Of a DNA stretch of 64,000 nt, positions 1 to 64,000 are shown one piece after another. Within the stretch, counting starts at the first letter, position 1; each line of letters opens with the position of its first letter. Location: the NCBI RefSeq assembly GCF_018798885.1, contig NZ_CP076361.1, forward strand, positions 930,001-994,000, given 5' to 3'. The translations under genes were made by a program, and so were the position numbers. The notes beneath the pieces are model-generated. The model made no database searches. It had not been told where the DNA came from and saw only the letters and a list, made by a program, of their open reading frames with translations. Origin of the DNA: Gemmobacter fulvus. Lineage in GTDB: Bacteria; Pseudomonadota; Alphaproteobacteria; Rhodobacterales; Rhodobacteraceae.

Positions 1-126
1 GCGCCCGATCAACTGCGCCCGACCTATGAGCTGTGGACGCGCCGCCGCGAGGGCTGGTTGCCGCCCTTCCCGCTGGCGCATCACTATGTGCAGGACCGCG
101 ACGGTAGCGGTCGGCGCGAAGACTAG
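1..126 (+). CDS. C-terminal 41 codons of a GFA-family-like protein (partial)
   Basis: Frame 1 is open from the first base to a TAG at 124-126, giving 41 residues; the start lies outside the window. The tail contains PTYELWTRRREGWLPPF followed by an H-H-Y...DRDG end. This resembles the C-terminus of GFA (DUF636) proteins, zinc-binding relatives of the glutathione-dependent formaldehyde-activating enzyme, which end in a similar 'PTY.lWt..r..WlppF' block. The zinc cysteines would lie upstream and cannot be checked. The family call rests on this short tail only. The gene converges on rimO with 28 bp between the stops. Confidence 0.5.
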   Translation, partial: APDQLRPTYELWTRRREGWLPPFPLAHHYVQDRDGSGRRED

Positions 127-154
127 CCCCCCGGGCGCGGCAGTCGAGCGTGGA

Positions 155-1546
155 TCAGACCAGCCGCCCCCACAGATCATATTCCCCGGCTTCTTCCACC
201 TCGACCGTCACCAGATCGCCGGGCGCGAGCGCCTCAAAGCCTTCGTCGATGAACAGATTGCCGTCGATTTCCGGCGCATCGGCCTTGGTGCGGCAGGTGG
301 CGCCTTCGGCGTCGACCTCATCCACCAGCACCTGCATCACCTGCCCCACCTTGGCGGCAAGCTTGGCTTCGGAAATGGCCTGCGCCTTTTCCATGAAACG
401 GTCCCAACGGTCCTGCTTCACCTCGGCTGGCACATGGTCGGGCAGGTCATTGCTGCGCGCACCCGCGACGTTTTCATATTGGAAGCAGCCGACACGATCC
501 AGTTGCGCCTCATCCAGCCAATCCAGCAGGGTCTGGAATTCGGCCTCGGTCTCGCCCGGATAGCCCACGATGAAGGTGGAGCGCAGGGTGATCTCGGGGC
601 AGGCGGCGCGCCAGGCGGCGATCTCGTCAAGCGTTTTGGCGGCCGCCGCGGGCCGCGCCATGCGGCGCAGCACATCGGGATGCGCGTGCTGGAACGGGAT
701 GTCGAGGTAAGGCAGCACCAGCCCTTCGGCCATCAGCGGGATCAGGTCCCGCACATGCGGGTAAGGATAGACGTAATGCAGCCGCACCCAGAGGTCATCG
801 CCCGCGCCCAAACGCCCCAGCTCGCGCGCCAGATCGGTGATATGCGCCCGCACTTCGCCGCCCTTCCACGGGCTGAGATCATGCTTGCGGTCCACCCCAT
901 ACGCCGAGGTATCCTGACTGATCACCAGCAATTCGCGCACACCCGCATCCACCAGCTTTTCCGCCTCGCGCAGCACGGCATGGGCCGGACGGCTGACCAG
1001 ACGGCCCCGCATGTCAGGGATGATGCAGAACTTGCACTTGTGATTGCAGCCCTCGGAAATCTTCAGATAGCTGTAATGGCGCGGCGTCAGCTTGACCCCG
1101 CTGGCGGGCAGCAGGTCGATGAACGGATCGGGCGACGGCGGCACCGCCTTGTGCACCGCATCCAGAACCGCCTCGTATTGATGCGGGCCGGTGACGGCCA
1201 TTACCTTGGGATGCGCGCCGGTGATATATTCGGGGTCTGCACCAAGGCAGCCAGTCACCAGCACCTTGCCATTTTCGCGCAACGCCTCGCCGATCGCATC
1301 CAGACTTTCAGCCTTGGCACTGTCCAGAAAACCGCAGGTGTTCACGATCACCGCATCGGCGCCCTTGTAATCGGGGCTGATCGCATAACCTTCGGCGCGC
1401 AGGCGCGTGAGGATGCGTTCGCTGTCGACCAGCGCCTTGGGGCAGCCAAGGCTGACCATGCCGATGGTCGGTTGGCCAAGGCGGCGCTCGTCAGGAACGA
1501 GGGCGCGGGCAAGATCGGGGCGGAGGCTGGGCGGATTTTGCGACAT
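155..1546 (-). CDS. rimO: Ribosomal protein S12 (Asp) methylthiotransferase RimO
   Basis: 463 residues. RimO is a radical-SAM enzyme that beta-methylthiolates the conserved aspartate of ribosomal protein S12. The N-terminal MTTase domain shows its three cluster cysteines in SLGCPKA (about residue 34), NTCGF (about 70) and TGCLG (about 104). The radical-SAM CxxxCxxC motif, as GCNHKCKFC, is near residue 165, and a C-terminal TRAM-like region ends the protein. The start chosen is the ATG opening MSQNPPSL; another ATG three codons upstream (at 1555) is possible. The reading frame stays open far upstream, but that part has no family similarity. The gene is divergent from the AsmA gene across about 170 bp. 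Confidence 0.95.
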
Positions 1547-1717
1547 CCGCCCCATATAGCGGCAGGCGCGGCTGCCGCAAAGGGGGGCCACAGTGCCAAT
1601 GCGGGCCAATTGGCGGCAGATCACGCCTTGGCGAGGCCCCGCCGATGCCCTGCGGCAGGGATTGTTGCCTTTGGGCAAGGGGGCTACGATTCGGGCAGAA
1701 CGGTAAGGGAGTAGGCA

Positions 1718-3691
1718 ATGCGGTGGCTTGTGCGGTTGATCGGATCGGTTCTGGTGCTGATCTTTCTGCTTGGCCTGATGGTGGTGCTGATGCCGAAAGA
1801 CCGGGTGGCACAGATGGCGGCAGACCGCTTTGCCAGCGCCACCGGGCGAAAGCTGACCATTGAAGGCTCGGTCCGGCCTTCGATCTGGCCGGTTCTCGGC
1901 GTGAAAACCGGCCCGGTCCGGCTGGCCAATGCCGATTGGGGCACAGAGCCTGACATGCTGCGCGCCGAACGGCTGGATATCGGGCTGGATCTGGCGGCAC
2001 TGCTGAGCGGCGTGGTAAAAATCACCGGGATCGAAGTGGTCGGCCCCGATCTGCTGCTGGAGCGGCACAAGGATGGCCGGGTGAACTGGGACTTGTCGCC
2101 CACGGCGAAAGCTGCGGCAGAAGGCAGCGCGCCTGCGCAAGCCGCACCGGGCTATGACACCTTCACGCTGGACCATGGCCGCATCCGCGACGGGCGGCTG
2201 CGTTATGTCGACCGGGCGGCGGGTCAGGCGATCACGCTGGAGGATGTGGCGCTGGAAAGTGCCATCCCCGATTATACCGGCCCGGTCTCGCTACAGGGGT
2301 CGGCGCAGATAAATGGCCAGCGCGTTGCCCTGTCTGCAACGGTGGCAGCGCTGGGCGCTTTTCTTGACGGCAAGACCACGGGGCTGGATCTGGGTCTGGT
2401 GACGGGCCGCTCGCGGCTCAGCCTTGTCGGCACCGCCGGGTTCGATCCGGTGCAGGTCGAAGGCCGGCTGAGCGCCGATCTGTCCGACAAAGCCGCGCTT
2501 GCCGCCGTGGCGGGCCAGCCGCTGCCCGATCTGCCGCAGGGCTTCGGACGCGAGTCTCTGGCGCTGGAGGCGGGGTTGCAGCTGGATGCCAAGGGCGCGG
2601 TGCGGCTGCGCGATCTTGCGGTACAGGCCGATGGCGGGCAGATCACCGGGCGACTTGACTGGCTGCCGGGCAAGGACCGCCCGCTGCTGCGCGGTGATCT
2701 GGCGATGGGCGCGGTGGCCCTGCCCCGCACCTCCGAAGACAGCGCGCCCAAGGCCGCCGAAGGCAGCGGCTGGCCCAAGGAGGAGATCGACGTCTCGGCG
2801 CTTGGTGCCTTTGACGCCGATCTGACCCTTGCCGCGCAGAGCATTGATCTGGGATCAGCCAAGCTGGGCCAGACCCGCGCCACCGTCGTGCTGGACCGCG
2901 CCCGCGCGGTGATCACCCTGCTGGATGCCGCAGGCTATGGCGGCAAGATCAACGGCGAATTTGTCGTGAATGGCCGCAAGGGCCTGTCGGTCGGCGGGGA
3001 TCTGAGCTTTGCGGGCCTGTCGATGCAGCCCCTGCTGGCCGATGTTGCGGGATTTGACCGTTTGCTGGCCAGCGGCGATCTGCGGGTGAAGTTTCTGGGC
3101 GTCGGCAATTCGCTGGATGCCATCCTGCGCGGCCTGTCGGGCGAAGCGCAGATGCACGTCGGCAAGGGCGAATTGCGCGGTCTGGATGTGGCGGGCATGC
3201 TGCGCACGCTGGACCCCGGTTATGTCGGCGAAGGGGCCAAGACCATCTTCGATACCATGTCGATTGGCGTGATGATCACCGACGGCGTGGCGGTCAGCGA
3301 GGATCTGGCGATCAGCGCCCCGCTGTTTGCCGCCACCGGGGCAGGCAAGGTCGATCTCGGCGGGCAGAAGCTGGATTACCGGCTGATGCCGCGCCTGCTG
3401 CCCAAATCCGATGGCACGGGCGGCGTGGAAATCCCGATCCTGATTTCGGGCGCCTGGGCCGACCCCAAGATCCGGCTGGATCTGGAATGGCTGGCCCGGC
3501 AGCGACTGACCGAAGAAAAGGCCCGTGCCGAAGCCGCCGCCAAGGCCCGGCTGGAAGAGCTGGCCCGCGAAAAGCTGGGGGTCGAGGCGCTGGAGGGCGA
3601 AAATCTGGAAGGGGCCGCCAAACGTCGCGCGAAACAGGCGCTGGAGGATGAGGCCGCCCGCGCCCTGGGCAGGCTGCTGGGCAATGACTGA
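1718..3691 (+). CDS. AsmA family protein
   Basis: 657 residues. AsmA-like proteins are anchored in the inner membrane and reach into the periplasm; family members are linked to outer-membrane lipid homeostasis and belong with the bridge-like lipid-transfer proteins. One N-terminal membrane segment (about residues 5-27) is followed by the AsmA opening: [22 protein letters not shown], a LANADWG block and the 'I.[21 protein letters not shown]' region. The last 60 or so residues are a charged, Ala/Glu/Lys-rich helix, probably coiled coil. A Shine-Dalgarno-like AAGGGAG precedes the ATG. A strong hairpin follows at 3722-3760, so the gene is probably a single transcription unit. The substrate cannot be inferred. 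Confidence 0.88.
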
Positions 3692-3721
3692 CCGCCGCCT
3701 CAGCCCTTGAAAACCTGCGCA

Positions 3722-3760
3722 CCAAGGCCCGGCTTCGGCTTTTCCGAAGCCGGGCCTTGG
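3722..3760 (+). terminator. Strong hairpin after the AsmA gene
   Basis: A perfect 17-bp stem (3722-3738 with 3744-3760) closes a CTTTT loop 31 bp after the AsmA stop. The 3' side has only a short broken T tract, so it may act as an imperfect intrinsic terminator or as a 3'-end stabiliser. It also separates AsmA from the GMC oxidoreductase start at 3831. Confidence 0.7.
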
Positions 3761-3830
3761 GCATTTGTTGTTTCGGTGCCGACGCTTGCGTGATCCGGTC
3801 GCCCCGGACAGATCAGCACCGGGGGCGCAA

Positions 3831-5429
3831 ATGACAAGCGATGTCTTTGATTATATCATCATTGGCGCAGGCTCTGCCGGATCGGTGCTGGCAAACCGCC
3901 TGTCCGCCGATCCGCGCCACCGCGTCTGCCTGGTCGAGGCGGGCGGGCCTGCGCGCTCTGCCAAGGTGCGCGTGCCTGCGGGCATATTGGCGCTTTATGG
4001 CCACCCGACTTATGACTGGGGCTTTACCGGGGTGCCGCAACCCGAACTCAACGGGCGGCGGATTCCGGTGAACCGCGGCAAGGGGCTGGGTGGGTCGTCG
4101 CTGCTCAATTCCATGGTCTATATCCGGGGGGCTGCGCGCGATTATGACGAATGGGCCGAGCTGGGCTGCGCAGGCTGGGCCTGGGCGGATGTGCTGCCGG
4201 TGTTCAAGGCGCTGGAGCGCAATCGCGCCGGGCAGGATGCCGCCTTCCATGGCTTTGACGGCGCGCTGACTGTGGAACGCCCGCAAGACCCCTCGCCCAC
4301 CTCGCGGCGCTTCGTCCGGGCCGGGCAAGAGATCGGGCTGACGGAATCCCTCGATTTCAACGGCCCGTCACAAGAAGGTCTTGGCATCTATTGCGTGACG
4401 CAGGACCGCGCCACCCGCTTTTCCGCCGCCCGCGCCTTTCTGGATCCGGTGCGGTCGCGCCCCAATCTGCAGGTGCTGACCGGGGCCGAGGTGATGCGGC
4501 TGGATCTGGCGGCGGCCCGGGCGGTGGGCGTCTGGCTGCGCGACAGCGCCGGGCTGCGGCGCATTGCCTGCCGGGGCGAGGTGGTGCTGTCTGCCGGGGC
4601 CATCGGCTCGCCGCAGATCCTGCTCGCCTCGGGCATCGGGGCGGGGGCCGCCCTGCGCGCCGCCGGGCTGGAGGTGCAGCACGATCTGCCGGGCGTCGGC
4701 CAGAACCTGCGCGACCATATCGACGGCATGATCACCGTGCGCTCGTCCAGCCGCGAGACTCTGGGCCTGTCGGTCGGCAATCTTCCCGCGATGCTGGCCG
4801 CCCCCTTCCGCTATCTGGGCCAGCGCAAGGGCATGCTGACCACCAACTATGTCGAGGCAGGCGGCTTTGCCCGCACCCCACTGGCCGATGCAGAACCCGA
4901 TGTGCAGTTCCACTTCGTGCCCGGCTATCGCAGCCATCGCGGACGGCTGGTCGAATATGGCCATGGCTATGCGATCCATACCTGCGTGCTGCGCCCCAGA
5001 TCGGTGGGCGAGGTTCGGCTGGCACGGCAGGGAGATGCGCTGACGCTGGAGATTGACCATCGGTTTTTCAGCGACATGCAGGATGCGCGGGTGCTGGTTG
5101 AAGGCATCAAGCTCGCGCGCCGCATCTTTGCAGCCCCCGCCTTTGCCGAGATCCGGGGCAAGGAGATGTTGCCGGGCGCCGCCGTGCAAAGCGATGAAGA
5201 CATCCTCGCCTATCTGCGGGCCGAGGCGCTAACCGTCTATCACCCCGTTGGCACCTGCAAGATGGGGGTGGATGCGCAGGCGGTGGTGGATCCGGCAAGG
5301 TTGCGGGTGCAGGGGGTGGCGGGGCTGCGGGTGGCAGATGCCTCGGTGATGCCGACGCTGATTGCGGGCAATACCAATGCGCCGGCCATGATGATCGGGG
5401 AACGCTGCGCGCGGGCGATGCTGGGCTGA
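3831..5429 (+). CDS. GMC-family FAD-dependent oxidoreductase (choline/alcohol dehydrogenase type)
   Basis: 532 residues, the usual GMC length. FAD-dependent enzymes of this family oxidise alcohols or choline. Visible are the N-terminal dinucleotide-binding motif (IIIGAGSAGSVLANRL, about residues 9-24), GMC signature 1 around GKGLGGSSLLNSMVYIRG (about 82), signature 2 GAIGSPQILLASGIG (about 260), the catalytic-region HPVGTCKMG (about 470) and the C-terminal AGNTNAPAMMIGERCA. The ATG at 3831 follows a GGGGGCG purine run; an in-frame ATG at 3765 would add 22 residues unlike the family. There is no betaine aldehyde dehydrogenase or betI neighbour, so choline as substrate is not supported; a generic alcohol dehydrogenase is more likely. 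Confidence 0.9.
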   Translation: MTSDVFDYIIIGAGSAGSVLANRLSADPRHRVCLVEAGGPARSAKVRVPAGILALYGHPTYDWGFTGVPQPELNGRRIPVNRGKGLGGSSLLNSMVYIRGAARDYDEWAELGCAGWAWADVLPVFKALERNRAGQDAAFHGFDGALTVERPQDPSPTSRRFVRAGQEIGLTESLDFNGPSQEGLGIYCVTQDRATRFSAARAFLDPVRSRPNLQVLTGAEVMRLDLAAARAVGVWLRDSAGLRRIACRGEVVLSAGAIGSPQILLASGIGAGAALRAAGLEVQHDLPGVGQNLRDHIDGMITVRSSSRETLGLSVGNLPAMLAAPFRYLGQRKGMLTTNYVEAGGFARTPLADAEPDVQFHFVPGYRSHRGRLVEYGHGYAIHTCVLRPRSVGEVRLARQGDALTLEIDHRFFSDMQDARVLVEGIKLARRIFAAPAFAEIRGKEMLPGAAVQSDEDILAYLRAEALTVYHPVGTCKMGVDAQAVVDPARLRVQGVAGLRVADASVMPTLIAGNTNAPAMMIGERCARAMLG

Positions 5430-5442
5430 GGCGGACGCGCAG

Positions 5443-5463
5443 CCCCGGCCTGCTCAGCCGGGG
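5443..5463. terminator. Convergent hairpin between GMC oxidoreductase and ribD
   Basis: A 7-bp CCCCGGC/GCCGGGG stem with a 7-nt loop lies between the converging stops and overlaps the ribD stop codon. It has no T run. It could act weakly in either direction. Confidence 0.4.
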
Positions 5464-6557
5464 AAGGACCAGCGCGTCAGCACATCGGCCCCCACCGGCG
5501 TGGCCGACAGAAGTGTCAGGCGCGGCGCATCCGCCAATGCGGCACAGCCGAGCGGGCCAAGCGCCGCGCGGCCTTCGGCCCCGATCAGCGCACCTGCGCT
5601 GAATTGCGCGAGCTCATCCACCAGCCCGGCGCGGATCAGACCCGCCGCCAGATCGGCCCCGCCTTCGCAGAAGATGCGGGTCAGGCCCTCGGCGGCCAGT
5701 GCCTGCATCGCCGCCCGCAGATCGACATGCCCGCCATCCGACGGCACCGCGATCAGCCGCGCCCCGGTTGCAGACCAGCCCTGGCGCGCCGCAAGCGGGG
5801 CCGCATCGGTATGCACCAGCCAGACCGGATGTTGCCCCGCCGTGCGGCCAAGGCGGCTGTCCAGCGCATGGCTGAGGCGGCTGTCGATCACGATGCGGAC
5901 GGGCTGGCGCACAGCGCCCATGTCGCGCACCGTCAGATCGGGGTCATCGGCGCGGGCGGTGCCCGACCCGACCAGAACCGCATCATGGGCCAGACGCATC
6001 GCATGCACCGCCCGGCGCGCCGCAGGCCCGGTGATCCAGCGGCTTTCGCCGCTGTGCGTGGCGATGCGGCCATCGAGTGTGCTGGCCAGCTTCAGCGTGA
6101 CAAAGGGCAGGCCCTGCTCGACCCGCTTCAGAAAGCCTGCATTCAACGCCCGCGCCTCGGCGGCCATCACCTGTTCGACCACCTCGATCCCGGCCGCGCG
6201 CAGCATGGCATGGCCGCGCCCGCCCACACGCGGATCGGGATCGGTCAGCGCCGAGACAACGCGCGCAACCCCCGCCGCAATCAGCCCTTCGGCGCAGGGG
6301 GGGGTGTGGCCGTGATGGGCACAGGGTTCCAGCGTGACATAGGCGGTCGCACCGCGCGCCACCGCGCCTGCCTGATCCAGCGCCCGGCGTTCGGCGTGGG
6401 GGCGGCCACCCGGTTGGGTCCAGCCGCGCCCCACTATGCGGCCCGCATCGGAGCCGCGTGTGACGATGACACAACCCACTGCCGGGTTGGGCCATGTATT
6501 CCCCAGCCCCCGCGCCGCCAGCGCAAGGGCCGTTCGCATATGGGCAAGATCGCTCAC
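5454..6557 (-). CDS. ribD: Bifunctional riboflavin biosynthesis protein RibD
   Basis: 367 residues. RibD carries out two consecutive steps of riboflavin synthesis: pyrimidine deamination, then NADPH-dependent side-chain reduction. The N-terminal deaminase half has the zinc motifs PHAE (about residue 55) and [11 protein letters not shown] (about 77-87). The C-terminal reductase half begins near [26 protein letters not shown] and ends with the FCEGGADLA motif. The start is a GTG overlapping the nrdR stop in a GTGA arrangement, indicating translational coupling. nrdR-ribD is a common alphaproteobacterial pairing, usually followed by other rib genes; here the run ends at ribD and meets the convergent GMC gene. 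Confidence 0.95.
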
Positions 6558-7024
6558 TCGTCCGGGCTGCCAGTCATCGGGCGCAGTTCCGACACGAATT
6601 TATCGAAGTCGTCCGCTGCCTGGAAGTTCTTGTAAACGCTGGCAAACCGCACATAGGCGACCGTGTCGATCCGGGCCAGGCTTTCCATCACGATCTCACC
6701 GATGGAGCGCGAGGGAATATCCGTCTCGCCCAAGGATTCCAGCCGCCGCACGATGCCCGAGATCATCTGGTCGATCCGTTCGGGGTCGATCGGGCGTTTC
6801 TGCATGGCAATGCGGATGGAGCGTTCCAGCTTGTCGCGGTCAAAATCCTCGCGCTTGCCCGAGGATTTGATCACGATCAGATCGCGCAGCTGAACCCGTT
6901 CATAGGTGGTGAAGCGCCCGCCGCAGGCCGGGCAAAAGCGGCGACGGCGGATCGAGACGTGATCCTCGGCCGGGCGGCTGTCTTTCACTTGCGTGTCGAT
7001 ATTACCGCAGAATGGGCAGCGCAT
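6554..7024 (-). CDS. nrdR: Transcriptional repressor NrdR
   Basis: 156 residues, the family length. NrdR senses ATP/dATP through an ATP-cone and represses ribonucleotide reductase genes. MRCPFCG starts a zinc ribbon (CPFC at 3-6, [13 protein letters not shown] near 30-40), followed by the ATP-cone (about 49-139, starting [22 protein letters not shown]). The ATG at 7024 is the family start; the upstream open frame reads unrelated residues. First gene of a two-gene unit with ribD. I did not find a convincing NrdR box pair in the 175 bp upstream. Confidence 0.96.
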
Positions 7025-7199
7025 TGGCCGTCCCCCTTTGTTTCTTGTTGGTCCTGCCTCTGGTCTGGGTTTTGGCTCCCAGTTATCCACAGACCCTAGC
7101 GCAAGGCCGCAAGTTTTGCATAGCGCCAATTGCCACCTACTGCATCTAGGGGCAAAAAGTGTGGCGTGGGGGACTCAGGGGGGACAGGGGAGGGGCGCA

Positions 7200-7580
7200 T
7201 CAGAAGCGCGGCAGATCCAGATCATAGCAGAACGAGTTGACCGCCACCGCCACCGACATCGAGCCGTCCTGCCGCCCGCCAAAGGTGGTGATCCCGGTCG
7301 TGCCCGCACTGCGGGCGGCGTCGAGCGTGAAGCGGATCCCCTGCCCCGCCCCGCGCGGCGGCGGTGACTGCCGGTAGATGCGCGCCCGGTCCGACAGCCC
7401 GAGGTCACGCCGCGCATAGAGACCCGCCGCGCACCAGTAATCGGTCAGCCGCGCCTGCGCGTGATACTGCACGGTGAAATCACCACCGTCCTCAGAGGTC
7501 ACCTGCATCTGATGCAGCATTGGAAGGGCAAGGGCGGGCACGGCGGCGATCATCGCAGCCAACAGGATGAGGATACGCAT
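7200..7580 (-). CDS. Small secreted protein of unknown function
   Basis: 126 residues starting at an ATG that follows a GGAGG Shine-Dalgarno. Residues 1-17 or so (MRILILLAAMIAAVPALA) form a clear Sec signal peptide with an Ala-x-Ala cleavage site. The mature part is about 109 residues with two cysteines (YWCAAGLYARRDLGL near the middle, SFCYDLDLPRF at the end) that could form a disulfide. I do not recognise a family. Both neighbouring genes are on the same strand but more than 170 bp away, so it is probably transcribed alone. Confidence 0.75.
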   Translation of the reverse strand: MRILILLAAMIAAVPALALPMLHQMQVTSEDGGDFTVQYHAQARLTDYWCAAGLYARRDLGLSDRARIYRQSPPPRGAGQGIRFTLDAARSAGTTGITTFGGRQDGSMSVAVAVNSFCYDLDLPRF

Positions 7581-7753
7581 GGGGCCTCCGACAGCGGGTG
7601 AACACAGCCTGGCCATGATGCACGATACACCCCCGGTATTCACGTCACCTTTTTGAGATTTGCGGCGGCACCAACGCTTTCGTTCGGAAAAATTTTCCGT
7701 GAAAACAGCGCCTTGAGGCTGAACCCCAACAATGGCCGCCCATCGGAGCCCAG

Positions 7754-7779
7754 AAAAAAGGCGCCCCGCGGGGCGCCTT
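7754..7779 (-). terminator. Intrinsic terminator of rpoD
   Basis: Read on the minus strand, a perfect AAGGCGCCCCG/CGGGGCGCCTT dyad is followed by six consecutive T residues, starting a few bases after the rpoD stop. Textbook intrinsic terminator. Confidence 0.9.
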
Positions 7780-7783
7780 GTCA

Positions 7784-9775
7784 TCACTGATCCAAGAAAC
7801 TGCGCAGTTTGCGGCTGCGGCTCGGGTGCTTCAGCTTGCGCAAAGCCTTTGCCTCGATCTGGCGGATACGTTCGCGGGTCACGCTGAACTGCTGGCCTAC
7901 CTCCTCCAGCGTGTGATCGGTGTTCATGCCGATGCCGAAGCGCATCCGCAGAACGCGTTCCTCGCGCGGGGTCAGGCTGGCCAGCACGCGGGTCGTGGTT
8001 TCCTTCAGGTTTTCCTGAATGGCGGAATCCAGCGGCAGGATCGCGTTCTTGTCCTCGATGAAATCGCCCAGCTGGCTGTCTTCCTCGTCCCCGATCGGGG
8101 TTTCAAGGCTGATCGGCTCCTTGGCGATTTTCATCACCTTGCGAACCTTCTCCAGCGGCATCTGCAGCTTTTCGGCCAGTTCTTCCGGCGTCGGCTCGCG
8201 GCCGATTTCATGCAGCATCTGACGGCCGGTGCGCACCAGCTTGTTGATCGTCTCGATCATATGCACCGGAATACGGATGGTGCGGGCCTGATCGGCGATG
8301 GAGCGGGTGATTGCCTGACGGATCCACCAGGTCGCATAGGTCGAGAACTTGTAGCCGCGACGGTATTCGAACTTGTCGACGGCCTTCATCAACCCGATGT
8401 TGCCTTCCTGAATAAGATCCAGGAATTGCAGACCGCGGTTGGTGTATTTCTTGGCAATCGAGATCACCAGACGCAGGTTGGCCTCGACCATTTCCTTCTT
8501 GGCCTGACGTGCCTCTTTTTCGCCTTTCTGCACCTGATTGACGATGCGGCGGAATTCGGAAATGTCGACGCCGACATATTGGCCGACCTGCGCCATATCG
8601 GCGCGCAGCTCGTCCACCTTGTCGCGGCTTTTCTCCATCAGCGCTTGCCAGCCCCGGCCCGCCTTGGCCGCCATGCGGTCGGCCCAGCCGGGATCGAGCT
8701 CGTAGCCCTGATATTCGTCGATGAATTCGCGGCGGTTGATCCGCGCGGCATCGGCCAGTTTCACCATGGCCGAGTTGATCGACATGATCTTGCGGTTGAT
8801 GCCATAAAGCTGGTCGATCAGCGCTTCGATCCGGTTGTTGTGCAGATGCAGTTCGTTCACCAGCAGCACGATTTCCGAGCGCAGCTTCTGATAGATCGCC
8901 TCGTCATCCGATGTGAAGCGGCGACCGCCGCTGTTCATCGTGGCGTGCATCCGGCGATCCTGCATTTCGGCAAGGGTCTCGTAATCGCGGGCGATGACTT
9001 CCAGCGTTTCCAGCACTTTCGGGCGCAGGGCGCTTTCCATCGCGGCCAGCGACATATTGGTCGCCTCGTCATCCTCTTCGTCATCGTCGACGCGGCTGAT
9101 CGGATTGCCATCGGCATCCAGCTCCGGCTCGGACGAGGCCGTGCGGCGCGGCGCGGCGCTGGCCGCTGCGGTCACATCCACCTCTTCCAGCCCGCCCAGT
9201 TCGTCATCGCCATCCAGCGACCGCCCGAAGGTCGCCTCGAGGTCGATCACGTCACGCAGCAGGATGTCTTCGTTCAGAAGTTCGTCGCGCCAGATGGTGA
9301 TGGCCTGAAAGGTCAGCGGGCTTTCGCACAGGCCCGCGATCATCGTATTGCGCCCGGCCTCGATCCGCTTGGCGATGGCAATCTCGCCCTCGCGGCTCAG
9401 CAGTTCGACAGAGCCCATCTCGCGCAGATACATCCGCACCGGATCATCGGTGCGGTCCAGCGTTTCGGACGTGCCGCCCGAAACAGCCAGCTCGCGCGAG
9501 GTCGACACTTCGACCAGCTCGCCCGCGCTTTCGCCCTCTTCGGCCTCTTCACCATCGACCACATTGATGCCCATCTCGGACAGCATGGCCATGACATCCT
9601 CGATCTGTTCCGAGGACACCTGTTCCGGCGGCAGCACCGCGTTCAGCTGATCATAGGTGATGTAACCACGTTCGCGGGCGTCCGCGATCATGCGTTTCAC
9701 GGCAGCCTGGCTCATGTCGAGCGAGACCTCGGCCTCCTGATCCTCGGTTTTGCCGTCGTCGGTGTCTTTAACCAT
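7784..9775 (-). CDS. rpoD: RNA polymerase primary sigma factor RpoD (sigma-70)
   Basis: 663 residues. The housekeeping sigma factor. Region 1.1 is at the N-terminus ([28 protein letters not shown]). An acidic stretch (DDDEEDDEA) lies near residues 230-240, in the non-conserved region. Region 2 carries the core-binding and -10 recognition helices ([39 protein letters not shown]). Regions 3 and 4 follow, ending in the -35-binding helix-turn-helix ([36 protein letters not shown]). It lies downstream of dnaG on the same strand with a 91-bp gap, the usual alphaproteobacterial dnaG-rpoD order. An intrinsic terminator follows directly. Confidence 0.98.
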
Positions 9776-9866
9776 GGGTACTCCTGGGCCGAATCAGTCG
9801 GGCGGTTTACGAATCAATAGCGCGAATCACGGGAGGGGGAAGGGGGCAGCGTGCGTTGCCTGTGCC

Positions 9867-11807
9867 TCAGCCCTTCCGCTTGACCCATATTTGGCCATCG
9901 ATCAGCGATTGCAGGTGTTTTGAAAGCGCAGCACGGTCCTCTCCCATATCGCTGCTATCCTCCATATTCGATTTTTCGGCGCGTTGCTGGGCGGCAACCG
10001 CCTGCGAAACGCGCCATGTCAGGCCTTCGTCGGCCAGACCTTCCACATCCTCCATCGCCTCGGCGATTTCCTGTTCATGCCCGCGCCGCGCTTCCAGTTT
10101 GGCGAATTCTTCGGCGAGGCACATCAGCGCCAGCTCGTCATCGTCACGATTGCGGATCGGTGGGGCGATCTGGACATGGGATTGCAGCAGCAGGGTTTCA
10201 AGGGCGGGCCCGGCAGCCTGCGCCAACCTTTGGCCGCAGGTCTCGGGATCGGGATCATGGGCATGGGTCAGGATCACCTGCCGCAGCGTGACATGCAGAT
10301 CATCGGTCAGGTGCAGCCGTTCCAACTGCGCCTCGAACCGGTCGATCAGGCGCGGGTGCAGCGCCAGCGTCGCCATCACCACCGACAGGCGCAGCTGTTC
10401 GGTGCTGCCCGCATCCGCCCCGGCCAGAATGGAAGCGCGCGCGCTGCCGGTCGGGCCTTCGGGGGCCGCCTTCTGGCCGCGCACGAAGGGGCCGGAGGCG
10501 CGCGATTGCGGCGGGCGGCGGCCCTGCTGGCCGAACAGCTCCCAGCGCAGGCGCTTGATGTCCTCGCCGTAATGAGCGCGGATCGACGGGTCTGCGATCC
10601 GCTTCAGCGCGGCGCGCAGCACCTTGTCCAACGCCGCCTTGCGTTCGGGGCTGTCAAACACCTTGCCTTCGGTTTCGCGCCGCCACAGCAGGTTGACCAT
10701 GGGCTGCGCCTCGTCCAGCACCCGCTGCATCGCAGGCGCGCCCTGCGCCTTGATCAGGTCATCCGGGTCGAGCCCCTGCGGCAGCACCGCAAAGCGCAGC
10801 CCCTGCCCCGCCTCCAGCAGCGGCAGCGCGAGGTCGATGACCCGCAGCGCCGCACGGATACCCGCCGTATCGCCATCCAGCGCGATGATCGGCTCGGGCG
10901 CGATGCGCCACATCAGGCGCAGCTGATCCTCGGTCACTGCCGTGCCCAAAGGGGCCACCGTGGCGGTGAACCCCGCCTCGGACAGTGCGATCACATCCAT
11001 ATAACCTTCGGCCACCACCAGAGGCTTGCCCTTGCCCGCCGCCTCGCGCGCGGGGGCGTGGTTGAACAGGTTGCGGCCCTTGTCAAACAGCTCAGTTTCC
11101 GGCCCGTTCAGATATTTCGCCCGCGCATTGGGATCGAGCGAGCGGCCACCAAGGCTGATCGCGCGCCCACGGCCATCGCGTATCGGAAAGATGATGCGGG
11201 CGCGGAACCGGTCATATAGACTGCCATCGTCGCCCTTGGCGATCAGCCCGGTGGCCACCATCAGATCCGGCGGCACGCCCTTGGCCTTGAGCGCCGTCAG
11301 CAGCGCCACGCGGCTGTCCGGGGCCCAGCCGATTTCCCAGCGGGCCTGCGCCTCGGGCGATAGTTTGCGCCGCGCCAGATAGTCGCGCGCCGGGGCCGCA
11401 TGGCCGGTTTGCAGGTTGAGCCGGAAAAACCTCACGGCCTCCTCCATCACGTCGGCCAACTGGCTGCGACGGTCGGCCTTCTGTGCCGCCTGCGGATCGC
11501 GGGCGGGCATCGGCATCCCGGCTTCGCGCGCCAGAATCTCCACCGCCTCCATGAAACCGACGTTTTCGGATTCCTTCACGAAGGTGACGGCATCGCCTTT
11601 AGCATGGCAGCCAAAACAGTAATAAAACCCTTTGCGATCATCCACATGGAACGAGGCGGACTTTTCCTGATGGAAGGGGCATGGTGCCCAGAAATCACCC
11701 TTGCCCTGATTGGACTTGCGCATATCCCACGTGACCTTGCGGCCCACGACGCCAGACAGCGAGACGCGGTTGCGCAGTTCATCGAGGAATCCGGGCGGGA
11801 GCGACAT
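9867..11807 (-). CDS. dnaG: DNA primase
   Basis: 646 residues. DnaG synthesises RNA primers at the replication fork. The zinc-binding domain shows C43, H46, C64 and C67 (CPFHQEKSASFHV...CFGCHAKGD). The catalytic core contains the RNAP-basic block and the TOPRIM acidic residues (VAEGYMDVIAL near residue 265, then ALDGDTAG). The C-terminal third is the poorly conserved DnaB-interacting region. The same-strand gap to rpoD is 91 bp, so the two could share a transcript. The genes upstream on this strand are the sox operon, separated by an interspersed repeat motif. Confidence 0.97.
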   Translation of the reverse strand: MSLPPGFLDELRNRVSLSGVVGRKVTWDMRKSNQGKGDFWAPCPFHQEKSASFHVDDRKGFYYCFGCHAKGDAVTFVKESENVGFMEAVEILAREAGMPMPARDPQAAQKADRRSQLADVMEEAVRFFRLNLQTGHAAPARDYLARRKLSPEAQARWEIGWAPDSRVALLTALKAKGVPPDLMVATGLIAKGDDGSLYDRFRARIIFPIRDGRGRAISLGGRSLDPNARAKYLNGPETELFDKGRNLFNHAPAREAAGKGKPLVVAEGYMDVIALSEAGFTATVAPLGTAVTEDQLRLMWRIAPEPIIALDGDTAGIRAALRVIDLALPLLEAGQGLRFAVLPQGLDPDDLIKAQGAPAMQRVLDEAQPMVNLLWRRETEGKVFDSPERKAALDKVLRAALKRIADPSIRAHYGEDIKRLRWELFGQQGRRPPQSRASGPFVRGQKAAPEGPTGSARASILAGADAGSTEQLRLSVVMATLALHPRLIDRFEAQLERLHLTDDLHVTLRQVILTHAHDPDPETCGQRLAQAAGPALETLLLQSHVQIAPPIRNRDDDELALMCLAEEFAKLEARRGHEQEIAEAMEDVEGLADEGLTWRVSQAVAAQQRAEKSNMEDSSDMGEDRAALSKHLQSLIDGQIWVKRKG

Positions 11808-11883
11808 TTGTCTTATATCGGCCCTGGGGGCGGCAGAGTCCAGTGTCTGCGCAGGGCGGCAGGACTGGGGGCTTGCCCCCAGA

Positions 11884-11910
11884 CCCCCAGGATATTTGGG
11901 CCAAGATGAA
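11884..11910 (+). repeat. Copy 1 of a dispersed intergenic motif (GGATATTTGGGCCAAGATGAA type)
   Basis: The motif runs CCCCCAGGATATTTGG and then GCCAAGATGAA. It begins 1 bp after the stop of the M20 gene when read in that gene's direction. Related copies lie at 16851-16877, 16891-16921 (inverted) and 47434-47470, each within about 55 bp of a stop codon. I recall similar motifs as abundant in Rhodobacteraceae genomes; the role is unknown. Confidence 0.6.
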
Positions 11911-11911
11911 A

Positions 11912-13057
11912 TCAGCCGAGCAGGGTATGGATCAGACGGTGGAAGGCGCGGATGCCCGGCGCAATGAGCGCATCGGGGAAATCATAATCGGGATTGTGCA
12001 GGGCGGGGGTGTGTTCGCCCGCGCCGAAATAGGCCATGGCGGCATGGGCCGCGGCACCGAAACGCCCGAAATCCTCGGAGGCGCGCAACGGCATGTCACC
12101 TGCGATCAGCGGGATGTCTTCGGCCATCAGCGCCGCACGGAACAGGCCTGTCGCGACAGGATCGTTGGTGCAGGCGGCGAAATCATCGTGCCAGCTGTGA
12201 TCGAGGGTCAGGCCCTGCGCGGTGGCGATCTGCTGTGCCAGGGTGAGCGCCTCGGCGCGCAGGGCCGCCATGCCCGCATCGGTCAGCGTGCGCAGGGTGG
12301 CCCAGATTTCGGCATGGCCGGGGCTGATGCCGAAGGCGGGCGCGCCCATCTGCGCATGGGTCAGCGTCACCATCCGGAACTCCGGGGTCAGCGCCCCGCC
12401 CTGCCCCAGAGCCATCAGGCCGGGGATCAGCTGCGCCAGCGCCTGTGCCGGGCTGATGCCCTTGTGCGGCTCTGCCGCATGCGAGGTTTTGCCGGTCAGC
12501 GCCAGTTTCAGCCCGACACTGGCGCAATTGGCCGGACCTTGCTCCAGCACGACATGGCCAAGGGGCAGGCCCGGCAGATTGTGCAGGGCGAAGGCGTAAT
12601 CCGGCGTGATCTGTGCAAAGCGGGGATCGGCCAGCACCGCCGCCGCCCCCGAGCCATCCTCTTCGGCGGGTTGGAACAGCAGCACCACGCGGCCCGAGGC
12701 CGGACGCTGGCGACCCAAAAGGCGGGCCAGCCCGGCCAGAATGGTGCTGTGGCCATCATGGCCGCAGAGATGCCCGGTGCCGGGGATCTGTGATCGGTGC
12801 GGCACGTCGGACAGTTCGGCAATCGGCAGCGCGTCCAGTTCCGAGCGGATCAACACCGTGGGGCCGGGCGTGGTCCCGCGATAGACCAGCGCCACGCCGT
12901 GCCCGCCGAGGTCGGTGAGGCGGTCATCCGGCTGGCTGTCGGCGGTAAAGGCCAGCACGGCGCGGGCGGTTTGCGCCTCGTGCCCCGACACTTCGGGTTG
13001 GCGGTGCAGCGCGTGGCGGAAGGCAATCAGTTCTGCCAGATCGGACGCGGCCAGCAT
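11912..13057 (-). CDS. M20 family amidohydrolase (hippurate hydrolase/IAA-amino acid hydrolase type)
   Basis: 381 residues. M20D metallohydrolases remove acyl groups from N-acyl amino acids. Metal ligands and active-site blocks are visible: FRHALHRQPEVSGHE at the N-terminus, GHLCGHDGHSTILAGLARLL (about residue 90-110), FQPAEEDGSGA (about 130), a middle lid domain, and the late His in ASEDFGRFG...FGAGEHTPALHNPDYDF. The start overlaps the soxG stop as TGATG, so it is translationally coupled to the sarcosine oxidase operon. That suggests a role with N-acyl or N-methyl amino acid catabolism, but the substrate is unknown. Confidence 0.88.
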   Translation of the reverse strand: MLAASDLAELIAFRHALHRQPEVSGHEAQTARAVLAFTADSQPDDRLTDLGGHGVALVYRGTTPGPTVLIRSELDALPIAELSDVPHRSQIPGTGHLCGHDGHSTILAGLARLLGRQRPASGRVVLLFQPAEEDGSGAAAVLADPRFAQITPDYAFALHNLPGLPLGHVVLEQGPANCASVGLKLALTGKTSHAAEPHKGISPAQALAQLIPGLMALGQGGALTPEFRMVTLTHAQMGAPAFGISPGHAEIWATLRTLTDAGMAALRAEALTLAQQIATAQGLTLDHSWHDDFAACTNDPVATGLFRAALMAEDIPLIAGDMPLRASEDFGRFGAAAHAAMAYFGAGEHTPALHNPDYDFPDALIAPGIRAFHRLIHTLLG

Positions 13058-13596
13058 CAGGCGATCGCCGTTCTGGCAGCGAGGCGCTGCATCGGCCCGG
13101 CAATCTCGTGCCAGGCGCTCTGCGCCATCGAGCGGAACACCATGATCTCGAAGGCCGTCTCGGTCCGCATCAGGATCGAGGCCATATGGTTGAGCGGAGC
13201 CCGCGCCGCCCTTCCCGGCGGGAAGGCGCTTTCGCGCAGATCGAGCGGGTAGAGCCGCATCAGGGCCGCGTCCGCCCCCGCCCCTTCCAGCCGCAGGCAG
13301 GCCCAGCCATCCGACTGATCAGTCAGGGCGGCGGCGGGCGTTTCCAGCACGGCATTGATCAGGAAGGCCTGATCGCGGCCCGTCCAGACGATGCGCAGAT
13401 GGCCCTTGTCGGCAAAGGTATTGGGCGCGGGAAAGGCCAGGCCAAGGGGCTTCAGCGCCTTGGCCACCGCCTTGTCCTGCCCCCGGAACGGCGCAAGCGA
13501 CAGCACGCTGTCCAGCACCACCTCCGACAGTGACAGCGCGCCATGGGTGATCGGCCAAAGACCGGCCAGCGGGGTTTTGGCAATGAGCTTAGGCAC
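13057..13596 (-). CDS. soxG: Sarcosine oxidase gamma subunit
   Basis: 179 residues. Gamma subunit of heterotetrameric sarcosine oxidase, which converts sarcosine to glycine, formaldehyde and H2O2 (5,10-methylene-THF when folate is present). The weakly conserved family core is visible: HIRIVWTGRDQAFLI-like segment, SDGWACLRLEG, then a block ending in FPPGRAARAPLNHMASILMRTETAFEIMVFRSMAQSAWHEI. The 8-bp overlap with the soxA end and the operon order B-D-A-G make the assignment firm. Confidence 0.92.
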   Translation of the reverse strand: MPKLIAKTPLAGLWPITHGALSLSEVVLDSVLSLAPFRGQDKAVAKALKPLGLAFPAPNTFADKGHLRIVWTGRDQAFLINAVLETPAAALTDQSDGWACLRLEGAGADAALMRLYPLDLRESAFPPGRAARAPLNHMASILMRTETAFEIMVFRSMAQSAWHEIAGPMQRLAARTAIA

Positions 13597-16519
13597 GCAG
13601 TTTCACCCCTTCCTTGTCATGGAACACCGGATCACAGACTTCGCAGAGCACGTCGATGCCGCGCAGATGATCCACCACGCGGATCGCCTCGCCCAGCCGC
13701 GACCGGCCGTTTTTCAGAAAGCTCAGGCCCAGCCAGGCGCCGAGCGTGGGCGAATAGCAGACCGAGGTGATATAACCCTGATCCTGCGCCCGTTCGACCG
13801 CATCGCCGGGCGTGAACAGATGCGCCCCCGCCGTAAGCGCCGCATCCGAATGGGGCTTCAACCCGACCAGCTGCTCCCGCGCGGGGCCGATCAGGCCGGA
13901 ACGGGCAGCGGCGGCCTTGCCGATACAGTCTTTCTTGCCGCTGACCATCTTTTCCATGCCGATGTCATAGGCGGTCACGCGGCCATGAATCTCGGCATGG
14001 GTGATGAAACCCTTTTCGATGCGCAGCACATTCAGCGCCTCCATCCCGTAGGGGCCGCCGCCGATGGTTTCGGCCCGCGCCAGCAAATCGCGGAACAGGG
14101 CCTCGCCATAGCGGGCGGGCACCGCGATCTCATACCCTTCCTCACCCGAGAAGGAGATGCGGAACAGCCGCCCCTGCACGCCCTGCACCGTCACCTTGGC
14201 GCAGCCCATGAAGGGCAGATCGGGGTCGGGATCGAGGATGGTGTTCAGCAGCGCCCGCGCCTTCGGCCCGGCAATGGCAAATTGCGCCCAGGTTTCGGTG
14301 ACCGAGATGAAGCGCAGATCCCAATCGGCACAGAAGGCCTGATGCACGAAATCCAGATGCCGCATGACCAGACCGGCAGCCGCAGTGGTGGTGGTCATCA
14401 GGAAATGCGTCTCGCCCAGCCGGGCGGTGGTGCCATCATCCAGCACCATGCCATCCTCGCGCAGCATCAGCCCATAACGCACCCGCCCCACCGGCAGGGT
14501 GCTGAAGGTGTTGCAATAGACCAGATCCAGAAAGCGCGCCGCATCCGCGCCCTGAATGTCGATCTTGCCAAGGGTAGAGACATCCGCCACGCCCACTGAA
14601 CTACGCACCATGCGCACCTCCCGGTCGCAGGCCTCCCGCCATGTCGTCTCGCCGGGGCGCGGGAAATAGCTGGGGCGATACCACAGCCCCGCTTCGATCA
14701 TCGGCGCGCCGCGTTCGACCGTGGCGGAATGCGAGGTCAGGAACCGCTGCGGGGCAAAGCCGCTGCCCTTGCCGCCTGCCCCCAGCGCCGCGATGGAAAC
14801 CGGAGTATAGGGCGGGCGGAAGGTGGTGGTGCCGGTGCCGGGGATACTGCGCCCCGTGGCATCGGCCAGCACCGCCAGCGCCGCCACATTCGAACTCTTG
14901 CCCTGATCCGGTGCCATGCCCTGCGTGGTATAGCGTTTCATATGCTCGACACTGGCAAAGTTTTCCTGCGCGGCGAGCCGCACGTCCTTCACCGTCACAT
15001 CATTGGCAAAATCGAGCCAGGCACGGCCCCAGAGGCTTTTCGCATGCGGCACCTGCCACAGCGGCTGGATCGCATAGGGCGCATCTTCGGCCACCGGCAG
15101 GCGCAGACCGGGGGCCTTGCGGCCCAGCGCCTCCAGCGCCTCGCGCGCCGCCCGCTGCCCCGAGGCAAGGCAGGCGGCAGTGGACATCAGACCCGCCGCC
15201 GATCCGGCCGGGGCCAGCCCCGGAACCGCGCCGGGGGCGGGGACAAAAGCCGACTGCGCCTCGTTCCAGACCGGGCGGCCATTCATGTGGCAGGTCAGAT
15301 GCAGCGTCGGGTTCCACCCGCCCGAGATGGCAAGGCAATCGGTCTCGATCACCGCCTCGCCACCGCCATGGCGCACCGTGATATGGGTCAGCCCCTTGCG
15401 GCCACGGGTGCCGATCACCACGGCCCCGGTATAGACCGGGCAATCCTCGACCGCGCTGGCATGAGGGCGCGCGTCGATGATGGCGGCCACCTGAACCCCG
15501 GCGGCCATCAGATCCCGTGCGGTGCGGCGGGCATCCTCGTTATTGGTGAATACCGTGACACGCTTGCCGGGCGCCACCCCATAACGGTTCAGATAGCTGC
15601 GCACCGCCGAGGCCATCATGATGCCGGGCCGGTCGTTGTTTTCAAACGCCACCGGACGCTCCAGCGCCCCTGCCGCCAGAATCGCCCGTTTGGCCACGAT
15701 GCGCCAGAAACATTCGCGCGGCAGATGCGGGCGGGTGGGCAGATGCAGGCCCGCGCGCTCCAAAGCGCCATAGGTGCCATGGTCATAGGCGCCGGTCACG
15801 CTGGTGCGCGGCATCAGCCGGACATTGGGCAGGTTGGCAAGTTCGGCCAGAACCTGCGCCGCCCAGTCCGCGCCGGATAGGCCGTCCAGCAGCGCAGTCT
15901 CTGCCAGCGCCCGCCCGCCCATTCGGGCATCCTCATCGGCCAGAATGACATCGGCCCCGGCGCGGCCCGCCTCCAGCGCCGCCATCAACCCGGTCGGCCC
16001 CGCGCCGATCACCAGAAGATCGCAGAAGGCAAAGGCCTTTTCATACTCCCCTTCATCCTGCTGCCGCGACAGGCTGCCCAAACCGGCCGCGCGGCGGATC
16101 AGCGGCTCATACAGGCCTTCCCAGAACGCCCGCGGCCACATGAAGGTCTTGTAATAAAAGCCCGCACTCAGGAACGGCGAGACCAGATCATTCACCGCCA
16201 GCAGATCGAAATTCAGTGACGGAAAACGGTTCTGACTGCGCGCCGCCAGCCCCTGATACAATTCCTGCACCGTGGCGCGCACATTCGGGGTGCGCTGGCG
16301 CTCCTCCAGCACTTCGACCAGCGCATTGGGCTCTTCGCTGCCCGCCGTCAGAACGCCGCGCGGGCGGTGATACTTGAAACTGCGCCCGACCAGTTTGACC
16401 CCATTGGCCAACAGCGCCGAGGCGAGCGTATCGCCGGGATGGCCAATATAGTCGCGCCCGTCAAACCGAAAGCCCAACGGGATCGTCCGGTCGATCAGAC
16501 CCTTGCCTTCGATCCTCAT
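13589..16519 (-). CDS. soxA: Sarcosine oxidase alpha subunit
   Basis: 976 residues, the family length. The largest subunit of heterotetrameric sarcosine oxidase; it binds NAD+ and, through its C-terminal half, folate. The N-terminus resembles a 2Fe-2S ferredoxin fold lacking the cluster (KYHRPRGVLTAGSEEPNALVEV). The dinucleotide-binding motif LLVIGAGPTGLMAALEAGRAGADVILADED lies near residue 168. The C-terminal 370 residues are GcvT/aminomethyltransferase-like (TFSTLPVGRVRYGLMLREDGMVLDDG, then GEEGYEIAVPARYGEALFRDL). Its start overlaps the soxD stop by 4 bp (ATGA). Confidence 0.96.
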   Translation of the reverse strand: MRIEGKGLIDRTIPLGFRFDGRDYIGHPGDTLASALLANGVKLVGRSFKYHRPRGVLTAGSEEPNALVEVLEERQRTPNVRATVQELYQGLAARSQNRFPSLNFDLLAVNDLVSPFLSAGFYYKTFMWPRAFWEGLYEPLIRRAAGLGSLSRQQDEGEYEKAFAFCDLLVIGAGPTGLMAALEAGRAGADVILADEDARMGGRALAETALLDGLSGADWAAQVLAELANLPNVRLMPRTSVTGAYDHGTYGALERAGLHLPTRPHLPRECFWRIVAKRAILAAGALERPVAFENNDRPGIMMASAVRSYLNRYGVAPGKRVTVFTNNEDARRTARDLMAAGVQVAAIIDARPHASAVEDCPVYTGAVVIGTRGRKGLTHITVRHGGGEAVIETDCLAISGGWNPTLHLTCHMNGRPVWNEAQSAFVPAPGAVPGLAPAGSAAGLMSTAACLASGQRAAREALEALGRKAPGLRLPVAEDAPYAIQPLWQVPHAKSLWGRAWLDFANDVTVKDVRLAAQENFASVEHMKRYTTQGMAPDQGKSSNVAALAVLADATGRSIPGTGTTTFRPPYTPVSIAALGAGGKGSGFAPQRFLTSHSATVERGAPMIEAGLWYRPSYFPRPGETTWREACDREVRMVRSSVGVADVSTLGKIDIQGADAARFLDLVYCNTFSTLPVGRVRYGLMLREDGMVLDDGTTARLGETHFLMTTTTAAAGLVMRHLDFVHQAFCADWDLRFISVTETWAQFAIAGPKARALLNTILDPDPDLPFMGCAKVTVQGVQGRLFRISFSGEEGYEIAVPARYGEALFRDLLARAETIGGGPYGMEALNVLRIEKGFITHAEIHGRVTAYDIGMEKMVSGKKDCIGKAAAARSGLIGPAREQLVGLKPHSDAALTAGAHLFTPGDAVERAQDQGYITSVCYSPTLGAWLGLSFLKNGRSRLGEAIRVVDHLRGIDVLCEVCDPVFHDKEGVKLRA

Positions 16520-16785
16520 TTGCCCCCCCCTTTCGCAGCGACCAGTTCCACCTTCATAATGTCATGGGTCACGGTGTTGCGGGTGACGGCCAGCCACTGG
16601 GCGCAGCCGCTTTCGTGATACCACAGATCGCGCGTCACCCCGGCGGGGTTGTCGCGGTTGTGCAGATACTCATCCCAGGCCTGAAGCGGTGCTTGCGGAT
16701 CCGGACGGCGCAGATAGTCATCCGCACCGTAATAATAGAATTCGCGCCGGTCACGCGGGCCACAAAGGGGGCAGGTCAGACGCAT
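16516..16785 (-). CDS. soxD: Sarcosine oxidase delta subunit
   Basis: 89 residues. The small zinc-binding delta subunit: N-terminal TCPLCGPRDRREFYYYGAD with the zinc cysteines, RDNPAGVTRDLWYHESGC supplying the later cysteine, and the family's WLAVTRNTVTHDI ending. Translationally coupled to soxA (4-bp overlap). The gap to soxB is unusually long (187 bp) for this operon and is filled by an inverted repeat pair. Confidence 0.95.
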   Translation of the reverse strand: MRLTCPLCGPRDRREFYYYGADDYLRRPDPQAPLQAWDEYLHNRDNPAGVTRDLWYHESGCAQWLAVTRNTVTHDIMKVELVAAKGGGK

Positions 16786-16850
16786 GAAACGGACTCCGCT
16801 GCGGAAGGAAAAAAGGAAGATAGGGGCGCTGCCCCTCGGCCTGCGGCCTC

Positions 16851-16921
16851 ACCCCGGGATATTTCTGCCAAGATGAATAGGCGGCTGGATTTCATCTTGG
16901 TCAAAATATCCCCGCCGGAGG
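16851..16921. repeat. Inverted pair of the dispersed motif inside the sox operon
   Basis: One arm, 16851-16877 on the plus strand (CCCCGGGATATTT...CCAAGATGAA), faces an inverted arm at 16891-16921 (TTCATCTTGG...ATATCCCCGCCGGAGG), with about 13 bp between them. The transcript could fold into an imperfect hairpin of roughly 25 bp between soxB and soxD, about 50-120 nt after the soxB stop. Confidence 0.75.
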
Positions 16922-16972
16922 CAGCAGCGGCGGGATGCGGGCGGAGGGTCAGAGGGAGGCGCATACCGGCAC

Positions 16973-18223
16973 TCAATGCAGGTTGTGTTGGCTGCCGGTG
17001 CCTTCTTCATCCAGAAGATGGCCGGTGGCAAAACGGTCCAGGCGGAAGGCGCGTACCACCTCATGCGGCTGATCGGTGGCCATCAGATGCGCCATGCAGA
17101 AGCCTGAGGCCGGCACGGCCTTGAAGCCGCCGTAGTTCCAGCCGCAATCCAGATACAGGCCCTCGACATGGGTCCTGTCGATCACCGGAGAGCCGTCGGG
17201 TGTCATATCCATGATACCGCCCCAGGAGCGCAGCACCTTGGCACGACCGATCATCGGCATCAGCGTCATACCTGCCTCCATCACATGTTCCACCATCGGC
17301 AGGTTGCCGCGCGCGGCATAGCTGGCGTAGAAATCCAGATCGCCGCCGAAGACCAGACCGCCCTTGTCGGACTGGCTGATATAGAAATGGCCCATGCCGA
17401 AGCTGATCACATGGTCGATCACCGGCTTCAGCCCTTCGGTCACGAAGGCTTGCAGGATGTGGCTTTCGATCGGCAGGCGCAGCCCGGCCATGGCCGCGAC
17501 CTGCGACGACCGGCCCGCCACCACGATGCCGACCTTTTTCGCCCGGATCGCGCCGCGCGTCGTCTGCACCCCGCGCACCACCCCGTTTTCGATGTCGATG
17601 CCGGTCACTTCGCAATTCTGGATCAGGTCCACACCGCGCTGATCGGCGGCGCGGGCATAGCCCCAGGCCACGGCATCATGCCGCGCAGTGCCGCCGCGCC
17701 GGTGCAGCAGGCCGCCGTAGATAGGAAAGCGCGTCTGCTCGAAATCGAGATAGGGCAGCAGTTTGCGCACGCCGTCGCGGTCAAGCAGTTCGGCATCATC
17801 GCCCTGATTGATCATCGCATTGCCGCGCCGGGCAAAGGCGTCGCGCTGGCCATCGGAGTGGAACAGGTTGATCAGGCCGCGCTGGCTGTGCATCACGTTG
17901 TAATTGAGATCGGCCTCCAGCCCTTCCCACAGCTTCAACGAATGGCTGTAGAATTCGCTGTTGCCGGGCAGGAAGTAATTGGCGCGCACGATCGTGGTAT
18001 TGCGCCCCACATTGCCGCCGCCGAGATAGCCCTTTTCCAGCACCGCGATATTGGTCAGCCCGTGGTTCTTTGCCAGGTAATAGGCGGTCGACAGGCCATG
18101 GCCGCCGCCGCCGATGATGATCGCATCATACTCGGCTTTGGGCGCGGGGTTGCGCCAGGCAGGCCGCCAGCCGGTATTGCCGAACAGCCCCTCGGTGATG
18201 ACCTTCAGCCCGGAATATCGCAT
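16973..18223 (-). CDS. soxB: Sarcosine oxidase beta subunit
   Basis: 416 residues. The flavin subunit of sarcosine oxidase that holds the substrate-oxidising centre. The FAD-binding motif AIIIGGGGHGLSTAYYLAK is near residues 34-52, followed by LEKGYLGGGNVGRNTTIVRANYF. GGTARHDAVAWGYARAAD (His182) probably contains the covalent flavin attachment histidine known from this family; I make this from memory of the alignment. First gene of soxBDAG-M20. Upstream are 116 bp to the merR stop on the same strand, so the operon promoter should lie there. Confidence 0.95.
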   Translation of the reverse strand: MRYSGLKVITEGLFGNTGWRPAWRNPAPKAEYDAIIIGGGGHGLSTAYYLAKNHGLTNIAVLEKGYLGGGNVGRNTTIVRANYFLPGNSEFYSHSLKLWEGLEADLNYNVMHSQRGLINLFHSDGQRDAFARRGNAMINQGDDAELLDRDGVRKLLPYLDFEQTRFPIYGGLLHRRGGTARHDAVAWGYARAADQRGVDLIQNCEVTGIDIENGVVRGVQTTRGAIRAKKVGIVVAGRSSQVAAMAGLRLPIESHILQAFVTEGLKPVIDHVISFGMGHFYISQSDKGGLVFGGDLDFYASYAARGNLPMVEHVMEAGMTLMPMIGRAKVLRSWGGIMDMTPDGSPVIDRTHVEGLYLDCGWNYGGFKAVPASGFCMAHLMATDQPHEVVRAFRLDRFATGHLLDEEGTGSQHNLH

Positions 18224-18339
18224 GGTGCAGCCTTTTGCTTGCCGATCCGCAGGATCAGGGCCAGAGAAACGGGGATACCGACAAATATCAAGCCCTTCTG
18301 ACGAAAACCTTGCCCCTGCGCGACAAATTGCGTCGCAAA

Positions 18340-18768
18340 TCAGGGTTCGTCATGCGGACCGGCACAATGAGCGTGATCCGCCAGGCTTTCGATCACCCGG
18401 CAATCGGCGACGGCACCGCCGCCGCCGCAGTCCAGCATCCGCAGCAGCTCGGCCCGCAGCGCCGTCAGATGGAGGATGCGGCGCTCCACCTCGGCCAGCT
18501 GCGCCTGCGCGATGGCATCCGCATCGGCACAGGCTGCCTGCGGGTGGCCCGCAAGCTCCAGCAGATCGGCAATCGCGGGCAGGCCGAAGCCCAGATCCCG
18601 CGCATGGCGGATGAAGCGCAGCCGCGCCACCGCCGCCGTATCATAGAGCCGCTGATTGCCACCCGAGCGCGGTGGCACGGCCAGCAGCCCCCGCTCTTCG
18701 TAAAAGCGGATCGTGTTGACCTTCACACCGCTGTCCCGCGCCGCTTCGCCGATTGTGTAGTCGCGCAT
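18340..18768 (-). CDS. MerR family metal-responsive regulator (ZntR/CadR-like)
   Basis: 142 residues. The MerR winged-helix domain is N-terminal (MRDYTIGEAARDSGVKVNTIRFYEERGLL...RLYDTAAVARLRFIRHARDLGF). A dimerisation helix and a cysteine-containing metal loop follow: a Cys at the start of the helix (AACADADA), then LDCGGGGAVADC and HAHC near the end. The spacing resembles ZntR/CadR sensors of Zn, Cd or Pb rather than CueR. The start is the ATG at 18768; the open frame extends upstream but without similarity. Divergent from a cation-efflux gene, with a dyad in the shared 86-bp region, so it probably controls that gene. Confidence 0.9.
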   Translation of the reverse strand: MRDYTIGEAARDSGVKVNTIRFYEERGLLAVPPRSGGNQRLYDTAAVARLRFIRHARDLGFGLPAIADLLELAGHPQAACADADAIAQAQLAEVERRILHLTALRAELLRMLDCGGGGAVADCRVIESLADHAHCAGPHDEP

Positions 18769-18778
18769 GGAAAAACCT

Positions 18779-18807
18779 CTTGCAGCTCCAGCGACTGTAG
18801 ATGTTAC
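18779..18807 (+). promoter_or_regulatory. Candidate MerR operator between merR and the efflux gene
   Basis: A TTGCAG -35-like hexamer (18780-18785) partly overlaps an imperfect dyad CTCCAG-CGA-CTGTAG (18786-18800). A weak -10-like sequence lies near 18802-18811. A dyad placed in an over-long spacer is the MerR-family promoter design. The efflux ATG at 18855 follows. Confidence 0.55.
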
Positions 18808-18854
18808 GCCCCTTTGCGACAGAGACAAGTCAGACAGAGACGAGGAGCAAAGAT

Positions 18855-19493
18855 ATGTCGGCATCCTGCCACAGCCATGATGTGCGCTTTGACGGCACCA
18901 GCCCCGCCTATAGGCGGGCGCTGGTTGCGGTGATCGTGCTGAATGCCGCGATGTTCGCGGTGGAAATGACAGCAGGCGCGCTGTCGGGCAGTCGCGCGCT
19001 GCAGGCGGATGCGCTGGATTTCTGCGCCGATGCCGTGACCTATGGGCTGAGCCTTGCGGTGATCGGCATGCCACTGGCCCGGCGCGCGCGCGTGGCGCAG
19101 CTCAAGGGGCTGTCGCTGGCGGCGATGGGGCTTTGGGTGTTCGGGGCGACGCTCTGGCAGGCGCTGGCGCCCGGCCTGCCCCGCGCCGAGGTGATGGGCG
19201 CGGTGGGCCTGTTGGCGCTGGCCGCCAATCTGGCCTCGGTGCTGATCCTGATGCGCTGGCGCGACGGCGATGCCAATGTGCGCTCGGTCTGGCTGTGTTC
19301 GCGCAATGATGCGGTGGGCAATATCGCGGTGATGGGGGCGGCCGGTCTGGTGGCGCTGACCGGATCGGGCTGGCCTGACCTGATCGTGGCGGCGCTGATG
19401 GCGGGGCTGTTTCTCAGCTCAGCGGTGCAGATCCTGCGCCGCGCCGCACATGAGCGCACGGCCCCGGCCTGCGCCCATCCGCCTCATGGCTGA
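18855..19493 (+). CDS. Short cation diffusion facilitator-type efflux protein
   Basis: 212 residues with about six hydrophobic helices and a His-containing N-terminus (MSASCHSHD). The transmembrane metal sites are seen as ALDFCADAVTYG and SRNDAVGN. CDF proteins exchange Zn2+, Cd2+ or Co2+ for protons. This one stops right after the last helix (CAHPPHG) and lacks the C-terminal cytoplasmic metal-sensing domain of classical CDFs of about 300 residues. Short forms like this occur next to MerR regulators. The ATG at 18855 follows a GAGGAGC Shine-Dalgarno. Its 3' end overlaps the convergent downstream gene by 10 bp. Confidence 0.82.
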   Translation: MSASCHSHDVRFDGTSPAYRRALVAVIVLNAAMFAVEMTAGALSGSRALQADALDFCADAVTYGLSLAVIGMPLARRARVAQLKGLSLAAMGLWVFGATLWQALAPGLPRAEVMGAVGLLALAANLASVLILMRWRDGDANVRSVWLCSRNDAVGNIAVMGAAGLVALTGSGWPDLIVAALMAGLFLSSAVQILRRAAHERTAPACAHPPHG

Positions 19494-19888
19494 GGTGCGG
19501 CGGTGCGGCGGCTGATGGTCAGGACGGGTTCTACCCGCCCCTGCGGGACTGCGGCGGCGCGCGCCGGGGCCGCCGTGACGCGGGTTGCCACCAGCGACGG
19601 GCCCTTGTCTTCGGCCATCGCCGCGGCTGCCACCTGCGGCATGCCGCGCGGCGTGGTTTCCACCGCCGTCGCAATCCGGTGCAGCAGTTGGTTGTTCTCG
19701 ATCATCAGGGCAACCATTCCAAACAGCGCGATCAGTAGCGCCACCCCGACCAACGCCAGAACCGTGGCGGTCAGCCCATTGCCGGTGGTGACGTAATAGG
19801 CCCCCGCGCCGACCAGAACGATCAGGGCCAGGGTCACGATCATGGCAGGAAACAGCGCGCAGAACAGGCGGGCGAAGGAAGAGGACAT
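19484..19888 (-). CDS. Small membrane protein of unknown function
   Basis: 134 residues. Two hydrophobic segments (about residues 10-30, FPAMIVTLALIVLVGAGAYYV, and about 38-62, TATVLALVGVALLIALFGMVALMI) are followed by an Ala/Pro/Arg-rich tail of some 70 residues, likely disordered. I recognise no family. It starts 80 bp after the gdh stop on the same strand and may be co-transcribed with it. Its stop overlaps the stop of the convergent efflux gene. Confidence 0.6.
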   Translation of the reverse strand: MSSSFARLFCALFPAMIVTLALIVLVGAGAYYVTTGNGLTATVLALVGVALLIALFGMVALMIENNQLLHRIATAVETTPRGMPQVAAAAMAEDKGPSLVATRVTAAPARAAAVPQGRVEPVLTISRRTAAPQP

Positions 19889-19968
19889 GGGGGCGCTCCG
19901 ATGGCGGACGCGGGCGGTTAAACACCGTCCCGCGCCAAAGTCAACGCAAGCCCCCGTGACAGGGAGCC

Positions 19969-21399
19969 TTACAGACCCTTGGACTTGTAGGTCTGTGCCA
20001 CGCGGCTGATCGACACGATATAGGCGGCCACCCGCAGATCCTCGACATCGCCGCGCCCGTGCCACACCTCGCGCATCGCCTGATAGGCGGTGCGCATCGT
20101 GTCATCGAGACCGGAGCGGACCAGTGCCAGTTCGTCAGAGCCTTGCAGAAACTTTTCCTTGAAGCCGTCACCCAGCGACCAGCCCAGATGCTGATCCGCC
20201 GACAGCCGCTCCAGTTCCTCCACCAGCAAGCGCGAGCGCGCCTCTTCGGCGCGGCGCTGCATCCGGCCAAAGCGGATATGGCTGAGGTTCTTGACCCATT
20301 CGAAATAGGACACCGTCACCCCGCCCGCATTGGCATACATGTCGGGGATGATCACCACGCCCTTCTGGCGCAGGATTTCATCGGCGCCAAAGGTGATCGG
20401 GCCATTCGCCGCCTCGACGATCAGCGGGGCCTTGATCCGGGCGGCATTTCCCTTGTGAATCACGCCCTCCATCGCCGCCGGGATCAGGATGTCACAGGCC
20501 AGTTCAAGCGCCGCCGCGCCATCCTCGGTGAACTCTGCCCCCGGATAGCCTTTGACCGTGCCGTGTTTGGCGATCCACTGGCGCACCTCTTCGACGGCCA
20601 GGCCCTTGTCATCCAGCAAGGCCCCGTCGCGTTCGATGATGGCGATGACCTTGGCACCGTCTTCTTCGCTCAGGAACTTGGCGGCATGATAGCCCACATT
20701 GCCCAGCCCCTGCACGACGATGCGCTTGCCGTCGATGTCGCCCGCAAGGCCGGCCTTGGCCTTGTCGTCCTTGTGGCGGAAGAATTCGCGCAGGGCATAT
20801 TGCACGCCGCGCCCGGTGGCCTCCACCCGGCCCTGAATCCCGCCCGCATGTGGCGGCTTGCCGGTCACGCAGGCCTTGGCATTGATGTCGGTGGTGTTCA
20901 TCCGGGCATATTGGTCGGCGATCCACGCCATTTCCCGTTCACCCGTGCCCATGTCGGGGGCGGGCACGTTCTGCGCCGGGTGGATCAGGTCGCGCTTGAT
21001 CAACTCATAGGCAAAGCGGCGGGTGATCTGTTCCAGTTCGTGTTCGTCCCATTGCCGCGGGTCGATGCACAATCCGCCCTTGGAGCCACCAAACGGCGTT
21101 TCGACCAGCGCGCATTTATAGGTCATCAGCGCCGCCAGCGCCTCCACCTCGTCCTGATTGACGCTCATCGCATAGCGGATCCCGCCCTTGACCGGCTCCA
21201 TATGTTCGGAATGGACCGAGCGATAGCCGGTGAAGGTTTCGATCTTGCCGCGCAACCGCACCCCGAATCGCACGGTATAGGTGGAGTTGCAGACCCGGAT
21301 CTTCTGCTCCAGCCCGGGGCTAAGATCCATCAGGCGCACGGCCCGGTTGAACATCAGATCCACGGACTCACGGAAACTCGGCTCATTCTGCGCCAGCAT
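19969..21399 (-). CDS. Glutamate dehydrogenase (Glu/Leu/Phe/Val dehydrogenase family)
   Basis: 476 residues from the ATG at 21399. Catalyses reversible oxidative deamination of glutamate. The catalytic block HMEPVKGGIRY...ALMTYKCALVETPFGGSKGGL is near residues 70-110, VPAPDMGTGEREMAWI near 140, and the NAD(P)-binding Rossmann part (VQGLGNVGYHAAKFL) near 225. The length suits the NAD-linked GudB/RocG-like class, though cofactor specificity is not proven. Two in-frame ATGs exist, 21405 and 21399. The GGGAG Shine-Dalgarno is only 1 nt from the first and 7 nt from the second, so the second is preferred. A 7-bp hairpin sits just upstream in the leader. Confidence 0.93.
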   Translation of the reverse strand: MLAQNEPSFRESVDLMFNRAVRLMDLSPGLEQKIRVCNSTYTVRFGVRLRGKIETFTGYRSVHSEHMEPVKGGIRYAMSVNQDEVEALAALMTYKCALVETPFGGSKGGLCIDPRQWDEHELEQITRRFAYELIKRDLIHPAQNVPAPDMGTGEREMAWIADQYARMNTTDINAKACVTGKPPHAGGIQGRVEATGRGVQYALREFFRHKDDKAKAGLAGDIDGKRIVVQGLGNVGYHAAKFLSEEDGAKVIAIIERDGALLDDKGLAVEEVRQWIAKHGTVKGYPGAEFTEDGAAALELACDILIPAAMEGVIHKGNAARIKAPLIVEAANGPITFGADEILRQKGVVIIPDMYANAGGVTVSYFEWVKNLSHIRFGRMQRRAEEARSRLLVEELERLSADQHLGWSLGDGFKEKFLQGSDELALVRSGLDDTMRTAYQAMREVWHGRGDVEDLRVAAYIVSISRVAQTYKSKGL

Positions 21400-21834
21400 T
21401 CGCATTCTCCCACAAAGGTGACGACCCTTGATCGGGTCGTTTCTCAGGCAAGCTTAGAACCGACTGCTAAAAATTTCACCACACAATGCGCGAAGCCGCC
21501 GCAGCCGTGCTGACGGTTTGGCACTGATTCGTTATCATTGTGTGAAACTGCGCGGTTCCTGCCGTATCTTTGCCGTAGTTTGACCATCTTTGGCCGGGAA
21601 ACTGATTTGGTTGTTGCGACTGCGCCGACAATCCCCAGACCAGCCCGCCGCCTGTTTCCAGCATGGTCTGATTTTCCCCTAACCCTCCGTCTTGGTGCCA
21701 CATTTCCGCCCTAAGTACGAATATATCATGCGCGATGATCAAGACCCGTAGCTGCCCCACAGGGATCAGCGGCCGGGCCTGTAACGAGCATTGCCACACG
21801 AGTTGCCAGGGTGGTCCGCAGAAAGGACTGAGGG
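21400..21834. other. Divergent intergenic region between gdh and the tad-like genes
   Basis: About 430 bp without a supported gene. The gdh-proximal part holds a perfect 7-bp hairpin (ACGACCC/GGGTCGT, 21422-21441) that lies in the gdh leader close to its ribosome binding site. The stretch 21440-21560 is visibly more A+T-rich than the surroundings and probably holds the gdh promoter. I see no convincing -35/-10 pair. The last 100 bp lead into the TadG-like gene, which has a weak AAAGGACTGAGGG Shine-Dalgarno region. Confidence 0.5.
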
Positions 21835-23382
21835 ATGAACACGCAAGCCAAGGGCGGCGCTGCCGCCACGGGCAGACACCATGCCATGACGCGCTTCTGG
21901 CGCCAGGAGGACGGCACCTTGCTGCCCCTCGGCATGATCATGCTGATGCTGATGGTGCTGATCGGTGGCCTTGCCATCGACATCATGCGCCACGAGGAAA
22001 AGCGGGTGCTGTTGCAGCAGACGCTGGACCGCAGCGTTCTGGCCGCAGCCAACCTCAACCAGACCCTCGATGCAACCGCCGTCGTCGAAGATTACTTCGA
22101 CAAGGCCGGCATTTCTGAATACCTCTCGGGCGTTACCGTCGACGAAGGCATCAACTTTCGCGTGGTGAATGCCGAGGCCAAGGCCGATACCAACCCCTTC
22201 TTCATGCACCTGATGGGCATTGATGAATTCAACGTCGCGGCCGACAGCGGCGCAGAAGAGCGTATCTCCAACGTCGAAGTGTCGCTGGTGCTGGATATCT
22301 CCGGCTCCATGGATGGCTCGCGCATCAACAACCTGCGGCCTGCGGCCCGCGACTTCGTCGATACCATCCTTGCCAATTCCGAACCTGGCAAAGCCACCAT
22401 CTCGATCATTCCCTACAGCGCGCAGGTCAATCTGGGCAAACCGCTGATGGATCAGTTCAATGTGGCTGATCTGCACACCAACTCTTATTGCATGGAACTG
22501 CCGGACAGTGCCTTTACCACCACCGGCCTGTCCCGCACCACGGCCTATATCCACAACGGCCACTTCGATCCCTTCGCGGGCACAAGCACCGCGCCGTCGA
22601 CCTTCAACTGCACCCATCACGCTGCCAATCAGGTGCTTGCGCTGAGCGACAGTGCAACCGCGCTGAAAGGCAAGATCAACGGGCTTGTAGTAGGCGGCAA
22701 CACCTCGATCGACCTTGGCGTGAAATGGGGCGCGCTGCTTCTGGATCCGACGGCAGGTCCGGTGATTGACGGCTTGATCAATCAGGGAAAGGTATCCGCC
22801 GCATATTCCGACCGGCCGTTGCAGCGTGACACCGGCGACACGCTGAAGGTTCTGGTGGTGATGACTGACGGTGAAAACACCACGGAATATACCCTGACCT
22901 CCGCCTATCGCTCTGGCAGTTCCAACGTGTGGCGGTCGTCGGGTGGCACTTTCTATGCCTTCCATGACCGGTCGAATACGAGCTCGGATTATTACAACAT
23001 ATCAACCGGCAACTGGTCCACCAAACCGTCGGGCGTCAGCAACTGGACGTGGCCGCAAGTGTTTACCACCTATTCGGTCAACTACGTCGCCTATAACTTC
23101 TTTGCCCGCCCGCTCGGCCAAAGCACGTCGACATGGTTCAACAATATCACCGACTCGGTTTCTTCGACCAAGAACAGCCGGATGCAGCAGGTCTGCACCG
23201 CGGCCAAGTCTGCGGGCATCGTGGTCTATGGCATCGCCTTCGAGGCGCCGTCGAACGGCCGGGTGCAGATTCAGAACTGCGCCACCTCGGATGCGCATTA
23301 CTTTTCGGCCACCGGGCTTGAAATCCAGACCGTGTTCCGCTCCATCGCCAACCAGATCAGCTATCTGAGGCTCACGCAATGA
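21835..23382 (+). CDS. TadG-like pilus-assembly protein with von Willebrand A domain
   Basis: 515 residues. The N-terminal 50 residues carry the TadE/TadG signature: RQEDGTLLPLGMIMLMLMVLIGGLAIDIMRHEEKR, a short basic stretch, a membrane helix and the post-helix 'R..LQ..LDRSVLAAA'. A vWA domain follows with an intact MIDAS start, LVLDISGSMDGSR (about residues 148-160), and MTDGENT near residue 343. A Ser/Thr/Asn-rich middle and a C-terminal block (GIVVYGIAFEA...YFSATGLEIQTVFRSIANQIS) complete the TadG plan. Such proteins support Flp pilus/tight adherence machinery at the cell envelope. Overlaps the next gene by 4 bp. G+C is lower than in the housekeeping neighbours. Confidence 0.87.
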   Translation: MNTQAKGGAAATGRHHAMTRFWRQEDGTLLPLGMIMLMLMVLIGGLAIDIMRHEEKRVLLQQTLDRSVLAAANLNQTLDATAVVEDYFDKAGISEYLSGVTVDEGINFRVVNAEAKADTNPFFMHLMGIDEFNVAADSGAEERISNVEVSLVLDISGSMDGSRINNLRPAARDFVDTILANSEPGKATISIIPYSAQVNLGKPLMDQFNVADLHTNSYCMELPDSAFTTTGLSRTTAYIHNGHFDPFAGTSTAPSTFNCTHHAANQVLALSDSATALKGKINGLVVGGNTSIDLGVKWGALLLDPTAGPVIDGLINQGKVSAAYSDRPLQRDTGDTLKVLVVMTDGENTTEYTLTSAYRSGSSNVWRSSGGTFYAFHDRSNTSSDYYNISTGNWSTKPSGVSNWTWPQVFTTYSVNYVAYNFFARPLGQSTSTWFNNITDSVSSTKNSRMQQVCTAAKSAGIVVYGIAFEAPSNGRVQIQNCATSDAHYFSATGLEIQTVFRSIANQISYLRLTQ

Positions 23383-23930
23383 TACGTGCAGTGCGGGCGT
23401 TCTGTGCCGCCCGCCTCCGCCGCTTCCGGCGCGAGGATGGAACGGCAAGTATCGAATTTGTCCTGATGATCCCGGTGTTCATGTCGGTATTCATGGCCTC
23501 GTTTGAAACCGGGGTGATGATGGTGCGGCAAACCATGCTGGACCGCGCGCTGGATATTGCCATGCGCGATCTGCGTCTGGGCCATCTGGGCGAAACGCCC
23601 ACCCATGACGAGCTGAAGGCCGCCATCTGCGACCGCGTGGTGTTCCTGACCGAATGCAGCAGCACCCTGAAGGTGGACATGCAGCAGGTGGATACAACGA
23701 CCTGGATCATGCCTGCGGGCGGGGTGGTCTGCCGTGACCGGGCCGAACCGATTGACCTGCCGCTGGCCATCAACCCCGAGTCCGGTGCCCGCAGCGAAAT
23801 GATGATCGTGCGCGCCTGCGCACGGGCCGACGCGCTGTTCCCTTCGACCGGCGTTGCCCTTGGCCTGTCGCAAGACGGCATGGGCGGCTATCGTCTGGTC
23901 GCGGCCTCGGCCTTCGTGAATGAACCGTGA
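23379..23930 (+). CDS. TadE-like pilus-assembly protein
   Basis: 183 residues. RFRREDGTASIEFVLMIPVFMSVFMASFETGVMMVRQTMLDRALD is the TadE motif: a Glu preceding a hydrophobic helix, then a Met/Arg-rich turn. The rest is an extracytoplasmic domain with several Cys (AICDRVVF, TECSS, VVCRDR, RACARAD) that could pair. The start ATG overlaps the TadG-like stop as ATGA, so it is translationally coupled. No tadA/B/C, cpaB/C or flp gene is in this window, so the three genes are a satellite tad-type cluster here. Confidence 0.85.
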   Translation: MIRAVRAFCAARLRRFRREDGTASIEFVLMIPVFMSVFMASFETGVMMVRQTMLDRALDIAMRDLRLGHLGETPTHDELKAAICDRVVFLTECSSTLKVDMQQVDTTTWIMPAGGVVCRDRAEPIDLPLAINPESGARSEMMIVRACARADALFPSTGVALGLSQDGMGGYRLVAASAFVNEP

Positions 23931-23937
23931 GGCAGAT

Positions 23938-24531
23938 ATGAGCACGCCCGCCCGGCACATCGCCCGCCTGTCCCCCCTTCGCCTGTTGCGCCGGTTTCTG
24001 CGCCGCGAGGATGGATCGGTGCTGGTGGAGGGTTTGCTGATCCTGCCCATGCTGCTTTGGGCGGCCTTCGGCCTCTATGTCTATTGGGATGCTTACAAAA
24101 GCATCAATCAGGTGCAGAAAACCACCTTCACGGTGGCCGATGCCTTTTCGCGGCTTCAGGTCAATGCCGACGTGACCTATGCCAATGGCATGGAAACGCT
24201 GATGGCCTTCCTGCTGCCCGGCGATGAACAGCCACGCCTGCGCTTTACCAGCGTGATGTGGGTCGCGGCCAGAAACCGCTTCGAGGTGCAATGGTCCTGC
24301 TCGCTCGATCAGGCGGCCCTGCCCCGGCTGACCACGACAACCGTGCAGGACTATGCCGACAAGATGCCCACCACCGCCAATGCCGACACCTTGCTGCTGG
24401 TGGAAAGCGAAGTGGATTTCACGCCGGTGTTCGATGTGGGCATCAATGACCTGACGATCCGGCAGTTCGTGGCCACCCGCCCGCGTTTTGTGACGGCGGT
24501 GAACTTCAACAATCCGGGCGGCTGCACCTGA
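23938..24531 (+). CDS. Second TadE-like pilus-assembly protein
   Basis: 197 residues from the ATG at 23938, which has a GAGG Shine-Dalgarno at the right distance; an in-frame ATG at 23920 lies inside the previous gene and is less likely. RFLRREDGSVLVEGLLILPMLLWAAFGLYVYWDAYKS is again the TadE-type signature (Glu before a hydrophobic helix). The domain after it has CS and CT cysteines but no recognisable catalytic motif. Third gene of the tadG-tadE-tadE unit, gap 7 bp. Ends 12 bp before the convergent TetR gene. Confidence 0.8.
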   Translation: MSTPARHIARLSPLRLLRRFLRREDGSVLVEGLLILPMLLWAAFGLYVYWDAYKSINQVQKTTFTVADAFSRLQVNADVTYANGMETLMAFLLPGDEQPRLRFTSVMWVAARNRFEVQWSCSLDQAALPRLTTTTVQDYADKMPTTANADTLLLVESEVDFTPVFDVGINDLTIRQFVATRPRFVTAVNFNNPGGCT

Positions 24532-24543
24532 TCAGGCACAGCC

Positions 24544-25143
24544 TCAGGGCTGCGCCAGCGCCCCCACCGATTTCAGCGCCATATCGGCATAGATCGCCTC
24601 GACATCGTGGCGGCGCAGACGCCCCCCCTCGCGATACCAGTTCGTCACCCCGGTCAGCATGGCAATCAGCGCCATGGTCGCAAGTTTGCTGTCGGGGATG
24701 CTGAACTGCCCGGCGCGGTGGCCTGCGCGCAGAATATCCTCCAGCACATCCTCATAGCGCCGCCGCAGGGCCTCGATCTCGGCGAATTGCGCCGGTTCAA
24801 GGTTGCGCAATTCCATATAGGCGATGAACACCGCGTCGGGCCGTTCGATGTGATAGCCGATGTGAAACCGGGCAAACTGCGCCAGCCGATCTGCCGGGCT
24901 GGGCTGCGGCGGCAGGGCGGCCGTTGCCGCCAGCAGGCTTTCCAGATGGTCGCGCATCAGATCGGCCAGCAGGCTCTGCTTGTCGGGGGTGTAAAGATAC
25001 AGCGCCCCCGCCTGCACCCCCACCTCGGCGGCGATCTGGCGCATCGAGACGGCGGCATAGCCGTGCCGGGCGAACAGATGCTGGGCCGCGGCGCGGATGC
25101 GCGGGCCGGTGATTTCGGAATGAGAGCCGGTCTTGCGTGCCAT
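24544..25143 (-). CDS. TetR/AcrR family transcriptional regulator
   Basis: 199 residues. The N-terminal helix-turn-helix is typical (RIRAAAQHLFARHGYAAVSMRQIAAEVGVQAGALYLYTPDKQSLL, about residues 15-60). The C-terminal ligand domain resembles the TetR C33-type family but gives no ligand. A perfect inverted repeat, CTGAAC-N4-GTTCAG, lies 14 bp upstream of its start, suggesting autoregulation and possibly control of the divergent lipoprotein gene. Confidence 0.9.
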   Translation of the reverse strand: MARKTGSHSEITGPRIRAAAQHLFARHGYAAVSMRQIAAEVGVQAGALYLYTPDKQSLLADLMRDHLESLLAATAALPPQPSPADRLAQFARFHIGYHIERPDAVFIAYMELRNLEPAQFAEIEALRRRYEDVLEDILRAGHRAGQFSIPDSKLATMALIAMLTGVTNWYREGGRLRRHDVEAIYADMALKSVGALAQP

Positions 25144-25156
25144 GGGCCCATGCTAT

Positions 25157-25172
25157 CTGAACAGGCGTTCAG
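25157..25172. promoter_or_regulatory. Candidate TetR operator (CTGAAC-N4-GTTCAG)
   Basis: Perfect 6-bp arms with a 4-bp spacer (AGGC), 14 bp from the tetR start and about 95 bp upstream of the divergent lipoprotein gene. TGAAC...GTTCA arms are common in TetR-family operators. Confidence 0.6.
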
Positions 25173-25266
25173 TTCAACCCCATGCGCTTGCAACCGCATC
25201 TTGCCGGGGGCGCGATGCTGGCTGTATGGTCGGCCACGCCCCGCGCGCGCCCCAAGCGAGAGATCA

Positions 25267-25557
25267 ATGCCGCACCGTTTTGCCATGCTGTTCTGCCTCG
25301 CCCTTGCGGCCTGCGCCGAAATGCCCGATCTCGCCCTGCCTGCGGCCCCGGCCAGTGGCGCGGCGCCGCGCATCCTGCCGCTGGATGATCTGGTGGCGCA
25401 GGCGCGTCTGGATCCGCCGGGAACCGCCGTTGCCGCCCCTGCCCCGCTGATGGGCCGGGCGGCAGCCCTGCGCGCCCGTGCCGCCGCCATGCGCGGCCCG
25501 GTCAATGATCCGGCCACCCGCGCCCGGCTGGCCGCCGCCATCGACGCGCGCGGCTGA
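25267..25557 (+). CDS. Small putative lipoprotein
   Basis: 96 residues. MPHRFAMLFCLALAACAEMPDL has a short signal sequence with the lipobox LAAC, so Cys16 should be lipidated. The mature part is Ala/Pro-rich with an Arg/Ala helix (GRAAALRARAAAMRGPVNDPATRARLAAAI). I recall similar small 'hypothetical lipoproteins' in Rhodobacteraceae but no known function. It ends 86 bp before hom and might share a transcript with it. The start was chosen because the signal peptide begins there; the open frame upstream is not signal-like. Confidence 0.65.
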   Translation: MPHRFAMLFCLALAACAEMPDLALPAAPASGAAPRILPLDDLVAQARLDPPGTAVAAPAPLMGRAAALRARAAAMRGPVNDPATRARLAAAIDARG

Positions 25558-25643
25558 GCCTGTAGCCGCCAGCCCTGCCTGTGGCTGATTGCACCGCGCG
25601 CGCAGGCAGGCTAACAGACTTGCAAGCAAAAACGGAGATTATC

Positions 25644-26939
25644 ATGGTTGCGCCTCTGCGTCTCGGGCTGGCCGGTCTTGGCACCGTCGGCATCGGAGTG
25701 GTGAAGATTGTCCAGCGTCATGCGGACCTCATCACCACCCGCACCGGGCGTCCTGTGGTGATTACCGCCGTCTCTGCCCGCGACCGCCAGAAAAACCGCG
25801 ATGCGGATCTGTCTGCCTATGCCTGGGAAACTGATCCTGTCGCTTTGGCGCAGCGCGACGACGTGGATGTGTTCATTGAGGTGATGGGCGGCCATGACGG
25901 CCCGGCCCGGGCCGCAACCGAAGCCGCGATTGCGGCGGGCAAGGATGTGGTTACCGCGAACAAGGCGCTGCTAGCGCATCACGGTCAGGCCCTTGCCGAA
26001 GCCGCCGAAGCCGCAGGCCGGGTGATCCGCTTCGAGGCCGCCGTGGCCGGCGGTATCCCCGTCATCAAGGCGCTGACCGAAGGCCTTGCCGCCAATGGCA
26101 TCAAACGCGTGATGGGCGTGATGAACGGCACCTGCAACTACATCCTGACCCGGATGCAAAGCGCGGGCCTGCCCTATGAGGTGGTGTTCGAGGAGGCCCG
26201 GCAACTGGGCTATCTGGAGGCCGATCCCAACCTTGACGTGGGGGGCATCGACGCGGGCCACAAGCTCAGCCTGTTGGCCGCCATCGCCTTTGGCACCAAG
26301 GTCAGCTTTGACGCGGTAGAGCTGGAGGGCATCGGTGCCGTGTCGATCGACGACATCCGCCATGCCGAGGACATGGGCTATCGCATCAAGCTGCTGGGTG
26401 TGGCGCAACTGTCTGGCCGTGGACTGGAACAGCGCATGACCCCCTGCCTTGTGCCCAGCGCCAGCCCCTTGGGCCAGTTGCAGGGTGGCACCAATATGGT
26501 GGTGCTGGAAGGCGATTCCGTCGGCCAGATCGTGCTGCGCGGCCCCGGCGCCGGGGAAGGCCCGACCGCCAGCGCCGTGATGGCAGATGTGCTGGACATT
26601 GCGCGCGGCATCCGCCTGCCGACCTTTGGCCAACCCGCCGCCACGCTGGCGACGCCGATTGCCGCGAAATCGGCAACGCCCGCGCCCTATTACCTGCGCA
26701 TGACCCTGCTGGACAAACCCGGCGCGCTGGCCAAGATCGCCACCTGTCTGGGCGAGGCGGGCATCTCCATCGACCAGATGCGCCAGATCAACCAGCCGGG
26801 CGACGAGGATGATGACGCCATCGTGCTGTTCGTCACCCACAAGGCCGCCCCCGCCGACATCAGCCATGCCCTGTCGCATTTCGCGGCGACCGGGGTTCTG
26901 GTCGGCGATCCTGTCGCCATCCGCATCGAAGAGGTCTGA
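25644..26939 (+). CDS. hom: Homoserine dehydrogenase
   Basis: 431 residues. Reduces aspartate semialdehyde to homoserine for threonine and methionine synthesis. The N-terminal NAD(P) motif is GLAGLGTVGIGVV (about 8-20), the catalytic core contains TANKALLA (about 109), AAVAGGIPVI, MNGTCNYIL and DVGGIDAGHKLSLLAAIAFG, and a C-terminal ACT domain (LLDKPGALAKIATCLGEAGISI, about 355-420) allows feedback control. It is not fused to aspartokinase. The ATG at 25644 is preceded by CGGAGA at good spacing. glpX follows on the same strand after 143 bp. Confidence 0.96.
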   Translation: MVAPLRLGLAGLGTVGIGVVKIVQRHADLITTRTGRPVVITAVSARDRQKNRDADLSAYAWETDPVALAQRDDVDVFIEVMGGHDGPARAATEAAIAAGKDVVTANKALLAHHGQALAEAAEAAGRVIRFEAAVAGGIPVIKALTEGLAANGIKRVMGVMNGTCNYILTRMQSAGLPYEVVFEEARQLGYLEADPNLDVGGIDAGHKLSLLAAIAFGTKVSFDAVELEGIGAVSIDDIRHAEDMGYRIKLLGVAQLSGRGLEQRMTPCLVPSASPLGQLQGGTNMVVLEGDSVGQIVLRGPGAGEGPTASAVMADVLDIARGIRLPTFGQPAATLATPIAAKSATPAPYYLRMTLLDKPGALAKIATCLGEAGISIDQMRQINQPGDEDDDAIVLFVTHKAAPADISHALSHFAATGVLVGDPVAIRIEEV

Positions 26940-27082
26940 TCCAGACCCGCTTGAAGGCTTGGCCAGATCGTTTCGCAGCCGAAACGGTTTGGCCTGGCCC
27001 TGTTAGCGCCAACATACTTGTTGCCCCCGCCTGCCCCCGATATGGGAAGGGGCAAAGCCATTCACCGGACAGGGACAATATC

Positions 27083-28048
27083 ATGGCCGACGCCAAGGAA
27101 TTTCAGGATCGTATGCTTTCGCTGGGCCTTGCCCGCGTATCCGAGGCGGCAGCCCTTGCCTCGGCCAAGCTGATCGGTCGCGGCAATGAAAAAGCCGCCG
27201 ATCAGGCCGCCGTCAATGCGATGCGCGACCAGCTCAACCTGCTCGACATCGCCGGTGTGGTGGTGATCGGTGAAGGCGAGCGGGACGAGGCCCCGATGCT
27301 GTTCATCGGTGAAGAGGTCGGCACCGGCAAAGGCCCGGCGGTCGACATCGCGCTGGACCCGCTGGAAGGCACCACGCTGACCGCGAAAGACATGCCGAAC
27401 GCGCTGACCGTGATCGCCATGGCCCCGCGCGGCACCATGCTGCACGCGCCGGATGTGTATATGGAAAAGCTGGCCATCGGGCCGGGCTTTGCCCCCGATA
27501 CCGTGACGATGGAAATGTCTCCGGCAGAGCGGGTTCACGCGCTGGCCAAGGCCAAGGGCTGCGAGGCCGCGGACATCACCGTGTGTATTCTGGAACGTCC
27601 GCGCCACGAGGATCTGATTGCCGAAGTCCGCTCCACCGGGGCGGCGATCCGGCTGATCACCGATGGTGATGTGGCGGGCGTCATCCACTGCGCTGAAAGC
27701 GAAACCACCGGGATCGACATGTATATGGGCTCGGGCGGCGCGCCCGAGGGCGTGCTGGCGGCAGCGGCGCTGAAGTGCATGGGCGGTCAGATCTATGGCA
27801 AGCTGCTGTTCCGCAACGATGACGAACGTGGCCGCGCCGCCAAGGCGGGGATCACCGATCTGAACCGCGTCTATACTCGCGACGAAATGGTCACCGCCGA
27901 TGTAATCTTTGCCGCAACCGGCGTGACGCAAGGCTCGATCCTGAAAGGCATCCAGACCGAGCCGGGCTGGATGACCACCGAAACCCTGCTGATGCGGTCG
28001 AAAACCGGATCCGTGCGGCGGATGAGCTATCGCAGCCCGGTGAAGTGA
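27083..28048 (+). CDS. glpX: Class II fructose-1,6-bisphosphatase
   Basis: 321 residues. Hydrolyses fructose-1,6-bisphosphate in gluconeogenesis. The GlpX fold is shown by VVIGEGERDEAPMLFIGEEVG (metal site), the DIALDPLEGTTLTAKDMPNALTVIA motif (near residue 88), the LERPRHEDLIAEVRSTGAAIRLITDGDV block and GSGGAPEGVLAAAALKCMGGQ. The ATG at 27083 follows AGGGACA; an in-frame upstream ATG at 26951 would add a non-homologous 44 residues. Ends with a clear intrinsic terminator. The common hom-glpX adjacency of alphaproteobacteria is kept. Confidence 0.96.
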   Translation: MADAKEFQDRMLSLGLARVSEAAALASAKLIGRGNEKAADQAAVNAMRDQLNLLDIAGVVVIGEGERDEAPMLFIGEEVGTGKGPAVDIALDPLEGTTLTAKDMPNALTVIAMAPRGTMLHAPDVYMEKLAIGPGFAPDTVTMEMSPAERVHALAKAKGCEAADITVCILERPRHEDLIAEVRSTGAAIRLITDGDVAGVIHCAESETTGIDMYMGSGGAPEGVLAAAALKCMGGQIYGKLLFRNDDERGRAAKAGITDLNRVYTRDEMVTADVIFAATGVTQGSILKGIQTEPGWMTTETLLMRSKTGSVRRMSYRSPVK

Positions 28049-28071
28049 CCCTGCACTCACCGCAGCCAAAG

Positions 28072-28095
28072 GCCCCCGGCGACGGGGGCTTTTTT
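28072..28095 (+). terminator. Intrinsic terminator of glpX
   Basis: GCCCCCG/CGGGGGC stem (28072-28078 with 28083-28089), GCGA tetraloop, followed by six T residues, 24 bp after the glpX stop. Confidence 0.92.
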
Positions 28096-28127
28096 ATGCC
28101 CGCTCCCCTGCCCGCCCCAAAAGCAAA

Positions 28128-28153
28128 CGGCCCGGAGCAGAAACTCCGGGCCG
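28128..28153 (-). terminator. Intrinsic terminator of gcrA
   Basis: A 10-bp perfect stem CGGCCCGGAG/CTCCGGGCCG around a 6-nt loop. On the minus strand it is followed by a T-rich tail (GTTTGCTTTT). It faces the glpX terminator across about 30 bp. Confidence 0.8.
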
Positions 28154-28178
28154 GGATCAGATCCGATATACAAGCGGT

Positions 28179-28802
28179 TCAGCGCCGACGGTCGCGCCGC
28201 GCGCTCATCGGCTGGAACGCCACCCCGACATGCGCGTCGCAATAGGGTTTGCCCGCCTGCGACGGCAGGCCACAGAACCAGAAATCCTCGGTCGCAGGAT
28301 CGCCGATCGGCCATTTGCAGGTGCGTTCGGTCAGTTCCATCAGCGTCAGCCGCTTGGCGCGCTTTTCCACTTCGCGCACCGAGGCCAGCGCCTCGGGGCT
28401 GATCTCATTGGCCGAAGGCTGCGGCGGCAGCGGCTGGCCTGCCGGAATGATCGCCTTGCGCAGCGGGATCGGCGCGACACCCGTGTTGCTGGCCACGGTC
28501 GCAGCGGGTTGCGACGGCGCACGGTCCGGCACCACGCGCGGCTCGGGCGCACGCGGGGCGGCGGCAACGGGTTCGGGCGTGGGTTTCACCGGCTCGGCGC
28601 GGGCTGCCGGGGCCTCCATCACCTCGTCTTCGTCTTCCTTGCCGCCCGTGCCGCCGACGCGGTTCGACAGACCCAGACGATGCACCTTGCCGATCACGGC
28701 GTTGCGCGTCACACCGCCAAGCTCTTTGGCGATCTGGCTTGCGCTCTGGCCTTCGGCCCACATCTTCTTGAGCGTCTCGACGCGCTCGTCGGTCCAGGAC
28801 AT
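28179..28802 (-). CDS. gcrA: Cell-cycle regulator GcrA
   Basis: 207 residues. GcrA is the alphaproteobacterial co-regulator that binds sigma-70 RNA polymerase and acts at promoters with GANTC methylation sites. The N-terminal DNA-binding domain is diagnostic (SWTDERVETLKKMWAEGQSASQIAKELG, then TRNAVIGKVHRLGL, residues 2-45). A Pro/Ala-rich linker (about 60-140) leads to the C-terminal sigma-2-binding domain (LTLMELTERTCKWPIGDPATEDFWFCG...GKPYCDAH) with four Cys/His positions that look metal-binding. Single-gene unit with its own terminator. Confidence 0.96.
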   Translation of the reverse strand: MSWTDERVETLKKMWAEGQSASQIAKELGGVTRNAVIGKVHRLGLSNRVGGTGGKEDEDEVMEAPAARAEPVKPTPEPVAAAPRAPEPRVVPDRAPSQPAATVASNTGVAPIPLRKAIIPAGQPLPPQPSANEISPEALASVREVEKRAKRLTLMELTERTCKWPIGDPATEDFWFCGLPSQAGKPYCDAHVGVAFQPMSARRDRRR

Positions 28803-28920
28803 GCTACTCTCCGGCTAGGATTTCCCGCAGGCCATCGGGGCCGGGGTTGGGCGCTATTTTACCTGCCCCTGCCGCAGATACAAGCGCCGAGCGTGACCTG
28901 TCGCGCAGCGGCAGCGCAGT

Positions 28921-29184
28921 TCAGTCCAGCCGGAACAGCTTGTCGCGCGCCGTGGCCCCGCGCAGCAGGGTCAGCCGGGTTTTCGCCACCCCCAGCGCCT
29001 CGGCCAGCAGATCCTGCACGGCGCGGTTGGCGCGGCCATCCTCGGGCACCACCGTCACATAGGCGCGCAGCCCATCCGCATCACGGATCAACGCATTGCG
29101 CGAGGCGCGCGGCGTCACCCGCAACGCAAATTCCGCCCCCGGCAACGCCAGCGCGCGCAGATCGGTCAGCGGCGGCTTGGCCAT
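28921..29184 (-). CDS. DUF167 (YggU-like) protein
   Basis: 87 residues. DUF167 fold: FALRVTPRASRNALIRDADG...LRAYVTVVPEDGRANRAVQDLLAEALGVAKTRLTLLRGATARDKLFRLD. The 'P..G.AN..V...L...L.v....v.l..G...r.K.v.i' pattern is complete. Function unknown in the family. It follows the lytic transglycosylase stop by only 3 bp, so the two are co-transcribed. Confidence 0.9.
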   Translation of the reverse strand: MAKPPLTDLRALALPGAEFALRVTPRASRNALIRDADGLRAYVTVVPEDGRANRAVQDLLAEALGVAKTRLTLLRGATARDKLFRLD

Positions 29185-29187
29185 GGC

Positions 29188-29652
29188 TCAGCTGCGCAGC
29201 CCGGTCTCTTCCAGCAGACCCATGCGCTTTGCCTCGTAATAATAGCCGCGCGAATACCAGCCGACCGCGCGGTCATGGTGCCCGCGCGATACCAGATAGG
29301 CCCCGCGCAGATATTTCACCCCGTATTTCAGGTTGGTCTCGGCATCCAGAAGGCTTTCGGGCGATCCACGATGGCCCATGGTCCGCGCCGTCTGCGGCAG
29401 GATCTGCATCAATCCGTAATAGGGGCCATTGCGCGCCCCCGGATTGTAGCCGCTTTCACGTTTGACGACCCGATGCACCAGCTTTTCCGGCACATCATAT
29501 TCCTGCGCATATTTGCGGATCAGCCGGTTCACCTCGGCCGAGCCTTCCGGCCCGCTGGGGCGCTTGGCCTCGGGGGTGCGCTTGCGGCCACAGGCGGCCA
29601 CAAGCGCCACGAACGACAGGCCCATCAGGCTGCGGCGGGTAAGAAGGGTCAT
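29188..29652 (-). CDS. Lytic murein transglycosylase-like lipoprotein (SLT domain)
   Basis: 154 residues. MTLLTRRSLMGLSFVALVAACGRKR has a lipobox-like LVAAC, so it is probably a periplasm-facing lipoprotein. The SLT fold is clear: LVHRVVKRESGYNPGARNGPYYGLMQILPQTARTMG with the catalytic Glu in KRESGY, then LLDAETNLKYGVKYLRGAYLVSRGHHDRAVGWYSRGYY. Such enzymes cleave peptidoglycan glycan strands to 1,6-anhydro products. The TRRSLMGLSF start also resembles a weak Tat motif. The ATG at 29652 was chosen for the signal; the longer open frame has no support. Upstream of DUF167 in one unit. Confidence 0.88.
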   Translation of the reverse strand: MTLLTRRSLMGLSFVALVAACGRKRTPEAKRPSGPEGSAEVNRLIRKYAQEYDVPEKLVHRVVKRESGYNPGARNGPYYGLMQILPQTARTMGHRGSPESLLDAETNLKYGVKYLRGAYLVSRGHHDRAVGWYSRGYYYEAKRMGLLEETGLRS

Positions 29653-29851
29653 GGGGCAGGCTCCGATCCGATTTCCCCTGTGATAGCCAGTTGCGCGCAG
29701 GTGCGAAAGCCCCCGGCATGGCGCGGATGCAGGCTGCCGCCTATGGCGCAACCCTGCCCCGCGATTTCCGGCGGCACGGGCTTCCCCCGGGCCGCGCCCG
29801 CGCCTATCTTGCGGCGGCGGCACGCAATGCCGTGCCGCCAAGGACTGACCG

Positions 29852-30430
29852 ATGCCCAACCCGAACCCTGCCGCGCTGGACTTTCTGCTGACCCGCCGCT
29901 CCCGCCCGGCCAAGACCCTGTCACTGCCGGTGCCCACCCCGGCAGAGCTGACCCCGATCCTGACCGCCGCCCTGCGGGTGCCCGATCATGGCAAGCTGGA
30001 ACCCTGGCGGCTACTGGTGCTGACGCGCCCGGCAATGATCCGGCTGGCCGATCTGGCCGAAGCCCGCGCCCGCGCCACCGGCGGCACCGAGGAACGGATC
30101 GCCAAGGGCCGGGGGCAGTTCGATCAGGGCAATCTGGCGGTTGTGGTGATCGCCAGCCCCAAGGCGCAGGACAAGGTGCCCGAAATTGAACAGATCCTGT
30201 CGGCGGGGGCGGCCTGCCTTGGCCTTGTGAACGCCGCGCTGGCGGCAGGCTGGGGCGCGTGCTGGCTGACAGGCTGGGTCAGCCATGATCGCGGCTTTGC
30301 AGAACCCGCCTTTGGCCTTGCGCCGCAGGAAACCGTGGCGGGCATCGTGCATATCGGCACCGAAACCACGCCACCGCCAGACCGGCCCCGCCCAGACATT
30401 GCCCGCCTGACCCAATGGATCACGGAGTAA
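29852..30430 (+). CDS. Nitroreductase family protein (YdjA-like)
   Basis: 192 residues. FMN-dependent NAD(P)H oxidoreductase family. The N-terminal FMN phosphate-binding residues are in FLLTRRSRPAKTL; RVPDHGKLEPWRLLVLT is the 'HHxxxPWrF'-type block; GQFDQGNLAVVVIASPK and the C-terminal GAACLGLVNAALAAGWGACWLTGW complete the YdjA-type signature. The physiological substrate is unknown. The next gene starts 4 bp after its stop, so it is co-transcribed with the CysZ-like membrane protein. Confidence 0.9.
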   Translation: MPNPNPAALDFLLTRRSRPAKTLSLPVPTPAELTPILTAALRVPDHGKLEPWRLLVLTRPAMIRLADLAEARARATGGTEERIAKGRGQFDQGNLAVVVIASPKAQDKVPEIEQILSAGAACLGLVNAALAAGWGACWLTGWVSHDRGFAEPAFGLAPQETVAGIVHIGTETTPPPDRPRPDIARLTQWITE

Positions 30431-30434
30431 GCCG

Positions 30435-31130
30435 ATGATTTTCAGTGATTTTGGCAAGGCGCTTGGCCAGATCGGCGACCCGCGCTTTCGCCGGGTGCTG
30501 TTGCTGGGTCTGGCCCTGACCATTGCCCTGCTGATCGGGGTCTATGCCGGAACGCTGGCGCTGATCGAATGGTTCGCGCCAGCTTCGGTCGAGATCCCGT
30601 TTGTCGGGCCGGTGGGCGGTCTGGACACGTTGCTGTCCATCGGATCGGTGCTGCTGATCACCGGCCTGTCGGTGTTCCTGATGATGCCGGTGGCCGCGCT
30701 GTTTTCAGGGCTGTTCATGGAGGATGTGGTGCAGGCGGTCGAGGATCGCCATTATGCCGCCCTGCCCCCCGCGCCGCGCCTGAAACTGTCAGACAGCCTA
30801 ATCGACGCGCTGAACTTCTTTGGCCTGCTGATCGCGGCCAACCTGTTTGCGCTGGCGCTTTATCCCTTTGCCGGGCCGTTGATCCCGGTGGTGTTCTGGG
30901 CGGTGAACGGCTTTCTGCTGGGCCGTGAATATTTCACGCTGGTGGCCATGCGCAGGCTCGGGCGTCAGGGGGCAAAGGCGCTGCGCCGCCGTCACAGCGC
31001 CGCCATCTGGATCGCAGGCACGCTGATGGCGGCCCCGCTGTCCATTCCGCTGCTCAATCTGGTGATCCCGGTGCTGGGAGTTGCCACCTTCACCCATATG
31101 TTCCACCGCCTGAACCGCGCGCAGGGCTGA
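30435..31130 (+). CDS. EI24 domain membrane protein (CysZ-like)
   Basis: 231 residues with about four long hydrophobic segments (about 22-48, 68-98, 122-160, 196-220). The pattern F..AL..l.DPR.R.vl...l..a and LSDSLIDALNFFGLLIAANLFALALYPFAGPLIPVVFWAVNGFLLGREYFTLVAMRR is the EI24/CysZ signature. CysZ in enterics takes up sulfate; for this alphaproteobacterial branch the role is not established. Second gene after the nitroreductase; ends at a bidirectional hairpin. Confidence 0.85.
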   Translation: MIFSDFGKALGQIGDPRFRRVLLLGLALTIALLIGVYAGTLALIEWFAPASVEIPFVGPVGGLDTLLSIGSVLLITGLSVFLMMPVAALFSGLFMEDVVQAVEDRHYAALPPAPRLKLSDSLIDALNFFGLLIAANLFALALYPFAGPLIPVVFWAVNGFLLGREYFTLVAMRRLGRQGAKALRRRHSAAIWIAGTLMAAPLSIPLLNLVIPVLGVATFTHMFHRLNRAQG

Positions 31131-31138
31131 GACGGGCA

Positions 31139-31158
31139 AAGGGGGCACCTGCCCCCTT
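31139..31158. terminator. Bidirectional hairpin between convergent EI24 and DUF1467 genes
   Basis: Perfect 9-bp palindrome AAGGGGGCA/TGCCCCCTT with a 2-bp centre, 8 bp after the EI24 stop and overlapping the DUF1467 stop. Short T runs on both sides suggest a shared convergent terminator. Confidence 0.65.
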
Positions 31159-31447
31159 AGTCTACCTGCCCCAGCGGGGCCGGGCCCATGCGCCCCATGA
31201 AATCAATGTCGCGCACGCTCAGGATGCCGCTGGTGATGAACCAGATCAGCCCGACCCAGACCACCAGCGTGATCAGCGTGGTAATCCTGGCCTTCTTGCC
31301 CACCAGATGATCCGCAGGCGCCGATTTCGGCGTGCCCGGCACCACATCGCCATGATCCGCCTGCGCGGTGAACCGGATGGGAAGCACAACAAAAAACACC
31401 ATGAACCAGGTCACGGCAAACAGGATGAGGGCGGCGGTGATGGTCAT
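31157..31447 (-). CDS. DUF1467 family membrane protein
   Basis: 96 residues, two hydrophobic segments (about 4-24 and 55-77). The N-terminus TITAALILFAVTWFMVFFVVLPIRFTAQADHGDVVPGTPKSAPADH is the DUF1467 signature. Function unknown in the family. It starts 3 bp after the mce stop and is co-transcribed with it, a conserved pairing in Rhodobacteraceae as I recall. Confidence 0.88.
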   Translation of the reverse strand: MTITAALILFAVTWFMVFFVVLPIRFTAQADHGDVVPGTPKSAPADHLVGKKARITTLITLVVWVGLIWFITSGILSVRDIDFMGRMGPAPLGQVD

Positions 31448-31450
31448 GGC

Positions 31451-31855
31451 TCAGACCTGTTCCAGTTCCACCAGACAGCCATTGAAATCCTTGGGATGCA
31501 GGAACAACACCGGCTTGCCATGCGCGCCGATCTTCGGCTCGCCCGAACCAAGCACCCGCGCGCCCGAGGCTTTCAGCGTGTCGCGCGCCGCCAGGATGTC
31601 ATCGACCTCATAGCAGATGTGATGGATGCCGCCTGCCGGGTTCTTGTCCAGAAACCCTTGGATCGGCGAGTTTTCTCCCAGCGGATACAGCAGTTCGATC
31701 TTGGTGTTCGGCAGGTCGATGAACACCACGGTCACGCCATGATCCGGCTCGTGCTGCGGCTCACGCACCGAAGCGCCCAGCGTGTTGCGGTATTGCGCAC
31801 TTGCCGCCTCAAGATCCGGCACGGCAATTGCCACATGGTTCAAACGTCCGATCAT
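31451..31855 (-). CDS. mce: Methylmalonyl-CoA epimerase
   Basis: 134 residues. Interconverts the epimers of methylmalonyl-CoA in the propionyl-CoA and ethylmalonyl-CoA routes to succinyl-CoA. VOC-fold motifs are visible: IGRLNHVAIAVPDLEAASAQYRNTLGA (first metal His), VVFIDLPNTKIELLYPLGENSPIQGFLDKNPAGGIHHICYEVDD (second His and Glu), and PVLFLHPKDFNGCLVELEQ (last Glu). The length equals the family norm, and the start ATG fits it. Leads a two-gene unit with DUF1467. Confidence 0.93.
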   Translation of the reverse strand: MIGRLNHVAIAVPDLEAASAQYRNTLGASVREPQHEPDHGVTVVFIDLPNTKIELLYPLGENSPIQGFLDKNPAGGIHHICYEVDDILAARDTLKASGARVLGSGEPKIGAHGKPVLFLHPKDFNGCLVELEQV

Positions 31856-32053
31856 TTCTGCGCTCTCCTCTGCCGGGTCCGAGTTGGGTCTGTCTGCGGC
31901 AAGGCGGGCCAAAGCCTTGCGCGCATTGCTTATGCGGTGTCGGGCCTGATCCCGCAAGAGGGGCTTCGGTCGCAGGCCCTGCCACAGGTCTGCGGGCATT
32001 AGCGGGTCGTTAGGGGTTTTCTGCGCTACTGATGCGACAGCCAAGGAGGCCTT

Positions 32054-32770
32054 ATGCCAGCGCCAACCGCATCCGCCGTTCACCTGCCGCCGGCTCTGCC
32101 GATCACCGATATGGCCCTGATGGCCCGATCACCGCTGCGCGGGTTGACCATTCTTGCGGTGGAGGACAGCCGTTTCGCCTGCGACGCGCTGCGCCTGCTG
32201 TGCCAGCGCTCCGGTGCACGGCTCCGGCGGGCCGAGACATTGCAGGCCGCACGGGCGCATCTGCGGCTCTACCGGCCCGATGTGGTGCTGGCGGATATGG
32301 GCCTGCCCGACGGGCGCGGCGAGGATCTGATCCGGGATCTGGCGGCGCTGGCGCGACCGCGCCCGGTGATTCTGGGCATCAGCGGCGCGCCAGAGCGTTG
32401 CGCCACCGCGATGGCGGCGGGGGCCGACGGGTTTCTGGGCAAGCCGTTTCCCGGCCCTGCGGCGTTTCAGGCCAGCCTGCTGGCGCTGCTGCCAGGTCGC
32501 AACGGAAGGGCCTGCATGGACGATGGCGATGCGCCTGCCGCCGATCCGCTGGCGCTGCGCGACGATCTGGCCCATGCCGCCGCCCTGCTGGCCGCACACC
32601 CGACCGGCAGCGTGGCGGACTATGTCAGCTGCTTTGTGCTGGGTGTGGCACGCACGGCAGGGGATGTGCCGCTGGCAACTGCCGTCGACAAGGCAGATCT
32701 TGCCGAGTTGCTGGCGGCGCGGCTGGCCACACCGCCTGCCCAGCTGATTGCCCCGCGCCCCGCAGATTAG
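32054..32770 (+). CDS. Orphan response regulator receiver protein
   Basis: 238 residues. The receiver domain spans about residues 30-150: TILAVEDSRFACDALRLL (acidic pair), phospho-acceptor in VVLADMGLPDGRGEDLI (Asp near 81), GISGA and a lysine in GADGFLGKPF (about 129). The remaining 85 residues (DPLALRDDLAHAAALLAAHP..YVSCFVLGVARTAGDVPLATAV) are helical and match no output domain I know. No histidine kinase is adjacent. The first 29 residues are not part of the receiver; a start at one of the later Met codons (20 or 23) is possible. Confidence 0.8.
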   Translation: MPAPTASAVHLPPALPITDMALMARSPLRGLTILAVEDSRFACDALRLLCQRSGARLRRAETLQAARAHLRLYRPDVVLADMGLPDGRGEDLIRDLAALARPRPVILGISGAPERCATAMAAGADGFLGKPFPGPAAFQASLLALLPGRNGRACMDDGDAPAADPLALRDDLAHAAALLAAHPTGSVADYVSCFVLGVARTAGDVPLATAVDKADLAELLAARLATPPAQLIAPRPAD

Positions 32771-32788
32771 CCCCGTGACATGGGTGGT

Positions 32789-33142
32789 TCAGCGCAGCAC
32801 ACATTCGGCATAGATCATCGCCTCGTCATCGCCGCTGCCATACAGCATCATGGCGGTGTCACCCTTGGTCCACCACACAAAGGGCAGTGCCGGATCGACC
32901 GACAGATAACGCGCGCCCGACGCGCTTTGTGCAATCGAAAACCCGATCTGCCGCCCCTCGAAGCCCAGCACGGCGAAGCTGTCGGCCCCAATGTTGATAT
33001 AGGTGGCCAAGACCTGCGCACCACGATCACAGTGATAGGTCTGTGTCAGCAGATCGGTCGCTGGTTGTGCAGGCTCTGGCGCGGTATCGGCCAGAACCGG
33101 CAGGGCAAAGGACAGGGCGATGGGCGTGATCAGGCGCAGCAT
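32789..33142 (-). CDS. MliC-like secreted protein (lysozyme inhibitor family)
   Basis: 117 residues, starting at an ATG behind a GGAGG Shine-Dalgarno. A signal peptide (MLRLITPIALSFALPVLADT) is followed by a domain with the MliC pattern: YHCDRGAQVLATYINIGADSFAVLGFEGRQIGFSIAQSASGARYLS...FVWWTKGDTAMMLYG...YAECVLR. MliC proteins inhibit C-type lysozyme in the periplasm. Two cysteines (YHCDRG and AECVLR) fit the family disulfide. It converges on the response-regulator gene with an 18-bp gap. Confidence 0.8.
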   Translation of the reverse strand: MLRLITPIALSFALPVLADTAPEPAQPATDLLTQTYHCDRGAQVLATYINIGADSFAVLGFEGRQIGFSIAQSASGARYLSVDPALPFVWWTKGDTAMMLYGSGDDEAMIYAECVLR

Positions 33143-33223
33143 AGGATCCTCCGGCGAGCTCTGCGGCAGACTACCGGCGCGCCGTCGTCCCCGCAACGCC
33201 ATGGCCCCGCCCCTGCCCTGACG

Positions 33224-33934
33224 TTACAGCGCCGGATCGCTGCCGCTGCGCACCAGCCCGGTCAGATCGCCCAGTTTTTCACGCTGCCGTCCCTCGGGGC
33301 TGAAGTTCTCGGGGGCCAGCCACGCCCGGAACGCCTCGCGCAGGCCCGGCCATTCGCTGTCGATCACCGAAAACCATGCCGTATCACGGTTGCAGCCCTT
33401 GGTGATCATATGCTGCCGGAAGATGCCTTCAAAGCTGAACCCCAGCCGCTGTGCGGCCCGGCGCGACGGCATGTTGAGCGCGTTGCACTTCCATTCATAC
33501 CGGCGATACCCCGCATCAAAGGCCCATTGCATCATCAGGAACATCGCCTCGGTCGTGGCGCAGGTCTTTTGCAGTTCGGGGGCGAAACACAGATGCCCGA
33601 CCTCGATCACGCCATGGCCCTGATCAATCCGCAGGAACGAGGCCTGCCCGGCGGCATGGCCCGTGGCCAGATCGCGCAGCGCGAAAAACACCGGATCGCG
33701 GCTCGCCTCATGGTCCTTCACCCAGCGATGATAGGCGGCGGTCGAGGTGAAGGGGCCATAACCAAGGTAATCCCACACCGCATCATCCGCCGCAAAGGCA
33801 CGGTGCAGATCGGCGGCGTGCAACTCGGCCTCCAGCGGTTCAAGCTGCACATGCGCCCCGCGCAACAGCACACCGGACGGATGCGGCGGTGCCTTGAACC
33901 CATCCAGCCGTGCCCCGATATCCCGCGCCTGCAT
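33224..33934 (-). CDS. GNAT family N-acetyltransferase (RimJ/RimL-like)
   Basis: 236 residues. GNAT fold of the RimL type: VLLRGAHVQLEPLEAELHAADLHRAF at the start, FFALRDLATGHAAGQASFLRIDQGHGVIEVGHLCFAPELQKTCATTEAMFLMMQWAFDAGYRRYEWKCNALNMPSRRAAQRLGFSFEGIFRQHMI, with the acetyl-CoA loop near QKTCATTEA. The substrate is unknown; similar proteins act on protein N-termini or small amines. Transcribed separately from the DUF1501 gene, 63 bp away on the same strand. Confidence 0.88.
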   Translation of the reverse strand: MQARDIGARLDGFKAPPHPSGVLLRGAHVQLEPLEAELHAADLHRAFAADDAVWDYLGYGPFTSTAAYHRWVKDHEASRDPVFFALRDLATGHAAGQASFLRIDQGHGVIEVGHLCFAPELQKTCATTEAMFLMMQWAFDAGYRRYEWKCNALNMPSRRAAQRLGFSFEGIFRQHMITKGCNRDTAWFSVIDSEWPGLREAFRAWLAPENFSPEGRQREKLGDLTGLVRSGSDPAL

Positions 33935-33997
33935 CCCGCTCTCTCCCGCATTTTCGCCACGTTAGGCGGCAAAGATGCAAAGCGCAACGGGCCGCGC

Positions 33998-35221
33998 TCA
34001 GCGCAGAAGGCCGGGGTCGTCCTGCATGCTCAGCCCCGGAAAGACCGCGTTTTCCAGAACCGAGCGGTCCAGCCCATAGAGCCCGCGCATCGCCCAGGCG
34101 GCCCAGTGGCGCACATCGGTCGTGGGCATCAGGTCGCGCCGGTCATAAAGATCGGCTTCGGCCAGCCCGGGCCAGCGGCCCATCACCCGCCCGCCTTTCA
34201 GCGCCCCCCCCGCCAGAAGCATCGCGCCGCCCGTGCCATGGTCGGTGCCGCGCGTGCCGTTTTCGGCGACGGTGCGCCCGAATTCCGTCATCGCCAGCAC
34301 CAGCGTGCGGTCCCAATCGCCCGCCAGCCCACTGCGCAATTGCAGCACCAGCCGCTCCAGCCCGGTCAGGCTTTGCCCCAGAGACCCGCGCTGCGCACGA
34401 TGCGTATCCCAGCCCGACAGCGAAAACGCCGCGATGCGGGTTTCTCCGCGCAGCCGCTCTGCCGCGAACTGCGCCAGTTTGTCGAGATCGGCCAGCCGCT
34501 TCGGGGCCTTGGCCGCGCCCGCCTGCATCGTCTCGCCCGACATCCGGTCCAGATCCATCTCGGCGGCCAGTTCCATCGCCTCCTGCGCCGCATCACGGAA
34601 CAGATCGTCGTCGTGATAGATATGTTCCAGCAGCAGGCGGCTTTGTGGCGTCAGCGCCAGTTTCAGATCGGGGGTCCAGTTGCGAACGGTGGCCGCGCCC
34701 GTCAGCAGCGGCAAAGCCTCGCGCCCCACGGCATAGGCGGTTTCGGCGGTCAGGCCCGGCACCACCTGCAACATACGGTTCAGCCAGCCATCGCGCACTT
34801 CGGCCTGCGGCACATCCAGCCCGGTGCCCGCCTCCAGAATATCCTGCCCGTCAAAATGGCTGCGTTTGTCGCGGTAAGGGGTGGAGGTCGCATGCACAAA
34901 GCCCAACTCGCCCTTCTGCCACAGTGGCAGCAGCGCGGCGAGATTGGGGTGCAGGCCGAAATAGCCGTCCAGTGTCTGTGCCCCGGTCTGCACGCCAAGG
35001 GTGGGGCGATAGCGGGTGAACAGCGGATCGCCCAGCGGCTGCACCGCATCCAGCCCGTCCATCGCCCCGCGCAGGATCACCACCACCAGCCGGTTTTCGC
35101 CCAAGGCCGGGGCCCCGGCGGCCAGCGTGACCGTGGTCAGCAGCGGATGCGCCGCCGCCGAACAGCCAAGCAAGGTGGCAGCGCTGCCGCGCAGAAACAG
35201 TCTCCGGTTCAGATCTGTCAT
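33998..35221 (-). CDS. DUF1501 domain protein with Tat signal
   Basis: 407 residues. NRRLFLRGSAATLLGCSAAAHPLL is a twin-arginine signal, so it is exported folded. The DUF1501 core is clear: RLVVVILRGAMDGLDAVQPLGDP, YFGLHPNLAALLPLWQKGELGFVHATSTPYRDKRSHFDGQDILE, and TRIAAFSLSGWDTHRAQRGSLGQSLTGLERLV...VLAMTEFGRTVAENGTRGTDHGTGGAMLL, an alkaline-phosphatase-like fold. It always travels with DUF1800; here the partner lies upstream, 10 bp away. The function of the pair is not established. The ATG has a GGAGG at ideal distance. Confidence 0.92.
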   Translation of the reverse strand: MTDLNRRLFLRGSAATLLGCSAAAHPLLTTVTLAAGAPALGENRLVVVILRGAMDGLDAVQPLGDPLFTRYRPTLGVQTGAQTLDGYFGLHPNLAALLPLWQKGELGFVHATSTPYRDKRSHFDGQDILEAGTGLDVPQAEVRDGWLNRMLQVVPGLTAETAYAVGREALPLLTGAATVRNWTPDLKLALTPQSRLLLEHIYHDDDLFRDAAQEAMELAAEMDLDRMSGETMQAGAAKAPKRLADLDKLAQFAAERLRGETRIAAFSLSGWDTHRAQRGSLGQSLTGLERLVLQLRSGLAGDWDRTLVLAMTEFGRTVAENGTRGTDHGTGGAMLLAGGALKGGRVMGRWPGLAEADLYDRRDLMPTTDVRHWAAWAMRGLYGLDRSVLENAVFPGLSMQDDPGLLR

Positions 35222-35231
35222 CTTCGCCTCC

Positions 35232-36599
35232 TCAGCGCCGGTTGAATTCGGGCGAGGCGAGCACAAGCCCCACCCCTTCGCGGATGGATTCCGATCGGGC
35301 CGCCGCAATGCGCAGCGGCTCTCCTGCCAGACCGCCCAGACATTGATCCAGCAGGGCGCGCGGATCAGGCATACCGCCTTCGACCAGCAGCCCCGGCACC
35401 TCCATCGCCCAGGAGATACGCGCCGCCAGACCCTGCGGAGAAATCCACGCGGCAGCAGCTTCGGGCCAGCCATCGGGGCCACGCGGGCGCGCCCAGGGCT
35501 GGCCCATCGCCGCCAGCGGATCGCGCAACAGCCGTTGAAACGGCTTGGGGGCCATCCGCATCACCTGCGCCCCGCCCAAGTTCAGCGCCCGCAGGCTGGC
35601 CACCAGAAACTCACCCGGTTGCCGCGCCTTCACGCGCGGCTCAGCAAAGGCGGATGCGTCGGTCAGCATCACCTCATAAACCGGCAGAAGCGCCGTATCG
35701 TGGCGCAGATAGGCCTCGGCCATCCGCTCCACCAGTTGCTCATCCGGCGTGTCGGTCAGGAAATGCACCGCCAGCTTGCGCGCAAGATGGCGGGCGGTAT
35801 CGGGCCTGCGCGCCAGATCATCCAGCGCCGCCAGAACAGGCGCCATGCCCTCGCCCGCATACCGGGTGCCCAGCACGGTTTCCGGCCCCGGCTCGGCCTG
35901 ACGCGGGTGGAACACCTGCCCGACGCCCGGCTCGAAGGCCACGCCGGTCAGCAGCTCTGCCAACTGCCGCACATCCTCTTGCGCGTAATCTGCCCCGACG
36001 CCCAGCGTGTGCAGTTCCACCAATTCGCGCGCGAGGTTTTCGTTCAGCCCGGTCTTGCGGCGCTTGCCCGCAGGCGACCCCGGGCCCATTGAGGTCGACT
36101 GGTCCAGATAGAGCAGCATTGCCGGATGCAGCACGGCGGCGCGCAACAGCGCGCTGAACCGCCCGGCCAGATGCGGCCGCAGTGCGTGATCGGTCATTCC
36201 GCCCGGAAAACCGCGATCCTGCCGCGACTTGGCCATGGTGGTGAAATGATCACTCCAGAACCACGACAAGCGTTCGCGAAAGGCATCGGGTGAATCCAGC
36301 GCGCGGGCAAAGAACAGCCGGGCATGTTGCGCTTCCTGCCGGTCGACCTGTCTGGCCAGACCATTATAGGCTTCGCGCAACACCTTGTCGTTGCCGGATT
36401 TTCGCACGGCCCGGCGGGCAATCAGCGCCTCATGGTGCAGCGACAGGATCTCGTCTTCGCTGGGACCGGGCCAGAGCGCCATACCCTGATCGGGGCCGGA
36501 CAGCGCCGCCAGAATCGCCTCGGGCGTAGTGGCGGCGGACCGGGCCTGCGGCAGGCCAAACCCAAATCGGAACGCGGCAATTTCGGAAGGATCAGGCAT
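35232..36599 (-). CDS. DUF1800 domain protein
   Basis: 455 residues. The family blocks are seen: AAFRFGFG at the N-terminus, RERLSWFWSDHFTTMAKS, LRAAVLHPAMLLYLDQSTSMGPGSPAGKRRKTGLNENLARELVELHTLGVGADYAQEDVRQLAELLTG, and TARHLARKLAVHFLTDTPDEQLVERMAEAYL. First gene of the DUF1800-DUF1501 pair. No obvious signal peptide, unlike the partner. Function unknown. Confidence 0.92.
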   Translation of the reverse strand: MPDPSEIAAFRFGFGLPQARSAATTPEAILAALSGPDQGMALWPGPSEDEILSLHHEALIARRAVRKSGNDKVLREAYNGLARQVDRQEAQHARLFFARALDSPDAFRERLSWFWSDHFTTMAKSRQDRGFPGGMTDHALRPHLAGRFSALLRAAVLHPAMLLYLDQSTSMGPGSPAGKRRKTGLNENLARELVELHTLGVGADYAQEDVRQLAELLTGVAFEPGVGQVFHPRQAEPGPETVLGTRYAGEGMAPVLAALDDLARRPDTARHLARKLAVHFLTDTPDEQLVERMAEAYLRHDTALLPVYEVMLTDASAFAEPRVKARQPGEFLVASLRALNLGGAQVMRMAPKPFQRLLRDPLAAMGQPWARPRGPDGWPEAAAAWISPQGLAARISWAMEVPGLLVEGGMPDPRALLDQCLGGLAGEPLRIAAARSESIREGVGLVLASPEFNRR

Positions 36600-36735
36600 C
36601 GGGCTCTCCGTCGGGGCAAGCGCGCAGGCGCCCGCACAAGCGTCTGTCCCCTAGATAACCCTCGGCCTGCCAGATGTAAGCCCTTGCGCCATCACCGCCC
36701 TGTGCGGCGGCGGCTTTTTGCCCGGCCCGATCAGG

Positions 36736-37242
36736 TCAGAACCGGAAGCCGTGCGGGTAATCATGCAGCCCGTCAAAATCGGCCTTGCCGATCTCCAGCC
36801 CCTGCGCGCGCAGCACGGCAAAGGCCATGCTGGCATGGAACAGGAAATTGGGCATGCCGAACAGATGCAGGAAGGTCGCGCCGTCCTGATGCAATTCGGC
36901 AAAACCGGCGCGATGGCGGATCATGCGCGCCTCGGCGCCGGTGAAATCCGCCGGGTCCAGCGCGGCGAGTGCGGCCCGGGTTGCCACGATCCGGCGCAGC
37001 AGGCCGATACGGTCCATACCGTGATCGGCATCGGCGGGCACCGCTTGCCCCGCCAGCGGACAGGCCACCCGCAGCGCAAAGCCCGCCGCCGTGGCAATCT
37101 GCTGCCCGGCGGTGAACATATCGGGGGCAAGCCGCGCCCCCAATATCGCCTCACGGCCTTTGGTGCGCTCCACCATGGCCTCCATCTGCCCAAGATAATG
37201 GGCAAAGACCGGAACCGAGGCAGAGAACAGCGGCGGTGTCAC
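36736..37242 (-). CDS. DUF1993 family protein
   Basis: 168 residues. DUF1993, a DinB-like helical family: [19 protein letters not shown] at the N-terminus, [31 protein letters not shown], and [38 protein letters not shown] at the end. The GTG start overlaps the aspS stop (GTGA), so it is translationally coupled to aspS. Function unknown. Followed by 136 bp with a short GC hairpin before DUF1800. Confidence 0.87.
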
Positions 37243-39212
37243 TCTTTGGGCACCACCCGCAGGTTCAGCTCGCGCAGCTGCGCGTTCATCGGCTCGGACG
37301 GCGCGCCCATCAGCAGGTCTTCGGCGCGCTGGTTCATCGGGAACATGATGACTTCGCGGATATTCGCCTCATCCGCCAGCAGCATCACGATCCGGTCGAT
37401 GCCCGCCGCACAGCCACCATGGGGCGGCGCGCCGTATTTGAACGCCTTGACCATACCGCCAAAGCGCTTTTCGACTTCGGAGTTAGGATACCCGGCCAGC
37501 TCGAACGCCTTGAACATGATTTCCGGCTTGTGGTTGCGGATGCCGCCGGAAATCAGCTCATAGCCGTTGCAGGCCAGATCATATTGATAGGCATAGACAT
37601 TCAGCGGGTCGCCGTTCAGCGCCTCCATCCCGCCCTGCGGCATCGAGAAGGGGTTGTGGCTGAAGTCGATCTTGCCGTCGTCGGTTTTCTCATACATCGG
37701 GAAATCGACGATCCAGGCGAATTTGAAGCAATTCTGCTCGGTCAGGCCCAGCTCACGCCCGATCTCGTTGCGGGCACGGCCTGCGACCGCCTCGAACTGC
37801 TCGGCCTTGCCACCGAGGAAGAAGGCGGCGTCGCCGACGCCAAGGCCGAGTTGCTGGCGGATCGCTTCGGTGCGCACTGGGCCAATGTTTTTCGCAAGTG
37901 GACCGGCTGCTTCAAATTCACCAAAATATGCCTGCGTCAAGAAACGGACACGCTCCAGATCGTTAGCTTCCAAAGCCGCAACGATTTCTGCAATGCCCAG
38001 TTTATCGGTCAAAACACTCAGCTTATCTAGAAGGCTATTGTGAGCAATTCTATCCTCTTCAGATATGCCCATTAGCGCAGCGATAACAGGAGACATATGG
38101 TCATCGTCGACCGCAATCTCTTCCCGCTTGCGCCAGAAGATATACCCCATGCCCGGCAGGCCCTCTTTCTGGGCGTAGGCGTTCATGCGGTCACAGAACT
38201 TGCGGCTGCCGCCGGTCGGGGCCGGAATGGCGCGCACTTCGGTGCCCTCCTGCTCCAGCAGCTTGGCGAAGATCGCAAAGCCCGAACCCCGGAAATGTTC
38301 CGAGACATCCTGCATCTTGATCGGGTTGCGCAGGTCGGGCTTGTCCGATCCATACCATTTCAGGCTGTCGCGATAGGCGATGCGGGTCCAGTCGGAATAG
38401 ACCTTCTTGCCCGGCGCGAATTCCTCGAAAATGCCCTGAATCACCGGCTGCACGGCGGCGAACACGTCTTCCTGCTCGACAAAGCTCATTTCGATGTCGA
38501 GCTGATAGAAGTCGGTCGGGCTGCGGTCGGCGCGCGGGTCTTCGTCGCGGAAGCAGGGCGCGATCTGGAAATAGCGGTCAAAGCCCGCCACCATGATCAG
38601 CTGCTTGAACTGCTGCGGCGCCTGCGGCAGGGCATAGAACTTGCCGGGATGCAGGCGCGACGGCACCAGAAAATCGCGCGCGCCCTCGGGCGAGGAGGCG
38701 GTGATGATCGGCGTCTGAAATTCGTTGAAGCCCTGATCCCACATCCGGTTGCGGATGGAGCGCACGACATTGGAGCGCAGCATCATGTTGCTGTGCAGCT
38801 TGTCGCGGCGCAGGTCGAGGAAGCGATAGGTCAGCCGGGTTTCCTCTGGGTAATCCACTTCGCCAAACACCGGCATCGGCAGTTCGGCGGCCTCGCCCAG
38901 CACGCGCATCTCGCGGGCATAGACCTCGATCTGCCCGGTGGGCAGCTTGGGGTTCACCAGCGACGGGTCGCGCGCCTTCACCAGCCCGTCGATGCAGATC
39001 ACCCATTCCGCGCGCACGGTGTTCAGACCGGCAAAGGCGGGGCTGTCGGCATCGGCGATGACCTGGGTGATGCCATAATGGTCGCGCAGGTCGATGAACA
39101 ACACGCCACCATGATCGCGCACCCGATGCACCCAGCCTGCCAGCCGGATATTCTGGCCCACATGGTCCGAGTTCAGTTGCGCACAAGTATGGCTGCGATA
39201 GGCGTGCATCAC
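37239..39212 (-). CDS. aspS: Aspartate-tRNA ligase with an internal in-frame insertion
   Basis: 657 residues. Bacterial-type AspRS: N-terminal OB-fold ([23 protein letters not shown]), catalytic motif 1 region ([21 protein letters not shown]), motif 2 ([24 protein letters not shown]), GAD insertion domain, and motif 3 (GIDRIVMLL). From memory, close relatives have about 590 residues. The extra length falls between GYIFWRK and [10 protein letters not shown], about residues 364-431, and is encoded by DNA of clearly lower G+C (83 of 180 bases in 37921-38100 by my count). All catalytic motifs are intact, so the enzyme should work. Missing gatCAB information prevents deciding whether it also charges tRNA-Asn. 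Coupled to DUF1993. Confidence 0.95.
37912..38122 (-). other. In-frame insertion inside aspS with atypical base composition
   Basis: Encodes a helical, Asp/Glu/Leu-rich segment (starts [20 protein letters not shown], ends [14 protein letters not shown]). G+C is about 46% between 37921 and 38100, and codons such as CTA, ATA and TCT are frequent, unlike the flanks. The anomaly runs to about 37885, into the GPLAKNI codons. Boundaries are approximate. I see no direct or inverted repeats at the edges. Confidence 0.6.
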
Positions 39213-39284
39213 GCTCCCCTTCCCGAGGCTTCAAATCCTGATGCGCCGATACACACCGGGGCAAGCCTCAAGTCAACCCCACCG

Positions 39285-39316
39285 CCTTAGTGGCTCGCGT
39301 CCTTAGTGGTTCGCGT
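39285..39316. repeat. Tandem 16-bp repeat next to the pabC stop
   Basis: CCTTAGTGGCTCGCGT is followed at once by CCTTAGTGGTTCGCGT, one mismatch, between aspS and pabC. No function assigned. Confidence 0.6.
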
Positions 39317-39939
39317 CAGCCCAGCCAGCGCGCCTCCATGCGCCCGCGCAGCGCATTGCCGACCCAGAGCCGCACCTGCCCCAGATCCTCGGCGCGCAGC
39401 ACCGCCTCGCGGCAGCCCTGCGCGATCATCTCGGCCCGCAGCACACCGGGCAGCAATCCGCAGGCAAGGGGCGGGGTGCAGAGCCCCTGTCCCCGGTCAA
39501 AGAAGATATTGGTGATCGTGCCTTCACAAATCTCGTCCCGGGTATTGCGGAAGATCAACTCCTCCACCCCCTCGGGCAAGGCGGCGCGGGCGCTGTCATA
39601 GACCGCGCGGCGGGTGGATTTCACGGCCAACCAGGGATCATCCGGGGTCAGCACCGCCTGCGCCAGTGCCAGACGCCAGACCGGCTGCGCCGCAGGCAGG
39701 GCCGCCGCCGTCACTGCCACATCGCCCGCAGCGCCCAGCGTCAGCCGCACCCGCGCCGCGCATTCGGGCGCAGGCAGGGCGGCGCGCACCGTCGTCATAT
39801 CACAAGCAAAGCCCAGCCGCCGCGCCGAGGCCGACAGCCGCGCCAGATGCCCCCCCAGCCGGGGATAGGCCGTACCATCCCACAGCAGGGTTTCGATCAG
39901 GCGGACCGGGTCAGCCCCGCCGCATAGCGTGCTTTCCAA
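39316..39939 (-). CDS. pabC: Aminotransferase class IV, probable aminodeoxychorismate lyase
   Basis: 207 residues from a TTG start. Class IV PLP enzymes include 4-amino-4-deoxychorismate lyase, which releases p-aminobenzoate for folate. Visible: RLIETLLWDG at the N-terminus, the PLP lysine in LAVKSTRRAVYDSARAA, and EELIFRNTRDEICEGTITNIFF...CGLLPGVLRAEMI, the family signature. The ATG at 39954 has no upstream Shine-Dalgarno; the TTG at 39939 sits 7 nt behind GGAGG and yields MESTLCGG, which resembles relatives. The start lies inside pabB (43-bp overlap), indicating coupling. Adjacency to pabB supports the lyase role over a branched-chain aminotransferase. Confidence 0.85.
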   Translation of the reverse strand: MESTLCGGADPVRLIETLLWDGTAYPRLGGHLARLSASARRLGFACDMTTVRAALPAPECAARVRLTLGAAGDVAVTAAALPAAQPVWRLALAQAVLTPDDPWLAVKSTRRAVYDSARAALPEGVEELIFRNTRDEICEGTITNIFFDRGQGLCTPPLACGLLPGVLRAEMIAQGCREAVLRAEDLGQVRLWVGNALRGRMEARWLG

Positions 39940-41033
39940 TGCGCTTCCTCCCATTCGCCCGAGGCGGTGCTGTCATAGACAACGCCGCCGCCGACATTCA
40001 GCACCACTTGGCTGCCGGTGATCGACAGCGTGCGGATCCCCACATTGAAGGCCGAGGCCCCGTCCGGCCCCATCCAGCCGATTGCGCCGCAATAAACGCC
40101 GCGCGGATGCGGCTCGACCTCGCGGATGATCTCCATCGCGCGGATCTTCGGCGCGCCGGTGATCGAGCCGCAGGGGAACAGCGCGGGCATCAGCCGCGCC
40201 ATCGCCGGCGGTTCCAGCAACTGCCCGACAACACGGCTGCTCATCTGATGCAGTGTGGCAAAGGCCTCAACCGCGAACAGCTCCGGCACCCGGACCGAGC
40301 CGACTTCGGCCAGCCGCGAGATGTCATTGCGCAACAGATCCACGATCATCAGGTTCTCGGCGCGGGTCTTTTCCGAGTGATAGAGCTCTGCCGCAAGCTC
40401 GGCATCCTCTTGCGGATCGGCCCCGCGCGGGGCGGTGCCCTTCATCGGCCGCGCCTCGATCCGACCCGCAGCCGAACAACTGAAGAACAGCTCGGGGCTG
40501 CGCGACACGATCACCGGCCCGGTGCCGAGATCCAGATAGGCCCCCAGTCCCACGCTTTGCCGCGCCCGCAGCGCGCCATAAAGACCCAGCGGCGTGCCGG
40601 TCAGCGAGGTCTGCATCGGAAAGGTGAGGTTGATCTGATAACAGTCCCCGGCGGCGATATAGGCGGCCACCGTCTCGAAGGCCGCCCCATAAGCGTCGCG
40701 GCTGACCATCGGCTGCAAGGGGGCCAGATAAACGCCGGGGGCCGCCGCTGCCGCCGTGGCCAGGGCCGCCGCCGCATCCTGCGGCGCGTCATAGATGCCA
40801 AAGGCCAGCAGCGGATGCGCCCGCTCCGCCGGCATCAGTGCGGCCAGCTTGTCCTCCAGCGCATAGCCCGCTTCATAACTGACATAGCCCGCCACCCAGG
40901 CCCCGGCTGCGCGGGCCGCATCCAGCCGGGCCAGCGCGGGCAGCACCGCGTCGGCGGCCTCGGCCACCACCACCTCACGCGGGGCATCGAACAGCGCAGG
41001 CCGCCCCGAAGGGCCATGTTCAAGCAGGATCAC
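39897..41033 (-). CDS. pabB: Aminodeoxychorismate synthase component I
   Basis: 378 residues from a GTG start. Converts chorismate plus ammonia to aminodeoxychorismate for folate. The chorismate-binding core is clear: GDCYQINLTFPMQTSLTGTPLGLYGALRARQ, SRSPELFFSCSAAGRIEARPMKGTAPRG, KTRAENLMIVDLLRNDISRLAEVGSVRVPELFAVEAFATLHQMSS and FPCGSITGAPKIRAMEIIREVEPHPRGVYCGAIGWMGPDG. The GTG (VILLEHG...) has GGAGC upstream; the longer open frame to 41129 is not family-like. The short N-terminus is usual for alphaproteobacterial PabB. The PabA glutaminase is not in this window. Confidence 0.93.
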   Translation of the reverse strand: MILLEHGPSGRPALFDAPREVVVAEAADAVLPALARLDAARAAGAWVAGYVSYEAGYALEDKLAALMPAERAHPLLAFGIYDAPQDAAAALATAAAAAPGVYLAPLQPMVSRDAYGAAFETVAAYIAAGDCYQINLTFPMQTSLTGTPLGLYGALRARQSVGLGAYLDLGTGPVIVSRSPELFFSCSAAGRIEARPMKGTAPRGADPQEDAELAAELYHSEKTRAENLMIVDLLRNDISRLAEVGSVRVPELFAVEAFATLHQMSSRVVGQLLEPPAMARLMPALFPCGSITGAPKIRAMEIIREVEPHPRGVYCGAIGWMGPDGASAFNVGIRTLSITGSQVVLNVGGGVVYDSTASGEWEEAHWKARYAAGLTRSA

Positions 41034-41257
41034 CGCAGCACGCTCCGATCTGGTTTCTGCCCCTGATCTAGCATCGCCCCCCGTCCCCTGCCAGCCCACA
41101 GGCGGCGCGTCGGCGCGGCAAGCCGTCATTCGCCCTTGCGCCCCGGTGCGTCCTGATTATAACGCCGTCAATTTGCGCTTCGCCATCGAATCCAGATTGC
41201 CGCCGCCCAGACGGGTTGCGGCCTGCACGCACACACGACGTACACACGGGGTCCGCC

Positions 41258-44587
<3,330 letters not shown>

Positions 44588-44895
44588 CCGCCCGTCCAAG
44601 ACCTTGCAAGACCCGTCGCACCCCGCGGCGGGCCTTGTGGACAAATCGCCGCACTCCGCCCCCTGCGGCAGTCCGCCGCCCGCGCCTGCCGCTGCCGCAG
44701 CGCCATTCTGCCCGGATTTATCGCCCGACGCCCCTGCCCCACAGCCCTTTTCCGCCTGTATCGGGCCGCAGCGCCACCACAGGCCCGCAACAGTGCCTTG
44801 CCCAAACACCCGCCACGCCCTAAACAGCGCAGCACAGGGGAGAGCGCCAGAACAAGCCGCCGCGGCAGATCTCAGACAAGGGCGTCAGGTTGCAT
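44588..44895. other. Non-coding gap between carB and the desaturase gene
   Basis: 308 bp, very C-rich on the plus strand, with no ORF, hairpin or promoter that I would support. It must contain the desaturase promoter or leader if that gene is transcribed alone. Confidence 0.5.
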
Positions 44896-45936
44896 ATGAA
44901 GACATCATCGGAAACGGCACCCGCCGGGCGCGTGCGTCAGGCAAAGGATTGGGTTCAGGTTCTTGCGAAATACCGCGAACCCTCCACCCGGCGCAGCATC
45001 CTGGAACTGGTGGCCACGGTGGTGCCCTTCCTGCTGCTCTGGACGCTGGCCTGGCTGTCGATGATGATCAGCTATTGGCTAACCCTCGGCATCGCAGTTC
45101 TGAATGGCCTGTTTCTGGTGCGCCTGTTCTGCATCCAGCACGATTGCGGCCATGGCTCGTTCTTCAAAAGCCGGACGGTGCAGGATTGGGTGGGCCGCTG
45201 CCTGGGCGTGCTGACGCTGACCCCCTATGATGTCTGGCGGCGCACCCATTCCATCCATCATGCCCAGCATGGCAATCTCGATCAGCGCGGGATCGGCGAT
45301 GTGCTGACCCTCACGGTCGAGGAATACCGCGCCCGGGGCCGCTTTGGCCGCCTGATGTACCGGCTCTACCGCAACCCGCTGGTGCTGTTCGTGCTGGGAC
45401 CAAGCTATCTGTTCATCCTGCAGAACCGGCTGCCGCTCGGTCTGATGACCTCGGGCTGGCGCTACTGGCTGTCGGCCATGGGCACCAATGCGGTGCTGGC
45501 CATCATTCTGGGGCTGATGATCTGGCTCGGCGGGCTGATGCCGCTGCTGCTGATCTATCTGCCCACCTCGATGATCGCGGGCACCATTGGCGTCTGGCTG
45601 TTCTATGTGCAGCACCAGTTCGAAGAAACCCATTGGGCGAAGGGCGATGACTGGCAGCTGCACGAGGCGGCGCTGGCTGGATCGTCGCATTATGTGCTGC
45701 CGCAACCGCTGCGCTGGCTGTCCGCGAATATCGGCATCCACCATGTGCACCACCTCTACAGCCGGATCCCCTTCTACCGCCTGCCGGAAATCCTGCGCGA
45801 TTATGCCGAACTGGCCGAGGCACAGCGCCTGACCCCGCTGGAAAGCCTGCGCTCGGTCAATATGCACCTGTGGGACGAAAAGCTGGGCCGCCTGCTGTCC
45901 TTCCGCGAGGTGCGCAGCCTTTACGGCGTCGCCTGA
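44896..45936 (+). CDS. Fatty acid desaturase (acyl-lipid omega-6/delta-12 type)
   Basis: 346 residues. Membrane-bound di-iron desaturase with the three histidine boxes: HDCGHGSF (about residue 81), HSIHHAQHGNLDQRG (about 117), and HHVHHLYSRIPFYRLP (about 281). Four or more hydrophobic segments surround them (about 40-75, 150-185, 190-240). The order and spacing fit the FA desaturase family that inserts cis double bonds into membrane lipids; regiospecificity is inferred only. The ATG at 44896 is used; a TTG at 44890 is possible. Weak CAGG Shine-Dalgarno. Position beside murD suggests no functional link. Confidence 0.92.
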   Translation: MKTSSETAPAGRVRQAKDWVQVLAKYREPSTRRSILELVATVVPFLLLWTLAWLSMMISYWLTLGIAVLNGLFLVRLFCIQHDCGHGSFFKSRTVQDWVGRCLGVLTLTPYDVWRRTHSIHHAQHGNLDQRGIGDVLTLTVEEYRARGRFGRLMYRLYRNPLVLFVLGPSYLFILQNRLPLGLMTSGWRYWLSAMGTNAVLAIILGLMIWLGGLMPLLLIYLPTSMIAGTIGVWLFYVQHQFEETHWAKGDDWQLHEAALAGSSHYVLPQPLRWLSANIGIHHVHHLYSRIPFYRLPEILRDYAELAEAQRLTPLESLRSVNMHLWDEKLGRLLSFREVRSLYGVA

Positions 45937-46023
45937 GACCCCTTCGGGCGCAAGGGACAACCCGGCTTGCAGCTGCCGCAACGCGCGCCCATTCTGCGCA
46001 GCAACAAGGACATGGGGTAGCAG

Positions 46024-47424
46024 ATGATTCCGGTGCAGGGTTTTGCAGGACAAAAGGTTGCGGTTCTGGGGCTGGGCCGCTCAGGTCTGGCCACCGCACG
46101 GGCGCTGGTGGCAGGTGGCGCAGAGCCGCTGCTCTGGGATGACAGCGCCGAGGCGCGCGGCAAGGCCGAAGCCGAAGGCTTTACCTGCACCGACCTGCTG
46201 CGCCATGGCGCGATGGACGGCGTGGCCTGCCTGATCACCTCTCCGGGCATCCCGCACCTTTACCCAAGCCCCAACAAGGTGATTGCCCGGGCGATGGCGC
46301 TCGGCATCCCGGTCGACAATGACATCGGCCTGTTCTTCCGCAGCTTCGCAACCGAGGTCTGGGGCGATTTCGACACCGCCCCGCGCGTGGTCTGCGTCAC
46401 CGGCTCCAACGGTAAATCCACCACCACGGCGCTGATCCACCATATCCTCCAGGTCGCCGGACGGCCCACCCAGATGGCGGGCAATATCGGGCGCGGCGTG
46501 CTCGACATCGACCCGCCGCAGGATGGCGAGGTGATCGTGCTGGAGCTTTCCAGCTATCAGACCGATCTGGCGCGTGCCCTGACCCCGGATGTGGCAGTGT
46601 TCACCAATCTGTCACCCGATCATCTGGACCGGCACAATGGCATGGGCGGCTATTTCGCGGCCAAGCGGCGGCTGTTTGCCGAAGGTGGCCCCGACCGCGC
46701 GGTGATCGGCATGGACGAGCCCGAAGGCCAGTATCTCGCCAATCAGATGGGCGAAGGTCCGGCGGATGACCGGGTGATCCGCATCTCCTCGGGCAGCAAG
46801 CTCGAGGGTTTCGGCTGGTCTGTCTTTGCCCGCAAGGGCTTCTTGTCCGAATGGCGCAAGGGCAAACAGATGGCGAGCCTGGATCTGCGCACTGTGGCAG
46901 GCCTGCCCGGTGCCCATAACCACCAGAACGCCTGCGCCGCCTATGCTGCCTGCCGCGCGCTGGGGGTGGCCCCGAAACTGATCGAACAGGCCTTCCACGC
47001 CTTCGCGGGCCTGCCCCACCGCAGCCAACTGGTGGGCGAACGGGGTGGCGTGCGCTTCATCAATGACAGCAAGGCCACCAATGTCGATGCGGCGGCCAAG
47101 GCGCTGCAAGCCTTCCCCAAGATCCGCTGGATCGCAGGCGGCATGGGCAAGGACGGCGGCATAGCCGCCCTCGGGCCGCATCTGGGGTCGGTGGTGAAGG
47201 CCTATCTCATCGGCCATTCCGCCCGCGATTTCGCGTTGCAACTTGGCACCGTGCCCGCCGAGATCTGCGAAACCATGGCGCAGGCCGTGGCACAGGCCGC
47301 CGCCGAGGCCGAGCCCGGCGAGGTGGTGCTGCTGGCCCCAGCCGCTGCCAGCTTTGACCAATATCCGAATTTCGAAAAACGCGGCGAGGATTTCACCGCA
47401 CGGGTCAAAGCCCTGCTGGGCTGA
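46024..47424 (+). CDS. murD: UDP-N-acetylmuramoyl-L-alanine-D-glutamate ligase MurD
   Basis: 466 residues. Adds D-Glu to UDP-MurNAc-L-Ala in peptidoglycan synthesis in the cytoplasm. Visible: N-terminal nucleotide-binding [18 protein letters not shown]-loop [16 protein letters not shown] (about residue 123), [18 protein letters not shown] with the metal-site residues, and [35 protein letters not shown] and GGMGKDGG in the C-terminal domain. It lies on the opposite strand to mraY and converges on it, although in most relatives it follows mraY in the same direction. ftsW and murG do not follow. Confidence 0.96.
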
Positions 47425-47433
47425 CCTTCTGCC

Positions 47434-47470
47434 ATTTGCAATTTGCCCAAATACTCCCGCCGGAGGCCCC
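47434..47470 (+). repeat. Copy of the dispersed intergenic motif after murD
   Basis: Starts 10 bp after the murD stop: a TTTGCAATTTGCCCAAAT core and then ACTCCCGCCGGAGGCCCC. Related to the copies at 11884 and 16851-16921 and in the same orientation relative to the upstream gene as the copy after the M20 gene. Confidence 0.5.
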
Positions 47471-47513
47471 TGAGGGGGGCCGCCGCAAGGCGGGGGCCCG
47501 AGGCAAAAGCAAT

Positions 47514-47534
47514 GCGGGGCCCACTGGGCCCCGC
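47514..47534. terminator. Hairpin between convergent murD and mraY
   Basis: Perfect 9-bp stem GCGGGGCCC/GGGCCCCGC with a 3-nt loop, about 40 bp from the mraY stop. On the minus strand it is followed by GCATTGCTTTTGCC, a partial T tract. Confidence 0.6.
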
Positions 47535-47574
47535 TCCTTCAAATCACCGCTGTAGCGATGCGCAGACTGCCCGG

Positions 47575-48657
47575 TCAGCGCACCTTCAGCGTCGCCAGAC
47601 CAATCAGCGCAAGGATCAGCGAGATGATCCAGAACCGGATCACGATCTGCGGTTCGGCCCAGCCCTTCTTCTCGAAATGGTGATGGATCGGTGCCATCAG
47701 GAACACCCGCCGCCCGGTGCGCTTGAAATAGAGCACCTGAATGATCACTGACAGCGCCTCGACCACGAACAGCCCGCCGACGATGGCCAGCACGATTTCA
47801 TGTTTGGTGCAGACCGCAATCGCCCCCAGCGCGCCCCCCAGCGCCAGACTGCCGGTATCGCCCATGAAAACGGCGGCCGGCGGGGCGTTGTACCACAGGA
47901 AGCCCAGCCCCCCGCCGAACAGCGCCGAGGCGAAGATCAGCAACTCCCCCGTGCCCGGCACGAAATGCACGCCCAGATATTCGGTGAAGTTGAAGTTGCC
48001 CACCACATAGGCAATCGTGCCCAGCGTGCCTGCCGCGATCATCACCGGCATGATTGCCAGCCCGTCCAGACCGTCGGTCAGGTTCACCGCATTGGCGGCC
48101 CCCACGATCACGATCATGCCAAAGGGCACGAACAGGATGCCCAGATTGATCAGCGCATCCTTGAACAGCGGCAAGGCCAGCTGATTGGTCAGCGGTTCGG
48201 GATGAAAGCGCGCCGCCGCATAGGCCGCCAGCGCCGCAATGATCAGGCCCAGCCCCATGCGCACCCGGCCCGAAACACCCTTGGTGTTCTGCTTGGTGAC
48301 CTTGGCATAATCATCGGCAAAGCCGATCAGGCCAAAACCCACCGTCACCAAGAGCACGATCCAGACATAGGGGTTGTCCAGCCGCGCCCAGAGCAGGGTC
48401 GAGACCAGCAGCGCCGACAGGATCAACAGCCCGCCCATCGTGGGCGTGCCCGCCTTGGCAAAATGCGTGGCCGGGCCATCATCGCGGATCGGCTGGCCCT
48501 TGCCCTGCTTGCGGCGCAGCAGGTTGATCAGGGGCCGCCCGAACAGGAAGCCGAAGATCAGCGCCGTGGCAAAGGCCGCGCCCGCGCGGAAGGTGATATA
48601 GCGGAACAGGTTGAACACATCCCCGCCATCGGAGAATTCTGTGAGCAGATACAGCAT
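47575..48657 (-). CDS. mraY: Phospho-N-acetylmuramoyl-pentapeptide-transferase MraY
   Basis: 360 residues, about ten transmembrane segments. Transfers the phospho-MurNAc-pentapeptide to undecaprenyl phosphate, forming lipid I. The catalytic aspartates are in GFADDYAKV (about 110) and [11 protein letters not shown] (about 190); [42 protein letters not shown] is the N-terminal signature, and [13 protein letters not shown] closes the family pattern. Overlaps the murF stop as TAATG. Last gene of the dcw run in this window. Confidence 0.97.
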
Positions 48658-50102
48658 TACTCTGTCCCTTTGGTTTTCTGCGCGCCGGGTTGCCCCAATT
48701 TGCGCAGGGCGTCAACGATCAGGCTGACCTTGATGCCTTTCGATCCCTTCACGAGCGCGACATCGCCCGCATCCACCAGCAGATGCGCGCGATGCACCAG
48801 TTCGGCGGCCGTTTCCACCCATTCGCCGCGCTGCCGTTCGGGCAGCGCCATGTGCAGCGCCCGCATCCGCGGGCCGACGCAATGGACCAGCGCAATCTGC
48901 GCCATGGCCGGGTGGCGGGCAATCTCGGCGTGCAGGGCCAGTTCGGTGTCGCCCAGTTCCAGCATATCGCCCAGAATGGCGATGCGGCGGCCCTTTTCGA
49001 TGCGCCCTACCCCGTCGCGCGGCGGCATGATCGCCAGCACGTCAAGGCTTGCGGCCATCGAGGCCGGGTTGGCGTTGAACGCGTCGTCGATCAGCTCGAA
49101 CCCGATGTCCTCTACCGCGTCCAGATGGATGCGCTCGCGCATCCCGCGCCCGGCAGGCGGCTGCCAGCGGCCCAGATCATGCGCGGCAATGGTCGGATCC
49201 AGCCCCAGCGCATCGCCCACCGCCAGCACAGCCAGCGCATTGACGGCAAAATGACGGCCCGGTGATTGCACCCGGAACAGGCGGCGGTTGCCCGCGTGAA
49301 CCGCCTGCGCCACCGTGGCATCGGGGGTCAGCTGCGCCTGTATCAACCGGTAATCGGCCCCGGCGCTGTCGCCAAAGGTCAGAACCCGGGCGCCGACCGC
49401 CTGTGCCTTCGCCAGCAGCAGCGGCGTCACGGCCAGATCGGCGGGCAGGATCGCGGTGCCACCGGGGCGCAGCCCGTCGCAGATCGCGGCCTTTTCGGCG
49501 GCAATCTCGGTCACATCGGCAAAGGCAAACAGATGCGCCGCCGCCACCGTGGTGATCAGCGCCACATCCAGATCGGCCATGCGCGCCAGCGGCGCAATCT
49601 CGCCGGGGTGGTTCATGCCGATCTCGATCACCGCGAAATCGGTCGCCACAGGCATCCGTGCCAGTGTCAGCGGCACACCCCAGTGGTTGTTGTAGCTTGC
49701 CTCTGCCGCATGGACACGACCCTGCCCCCCCAGCAGGCTGCGCAGCATTTCCTTGGTCGAGGTCTTGCCGACCGAGCCGGTGACGCCGATCACCTTGGCC
49801 TGCGTCCGGGCACGCGCGGCCCGCCCCAGCGCCTCCAGCCCCTGCAATACTTCCGGCACGATCAGCAGCGGCGCATCGGCGGCCACGCCGTCGGGCACAT
49901 GCGACACCAGTGCCGCCGCAGCCCCCTTGGCCAAGGCCGCCGCCACAAACTCATGCCCGTCGCGCACATCCTTCAGCGCCACGAACAGATCGCCGGGTTG
50001 CAGGGTGCGGGTGTCGATCGACACGCCGCTGGCCTGCCATGTCACCGCGCTGTGCCCGCCCGTGGCGGCGCAGGCGTCCTCAGAGGTCCAGAGCGGCGCC
50101 AT
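48657..50102 (-). CDS. murF: UDP-N-acetylmuramoyl-tripeptide-D-alanyl-D-alanine ligase MurF
   Basis: 481 residues. Adds D-Ala-D-Ala to the UDP-MurNAc tripeptide. P-loop [21 protein letters not shown] (about residue 107), [18 protein letters not shown], and [27 protein letters not shown] in the central domain; [19 protein letters not shown] and [11 protein letters not shown] in the C-terminal domain. The stop overlaps the mraY start and the start overlaps the murE stop by one base each, so translation is coupled. Confidence 0.97.
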
Positions 50103-51583
50103 CAGATCACCCCATCCAGTGCGGCCACGGCAATCGAGGCCTGTTCCACATCATCGAAAGGGAAGATGTCACCCTTGATCACCTGCCCGCTTTCATGGCC
50201 CTTGCCTGCGACCAGCAGCGCATCGCCCGGCTGCAAGGCATCGACGCCGCGCAGGATCGCCTCGGCGCGGTCGCCCACCTCATTGGCTTCGGGGCAGGCG
50301 GCCATCACCTCGGCGCGGATCGCGGCGGGGTCTTCGGATCGCGGGTTGTCATCGGTGACGAACAGCACATCGGCATGGGCCTGCGCCGCCGCCCCCATCA
50401 GCGGGCGTTTGGTCCGGTCACGGTCGCCGCCCGCGCCAAAGACCACGATCAGCCGCCCCATCACATGCGGGCGCAGCGCCTTCAGCGCCGTGGCAATGGC
50501 ATCCGGCGTATGCGCGTAATCGACAAAGACCGACGCCCCGTTGGTGCGCGTCGCGGCCAGTTGCATCCGCCCGCGCACACCGCTGAGCTGCGGCAAGGCG
50601 CGGAACACATCCGCTGCCGCTTCGCCCGCCCCGATCACGAGGCCCGCCGCCAGTGCGACGTTTTCGGCCTGAAAGCCGCCGATCAGATTGAGCCGCACCT
50701 GATGCGGCGCCCCCTGCCACAGATAACGCACATCCTGCCCGCTGGCATCGAACCGCTGTGCTGCGATGCACAGATCATTGCCCGCATCATGGCCGACCGT
50801 GATCACCCGCTGCCCCTTGGCCCGCGCAAGCGCCGCCATATCCGCGCCTTTGGCGTCGTTCATGTTGATCACCGCCGCCGCATCGGGCGGCAGAACACGG
50901 TCGAACAGGCCGGCCTTGGCGGTGAAATAGGCCTCGAACGTGCCGTGATAATCCAGATGGTCCTGGGTGAAATTGGTAAAGCCCCCGGCCCGCAGCCGCA
51001 CCCCATCCATGCGGTGCTGATCGAGCCCGTGGCTGGAGGCCTCCATCGCGGCATGGGTCACACCTGCGCCAGCGGCCTGAGCCAGCATCGCATGCAGGGT
51101 GATCGGATCCGGTGTGGTATGCGCCGAGGGCGCGGCCCAGGCCCCTTCGACCCCGGTGGTGCCGATATTGATCGCAGCATGGCCAAGCGCCATCCAGATC
51201 TGCCGGGTAAAGGTGGCAACGCTGGTCTTGCCATTGGTGCCGGTGACGGCAACCATGCAGTCGGGCTGTGCCCCGAACCACAGCGCTGCCGCACAGGCCA
51301 GCGCCTCGCGCGGGTCCGAGGCCACAACGAGCGCCGCACCGCTGGCGGCCAGTTCGGCTGCCGCAATCCGCGCGCCTTCGGCATCGGTCAGGATCGCCCC
51401 CGCGCCCATGCGCAGCGCATATTGGATGAACTCGCCGCCATGCACCTTGCTGCCCGGCAGCGCCGCAAACAGGAAGCCGGGCTTGACGGCCCGGCTGTCC
51501 ACGGCAAGCCCGGTGATGCTGGCCTCGCGCCCGCTTTTGGCGGTCAGTCCCAGCTCTGCCAGCGTTGCGTTACGTTCTGCCAT
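50102..51583 (-). CDS. murE: UDP-MurNAc-L-Ala-D-Glu:meso-diaminopimelate ligase MurE
   Basis: 493 residues. Adds the third residue of the peptidoglycan stem peptide. P-loop AVTGTNGKTSVATFTRQI (about residue 115) and the DNPR motif in VTDDNPRSEDP (about 410), which marks meso-diaminopimelate as substrate. HTPDPITLHAMLAQAAGAGVTHAAMEASSHGLDQHR and FTNFTQDHLDYHG in the central domain are typical. Starts 15 bp after the ftsI stop. Confidence 0.97.
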   Translation of the reverse strand: MAERNATLAELGLTAKSGREASITGLAVDSRAVKPGFLFAALPGSKVHGGEFIQYALRMGAGAILTDAEGARIAAAELAASGAALVVASDPREALACAAALWFGAQPDCMVAVTGTNGKTSVATFTRQIWMALGHAAINIGTTGVEGAWAAPSAHTTPDPITLHAMLAQAAGAGVTHAAMEASSHGLDQHRMDGVRLRAGGFTNFTQDHLDYHGTFEAYFTAKAGLFDRVLPPDAAAVINMNDAKGADMAALARAKGQRVITVGHDAGNDLCIAAQRFDASGQDVRYLWQGAPHQVRLNLIGGFQAENVALAAGLVIGAGEAAADVFRALPQLSGVRGRMQLAATRTNGASVFVDYAHTPDAIATALKALRPHVMGRLIVVFGAGGDRDRTKRPLMGAAAQAHADVLFVTDDNPRSEDPAAIRAEVMAACPEANEVGDRAEAILRGVDALQPGDALLVAGKGHESGQVIKGDIFPFDDVEQASIAVAALDGVI

Positions 51584-51598
51584 TGCGCGCCTCTCGCC

Positions 51599-53404
51599 TC
51601 AGTTATGAACGACGGCTGTTAGCGCATCCGGCATGGGAAGTTCAATCTCGGGTCGCAGACCCAGCAACGGCGCGGCGCGGCGCACCACCTCGGCGGCAAT
51701 CGGCACGGCGGTATAGCCCGCCGTCCGGCGCGGCTCGGGGCCAGAGGTATCCACCGGCTCGTCCAGCGTGACGATGATCACATAGCGTGGGTCATTGGCC
51801 GGGAAGGTGCCCGCAAAGGTGTTGATCACCTTGTCCTTGTAATAACCGCCTGTTCTCTTGGGCTTGTCGGCGGTGCCGGTCTTGCCGCCAATGGCATAGC
51901 CCGGCACATTGGCATAAGAGGCGGTGCCGCGTGTCACCACCTGCCGCAGCATCGACACGGCCGCATCCGACACGGGTTCCGACAGCACCCGCACACCTTC
52001 CGGCGCGGTCGAACGGCGCAGCAGGGTGGGTTTCACCGCGATGCCGCCATTTGCAATCGCGGCATAGGCCGAGGCGAGGTGCATCGGGCTGGCGCTCATG
52101 CCGTGGCCATAGCTGGCGGTGATGGTCACGATATCGGGCCATTTCGCGGGAATCAGCGGTTTCGCCCCGGGCGCCTCAATCAGCTCCAGCGGGGTCGCGT
52201 CAAAAAAGCCCAGCGTCTTGAAGAAGGCCTGCTGCCGCAGCCCGCCGATCAACAGCGCGATATGCGCTGTGCCGACGTTCGACGATTTCACGATGACATC
52301 GGTGACCGACAACAGCGGGCCGTAATTCTTGCCCTGAAATTCCTTGATGCGGTGCTTGCCCCAGACCATCGGCGCATTGGCATCGACCATGGATTCCGGG
52401 TTCACCAGCCCCAGTTCCATCGCCTGTGCCGCTGCAAAGATCTTGAAGGTGGAGCCAAGCTCATACACGCCCTGCACCGCGCGGTTGAACAGCGGGCTGT
52501 CGCCCGGATCGCCCTTGACCAGCGGGTTGGGCCGGTCATTGGGATCAAAATCCGGCAAGGAGACAAGGCTGATGATCTCGCCGGTGCGCACATCCAGCAG
52601 GATCGCGGCAGCGCCTTTGGCGTTCATCATCTTCATGCCGGCGTCCAGCACTTCGGTCACGGTCGCCTGCACCGTCATGTCAATGGACAGGGCCACCGGC
52701 TCGGCCACCTGCGCCGGATCGCGCAGCCGCGCATCCAGCGCCTTTTCGATGCCCGCCGTGCCGATCACCTCGGCGCTGTGCACACCTTCCGCCCCGAAGG
52801 AGGCGCCGCCCAGAATATGCGCGGCCAGCCGCCCGTTCGGGTAAAGGCGCATCTCGCGCGGACCGAACAACAGGCCGGGGTCGCCGATCTCGTGCACTTT
52901 CTGCATCTGTTCGGGCGAGAGTTTCTTCTTGATCCACAGGAAGCTGCGGCCATCGGTCAGGCGGCGCTTGAGGTCTTCTTCCTTCAGATCGGGGAAGATG
53001 ACCGCCAGTTCCTTGGCCACACGGGCCGGATCAACCATGTCTTTCGGCTGCGCATAAAGCGCATGGGTCACCAGATTGGTGGCCATAACCCGGCCATTGC
53101 GGTCGGTGATATCGGCGCGCTGCGCCAGAATGGCAGCACCCGGCGCGGCAGAGCGCGGCTCCATCGGTTCGGCGGCGGCCAGCAGACCCATGCGCGCGCC
53201 GATCACGGTAAAGGCCATGAAAAACGCCAGCCCCATGAACAAAAGCCGCCCCTCGGCACGGTGGCGGGCCTTGTCGCGCATCGCTTCGTGACGGAGGCGG
53301 ATATTCTCGCGCTCGATCGTGTCGGGGTTTTCCCCGGCCGCGCGGGCTTGCAGGATGCGGGCCAGCGGGCGAAGGGGGGTGCGGGTCATGGGAGGTTCGG
53401 TCAC
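51599..53404 (-). CDS. ftsI: Peptidoglycan D,D-transpeptidase FtsI (PBP3)
   Basis: 601 residues. The division-specific class B penicillin-binding protein. One N-terminal membrane segment (LLFMGLAFFMAFTVIGARMGLLA, about 54-76), a PBP dimerisation domain (RADITDRNGRVMATNLVTHALYAQPKDM) and the transpeptidase domain with the SxxK motif GSTFK (about 316), SSN (about 377) and KTGT in GGKTGTADKPKR (about 508). The GTG start overlaps the ftsL stop as GTGA; an ATG five codons in is possible but has no Shine-Dalgarno of its own. Confidence 0.96.
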   Translation of the reverse strand: MTEPPMTRTPLRPLARILQARAAGENPDTIERENIRLRHEAMRDKARHRAEGRLLFMGLAFFMAFTVIGARMGLLAAAEPMEPRSAAPGAAILAQRADITDRNGRVMATNLVTHALYAQPKDMVDPARVAKELAVIFPDLKEEDLKRRLTDGRSFLWIKKKLSPEQMQKVHEIGDPGLLFGPREMRLYPNGRLAAHILGGASFGAEGVHSAEVIGTAGIEKALDARLRDPAQVAEPVALSIDMTVQATVTEVLDAGMKMMNAKGAAAILLDVRTGEIISLVSLPDFDPNDRPNPLVKGDPGDSPLFNRAVQGVYELGSTFKIFAAAQAMELGLVNPESMVDANAPMVWGKHRIKEFQGKNYGPLLSVTDVIVKSSNVGTAHIALLIGGLRQQAFFKTLGFFDATPLELIEAPGAKPLIPAKWPDIVTITASYGHGMSASPMHLASAYAAIANGGIAVKPTLLRRSTAPEGVRVLSEPVSDAAVSMLRQVVTRGTASYANVPGYAIGGKTGTADKPKRTGGYYKDKVINTFAGTFPANDPRYVIIVTLDEPVDTSGPEPRRTAGYTAVPIAAEVVRRAAPLLGLRPEIELPMPDALTAVVHN

Positions 53405-53748
53405 GGGAAAGGCTCCTGATCGCCGATCACATCGACAGGTTGCGAAATCTCAGGCAGCTTGGGCGCGGGATAGGACACCTGGCTGGCCTGCCCGAACTGT
53501 TCGGGCTCCAGCGGCAGCAGGCCGAGGCGGTCAAAGTTGATGGTCGACAATTCGCGCAGCCGGTCCGGGCGGTTGAGATAGGCCCATTCCGCACGCTGGA
53601 TCGACAGGGCCTCGCGCAGATCCGCGATTTCGGAGTTCAGCCGCGATACGTCTTTCAGGGCCTGCTGCGTGGCGTAATTTTCGGAATAGGCCCAGAACCC
53701 TAGGCCGATCACGGCAAGAAACGTCAGCAGATAGGCAAGTGCGCGCAT
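53401..53748 (-). CDS. ftsL: Cell division protein FtsL-like
   Basis: 115 residues. One membrane helix (AYLLTFLAVIGLGFWAYSENYA) followed by a heptad-like coiled coil (TQQALKDVSRLNSEIADLREALSIQRAEWAYLNRPDRLRELSTINFDRLGLLPLEPEQ). Sequence conservation in FtsL is low; position between rsmH and ftsI, size and topology carry the call. The ATG at 53748 overlaps the rsmH stop as TGATG; a TTG one codon earlier is less likely. Confidence 0.9.
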   Translation of the reverse strand: MRALAYLLTFLAVIGLGFWAYSENYATQQALKDVSRLNSEIADLREALSIQRAEWAYLNRPDRLRELSTINFDRLGLLPLEPEQFGQASQVSYPAPKLPEISQPVDVIGDQEPFP

Positions 53749-54746
53749 CAACGGCGTCCTTTCTGGCGGATCATCGGCACATCCAGCGCCGCAAGATCAA
53801 GCGGCTGGGCCGGGGCGGTGGTGCGGATGCCGATCCGCAGCTTGGCAGAGCGGGCACGCGGGTTCTGCGCCAGTTCCTCGTCATCGGGCGCGATGGCGCG
53901 GCGCGTGGTCAGAGTGAAGCTCGGGGTCGTGTCAGCCTTGGCCGGGGCATAGCGGTTGGCGTTTGAATCATGGCCCGAACGCAATTGAAAGAACCGCTTG
54001 GCGATGCGGTCCTCAAGGCTGTGGAACGTCACCACAGCCAGCTTGCCACCGGGGCGCAAGGCACGCTCTGCCGCAGCAAGCCCTTCGGCCAGTTCGGAAA
54101 ATTCGGTGTTTACCGCGATGCGGATCGCCTGAAAGCTGCGCGTCGCCGGGTGGCTCTGGCCGGGTTTCGGGCGCGGCAGACAGCCCGCCACGATCTCGGC
54201 CAGCCGCAAGGTACCGGTGATCGGCTCTTGCTCGCGCGCTTTCACGATGGCGCGGGCAATCCGGCGCGAGGCGCGTTCTTCGCCGTAAACATAGAGAATA
54301 TCCGCCAGCGCGCCTTCTTCGGCGGTGTTCACCAGATCGGCGGCGCTTTCGCCCTCCTGGCTCATCCGCATGTCCAGCGGACCATCACGCAGGAACGAAA
54401 AGCCGCGCTCTGCCAGATCAAGCTGCATCGACGACACGCCCAGATCCAGCACCACGCCGTCCAGCCCTTCGGCATAGGTATCCAGCAGCGAAAACGTGCC
54501 CGCGACAAGGCGCAGGCGGTCGCCATATGCACCTGCCCAGGGCTGCGCCATCTGCAAGGCCAGCGGATCGCGGTCCACGCCGATCACCTGCGCGGCCCCG
54601 GCGGCCAGCAGGCCCTTGGTATAGCCCCCTGCCCCGAAGGTGCCATCCAGCCAAACGCCCTCGATGGGCGCACAGGCAGCAAGGATCGGGCGCAGCAGCA
54701 CCGGGATGTGCGGTTGGCGATCAGGGTCGGGATCGCGATGCGCCAC
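53748..54746 (-). CDS. rsmH: 16S rRNA (cytosine(1402)-N4)-methyltransferase RsmH
   Basis: 332 residues. Methylates C1402 of 16S r[15 protein letters not shown] at the N-terminus, the SAM-binding [29 protein letters not shown] (about 36-64), [34 protein letters not shown], and the C-terminal [41 protein letters not shown] are all diagnostic. 3 bp after the mraZ stop; coupled to ftsL. Confidence 0.97.
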
Positions 54747-54749
54747 GGC

Positions 54750-55277
54750 CTATTCCTCCGGGTCGTGCGGCAGAAGCGACAGAAGATCCGCCCCCAGCGG
54801 CAGGATTTCAAGATCAGCTTCCAGCTGGGTGGCGATTTCCGCCTCATATGCGTCACGCTGCCAGATCTGGAAGGTTTCCAGCGCCCCGGCAAAGGTGGCC
54901 TCGGCCCCGTCTTTCAGAACATCGGCGGACAGGTCGATCTTTTCGCGCACCTTGGGCGGCAGCACGATGCGGCCATCCTCGTCCACCTCGACGATCTGCG
55001 ACAGGGTGATGAAGTTGCGCTCCAGCGCGCGGCGTTGCGGCGAACCGGCAGCAACGCGGCGGATCCGCGCTTCCAGCCGTTTCATCTCGGCGATGGTGTA
55101 ACATTCCACATATTGCCGACCGGGGCCGCCACCATAGACCATCACGAATTTCGGGCGGTTGCCGTCGCCGAAAGAGGGGTCGCCCGCTTCGAGGACGCGC
55201 CGGAACGGTGCAGGGATCGAGACCCGCGCCTTTCCGTCAACCTTCTGGTTGAACTCGCCTCTGAATGCTTCTGACAC
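54750..55277 (-). CDS. mraZ: Transcriptional regulator MraZ
   Basis: 175 residues, GTG start. MraZ is the AbrB-fold ring-forming regulator that opens the dcw cluster and binds TGGG repeats in its own promoter. The two DxxxR signatures are present: DGKARVSIPAPFRRVLE (first SpoVT/AbrB-like unit) and VDEDGRIVLPPKVRE (second). The C-terminal tail is acidic (LLPHDPEE). A 687-bp leader and intergenic region lies upstream, with six phased NGGG units that fit its target and a UpsM-like leader RNA. Confidence 0.95.
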   Translation of the reverse strand: MSEAFRGEFNQKVDGKARVSIPAPFRRVLEAGDPSFGDGNRPKFVMVYGGGPGRQYVECYTIAEMKRLEARIRRVAAGSPQRRALERNFITLSQIVEVDEDGRIVLPPKVREKIDLSADVLKDGAEATFAGALETFQIWQRDAYEAEIATQLEADLEILPLGADLLSLLPHDPEE

Positions 55278-55352
55278 GACCTGCTGTCCCTAACGGTCTT
55301 TTTTGTGTTGCCGCAGATTCGTCGCTGCGGCATGATTCGCTTTTCGTGTGGC

Positions 55353-55560
55353 CCAGAAACGAAAGCGGCGGATCGAGCGGCTGCCACTGCTCGATCCGCC
55401 GACTGTCCCATCGCTGGGTCGTACCGGTTGCGCGAACCACCTGGGGGAGATGTCTGCTCGCCCGCGCGCCGGTCGTATTGGGATGAGGGAGGGGCCTGTA
55501 TGAAACCTGCTTATCGCCTGTGGGGTCTTTAGCGCCCCTTTGTGTTCATTCCCGCCGTCA
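55353..55560 (-). ncRNA. Candidate UpsM-like small RNA in the mraZ leader
   Basis: Minus strand, between the phased repeats and mraZ. Near its 3' end is a perfect 12-bp hairpin (55367-55378 with 55389-55400, 10-nt loop) followed on the minus strand by GCTTTCGTTT, a terminator-like tail, 90 nt before the mraZ start. In R. sphaeroides the abundant sRNA UpsM of about 200 nt arises from exactly this place, by partial termination in the mraZ 5' leader. The 5' end given here is an estimate. Confidence 0.6.
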
Positions 55561-55572
55561 TCCGGTAAGCAA

Positions 55573-55626
55573 AGGGATGCCATGGGAAATCATGGGAAGC
55601 AATGGAAATCTTCGGGCAGAGCCGGG
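55573..55626 (+). promoter_or_regulatory. Six 10-bp-phased NGGG units: candidate extended MraZ operator
   Basis: AGGG at 55573, TGGG at 55583, TGGG at 55593, TGGA at 55603, CGGG at 55613 and CGGG at 55623, each starting exactly 10 bp after the previous one. In E. coli MraZ binds three TGGGN units separated by 5 nt, the same period. The position upstream of the presumed mraZ/UpsM transcription start fits an autoregulatory operator. Confidence 0.65.
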
Positions 55627-55964
55627 CAGATTTTGCGCAGCAGGGCCTTCAAACACAGCATCTAGTGGCTGTTTTTGGCGCGGCGCTGCTAACTCTGGCG
55701 AAACACGACTTCGTGAGACACAAGATATAGCTGGGCCAGAAAATCCCACCTGCCCCGGAATTTTTCGGCTGCGGCTACATGAAGTTTTTATGCCAAGCCC
55801 CGGAATGTGCTGAAAAAGCAGAAAACCCGGGGTTTCCCCCAGGTTTTCCCAGATTTGTCACGGTCGGGTGATTCGGCGTGTGCGTCTGTCCCGTTAGATT
55901 CCATGCGATCCCGGACCGGTGTGCCGCTGTGCCCCGTGGCGTCCCATGCGATCCCGTTCGGGGA
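55627..55964. other. Intergenic region between the mraZ operator and mrp
   Basis: No supported gene. It contains the probable mrp terminator (see 55808-55847), a 13-bp direct repeat CCATGCGATCCCG (55901-55913 and 55944-55956) and a short GATCCC/GGGATC hairpin overlapping the mrp stop. Confidence 0.5.
55808..55847 (-). terminator. Probable terminator of mrp
   Basis: Nested stem: AAAACC (55822-55827) pairs with GGTTTT (55842-55847), and inside it GGGG pairs with CCCC around TTT. On the minus strand it is followed by TTTTCTGCTTTTTC. It lies about 120 bp after the mrp stop and separates mrp from the mraZ promoter region. Confidence 0.5.
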
Positions 55965-57038
55965 TCAGGCGACGCCTCCGTCAATCAGACGGCGGGCGAG
56001 ACGGCCATAGGCCTCTGCAATCGGGCCGTCTCCGGCGGCAATCGGGGTTCCGGCATCGCCCGCCAACCGCACCGAAAGATCGAGCGGCAATTCCCCCAAA
56101 AACGGCAAGCCCAGCCGCTTGGCATCCGCCGCCACCCCGCCATGCCCGAAGATATGCGCCTCATGCCCGCAGTTGGGGCATATATAAGAGGACATGTTTT
56201 CGATCAGGCCCAGCACCGGCGTCTTGAGCTTCACGAACATATCAAGCGCCTTGCGCGCATCCAGCAGCGCCACATCCTGCGGCGTGCTGACCACAATCGC
56301 GCCGCTGACGGCAAAGCGCTGGCTCAGCGTCAGCTGAATATCCCCGGTGCCCGGCGGCAGGTCGATCAGCAGCACATCCAACTCGCCCCAGGCCGTCTGC
56401 TCGATGAGCTGTTGCAGCGCGCCCATCAGCATCGGGCCGCGCCAGACCACCGCCTCGTCCTCTTTCAGCATGAAACCGATCGACATGACCGTGACCCCAT
56501 GCGCCTGCAACGGGATCATGGTTTTGCCATCCGGCGAGGCGGGGCGCTTGTTCACCCCCATCATGCGCGGCTGGCTGGGGCCATAGATATCGGCATCCAG
56601 CAGGCCGACCCGTCGGCCCTGCCGGGCCAAGGCCACCGCAAGGTTGGACGAGACGGTCGATTTGCCCACCCCGCCCTTGCCCGAGCCGATGGCGACAATG
56701 TGGTTGATGCCGGAGACGCGTTTCGGCCCGCCCTGATGCGGTGTGGCATGGCCGCCGATCTTCAGGCTTGGCGCAGCGGGTTTTGCGGCGGGGCCATGCG
56801 CCGTCATCACCACCTGCACCTTGTCGACCCCCGGCAGCGCCCGCAGCGCCGCCTCGGCCGCCGTCTGCACCGGACCAAAGGCACGGGCATCCTCGGGCGT
56901 CGGTGCCTCGATCACAAAGCTGATCAGACCGCCTTCAACCCGCAGCGCCCGAATCAAATCGCGCGAGACAAGATCCCCGCCGCCCGGCACCGCAATATGG
57001 GCCAAAGCGCCCAGAACCTGTTCTCGTGACAGAGCCAT
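55965..57038 (-). CDS. mrp: Mrp/ApbC family iron-sulfur cluster carrier ATPase
   Basis: 357 residues. Mrp/NBP35-type P-loop proteins carry Fe-S clusters to target proteins in the cytosol. An N-terminal DUF59 (MIP18-like) domain ([24 protein letters not shown], residues 5-80), then the deviant Walker [22 protein letters not shown] (about 114-134), [25 protein letters not shown], and the CxxC that binds the bridging cluster in [17 protein letters not shown] (about 283-290). The ATG at 57038 follows a GGAGG Shine-Dalgarno. Confidence 0.94.
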
Positions 57039-57181
57039 GCAAAATCCTCCGCATTTTGGCGTGCAGCCTTGTTCAGCTTGCATGGAAGAGCAAGGTCTGC
57101 TTTACCAACTGCTCAAAATTCATGCGAAGCGCCTGTTTACGTTAGGGAAAACCTCATCCTCAGCCATGCGGCACCCGCATA

Positions 57182-57217
57182 GCTGCAATGCAGCAGAGCG
57201 GGATTGTGCAAGTGCAG
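57182..57217. promoter_or_regulatory. Two-part motif upstream of the DUF1127-sRNA operon
   Basis: Palindrome GCTGCAATGCAGC (57182-57194), then GCAAGTGCAG (57208-57217). The same palindrome and the reverse complement of the second part stand side by side upstream of pyruvate carboxylase (61796-61818). Confidence 0.4.
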
Positions 57218-57232
57218 CAATTGGCCCATGTT
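57204..57232 (+). promoter_or_regulatory. Weak candidate promoter for the DUF1127-sRNA operon
   Basis: TTGTGC (57204-57209), 17-bp spacer, CATGTT (57227-57232), which would start transcription about 70 bp before the DUF1127 ATG. The homologous R. sphaeroides operon is under heat-shock sigma factors RpoHI/RpoHII; this hexamer pair is only a guess. Confidence 0.3.
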
Positions 57233-57307
57233 ATCCCTAACAGCACGGCAGAGACCGAAAGGGATCACGAAAGACCGCGCTTTACGAGATAACCTGAGGC
57301 TGATGAA

Positions 57308-57523
57308 ATGGCATATGTAAATTCCACCCGCGTTGCTCAAATGAGCTTTGCAGACCGTCTGTCGGCTGCATTCGACGGTGTGAAGCAGGCAATCGCCCGC
57401 CGCGCCATCTACAAACAGACCGTGCGGGAGCTGAACGCGCTTTCGGCCCGTGAGCTGGCCGATCTTGGCATCCATCGCTCCATGATCACCCGTCTGGCCC
57501 GCGAAGCGGCCTACGGCAAATAA
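57308..57523 (+). CDS. DUF1127 domain small protein (CcaF1/YjiS-like)
   Basis: 71 residues, basic. The N-terminal 25 residues are variable; residues 26-66 are the DUF1127 arginine-rich motif (RRAIYKQTVRELNALSARELADLGIHRSMITRLAREAAYGK) with its L..Ls.rEL.DiGl.R..I pattern. In R. sphaeroides the equivalent gene RSP_6037 encodes CcaF1, a small RNA-binding protein that affects maturation of the CcsR sRNAs encoded directly downstream. Here too the sRNA array begins 11 bp after the stop, so this protein is a strong CcaF1 candidate. GAGG Shine-Dalgarno 10 nt before the ATG. Confidence 0.92.
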   Translation: MAYVNSTRVAQMSFADRLSAAFDGVKQAIARRAIYKQTVRELNALSARELADLGIHRSMITRLAREAAYGK

Positions 57524-57534
57524 GTTTCTTTGCG

Positions 57535-57602
57535 AGGCTCCACCTCCTCCCGGGGCCTGTAGCAAAAGCGGCGGCACTTCTCCTCCTCCCTGGTGCCGTC
57601 GC
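57535..57602 (+). ncRNA. CcsR-like sRNA unit 1 (hairpins 1 and 2)
   Basis: Hairpin 1: AGGCTCC/GGGGCCT with one G-U, loop 57542-57551. Hairpin 2: 10-bp stem 57568-57577 with 57593-57602, one G-U. Starts 11 bp after the DUF1127 stop. The loop can pair with GGGAGGAGG, an extended Shine-Dalgarno. Confidence 0.8.
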
Positions 57603-57641
57603 CCTTTATACCGGAAGCCCTTGCTTCCTTTCGCATTGCTC

Positions 57642-57707
57642 GGCCCCTCCTCCTCCCTGGGCCTGATGCAAAAGCGGCGGTCCCCTCCTCCTCCCTGGGA
57701 TCGTCGC
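57642..57707 (+). ncRNA. CcsR-like sRNA unit 2 (hairpins 3 and 4)
   Basis: Hairpin 3: GGCCC/GGGCC, 57642-57663. Hairpin 4: 11-bp stem 57674-57684 with 57697-57707, two G-U pairs. Linker CTGATGCAAAAGCGG resembles that of unit 1. About 40 bp separate it from unit 1. Confidence 0.8.
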
Positions 57708-57743
57708 ACCCTTTCCGGGCCATCTGGCCCAAACGAGATCCTC

Positions 57744-57808
57744 GGCCCCTCCTCCTCCCTGGGCCAAGGGTTCCGCGGCGGCCCCCTCCTCCTCCCTGGG
57801 GTCGCCGC
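57744..57808 (+). ncRNA. CcsR-like sRNA unit 3 (hairpins 5 and 6)
   Basis: Hairpin 5: GGCCC/GGGCC, 57744-57765. Hairpin 6: 11-bp stem 57775-57785 with 57798-57808, one G-U. Hairpins 4-5 and 6-7 are near-identical blocks 101 bp apart. Confidence 0.8.
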
Positions 57809-57844
57809 ATCCATTCCGGGCCATCTGGCCCAAACGAGATCCTT

Positions 57845-57910
57845 GGCCCCTCCTCCTCCCTGGGCCTTGGGACAGGCGGTAGCCCCCTCCTCCTCCCTGG
57901 GGCGTGCCGC
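57845..57910 (+). ncRNA. CcsR-like sRNA unit 4 (hairpins 7 and 8)
   Basis: Hairpin 7: GGCCC/GGGCC, 57845-57866. Hairpin 8: GCCCC/GGGGC (57882-57886 with 57899-57903), extended by GCGG/CCGC across an internal loop. Confidence 0.8.
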
Positions 57911-57918
57911 AACCATAG

Positions 57919-57991
57919 CAACCGCCCCTCCTCCTCCCTGGGCGGTTGTTCACAGAGCGGCGGCACCCCTCCTCCTCCCTGGGTGTCGCCG
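57919..57991 (+). ncRNA. CcsR-like sRNA unit 5 (hairpins 9 and 10)
   Basis: Hairpin 9: perfect 9-bp stem CAACCGCCC/GGGCGGTTG (57919-57948). Hairpin 10: 11-bp stem 57958-57968 with 57981-57991, one G-U, which doubles as the operon terminator. Confidence 0.8.
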
Positions 57992-58000
57992 TTTTTGTTT
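57958..58000 (+). terminator. Intrinsic terminator of the DUF1127-sRNA operon
   Basis: The stem of hairpin 10 is followed directly by TTTTTGTTT (57992-58000). No other T run follows any hairpin in the array, so one primary transcript from the DUF1127 promoter is expected. Confidence 0.85.
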
Positions 58001-58065
58001 GAAATCCTCCCCTTGCATCCCCCGATCCCGGCGCGCATCGTCCGCAGCACTCGCAGCTTGCCGGA

Positions 58066-59223
58066 ATGATCATGCGCGCCTCCCTGTTTTCTGCCGCCCT
58101 TGTTGCCGCCCTTGTCGGCTATGGCTCCACCATTGCCCTGGTGCTGGCCGCCGCTGCCGCCGTCGGGGCCAGCCCGGCGCAGACCGGATCCTGGGTGCTG
58201 GCCATCTGCCTGGGCAAGGCGGCGGGGTCGGCGCTGCTGTCCGTCTCGTCGCGGGTGCCGGTGGTGCTGGCCTGGTCCACCCCCGGGGCCGCACTGATTG
58301 CCGCCACCGAAGGCGTGACGATGCCGCAAGCCGTGGGGGCCTTTGTGCTGACCGGCCTGCTGATTGCGCTCACCGGCACGCTGAAACCGTTGGGGCGGCT
58401 GGTGGCGCGCATCCCGGACAGCATCGCCGCCGGAATGTTGGCCGGGGTGCTGCTGCCGTTCTGCCTGAAGCTGCCTGCTGCGACGCAAGGGATTCCGGCG
58501 CTGATTCTGCCGGTGATCGGGCTCTTTGCGCTGGTGCGGCTGCGCAATCCGGCGCTGGCCGTTCTGGCCGCACTTGCGCTGGGGCTGGCCGCGGCCTTTG
58601 CCAGCGGGCTTGCCACGCTGCCGCCGCTGCGCCTGCCACTGCCGCGGCTGACGTTCATCTGGCCCGAATTCGATCCGATGGTGCTGATCGGGTTGGCGCT
58701 GCCGCTGTATCTTGTGACGATGGCCTCACAGAACCTGCCCGGTTTCGCCACCCTGCGCGCGGCGGGATACGAGCCGCCGGTGCGCGCGGGCCTGACGGTG
58801 ACGGGCGGGATTTCGGCGCTGATCGGGCTGTTCGGGGCACATACGATTTCAATGGCCGCCATCACAGCCGCCATTTGCCTCGGCGATGACGTGCATCCCG
58901 ACCGCAACCGCCGCTGGCAGGTGGGTCTGGTCTATGCCGCGATCTGGGTGGGGCTGGGCTTGCTGGGGCCGCTGATCCTGTCGCTGCTCGCGGCGCTGCC
59001 GCCCGAGTTGATCACCGCAATTGTGGCGCTGGCGCTGCTTGGCCCGTTCATGGGGGCGGCAACGGCGGCGTTTCAAGCCCCTGAAACCCGCTTCGCAGCC
59101 GCGATCACGCTGGTCGTCACCGCCTCGGGCGCGCCTGCGCTTGGCATTGGCGCGGCCTTCTGGGGCTTGCTGGCCGGGCTGGCCTTTCACGCGGCAGAGC
59201 AGTTGCGCCGCCCCACCGCGTGA
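58066..59223 (+). CDS. BenE family benzoate/H+ symporter-like transporter
   Basis: 385 residues, about 11-12 hydrophobic segments. The BenE pattern is clear: VVLAWSTPGAALIAA, RIPDSIAAGMLAGVLLPFCLKLP, LVTMASQNLPGFATLRAAGYEPPVRAGLTVTGGISALIGLFGAHTISMAAITAAICLGDDVHPDRNRRW. Family members take up benzoate; no ben or cat catabolic genes are nearby, so the substrate may be another aromatic acid. Two close ATGs (58066, 58072) are possible; the first is listed. Convergent with uvrD, 8 bp apart. Confidence 0.9.
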   Translation: MIMRASLFSAALVAALVGYGSTIALVLAAAAAVGASPAQTGSWVLAICLGKAAGSALLSVSSRVPVVLAWSTPGAALIAATEGVTMPQAVGAFVLTGLLIALTGTLKPLGRLVARIPDSIAAGMLAGVLLPFCLKLPAATQGIPALILPVIGLFALVRLRNPALAVLAALALGLAAAFASGLATLPPLRLPLPRLTFIWPEFDPMVLIGLALPLYLVTMASQNLPGFATLRAAGYEPPVRAGLTVTGGISALIGLFGAHTISMAAITAAICLGDDVHPDRNRRWQVGLVYAAIWVGLGLLGPLILSLLAALPPELITAIVALALLGPFMGAATAAFQAPETRFAAAITLVVTASGAPALGIGAAFWGLLAGLAFHAAEQLRRPTA

Positions 59224-59231
59224 GGCCGCCG

Positions 59232-61652
59232 TCAGAACGGCACGTCATCCGCCTCATGCGCGGGCACCACAAAGCGCGCGATGATCTTTTTGACCCCGGC
59301 CTTGTCAAAGGCGATGTCGAGCTTGTCGCCCTCGATCGCGGCAACAGTGCCATAGCCGAATTTGGTGTGAAACACCCGGTCGCCTTCGGTAAAGCTCGAC
59401 ACCGCATCAAGGTCAATCACCTGCTGCTTTGACTCGCGCGGTTGCGAGATCGGTCGTGTGGCGCTGCGATCCTGCAAGCGCCGCCAGCCCGGCGAGTTAT
59501 AGACATCGGCCTTGGTCGCCCGCTCTTCGATGCGCGAGCCGCCGCCCATGCCCGCCGCACCATAGCCGCCGCCGTAAAGACCGGGCGGCGTCAGCACATC
59601 CACATGCGGCACCGGCAATTCATCAATGAAGCGCGACGGAAGCTGGCTTTGCCACTGGCCATAGACCCGTCGATTCGCGGCAAAGGAAATCGTGCACAGC
59701 CGTTCGGCCCGCGTAATGCCGACATAGGCCAGCCGCCGCTCTTCCTCCAGGCCCTTCTGGCCGGATTCGTTCATGCTGCGCTGCGACGGGAAAAGCCCGT
59801 CCTCCCAGCCGGGCAGAAACACCACCGGAAATTCCAACCCCTTGGCGCCATGCAGCGTCATGATCGTGACCTTCTCTGCCGCCTCCTCGGTGTCATTTTC
59901 CATGATCAGCGAGACGTGTTCGAGGAAGCCTTGCAGGCTGTCGAACTGTTCCAGCGCCTTGACCAGTTCCTTGAGGTTCTCCAGCCGCCCCGCCGCCTCG
60001 GGCGTCTTGTCGTTCTGCCACATCGAGGTATAGCCGGATTCCTCCAGAATCACCTCGGCCAGCCGCACATGGCCCATGTCGCTTTGCGGCACGGCATCGG
60101 GCACCATCGGTTCGATCACGGCATCGGCCACTTCGGGACGCGCATTCAGAATCGCGGCATGCCAGCGGTCCACGCCGTCGACAAAGGCGCGCAACTGCCC
60201 TGCCCCCTTGCCGCCGATGCCACCGCGCGCCAGCAATTCCCGCGCGCCTTCCAAAAGGCTCATGCCCGAGGCGCGCGCGGTTTTCTGGATCTCTTGCTGC
60301 GCCTTGTCACCCAATCCGCGCTTGGGGGTATTGACCACCCGTTCGAACGCCAGATCGTCATCGGGCGAGACGGCAAGCCGGAAATAGGCCATCGCATCGC
60401 GGATCTCTAGCCGCTCGTAAAAGCGCGGGCCGCCGATGACCCGATAAGGCAGGCCGATGGTCAGAAAGCGGTCCTCAAAGGCGCGCATCTGATGGCTGGC
60501 GCGCACCAGAATCGCCATGTGATCAAGGCTCTGCGCCTCCATGCTGCGGCTGCCGCGTTGCAGCGCCTCGACCTCGTCACCGATCCAGCGCGCCTCTTCC
60601 TCGCCATCCCAATGGCCGATCAGGCGCACCTTCTCGCCGCCCTTGGCCTCGGTCCACAGCGTCTTGCCCAGGCGATCCGAATTGCCCGAAATCACACCTG
60701 AGGCGGCGGCAAGGATATGTTCGGTCGAGCGGTAATTCTGTTCCAGCCGGACCACCTCGGCCCCTGGAAAATCCTTTTCAAACCGCAGGATATTGCCCAC
60801 CTCGGCCCCGCGCCAGCCATAGATCGACTGGTCATCATCGCCCACGCAACAGATGTTGCGATGCGCCTGCGCCAGAAGCCGCAGCCACAGATATTGCGCG
60901 ACGTTGGTATCCTGATATTCGTCGACGAGGATGTATTTCAGCCAGCGCTGATACTGCGCCAGAATATCCGGGTGCGCCTGAAACAGCGTCACCACATGCA
61001 GCAGCAGATCCCCGAAATCGCAGGCGTTCAGCGCGCGCAGCCGATCCTGATACTGCTGATAAAGCTCGGTGCCGCGATTGTTATAGGCCGAGGCTTCGGA
61101 CGAGGGCACCTTGGCCGGCGTCCAAGCCCGGTTCTTCCAGGAATCGATCAGCCCCGCCAGCATCCGCGCAGGCCAGCGCTTTTCGTCGATATTCGCGGCC
61201 ACGATCAACTGCTTCATCAGGCGCAGTTGGTCGTCGGTGTCCAGAATGGTGAAATTCGACTTCAGCCCGGCGAGTTCGGCATGGCGACGCAGGATCTTGA
61301 CGCTGATCGAATGGAAGGTGCCCATCCAGGGCATCCCCTCCACCGATTGGCCCAACATGCGCGCCACCCGCTCTTTCATCTCGCGCGCGGCCTTGTTGGT
61401 GAAGGTCACCGCCAGAATCTCGTTCGGGCGGGCCTTGCCGGTGGCCAGAAGATGCACGATGCGGCTGGTCAGCGCCTTGGTTTTGCCTGTGCCTGCCCCG
61501 GCCAGCATCAGCACCGGCCCGTCCAGCGCCAGCACCGCCGCGCGCTGCGCGGGGTTCAGATCATCCAGATAGGGCTGTGGCCGCGCGGCCATGGCACGTT
61601 GGCTCAGCGGGATCGCGGCCTCGAAAGCGTCGGTTTCATCAAATCCGTTCAT
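59232..61652 (-). CDS. uvrD: UvrD/PcrA family ATP-dependent DNA helicase
   Basis: 806 residues. SF1A 3'-5' helicase of nucleotide-excision and mismatch repair. Motifs in order: LNPAQRAAV (Q motif), LAGAGTGKTKALTSRI (Walker A, about 50-65), TFTNKAAREMKERV, ILVDEYQDTNVAQY (Walker B), VGDDDQSIYGWRGAE, LEQNYRS, then VTIMTLHGAKGLEFPVVFLPGWEDGLFPS and EEERRLAYVGITRAE. The C-terminus has the PcrA-type Tudor-like tail (GDRVFHTKFGYGTVAAIEGDKLDIAFDKAGVKKIIARFV). A LexA box 41 bp upstream indicates SOS control. Confidence 0.96.
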   Translation of the reverse strand: MNGFDETDAFEAAIPLSQRAMAARPQPYLDDLNPAQRAAVLALDGPVLMLAGAGTGKTKALTSRIVHLLATGKARPNEILAVTFTNKAAREMKERVARMLGQSVEGMPWMGTFHSISVKILRRHAELAGLKSNFTILDTDDQLRLMKQLIVAANIDEKRWPARMLAGLIDSWKNRAWTPAKVPSSEASAYNNRGTELYQQYQDRLRALNACDFGDLLLHVVTLFQAHPDILAQYQRWLKYILVDEYQDTNVAQYLWLRLLAQAHRNICCVGDDDQSIYGWRGAEVGNILRFEKDFPGAEVVRLEQNYRSTEHILAAASGVISGNSDRLGKTLWTEAKGGEKVRLIGHWDGEEEARWIGDEVEALQRGSRSMEAQSLDHMAILVRASHQMRAFEDRFLTIGLPYRVIGGPRFYERLEIRDAMAYFRLAVSPDDDLAFERVVNTPKRGLGDKAQQEIQKTARASGMSLLEGARELLARGGIGGKGAGQLRAFVDGVDRWHAAILNARPEVADAVIEPMVPDAVPQSDMGHVRLAEVILEESGYTSMWQNDKTPEAAGRLENLKELVKALEQFDSLQGFLEHVSLIMENDTEEAAEKVTIMTLHGAKGLEFPVVFLPGWEDGLFPSQRSMNESGQKGLEEERRLAYVGITRAERLCTISFAANRRVYGQWQSQLPSRFIDELPVPHVDVLTPPGLYGGGYGAAGMGGGSRIEERATKADVYNSPGWRRLQDRSATRPISQPRESKQQVIDLDAVSSFTEGDRVFHTKFGYGTVAAIEGDKLDIAFDKAGVKKIIARFVVPAHEADDVPF

Positions 61653-61692
61653 TCTCCCAACATAGCGCCTCTGCCGCGCGAGGAAAAGCAGT

Positions 61693-61707
61693 GTTCTTTG
61701 ATTGTTC
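61693..61707. promoter_or_regulatory. LexA (SOS) box upstream of uvrD
   Basis: GTTC-N7-GTTC exactly (N7 TTTGATT), the alphaproteobacterial LexA consensus, 41 bp upstream of the uvrD ATG. The divergent pyc start is about 160 bp away. Confidence 0.75.
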
Positions 61708-61738
61708 CAGTGCTATTTACCCTACCCGCACGCGAAAC

Positions 61739-61783
61739 TTTGCAGTCGCAAATCCGTTCTGAATATTTCGCAAAACTTTGCAA
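61739..61783. promoter_or_regulatory. TTTGC/GCAAA repeats upstream of pyc
   Basis: TTTGC-N4-GCAAA (61739-61752) and GCAAA-AC-TTTGCAA (61770-61783), about 80-125 bp before the pyc ATG. RamB/ScfR-family acyl-CoA-responsive regulators such as PccR use TTTGCAAA-type half sites, so a regulator of this kind may control pyc. Confidence 0.45.
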
Positions 61784-61795
61784 TTTGGTCGGGTC

Positions 61796-61818
61796 CTGCA
61801 CTTGCGCTGCAATGCAGC
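61796..61818. promoter_or_regulatory. Two-part motif upstream of pyc shared with the sRNA operon
   Basis: CTGCACTTGC (61796-61805), immediately followed by the palindrome GCTGCAATGCAGC (61806-61818), 46 bp before the pyc ATG. Both parts recur at 57182-57217. Confidence 0.4.
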
Positions 61819-61864
61819 ACCCCTAAAGTGACCCAGCTTCGGATTGCACCGCTGGGGGAGCCTT

Positions 61865-64000
61865 ATGACCGAATTCCGTAAAATCCTTGTCGCCAACCGG
61901 GGCGAAATCGCCATCCGCGTCATGCGCGCCGCCAACGAGATGGGCAAAAAGACCGTCGCCGTCTATGCCGAAGAGGACAAGCTCTCGTTGCACCGCTTCA
62001 AGGCGGACGAGGCCTATCGCATCGGCGAAGGGCTGTCGCCGGTTGGGGCCTATCTGAGCATCCCCGAAATCATCCGGGTGGCCAAGGCGGCCGGAGCGGA
62101 TGCGATCCATCCGGGCTATGGCCTGCTGTCGGAAAACCCCGATTTCGTCGAGGCTTGCGCCGCGAATGGCATCACCTTCATCGGCCCGCGCGCCGAAACC
62201 ATGCGCGCACTGGGGGACAAGGCCAGTGCGCGGCGGGTGGCGATGGCGGCGGGTGTGCCGGTCATTCCGGCCACCGAAGTGCTTGGCGAGGATTTTGCCG
62301 CCATCAAGGCCGAGGCGGCAGCGGTGGGGTATCCGCTGATGCTCAAGGCCTCGTGGGGCGGCGGCGGGCGCGGTATGCGCCCGATCCTTGGCCCGGACGA
62401 GCTGGAGGCCAAGGTTCTGGAAGGCCGGCGCGAGGCCGAGGCCGCGTTTGGGAATGGCGAAGGTTATCTGGAAAAGATGATCCTGCGTGCCCGCCACGTC
62501 GAGGTGCAGATCCTTGGCGACAAACATGGCGAGATCTATCACCTGTTCGAGCGCGACTGCACCGTGCAGCGCCGCAACCAGAAGGTCGTCGAACGCGCGC
62601 CTGCCCCCTACCTGACCGAAGCGCAGCGCGCCGAGGTCTGCGATCTGGGCCGCCGCATCTGTGCCCATGTCGGGTATGAATGTGCGGGCACTGTCGAATT
62701 CCTGATGGATATGGACAGCCAGCAGTTCTACTTCATCGAGGTGAACCCGCGCGTGCAGGTGGAACATACTGTCACCGAACAGGTGACTGGCATCGACATC
62801 GTGCAGGCGCAGATCCTGATTGCGGAAGGCAAATCGCTGGCCGAGGCCACCGGCATGGCGCAGCAATCGGATATCAAGCTGCATGGCCATGCGCTGCAAT
62901 GCCGCGTGACCACCGAAGACCCGCAGAACAACTTCATCCCCGATTATGGCCGGATCACCGCCTATCGCTCGGCCACCGGCATGGGCATCCGTCTGGATGG
63001 CGGCACCGCCTATTCCGGCTCGGTCATCACCCGCTATTACGATTCGCTGCTGGTGAAGGTCACGGCCTGGGCGCAGACGCCGGAACAGGCGATTGCCCGG
63101 ATGGACCGCGCGCTGCGCGAATTCCGCATCCGTGGCGTGTCGACCAACATCGCCTTTGTCGAAAACCTGCTGAAACACCCGACCTTCCTCGACAATACCT
63201 ATACGACGAAGTTCATCGACACGACGCCCGACCTGTTCCTCTTCAAGAAGCGCCGCGACCGGGCCACCAAGATCCTGACCTATATCGCCGACATCACGGT
63301 GAACGGGCATCCCGAAACCGCAGGTCGCGCCAAGCCCGCCGCCGAGCTGCGCACACCCAAGGCCCCGGCCCCGCTTGCCGATCCGGCACCGGGCACCCGC
63401 AACCTGCTGGAGGCGAAGGGCCCGCAGGCTGTGGCAGACTGGATGGCGGCGCAAAAGCAGGTGCTGATCACCGATACCACCATGCGCGACGGCCACCAGT
63501 CGCTGCTTGCCACCCGCATGCGCTCGATCGACATGATCCGCGTCGCCCCCACCTATGCTGCCAACCTGCCGCAACTGTTCAGCGTGGAATGCTGGGGCGG
63601 GGCCACCTTCGATGTGGCCTACCGCTTCTTGCAGGAATGTCCGTGGCAGCGCCTGCGCGACCTGCGCGCCGCGATGCCGAATCTGATGACGCAGATGCTG
63701 CTGCGCGCCTCCAACGGCGTGGGTTATACCAACTATCCCGACAATGTGGTGCAGGCCTTTGTCAAACAGGCCGCCGCGACCGGGGTCGATGTCTTCCGCG
63801 TGTTCGACAGCCTGAACTGGGTTGAAAACATGCGCGTCGCCATGGATGCGGTGATTGAGGCCAACAAGGTCTGCGAAGGCACGATCTGCTATACCGGCGA
63901 TCTGCTGGATCCGAACCGTGCCAAATACGATCTGTCCTATTATGTCGCGATGGGCCGCGATCTGAAGGCGGCGGGGGCGCATGTCCTTGGGCTGAAAGAC
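61865..64000 (+). CDS. pyc: Pyruvate carboxylase (partial, 3' end beyond window)
   Basis: 712 codons, open to the last base. Single-chain biotin enzyme that carboxylates pyruvate to oxaloacetate. The biotin carboxylase domain fills about residues 1-455: KILVANRGEIAIRVMRAA, HPGYGLLSENPDF, KASWGGGGRGMR, YLEKMILRARHVEVQILGDKHG, EVNPRVQVEHTVTEQVTG. After a linker (Ala/Pro-rich, about 490-520), the carboxyltransferase domain starts at ITDTTMRDGHQSLLATRMRS (about residue 534), with FDSLNWVENM later. The rest of that domain and the biotinyl domain lie outside. ATG behind GGGGGAG. Divergent from uvrD. Confidence 0.97.
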   Translation, partial: MTEFRKILVANRGEIAIRVMRAANEMGKKTVAVYAEEDKLSLHRFKADEAYRIGEGLSPVGAYLSIPEIIRVAKAAGADAIHPGYGLLSENPDFVEACAANGITFIGPRAETMRALGDKASARRVAMAAGVPVIPATEVLGEDFAAIKAEAAAVGYPLMLKASWGGGGRGMRPILGPDELEAKVLEGRREAEAAFGNGEGYLEKMILRARHVEVQILGDKHGEIYHLFERDCTVQRRNQKVVERAPAPYLTEAQRAEVCDLGRRICAHVGYECAGTVEFLMDMDSQQFYFIEVNPRVQVEHTVTEQVTGIDIVQAQILIAEGKSLAEATGMAQQSDIKLHGHALQCRVTTEDPQNNFIPDYGRITAYRSATGMGIRLDGGTAYSGSVITRYYDSLLVKVTAWAQTPEQAIARMDRALREFRIRGVSTNIAFVENLLKHPTFLDNTYTTKFIDTTPDLFLFKKRRDRATKILTYIADITVNGHPETAGRAKPAAELRTPKAPAPLADPAPGTRNLLEAKGPQAVADWMAAQKQVLITDTTMRDGHQSLLATRMRSIDMIRVAPTYAANLPQLFSVECWGGATFDVAYRFLQECPWQRLRDLRAAMPNLMTQMLLRASNGVGYTNYPDNVVQAFVKQAAATGVDVFRVFDSLNWVENMRVAMDAVIEANKVCEGTICYTGDLLDPNRAKYDLSYYVAMGRDLKAAGAHVLGLKD

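Follow-up and report, generated by a model that had tools for sequence, protein, structure and literature searches.

The hairpin array behind a small DUF1127 gene in this Gemmobacter genome raises two questions, namely whether it represents an enlarged version of the CcsR small-RNA family, as the first-pass annotation had claimed, and what such an array might do. In the window, by which we mean the whole 64-kb stretch of DNA that was analysed, CCTCCTCCC was present as ten exact copies at positions 57543-57979, all of them on the + strand and each in a hairpin loop, and no other exact copy was found on either strand. In 100 dinucleotide shuffles of the window the motif occurred 0.67 times on average and six times at most, and none of the shuffles reached ten copies. 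In the entire source genome (4.68 Mb, seven contigs) the two strands together contained 41 exact copies, including the ten of the array, versus 26 copies of the reversed motif. This indicates that the motif is not notably common outside the array.

Anatomy of the array

When the hairpins were folded singly, all ten motifs were located in loops. Hairpins 3-10 have the 12-nt loop CUCCUCCUCCCU in common, and the loops of hairpins 1 and 2 measure 10 and 13 nt, respectively. The earlier description of ten motif hairpins, eight of them with one and the same 12-nt loop, was thereby reproduced. As a total, however, ten fell short, since three more hairpins without the motif are located between units 1 and 2, 2 and 3, and 3 and 4 (Table 1). 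The mean unpaired probability was 0.97 for the motif bases and 0.30 for the rest, with the lowest value for a motif (0.84) in hairpin 1. Furthermore, the array stretch of 482 nt folded far better than its shuffles (z -9.95; 0/100 shuffles). The minimum-energy fold of the whole transcript does not consist of ten separate hairpins; units 3 and 4 are so similar to each other that arms of hairpin 5 become mixed with those of hairpin 7, and the motifs are still open in this fold. Long open reading frames across the array (e.g. 57137-57916, minus strand) were taken as by-products of the GC-rich repeats.

The array indeed starts directly behind a DUF1127 gene, as had been stated: the stop codon ends at 57523 and the match to the CcsR1 model begins at 57524. 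A DUF1127 match was present in all 11 genus genomes, and the best relatives of the encoded protein, among the best 80 of 266, were those of G. lutimaris and G. caeni (75% identity each) and G. aquatilis (73%).

Table 1. Features of the DUF1127 locus and its hairpin array (positions in the window).
Feature	Position	Strand	Support or remark
Mrp/NUBPL-type P-loop protein, divergent upstream neighbour	55968-57083	-	
Promoter-like element TTGTGC-N15-CCCAT	57204-57229	+	78 nt ahead of DUF1127 start codon
DUF1127 small protein, CcaF1-like, 71 aa	57308-57523	+	PF06568 51.2 bits, cut-off 23.3
Unit 1 = CcsR1, hairpins 1 + 2	57524-57607	+	Rfam RF02791 91.4 bits, cut-off 65.3
Spacer hairpin 1, GGAAGC-CCTT-GCTTCC, no aSD motif	57613-57628	+	fold -8.7 vs shuffled mean -1.7
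Unit 2, hairpins 3 + 4	57633-57712	+	CcsR1 model 51.5 bits, under cut-off
Spacer hairpin 2, GGGCC-ATCT-GGCCC	57717-57730	+	fold -10.7 vs shuffled mean -3.7
Unit 3, hairpins 5 + 6	57737-57813	+	CcsR1 model 41.6 bits, under cut-off
Spacer hairpin 3, sequence identical to spacer 2	57818-57831	+	fold -10.7 vs shuffled mean -4.8
Unit 4, hairpins 7 + 8	57838-57910	+	folds; inside ar14 match 57834-57954
Unit 5, hairpins 9 + 10, no spacer hairpin ahead	57915-57997	+	CcsR1 model 42.4 bits, under cut-off
Hairpin 10 + T-run: aSD loop + probable intrinsic terminator	57958-58000	+	11-pair stem, then TTTTTGTTT
BenE-family transporter, downstream neighbour of the array	58066-59223		

Assignment to the CcsR/cuckoo family

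The covariance-model comparison with Rfam that had been proposed for the CcsR assignment bore it out, in that unit 1 lies above the gathering cut-off of the CcsR1 model (Table 1). It is the only unit to pass this cut-off, and for unit 4 no separate CcsR1 match was detected up to an E-value of 0.1. As a control, four relatives (L001, L003, L005 and L006) were scanned with the same model. In Luteovulum azotoformans (L005) and in Cereibacter johrii (L006), which we take to be a close relative of R. sphaeroides, the first unit scored 106.2 bits and the other three units 39.4-54.1 bits. In the Gemmobacter loci L001 and L003 the first unit scored 73.2 and 98 bits, respectively, and the remaining CcsR1 matches were under the cut-off. 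Since the scores of the later units in the present array resemble those of their counterparts in the control loci, we conclude that the curated CcsR1 model describes the first unit. Throughout the array we found the CcsR-type layout of two hairpins per unit with CCUCCUCCC in each loop, together with the features that define the cuckoo RNAs, i.e. anti-Shine-Dalgarno (aSD) loops, diverging stems and a varying number of hairpins.

With the ccaF1-CcsR1-4 locus of R. sphaeroides the present locus has in common the 71-aa DUF1127 gene, the two-hairpin units with CCUCCUCCC loops in the 3′ UTR and the CcsR1 score, but it has five units where that locus has four, and units 4 and 5 are joined with no spacer hairpin in between. 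CcsR1-4 are described as deriving from the ccaF1 3′ UTR (PMC8625941). The cuckoo RNA family and the CIN1 locus (Reinkensmeier and Giegerich 2015) likewise combine the same loop motif with variable stems and a DUF1127 neighbour, and when judged by the 2015 family definition as rendered in citing papers, no testable feature sets the array apart. For this family, section 2.7 of PMC3927594 mentions a 'varying number of hairpin modules' and terms the motif an anti-SD sequence. The raw sequence confirms that the array is a CcsR/cuckoo array, an ordinary and well-formed member of a known family.

Other families were less fitting. The ar14 model (RF02344) matched within the array just above its cut-off (61.4 bits, cut-off 58.8), several pairs of its first hairpin being broken, and it was above the cut-off in G. 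lutimaris (L001) as well. A separate ar14 gene was rejected, as the match lies inside the array and runs across a unit border (unit 4 plus hairpin 9). A simple consensus scan of positions 57050-58150 revealed no sigma-70-like site and, together with the location of the match, this led us to file the array as CcsR/cuckoo rather than ar14. The Sinorhizobium RNAs of this family (ar14/NfeR1, SmelA075 and SmelA099) share their loop motif with the array and contain three or four hairpins each, but they are separate genes in rhizobia, whereas the match reported here is part of a longer array; NfeR1 is described as a stand-alone gene of three hairpins under a sigma-70 promoter of its own (PMC7143759). 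The Scr3202 model remained under its cut-off in the Rfam scan. Matches to 6C RNA (RF01066) were weak (32.6 and 32.2 bits, cut-off 47) and were rejected. This RNA, which has an actinobacterial range, resembles the array in having two hairpins with C-rich loops, but the loop itself differs, and it is at most an analogue.

On these grounds we consider it likely that the locus is the local counterpart of ccaF1-CcsR, whose 3′ UTR would serve as a precursor from which CcsR-type sRNAs are released by cleavage, and these sRNAs would block Shine-Dalgarno sites. The course of events, from transcription and the sigma factor to processing and target pairing, is modelled on relatives. A stress promoter at the upstream element listed in Table 1, probably of the RpoH type, would drive one transcript comprising the DUF1127 mRNA and five two-hairpin sRNA units in its 3′ UTR, with an intrinsic terminator at the end. 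If the events resemble those in R. sphaeroides, RNase E would then cut the spacers with participation of the DUF1127 protein, thereby freeing single or paired units, and the exposed CCUCCUCCC loops could base-pair with Shine-Dalgarno regions, so that the mRNAs concerned would be translated less under stress.

Array size among relatives

The relatives used for comparison were the best 80 of 266 confirmed ones, found via the DUF1127 protein. For each locus the exact motifs downstream of the gene were counted as a chain that breaks at gaps of more than 200 nt, which undercounts at least locus L019. Among these best 80 of 266, ten was the commonest count (14/80), followed by eight (13 loci), 12 (10 loci), one (8 loci), nine (7 loci) and seven (6 loci). 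Counts of 14, 11, 5, 2 and 0 were found in three loci each, counts of 13, 6 and 4 in two loci each, and a count of three in a single locus. Ten or more motifs were thus present in 32/80 loci. At least eight were present in 52/80, so that arrays of this length behind this DUF1127 gene are common among the closest named relatives. In C. johrii (L006) and L. azotoformans (L005) there are eight motifs each, and the present array is one unit longer than that of C. johrii. The claim of more than four units therefore holds to the extent of one unit; what does not hold is an expansion relative to kin. Hairpin number as a novelty was rejected, five units can no longer be regarded as an expansion of a four-unit norm, and the array is ordinary in size for its kin.

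A survey of 296 family genomes, the source genome included and drawn from a larger group, was in line with this: 227 had one or more motif pairs with a spacing of 35-47 bases. Six such closely spaced pairs occur in the source genome, at least 29 of the 296 genomes have more by an eye count, and the largest number was 17. The backwards-pattern control also matches inside arrays (five times in the source genome) and gives no clean measure of chance. The genome with 17 pairs carries them at G156:C1:334997-335888, where those listed lie in near-identical repeats; this array is larger than the one in the window.

Within the genus, nine loci including the present one were aligned by eye with ten hairpin positions, some loops being changed. 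Three of these loci are L001-L003; L090 and L091 were not part of the alignment and were viewed apart. The exact-motif counts of the nine loci were 10, 10, 9, 10, 9, 8, 9, 10 and 9. They undercount the hairpins because the loops of several relatives have changed. In G010 (87% complete) the array is shortened and partly decayed, and G008 (82% complete) has, as its sole DUF1127 match, a two-hairpin locus resembling the paralogs.

This comparison of unit number in related genomes also bears on the possibility, raised in the first-pass annotation, that the repeats are an assembly artefact, and on that of a chance low-complexity repeat. The array does contain a 101-bp tandem repeat. Positions 57711-57770 and 57812-57871, which lie 101 bases apart and include the identical spacer hairpin, agree in 56/60 bases, and the relatives differ here. 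For units 3 and 4 this is a sign of recent, partial local homogenisation. Nonetheless, since ten hairpin positions recur in nine independent assemblies of the genus, the present one included, an assembly artefact is very unlikely, and with a chance expectation of 0.67 motifs we assign practically no weight to either form of this explanation.

Selection on stems and loops

The stretch TTTTTGTTT directly follows the stem of hairpin 10 on its 3′ side, which suggests that the last aSD hairpin probably also serves as a terminator. This is in agreement with the earlier proposal that the array ends in an intrinsic terminator, and hairpin 10 was missed by our terminator scan because the latter admits only loops of 3-8 nt. 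A T-run after the last exact motif was found in 32/61 relatives' arrays with at least six motifs, showing that a last aSD hairpin doubling as terminator is common in relatives, but not general.

The terminal hairpin was aligned across 33 sequences (29 distinct; alignment A1), comprising 27 of 28 picked relatives (L005 being left out), five genus loci and the window. With the structure of the window as reference, and with relatives outside the genus that had been chosen for motif plus T-run, 99.0% of the cells were paired and 8/11 pairs had changed on both sides. None of 500 shuffles reached this paired share or these both-side changes, and 3/500 reached the number of pair types. In addition, stems were scored for 633 hairpins from the window and 80 related loci. 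A score of at least 8 was obtained for 62% of the 633 true arm pairs versus 10% of 5570 within-locus swapped pairs. The loop motif is largely kept while the stems change, which demonstrates selection on both stems and loops. A kept loop with freely changing stems is also what section 2.7 of PMC3927594 describes for the cuckoo family.

Conceivably, the hairpins could act mainly as a structured 3′ UTR that protects or terminates the DUF1127 mRNA, with the loop motif being incidental. The terminator-like hairpin 10 would suit such a role. Yet protection alone hardly explains why the loop motif is largely kept while the stems change, and we regard this explanation as highly improbable.

Spacer hairpins and putative processing of the precursor

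The three motif-free hairpins occupy the borders between units 1 to 4, and no spacer hairpin is present between units 4 and 5. In the majority of rows of the genus alignment spacer hairpin 1 has changed in sequence without losing its pairing, L088 being a row in which it is absent, and the Gemmobacter spacers in general retain their pairing through sequence change in most alignment rows. Across the window and 80 related loci, the gaps from motif to motif fell into 155 long ones (60-95 nt) and 374 short ones, with 16 in between. The long spacers folded with a mean of -12.4 kcal/mol versus -7.2 kcal/mol for 20 shuffles of each spacer, and 98.7% of the spacers exceeded the mean of these shuffles in stability. 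These GC-rich spacers fold anyway, as 85% of the shuffle means reach -4, and in some relatives remnants of stems or degenerate hairpins may account for part of the excess. Ahead of the spacer hairpins no AU-rich RNase E site was recognised: the A+T content in six bases was 0.50, with a weak U/C preference and no clear motif. Our guess is that the spacer hairpins mark sites of processing. A description of such hairpins was not found in the literature consulted; Reinkensmeier and Giegerich 2015, Billenkamp 2015 and Gruetzner 2021 may cover them or the range of copy numbers.

Processing also distinguishes the preferred reading from one in which the array stays largely intact as a sponge, whose ten identical motifs would titrate either Hfq or the DUF1127 protein, with feedback on RNA processing as a result. 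In favour of such a role are the many identical loops on each transcript and reports that CcsR RNAs interact with Hfq and that the amount of CcaF1 affects CcsR maturation, an excess interfering with it (PMC8307010). In R. sphaeroides, however, the homologous precursor is described as being cut into separate CcsR RNAs rather than persisting as an intact long RNA (PMC10253847, PMC8625941), and spacer hairpins at unit borders would fit a processed precursor better. We therefore consider a sponge quite unlikely and retain the processed ccaF1-CcsR-type precursor. The part played by the DUF1127 protein is itself a matter of debate in the published accounts, in which CcaF1 is elsewhere reported to promote CcsR maturation (PMC10253847). 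RNA binding and sRNA maturation are ascribed to CcaF1, but the RNA-binding role of DUF1127 proteins is disputed. According to PMC12501420, CcaF1 complements an Agrobacterium defect ascribed to protein-protein contact with PhoR, and no RNA binding was seen for Salmonella YjiS.

Upstream element and DUF1127 paralog

We take the promoter-like element ahead of the DUF1127 gene to be RpoH/sigma-32-like, its CCCCAT presumably resembling a sigma-32 -10 element. In the nine-genome alignment it forms the conserved block GGATTGTGCAnnTGCAGnAnnTnnCCCATnTT, with CCCAT changed in L084. The strict pattern TTGTGC-N12..16-CCCAT was found within 260 nt upstream of the gene in 32/80 relatives, at 55-133 nt before the start codon, versus 0/1082 control stretches from the same loci; the looser TTG-N16..19-CCCAT was found in 36/80 relatives versus 21/1082 control stretches. 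C. johrii (L006) is among the relatives with the strict element. A promoter of the RpoHI/RpoHII type has been reported ahead of ccaF1 in R. sphaeroides (PMC10253847). The RpoH1/RpoH2 promoters given in PMC4843759 (CTTGAA or CTTGCC, N15-16, CCTATAT or CCTATCT) are poorly matched by the element.

A 26-nt form, TTGTGC-N4-GCAG-...-CCCAT, occurs at exactly two places in the source genome, the array locus and a DUF1127 paralog. In the 11 genus genomes searched, 15 of the 16 occurrences counted lie beside DUF1127 genes, the exception being in G005:C13, and none was listed for G002. Being nearly confined to DUF1127 loci, this form may represent a promoter more specialised than an ordinary RpoH site. 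Just upstream of the element, at 57163-57193, there is an inverted repeat, ATGCGG-CAC-CCGCAT, which may bind a regulator, and similar but less perfect repeats are present upstream of the paralogs L092-L098.

The paralog of the source genome (L097; G000:C1:1673912-1674115, minus strand) has the upstream element as at the array locus. Seven such second DUF1127 genes were compared. In the genus relatives' loci L092, L093, L094 and L096 the gene has two aSD hairpins and then a terminator-like stem behind it, L095 and L098 are without hairpins, and in L097 the hairpin loops have decayed. The strict promoter pattern was present at five of the seven (L092, L093, L094, L097 and L098), but not at L095 and L096. 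For the conserved RpoH-like element and a DUF1127 paralog bearing it, no description was found in the literature consulted.

A tentative and rather speculative extension would be that the module consists of two anti-SD hairpins plus a cut-marking spacer hairpin, and that in Gemmobacter the array is one of two loci that make up a circuit. A DUF1127 paralog with a single two-hairpin unit would then be driven by the same dedicated promoter, and the loop dose per stress event would depend on how many units there are and on whether the second locus has been gained or lost. Testable handles on precursor cutting and dosing are provided by the spacer hairpins and by the upstream element common to the two DUF1127 loci, and these also bear on the role of small DUF1127 proteins.

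Candidate targets of the loops

We searched the 11 genus genomes for the perfect loop complement GGGAGGAGG at 2-9 nt before an ATG, with the reversed motif GGAGGAGGG as control. The complement was not enriched in these genomes (66 matches versus 67 for the reversed motif). After removal of repeats with the same first 60 bases, a site was accepted as a gene start if its frame stayed open for 80 codons or more, showed codon bias and was preceded by an in-frame stop; 20/62 distinct sites passed for GGGAGGAGG and 17/64 for GGAGGAGGG, again without enrichment. This filter is crude, as it rejected some convincing starts on both sides, and some sites are antisense in arrays. Independent support for the anti-SD mechanism was consequently not obtained in this test, whose outcome is compatible with specific targets that are bound through imperfect pairing.

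An unspecific mode of action could also be imagined, in which the loops occupy Shine-Dalgarno sites at large and slow down translation in general during stress, instead of acting on chosen mRNAs. Unenriched perfect complements at gene starts would fit such pairing, and so would the term anti-SD sequence used in PMC3927594. On the other hand, relatives have defined targets: flhR mRNA is reported for CcsR1-4 (PMC8307010), and for NfeR1, whose aSD motifs act redundantly on target mRNAs, most predicted targets are stated to code for transport proteins (PMC7143759). Moreover, the amount of array RNA would be small next to all ribosome sites. We consider global titration unlikely, and favour the blocking of Shine-Dalgarno sites of particular mRNAs by processed CcsR-type units.

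Several candidates recurred among the genomes, but the reversed-motif set also contains recurrent orthologs, so that recurrence as such is not specific. The first is a small protein whose N-terminal start (ADPxEGxWxT) is leader-like; in 6/11 genomes it has a perfect 9-base loop complement before its start codon (L129 at G000:C1:1002122-1002139, minus strand, as well as L120, L122, L125, L128 and L133). The second is PaaN (TIGR02288), found in the source genome (L130:319-1968) and in G003, G005 and G006, and solute-binding proteins and an ABC-permease-like protein were named by eye. In five genomes (G000, G002, G003, G006 and G009) the gene for the small leader-start protein resides on the same contig as the array, at a distance of ∼12-21 kb. 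It may also be mentioned that paaN, a gene of phenylacetate degradation, has the loop complement, and that the array adjoins BenE, a gene of the benzoate-transporter family.
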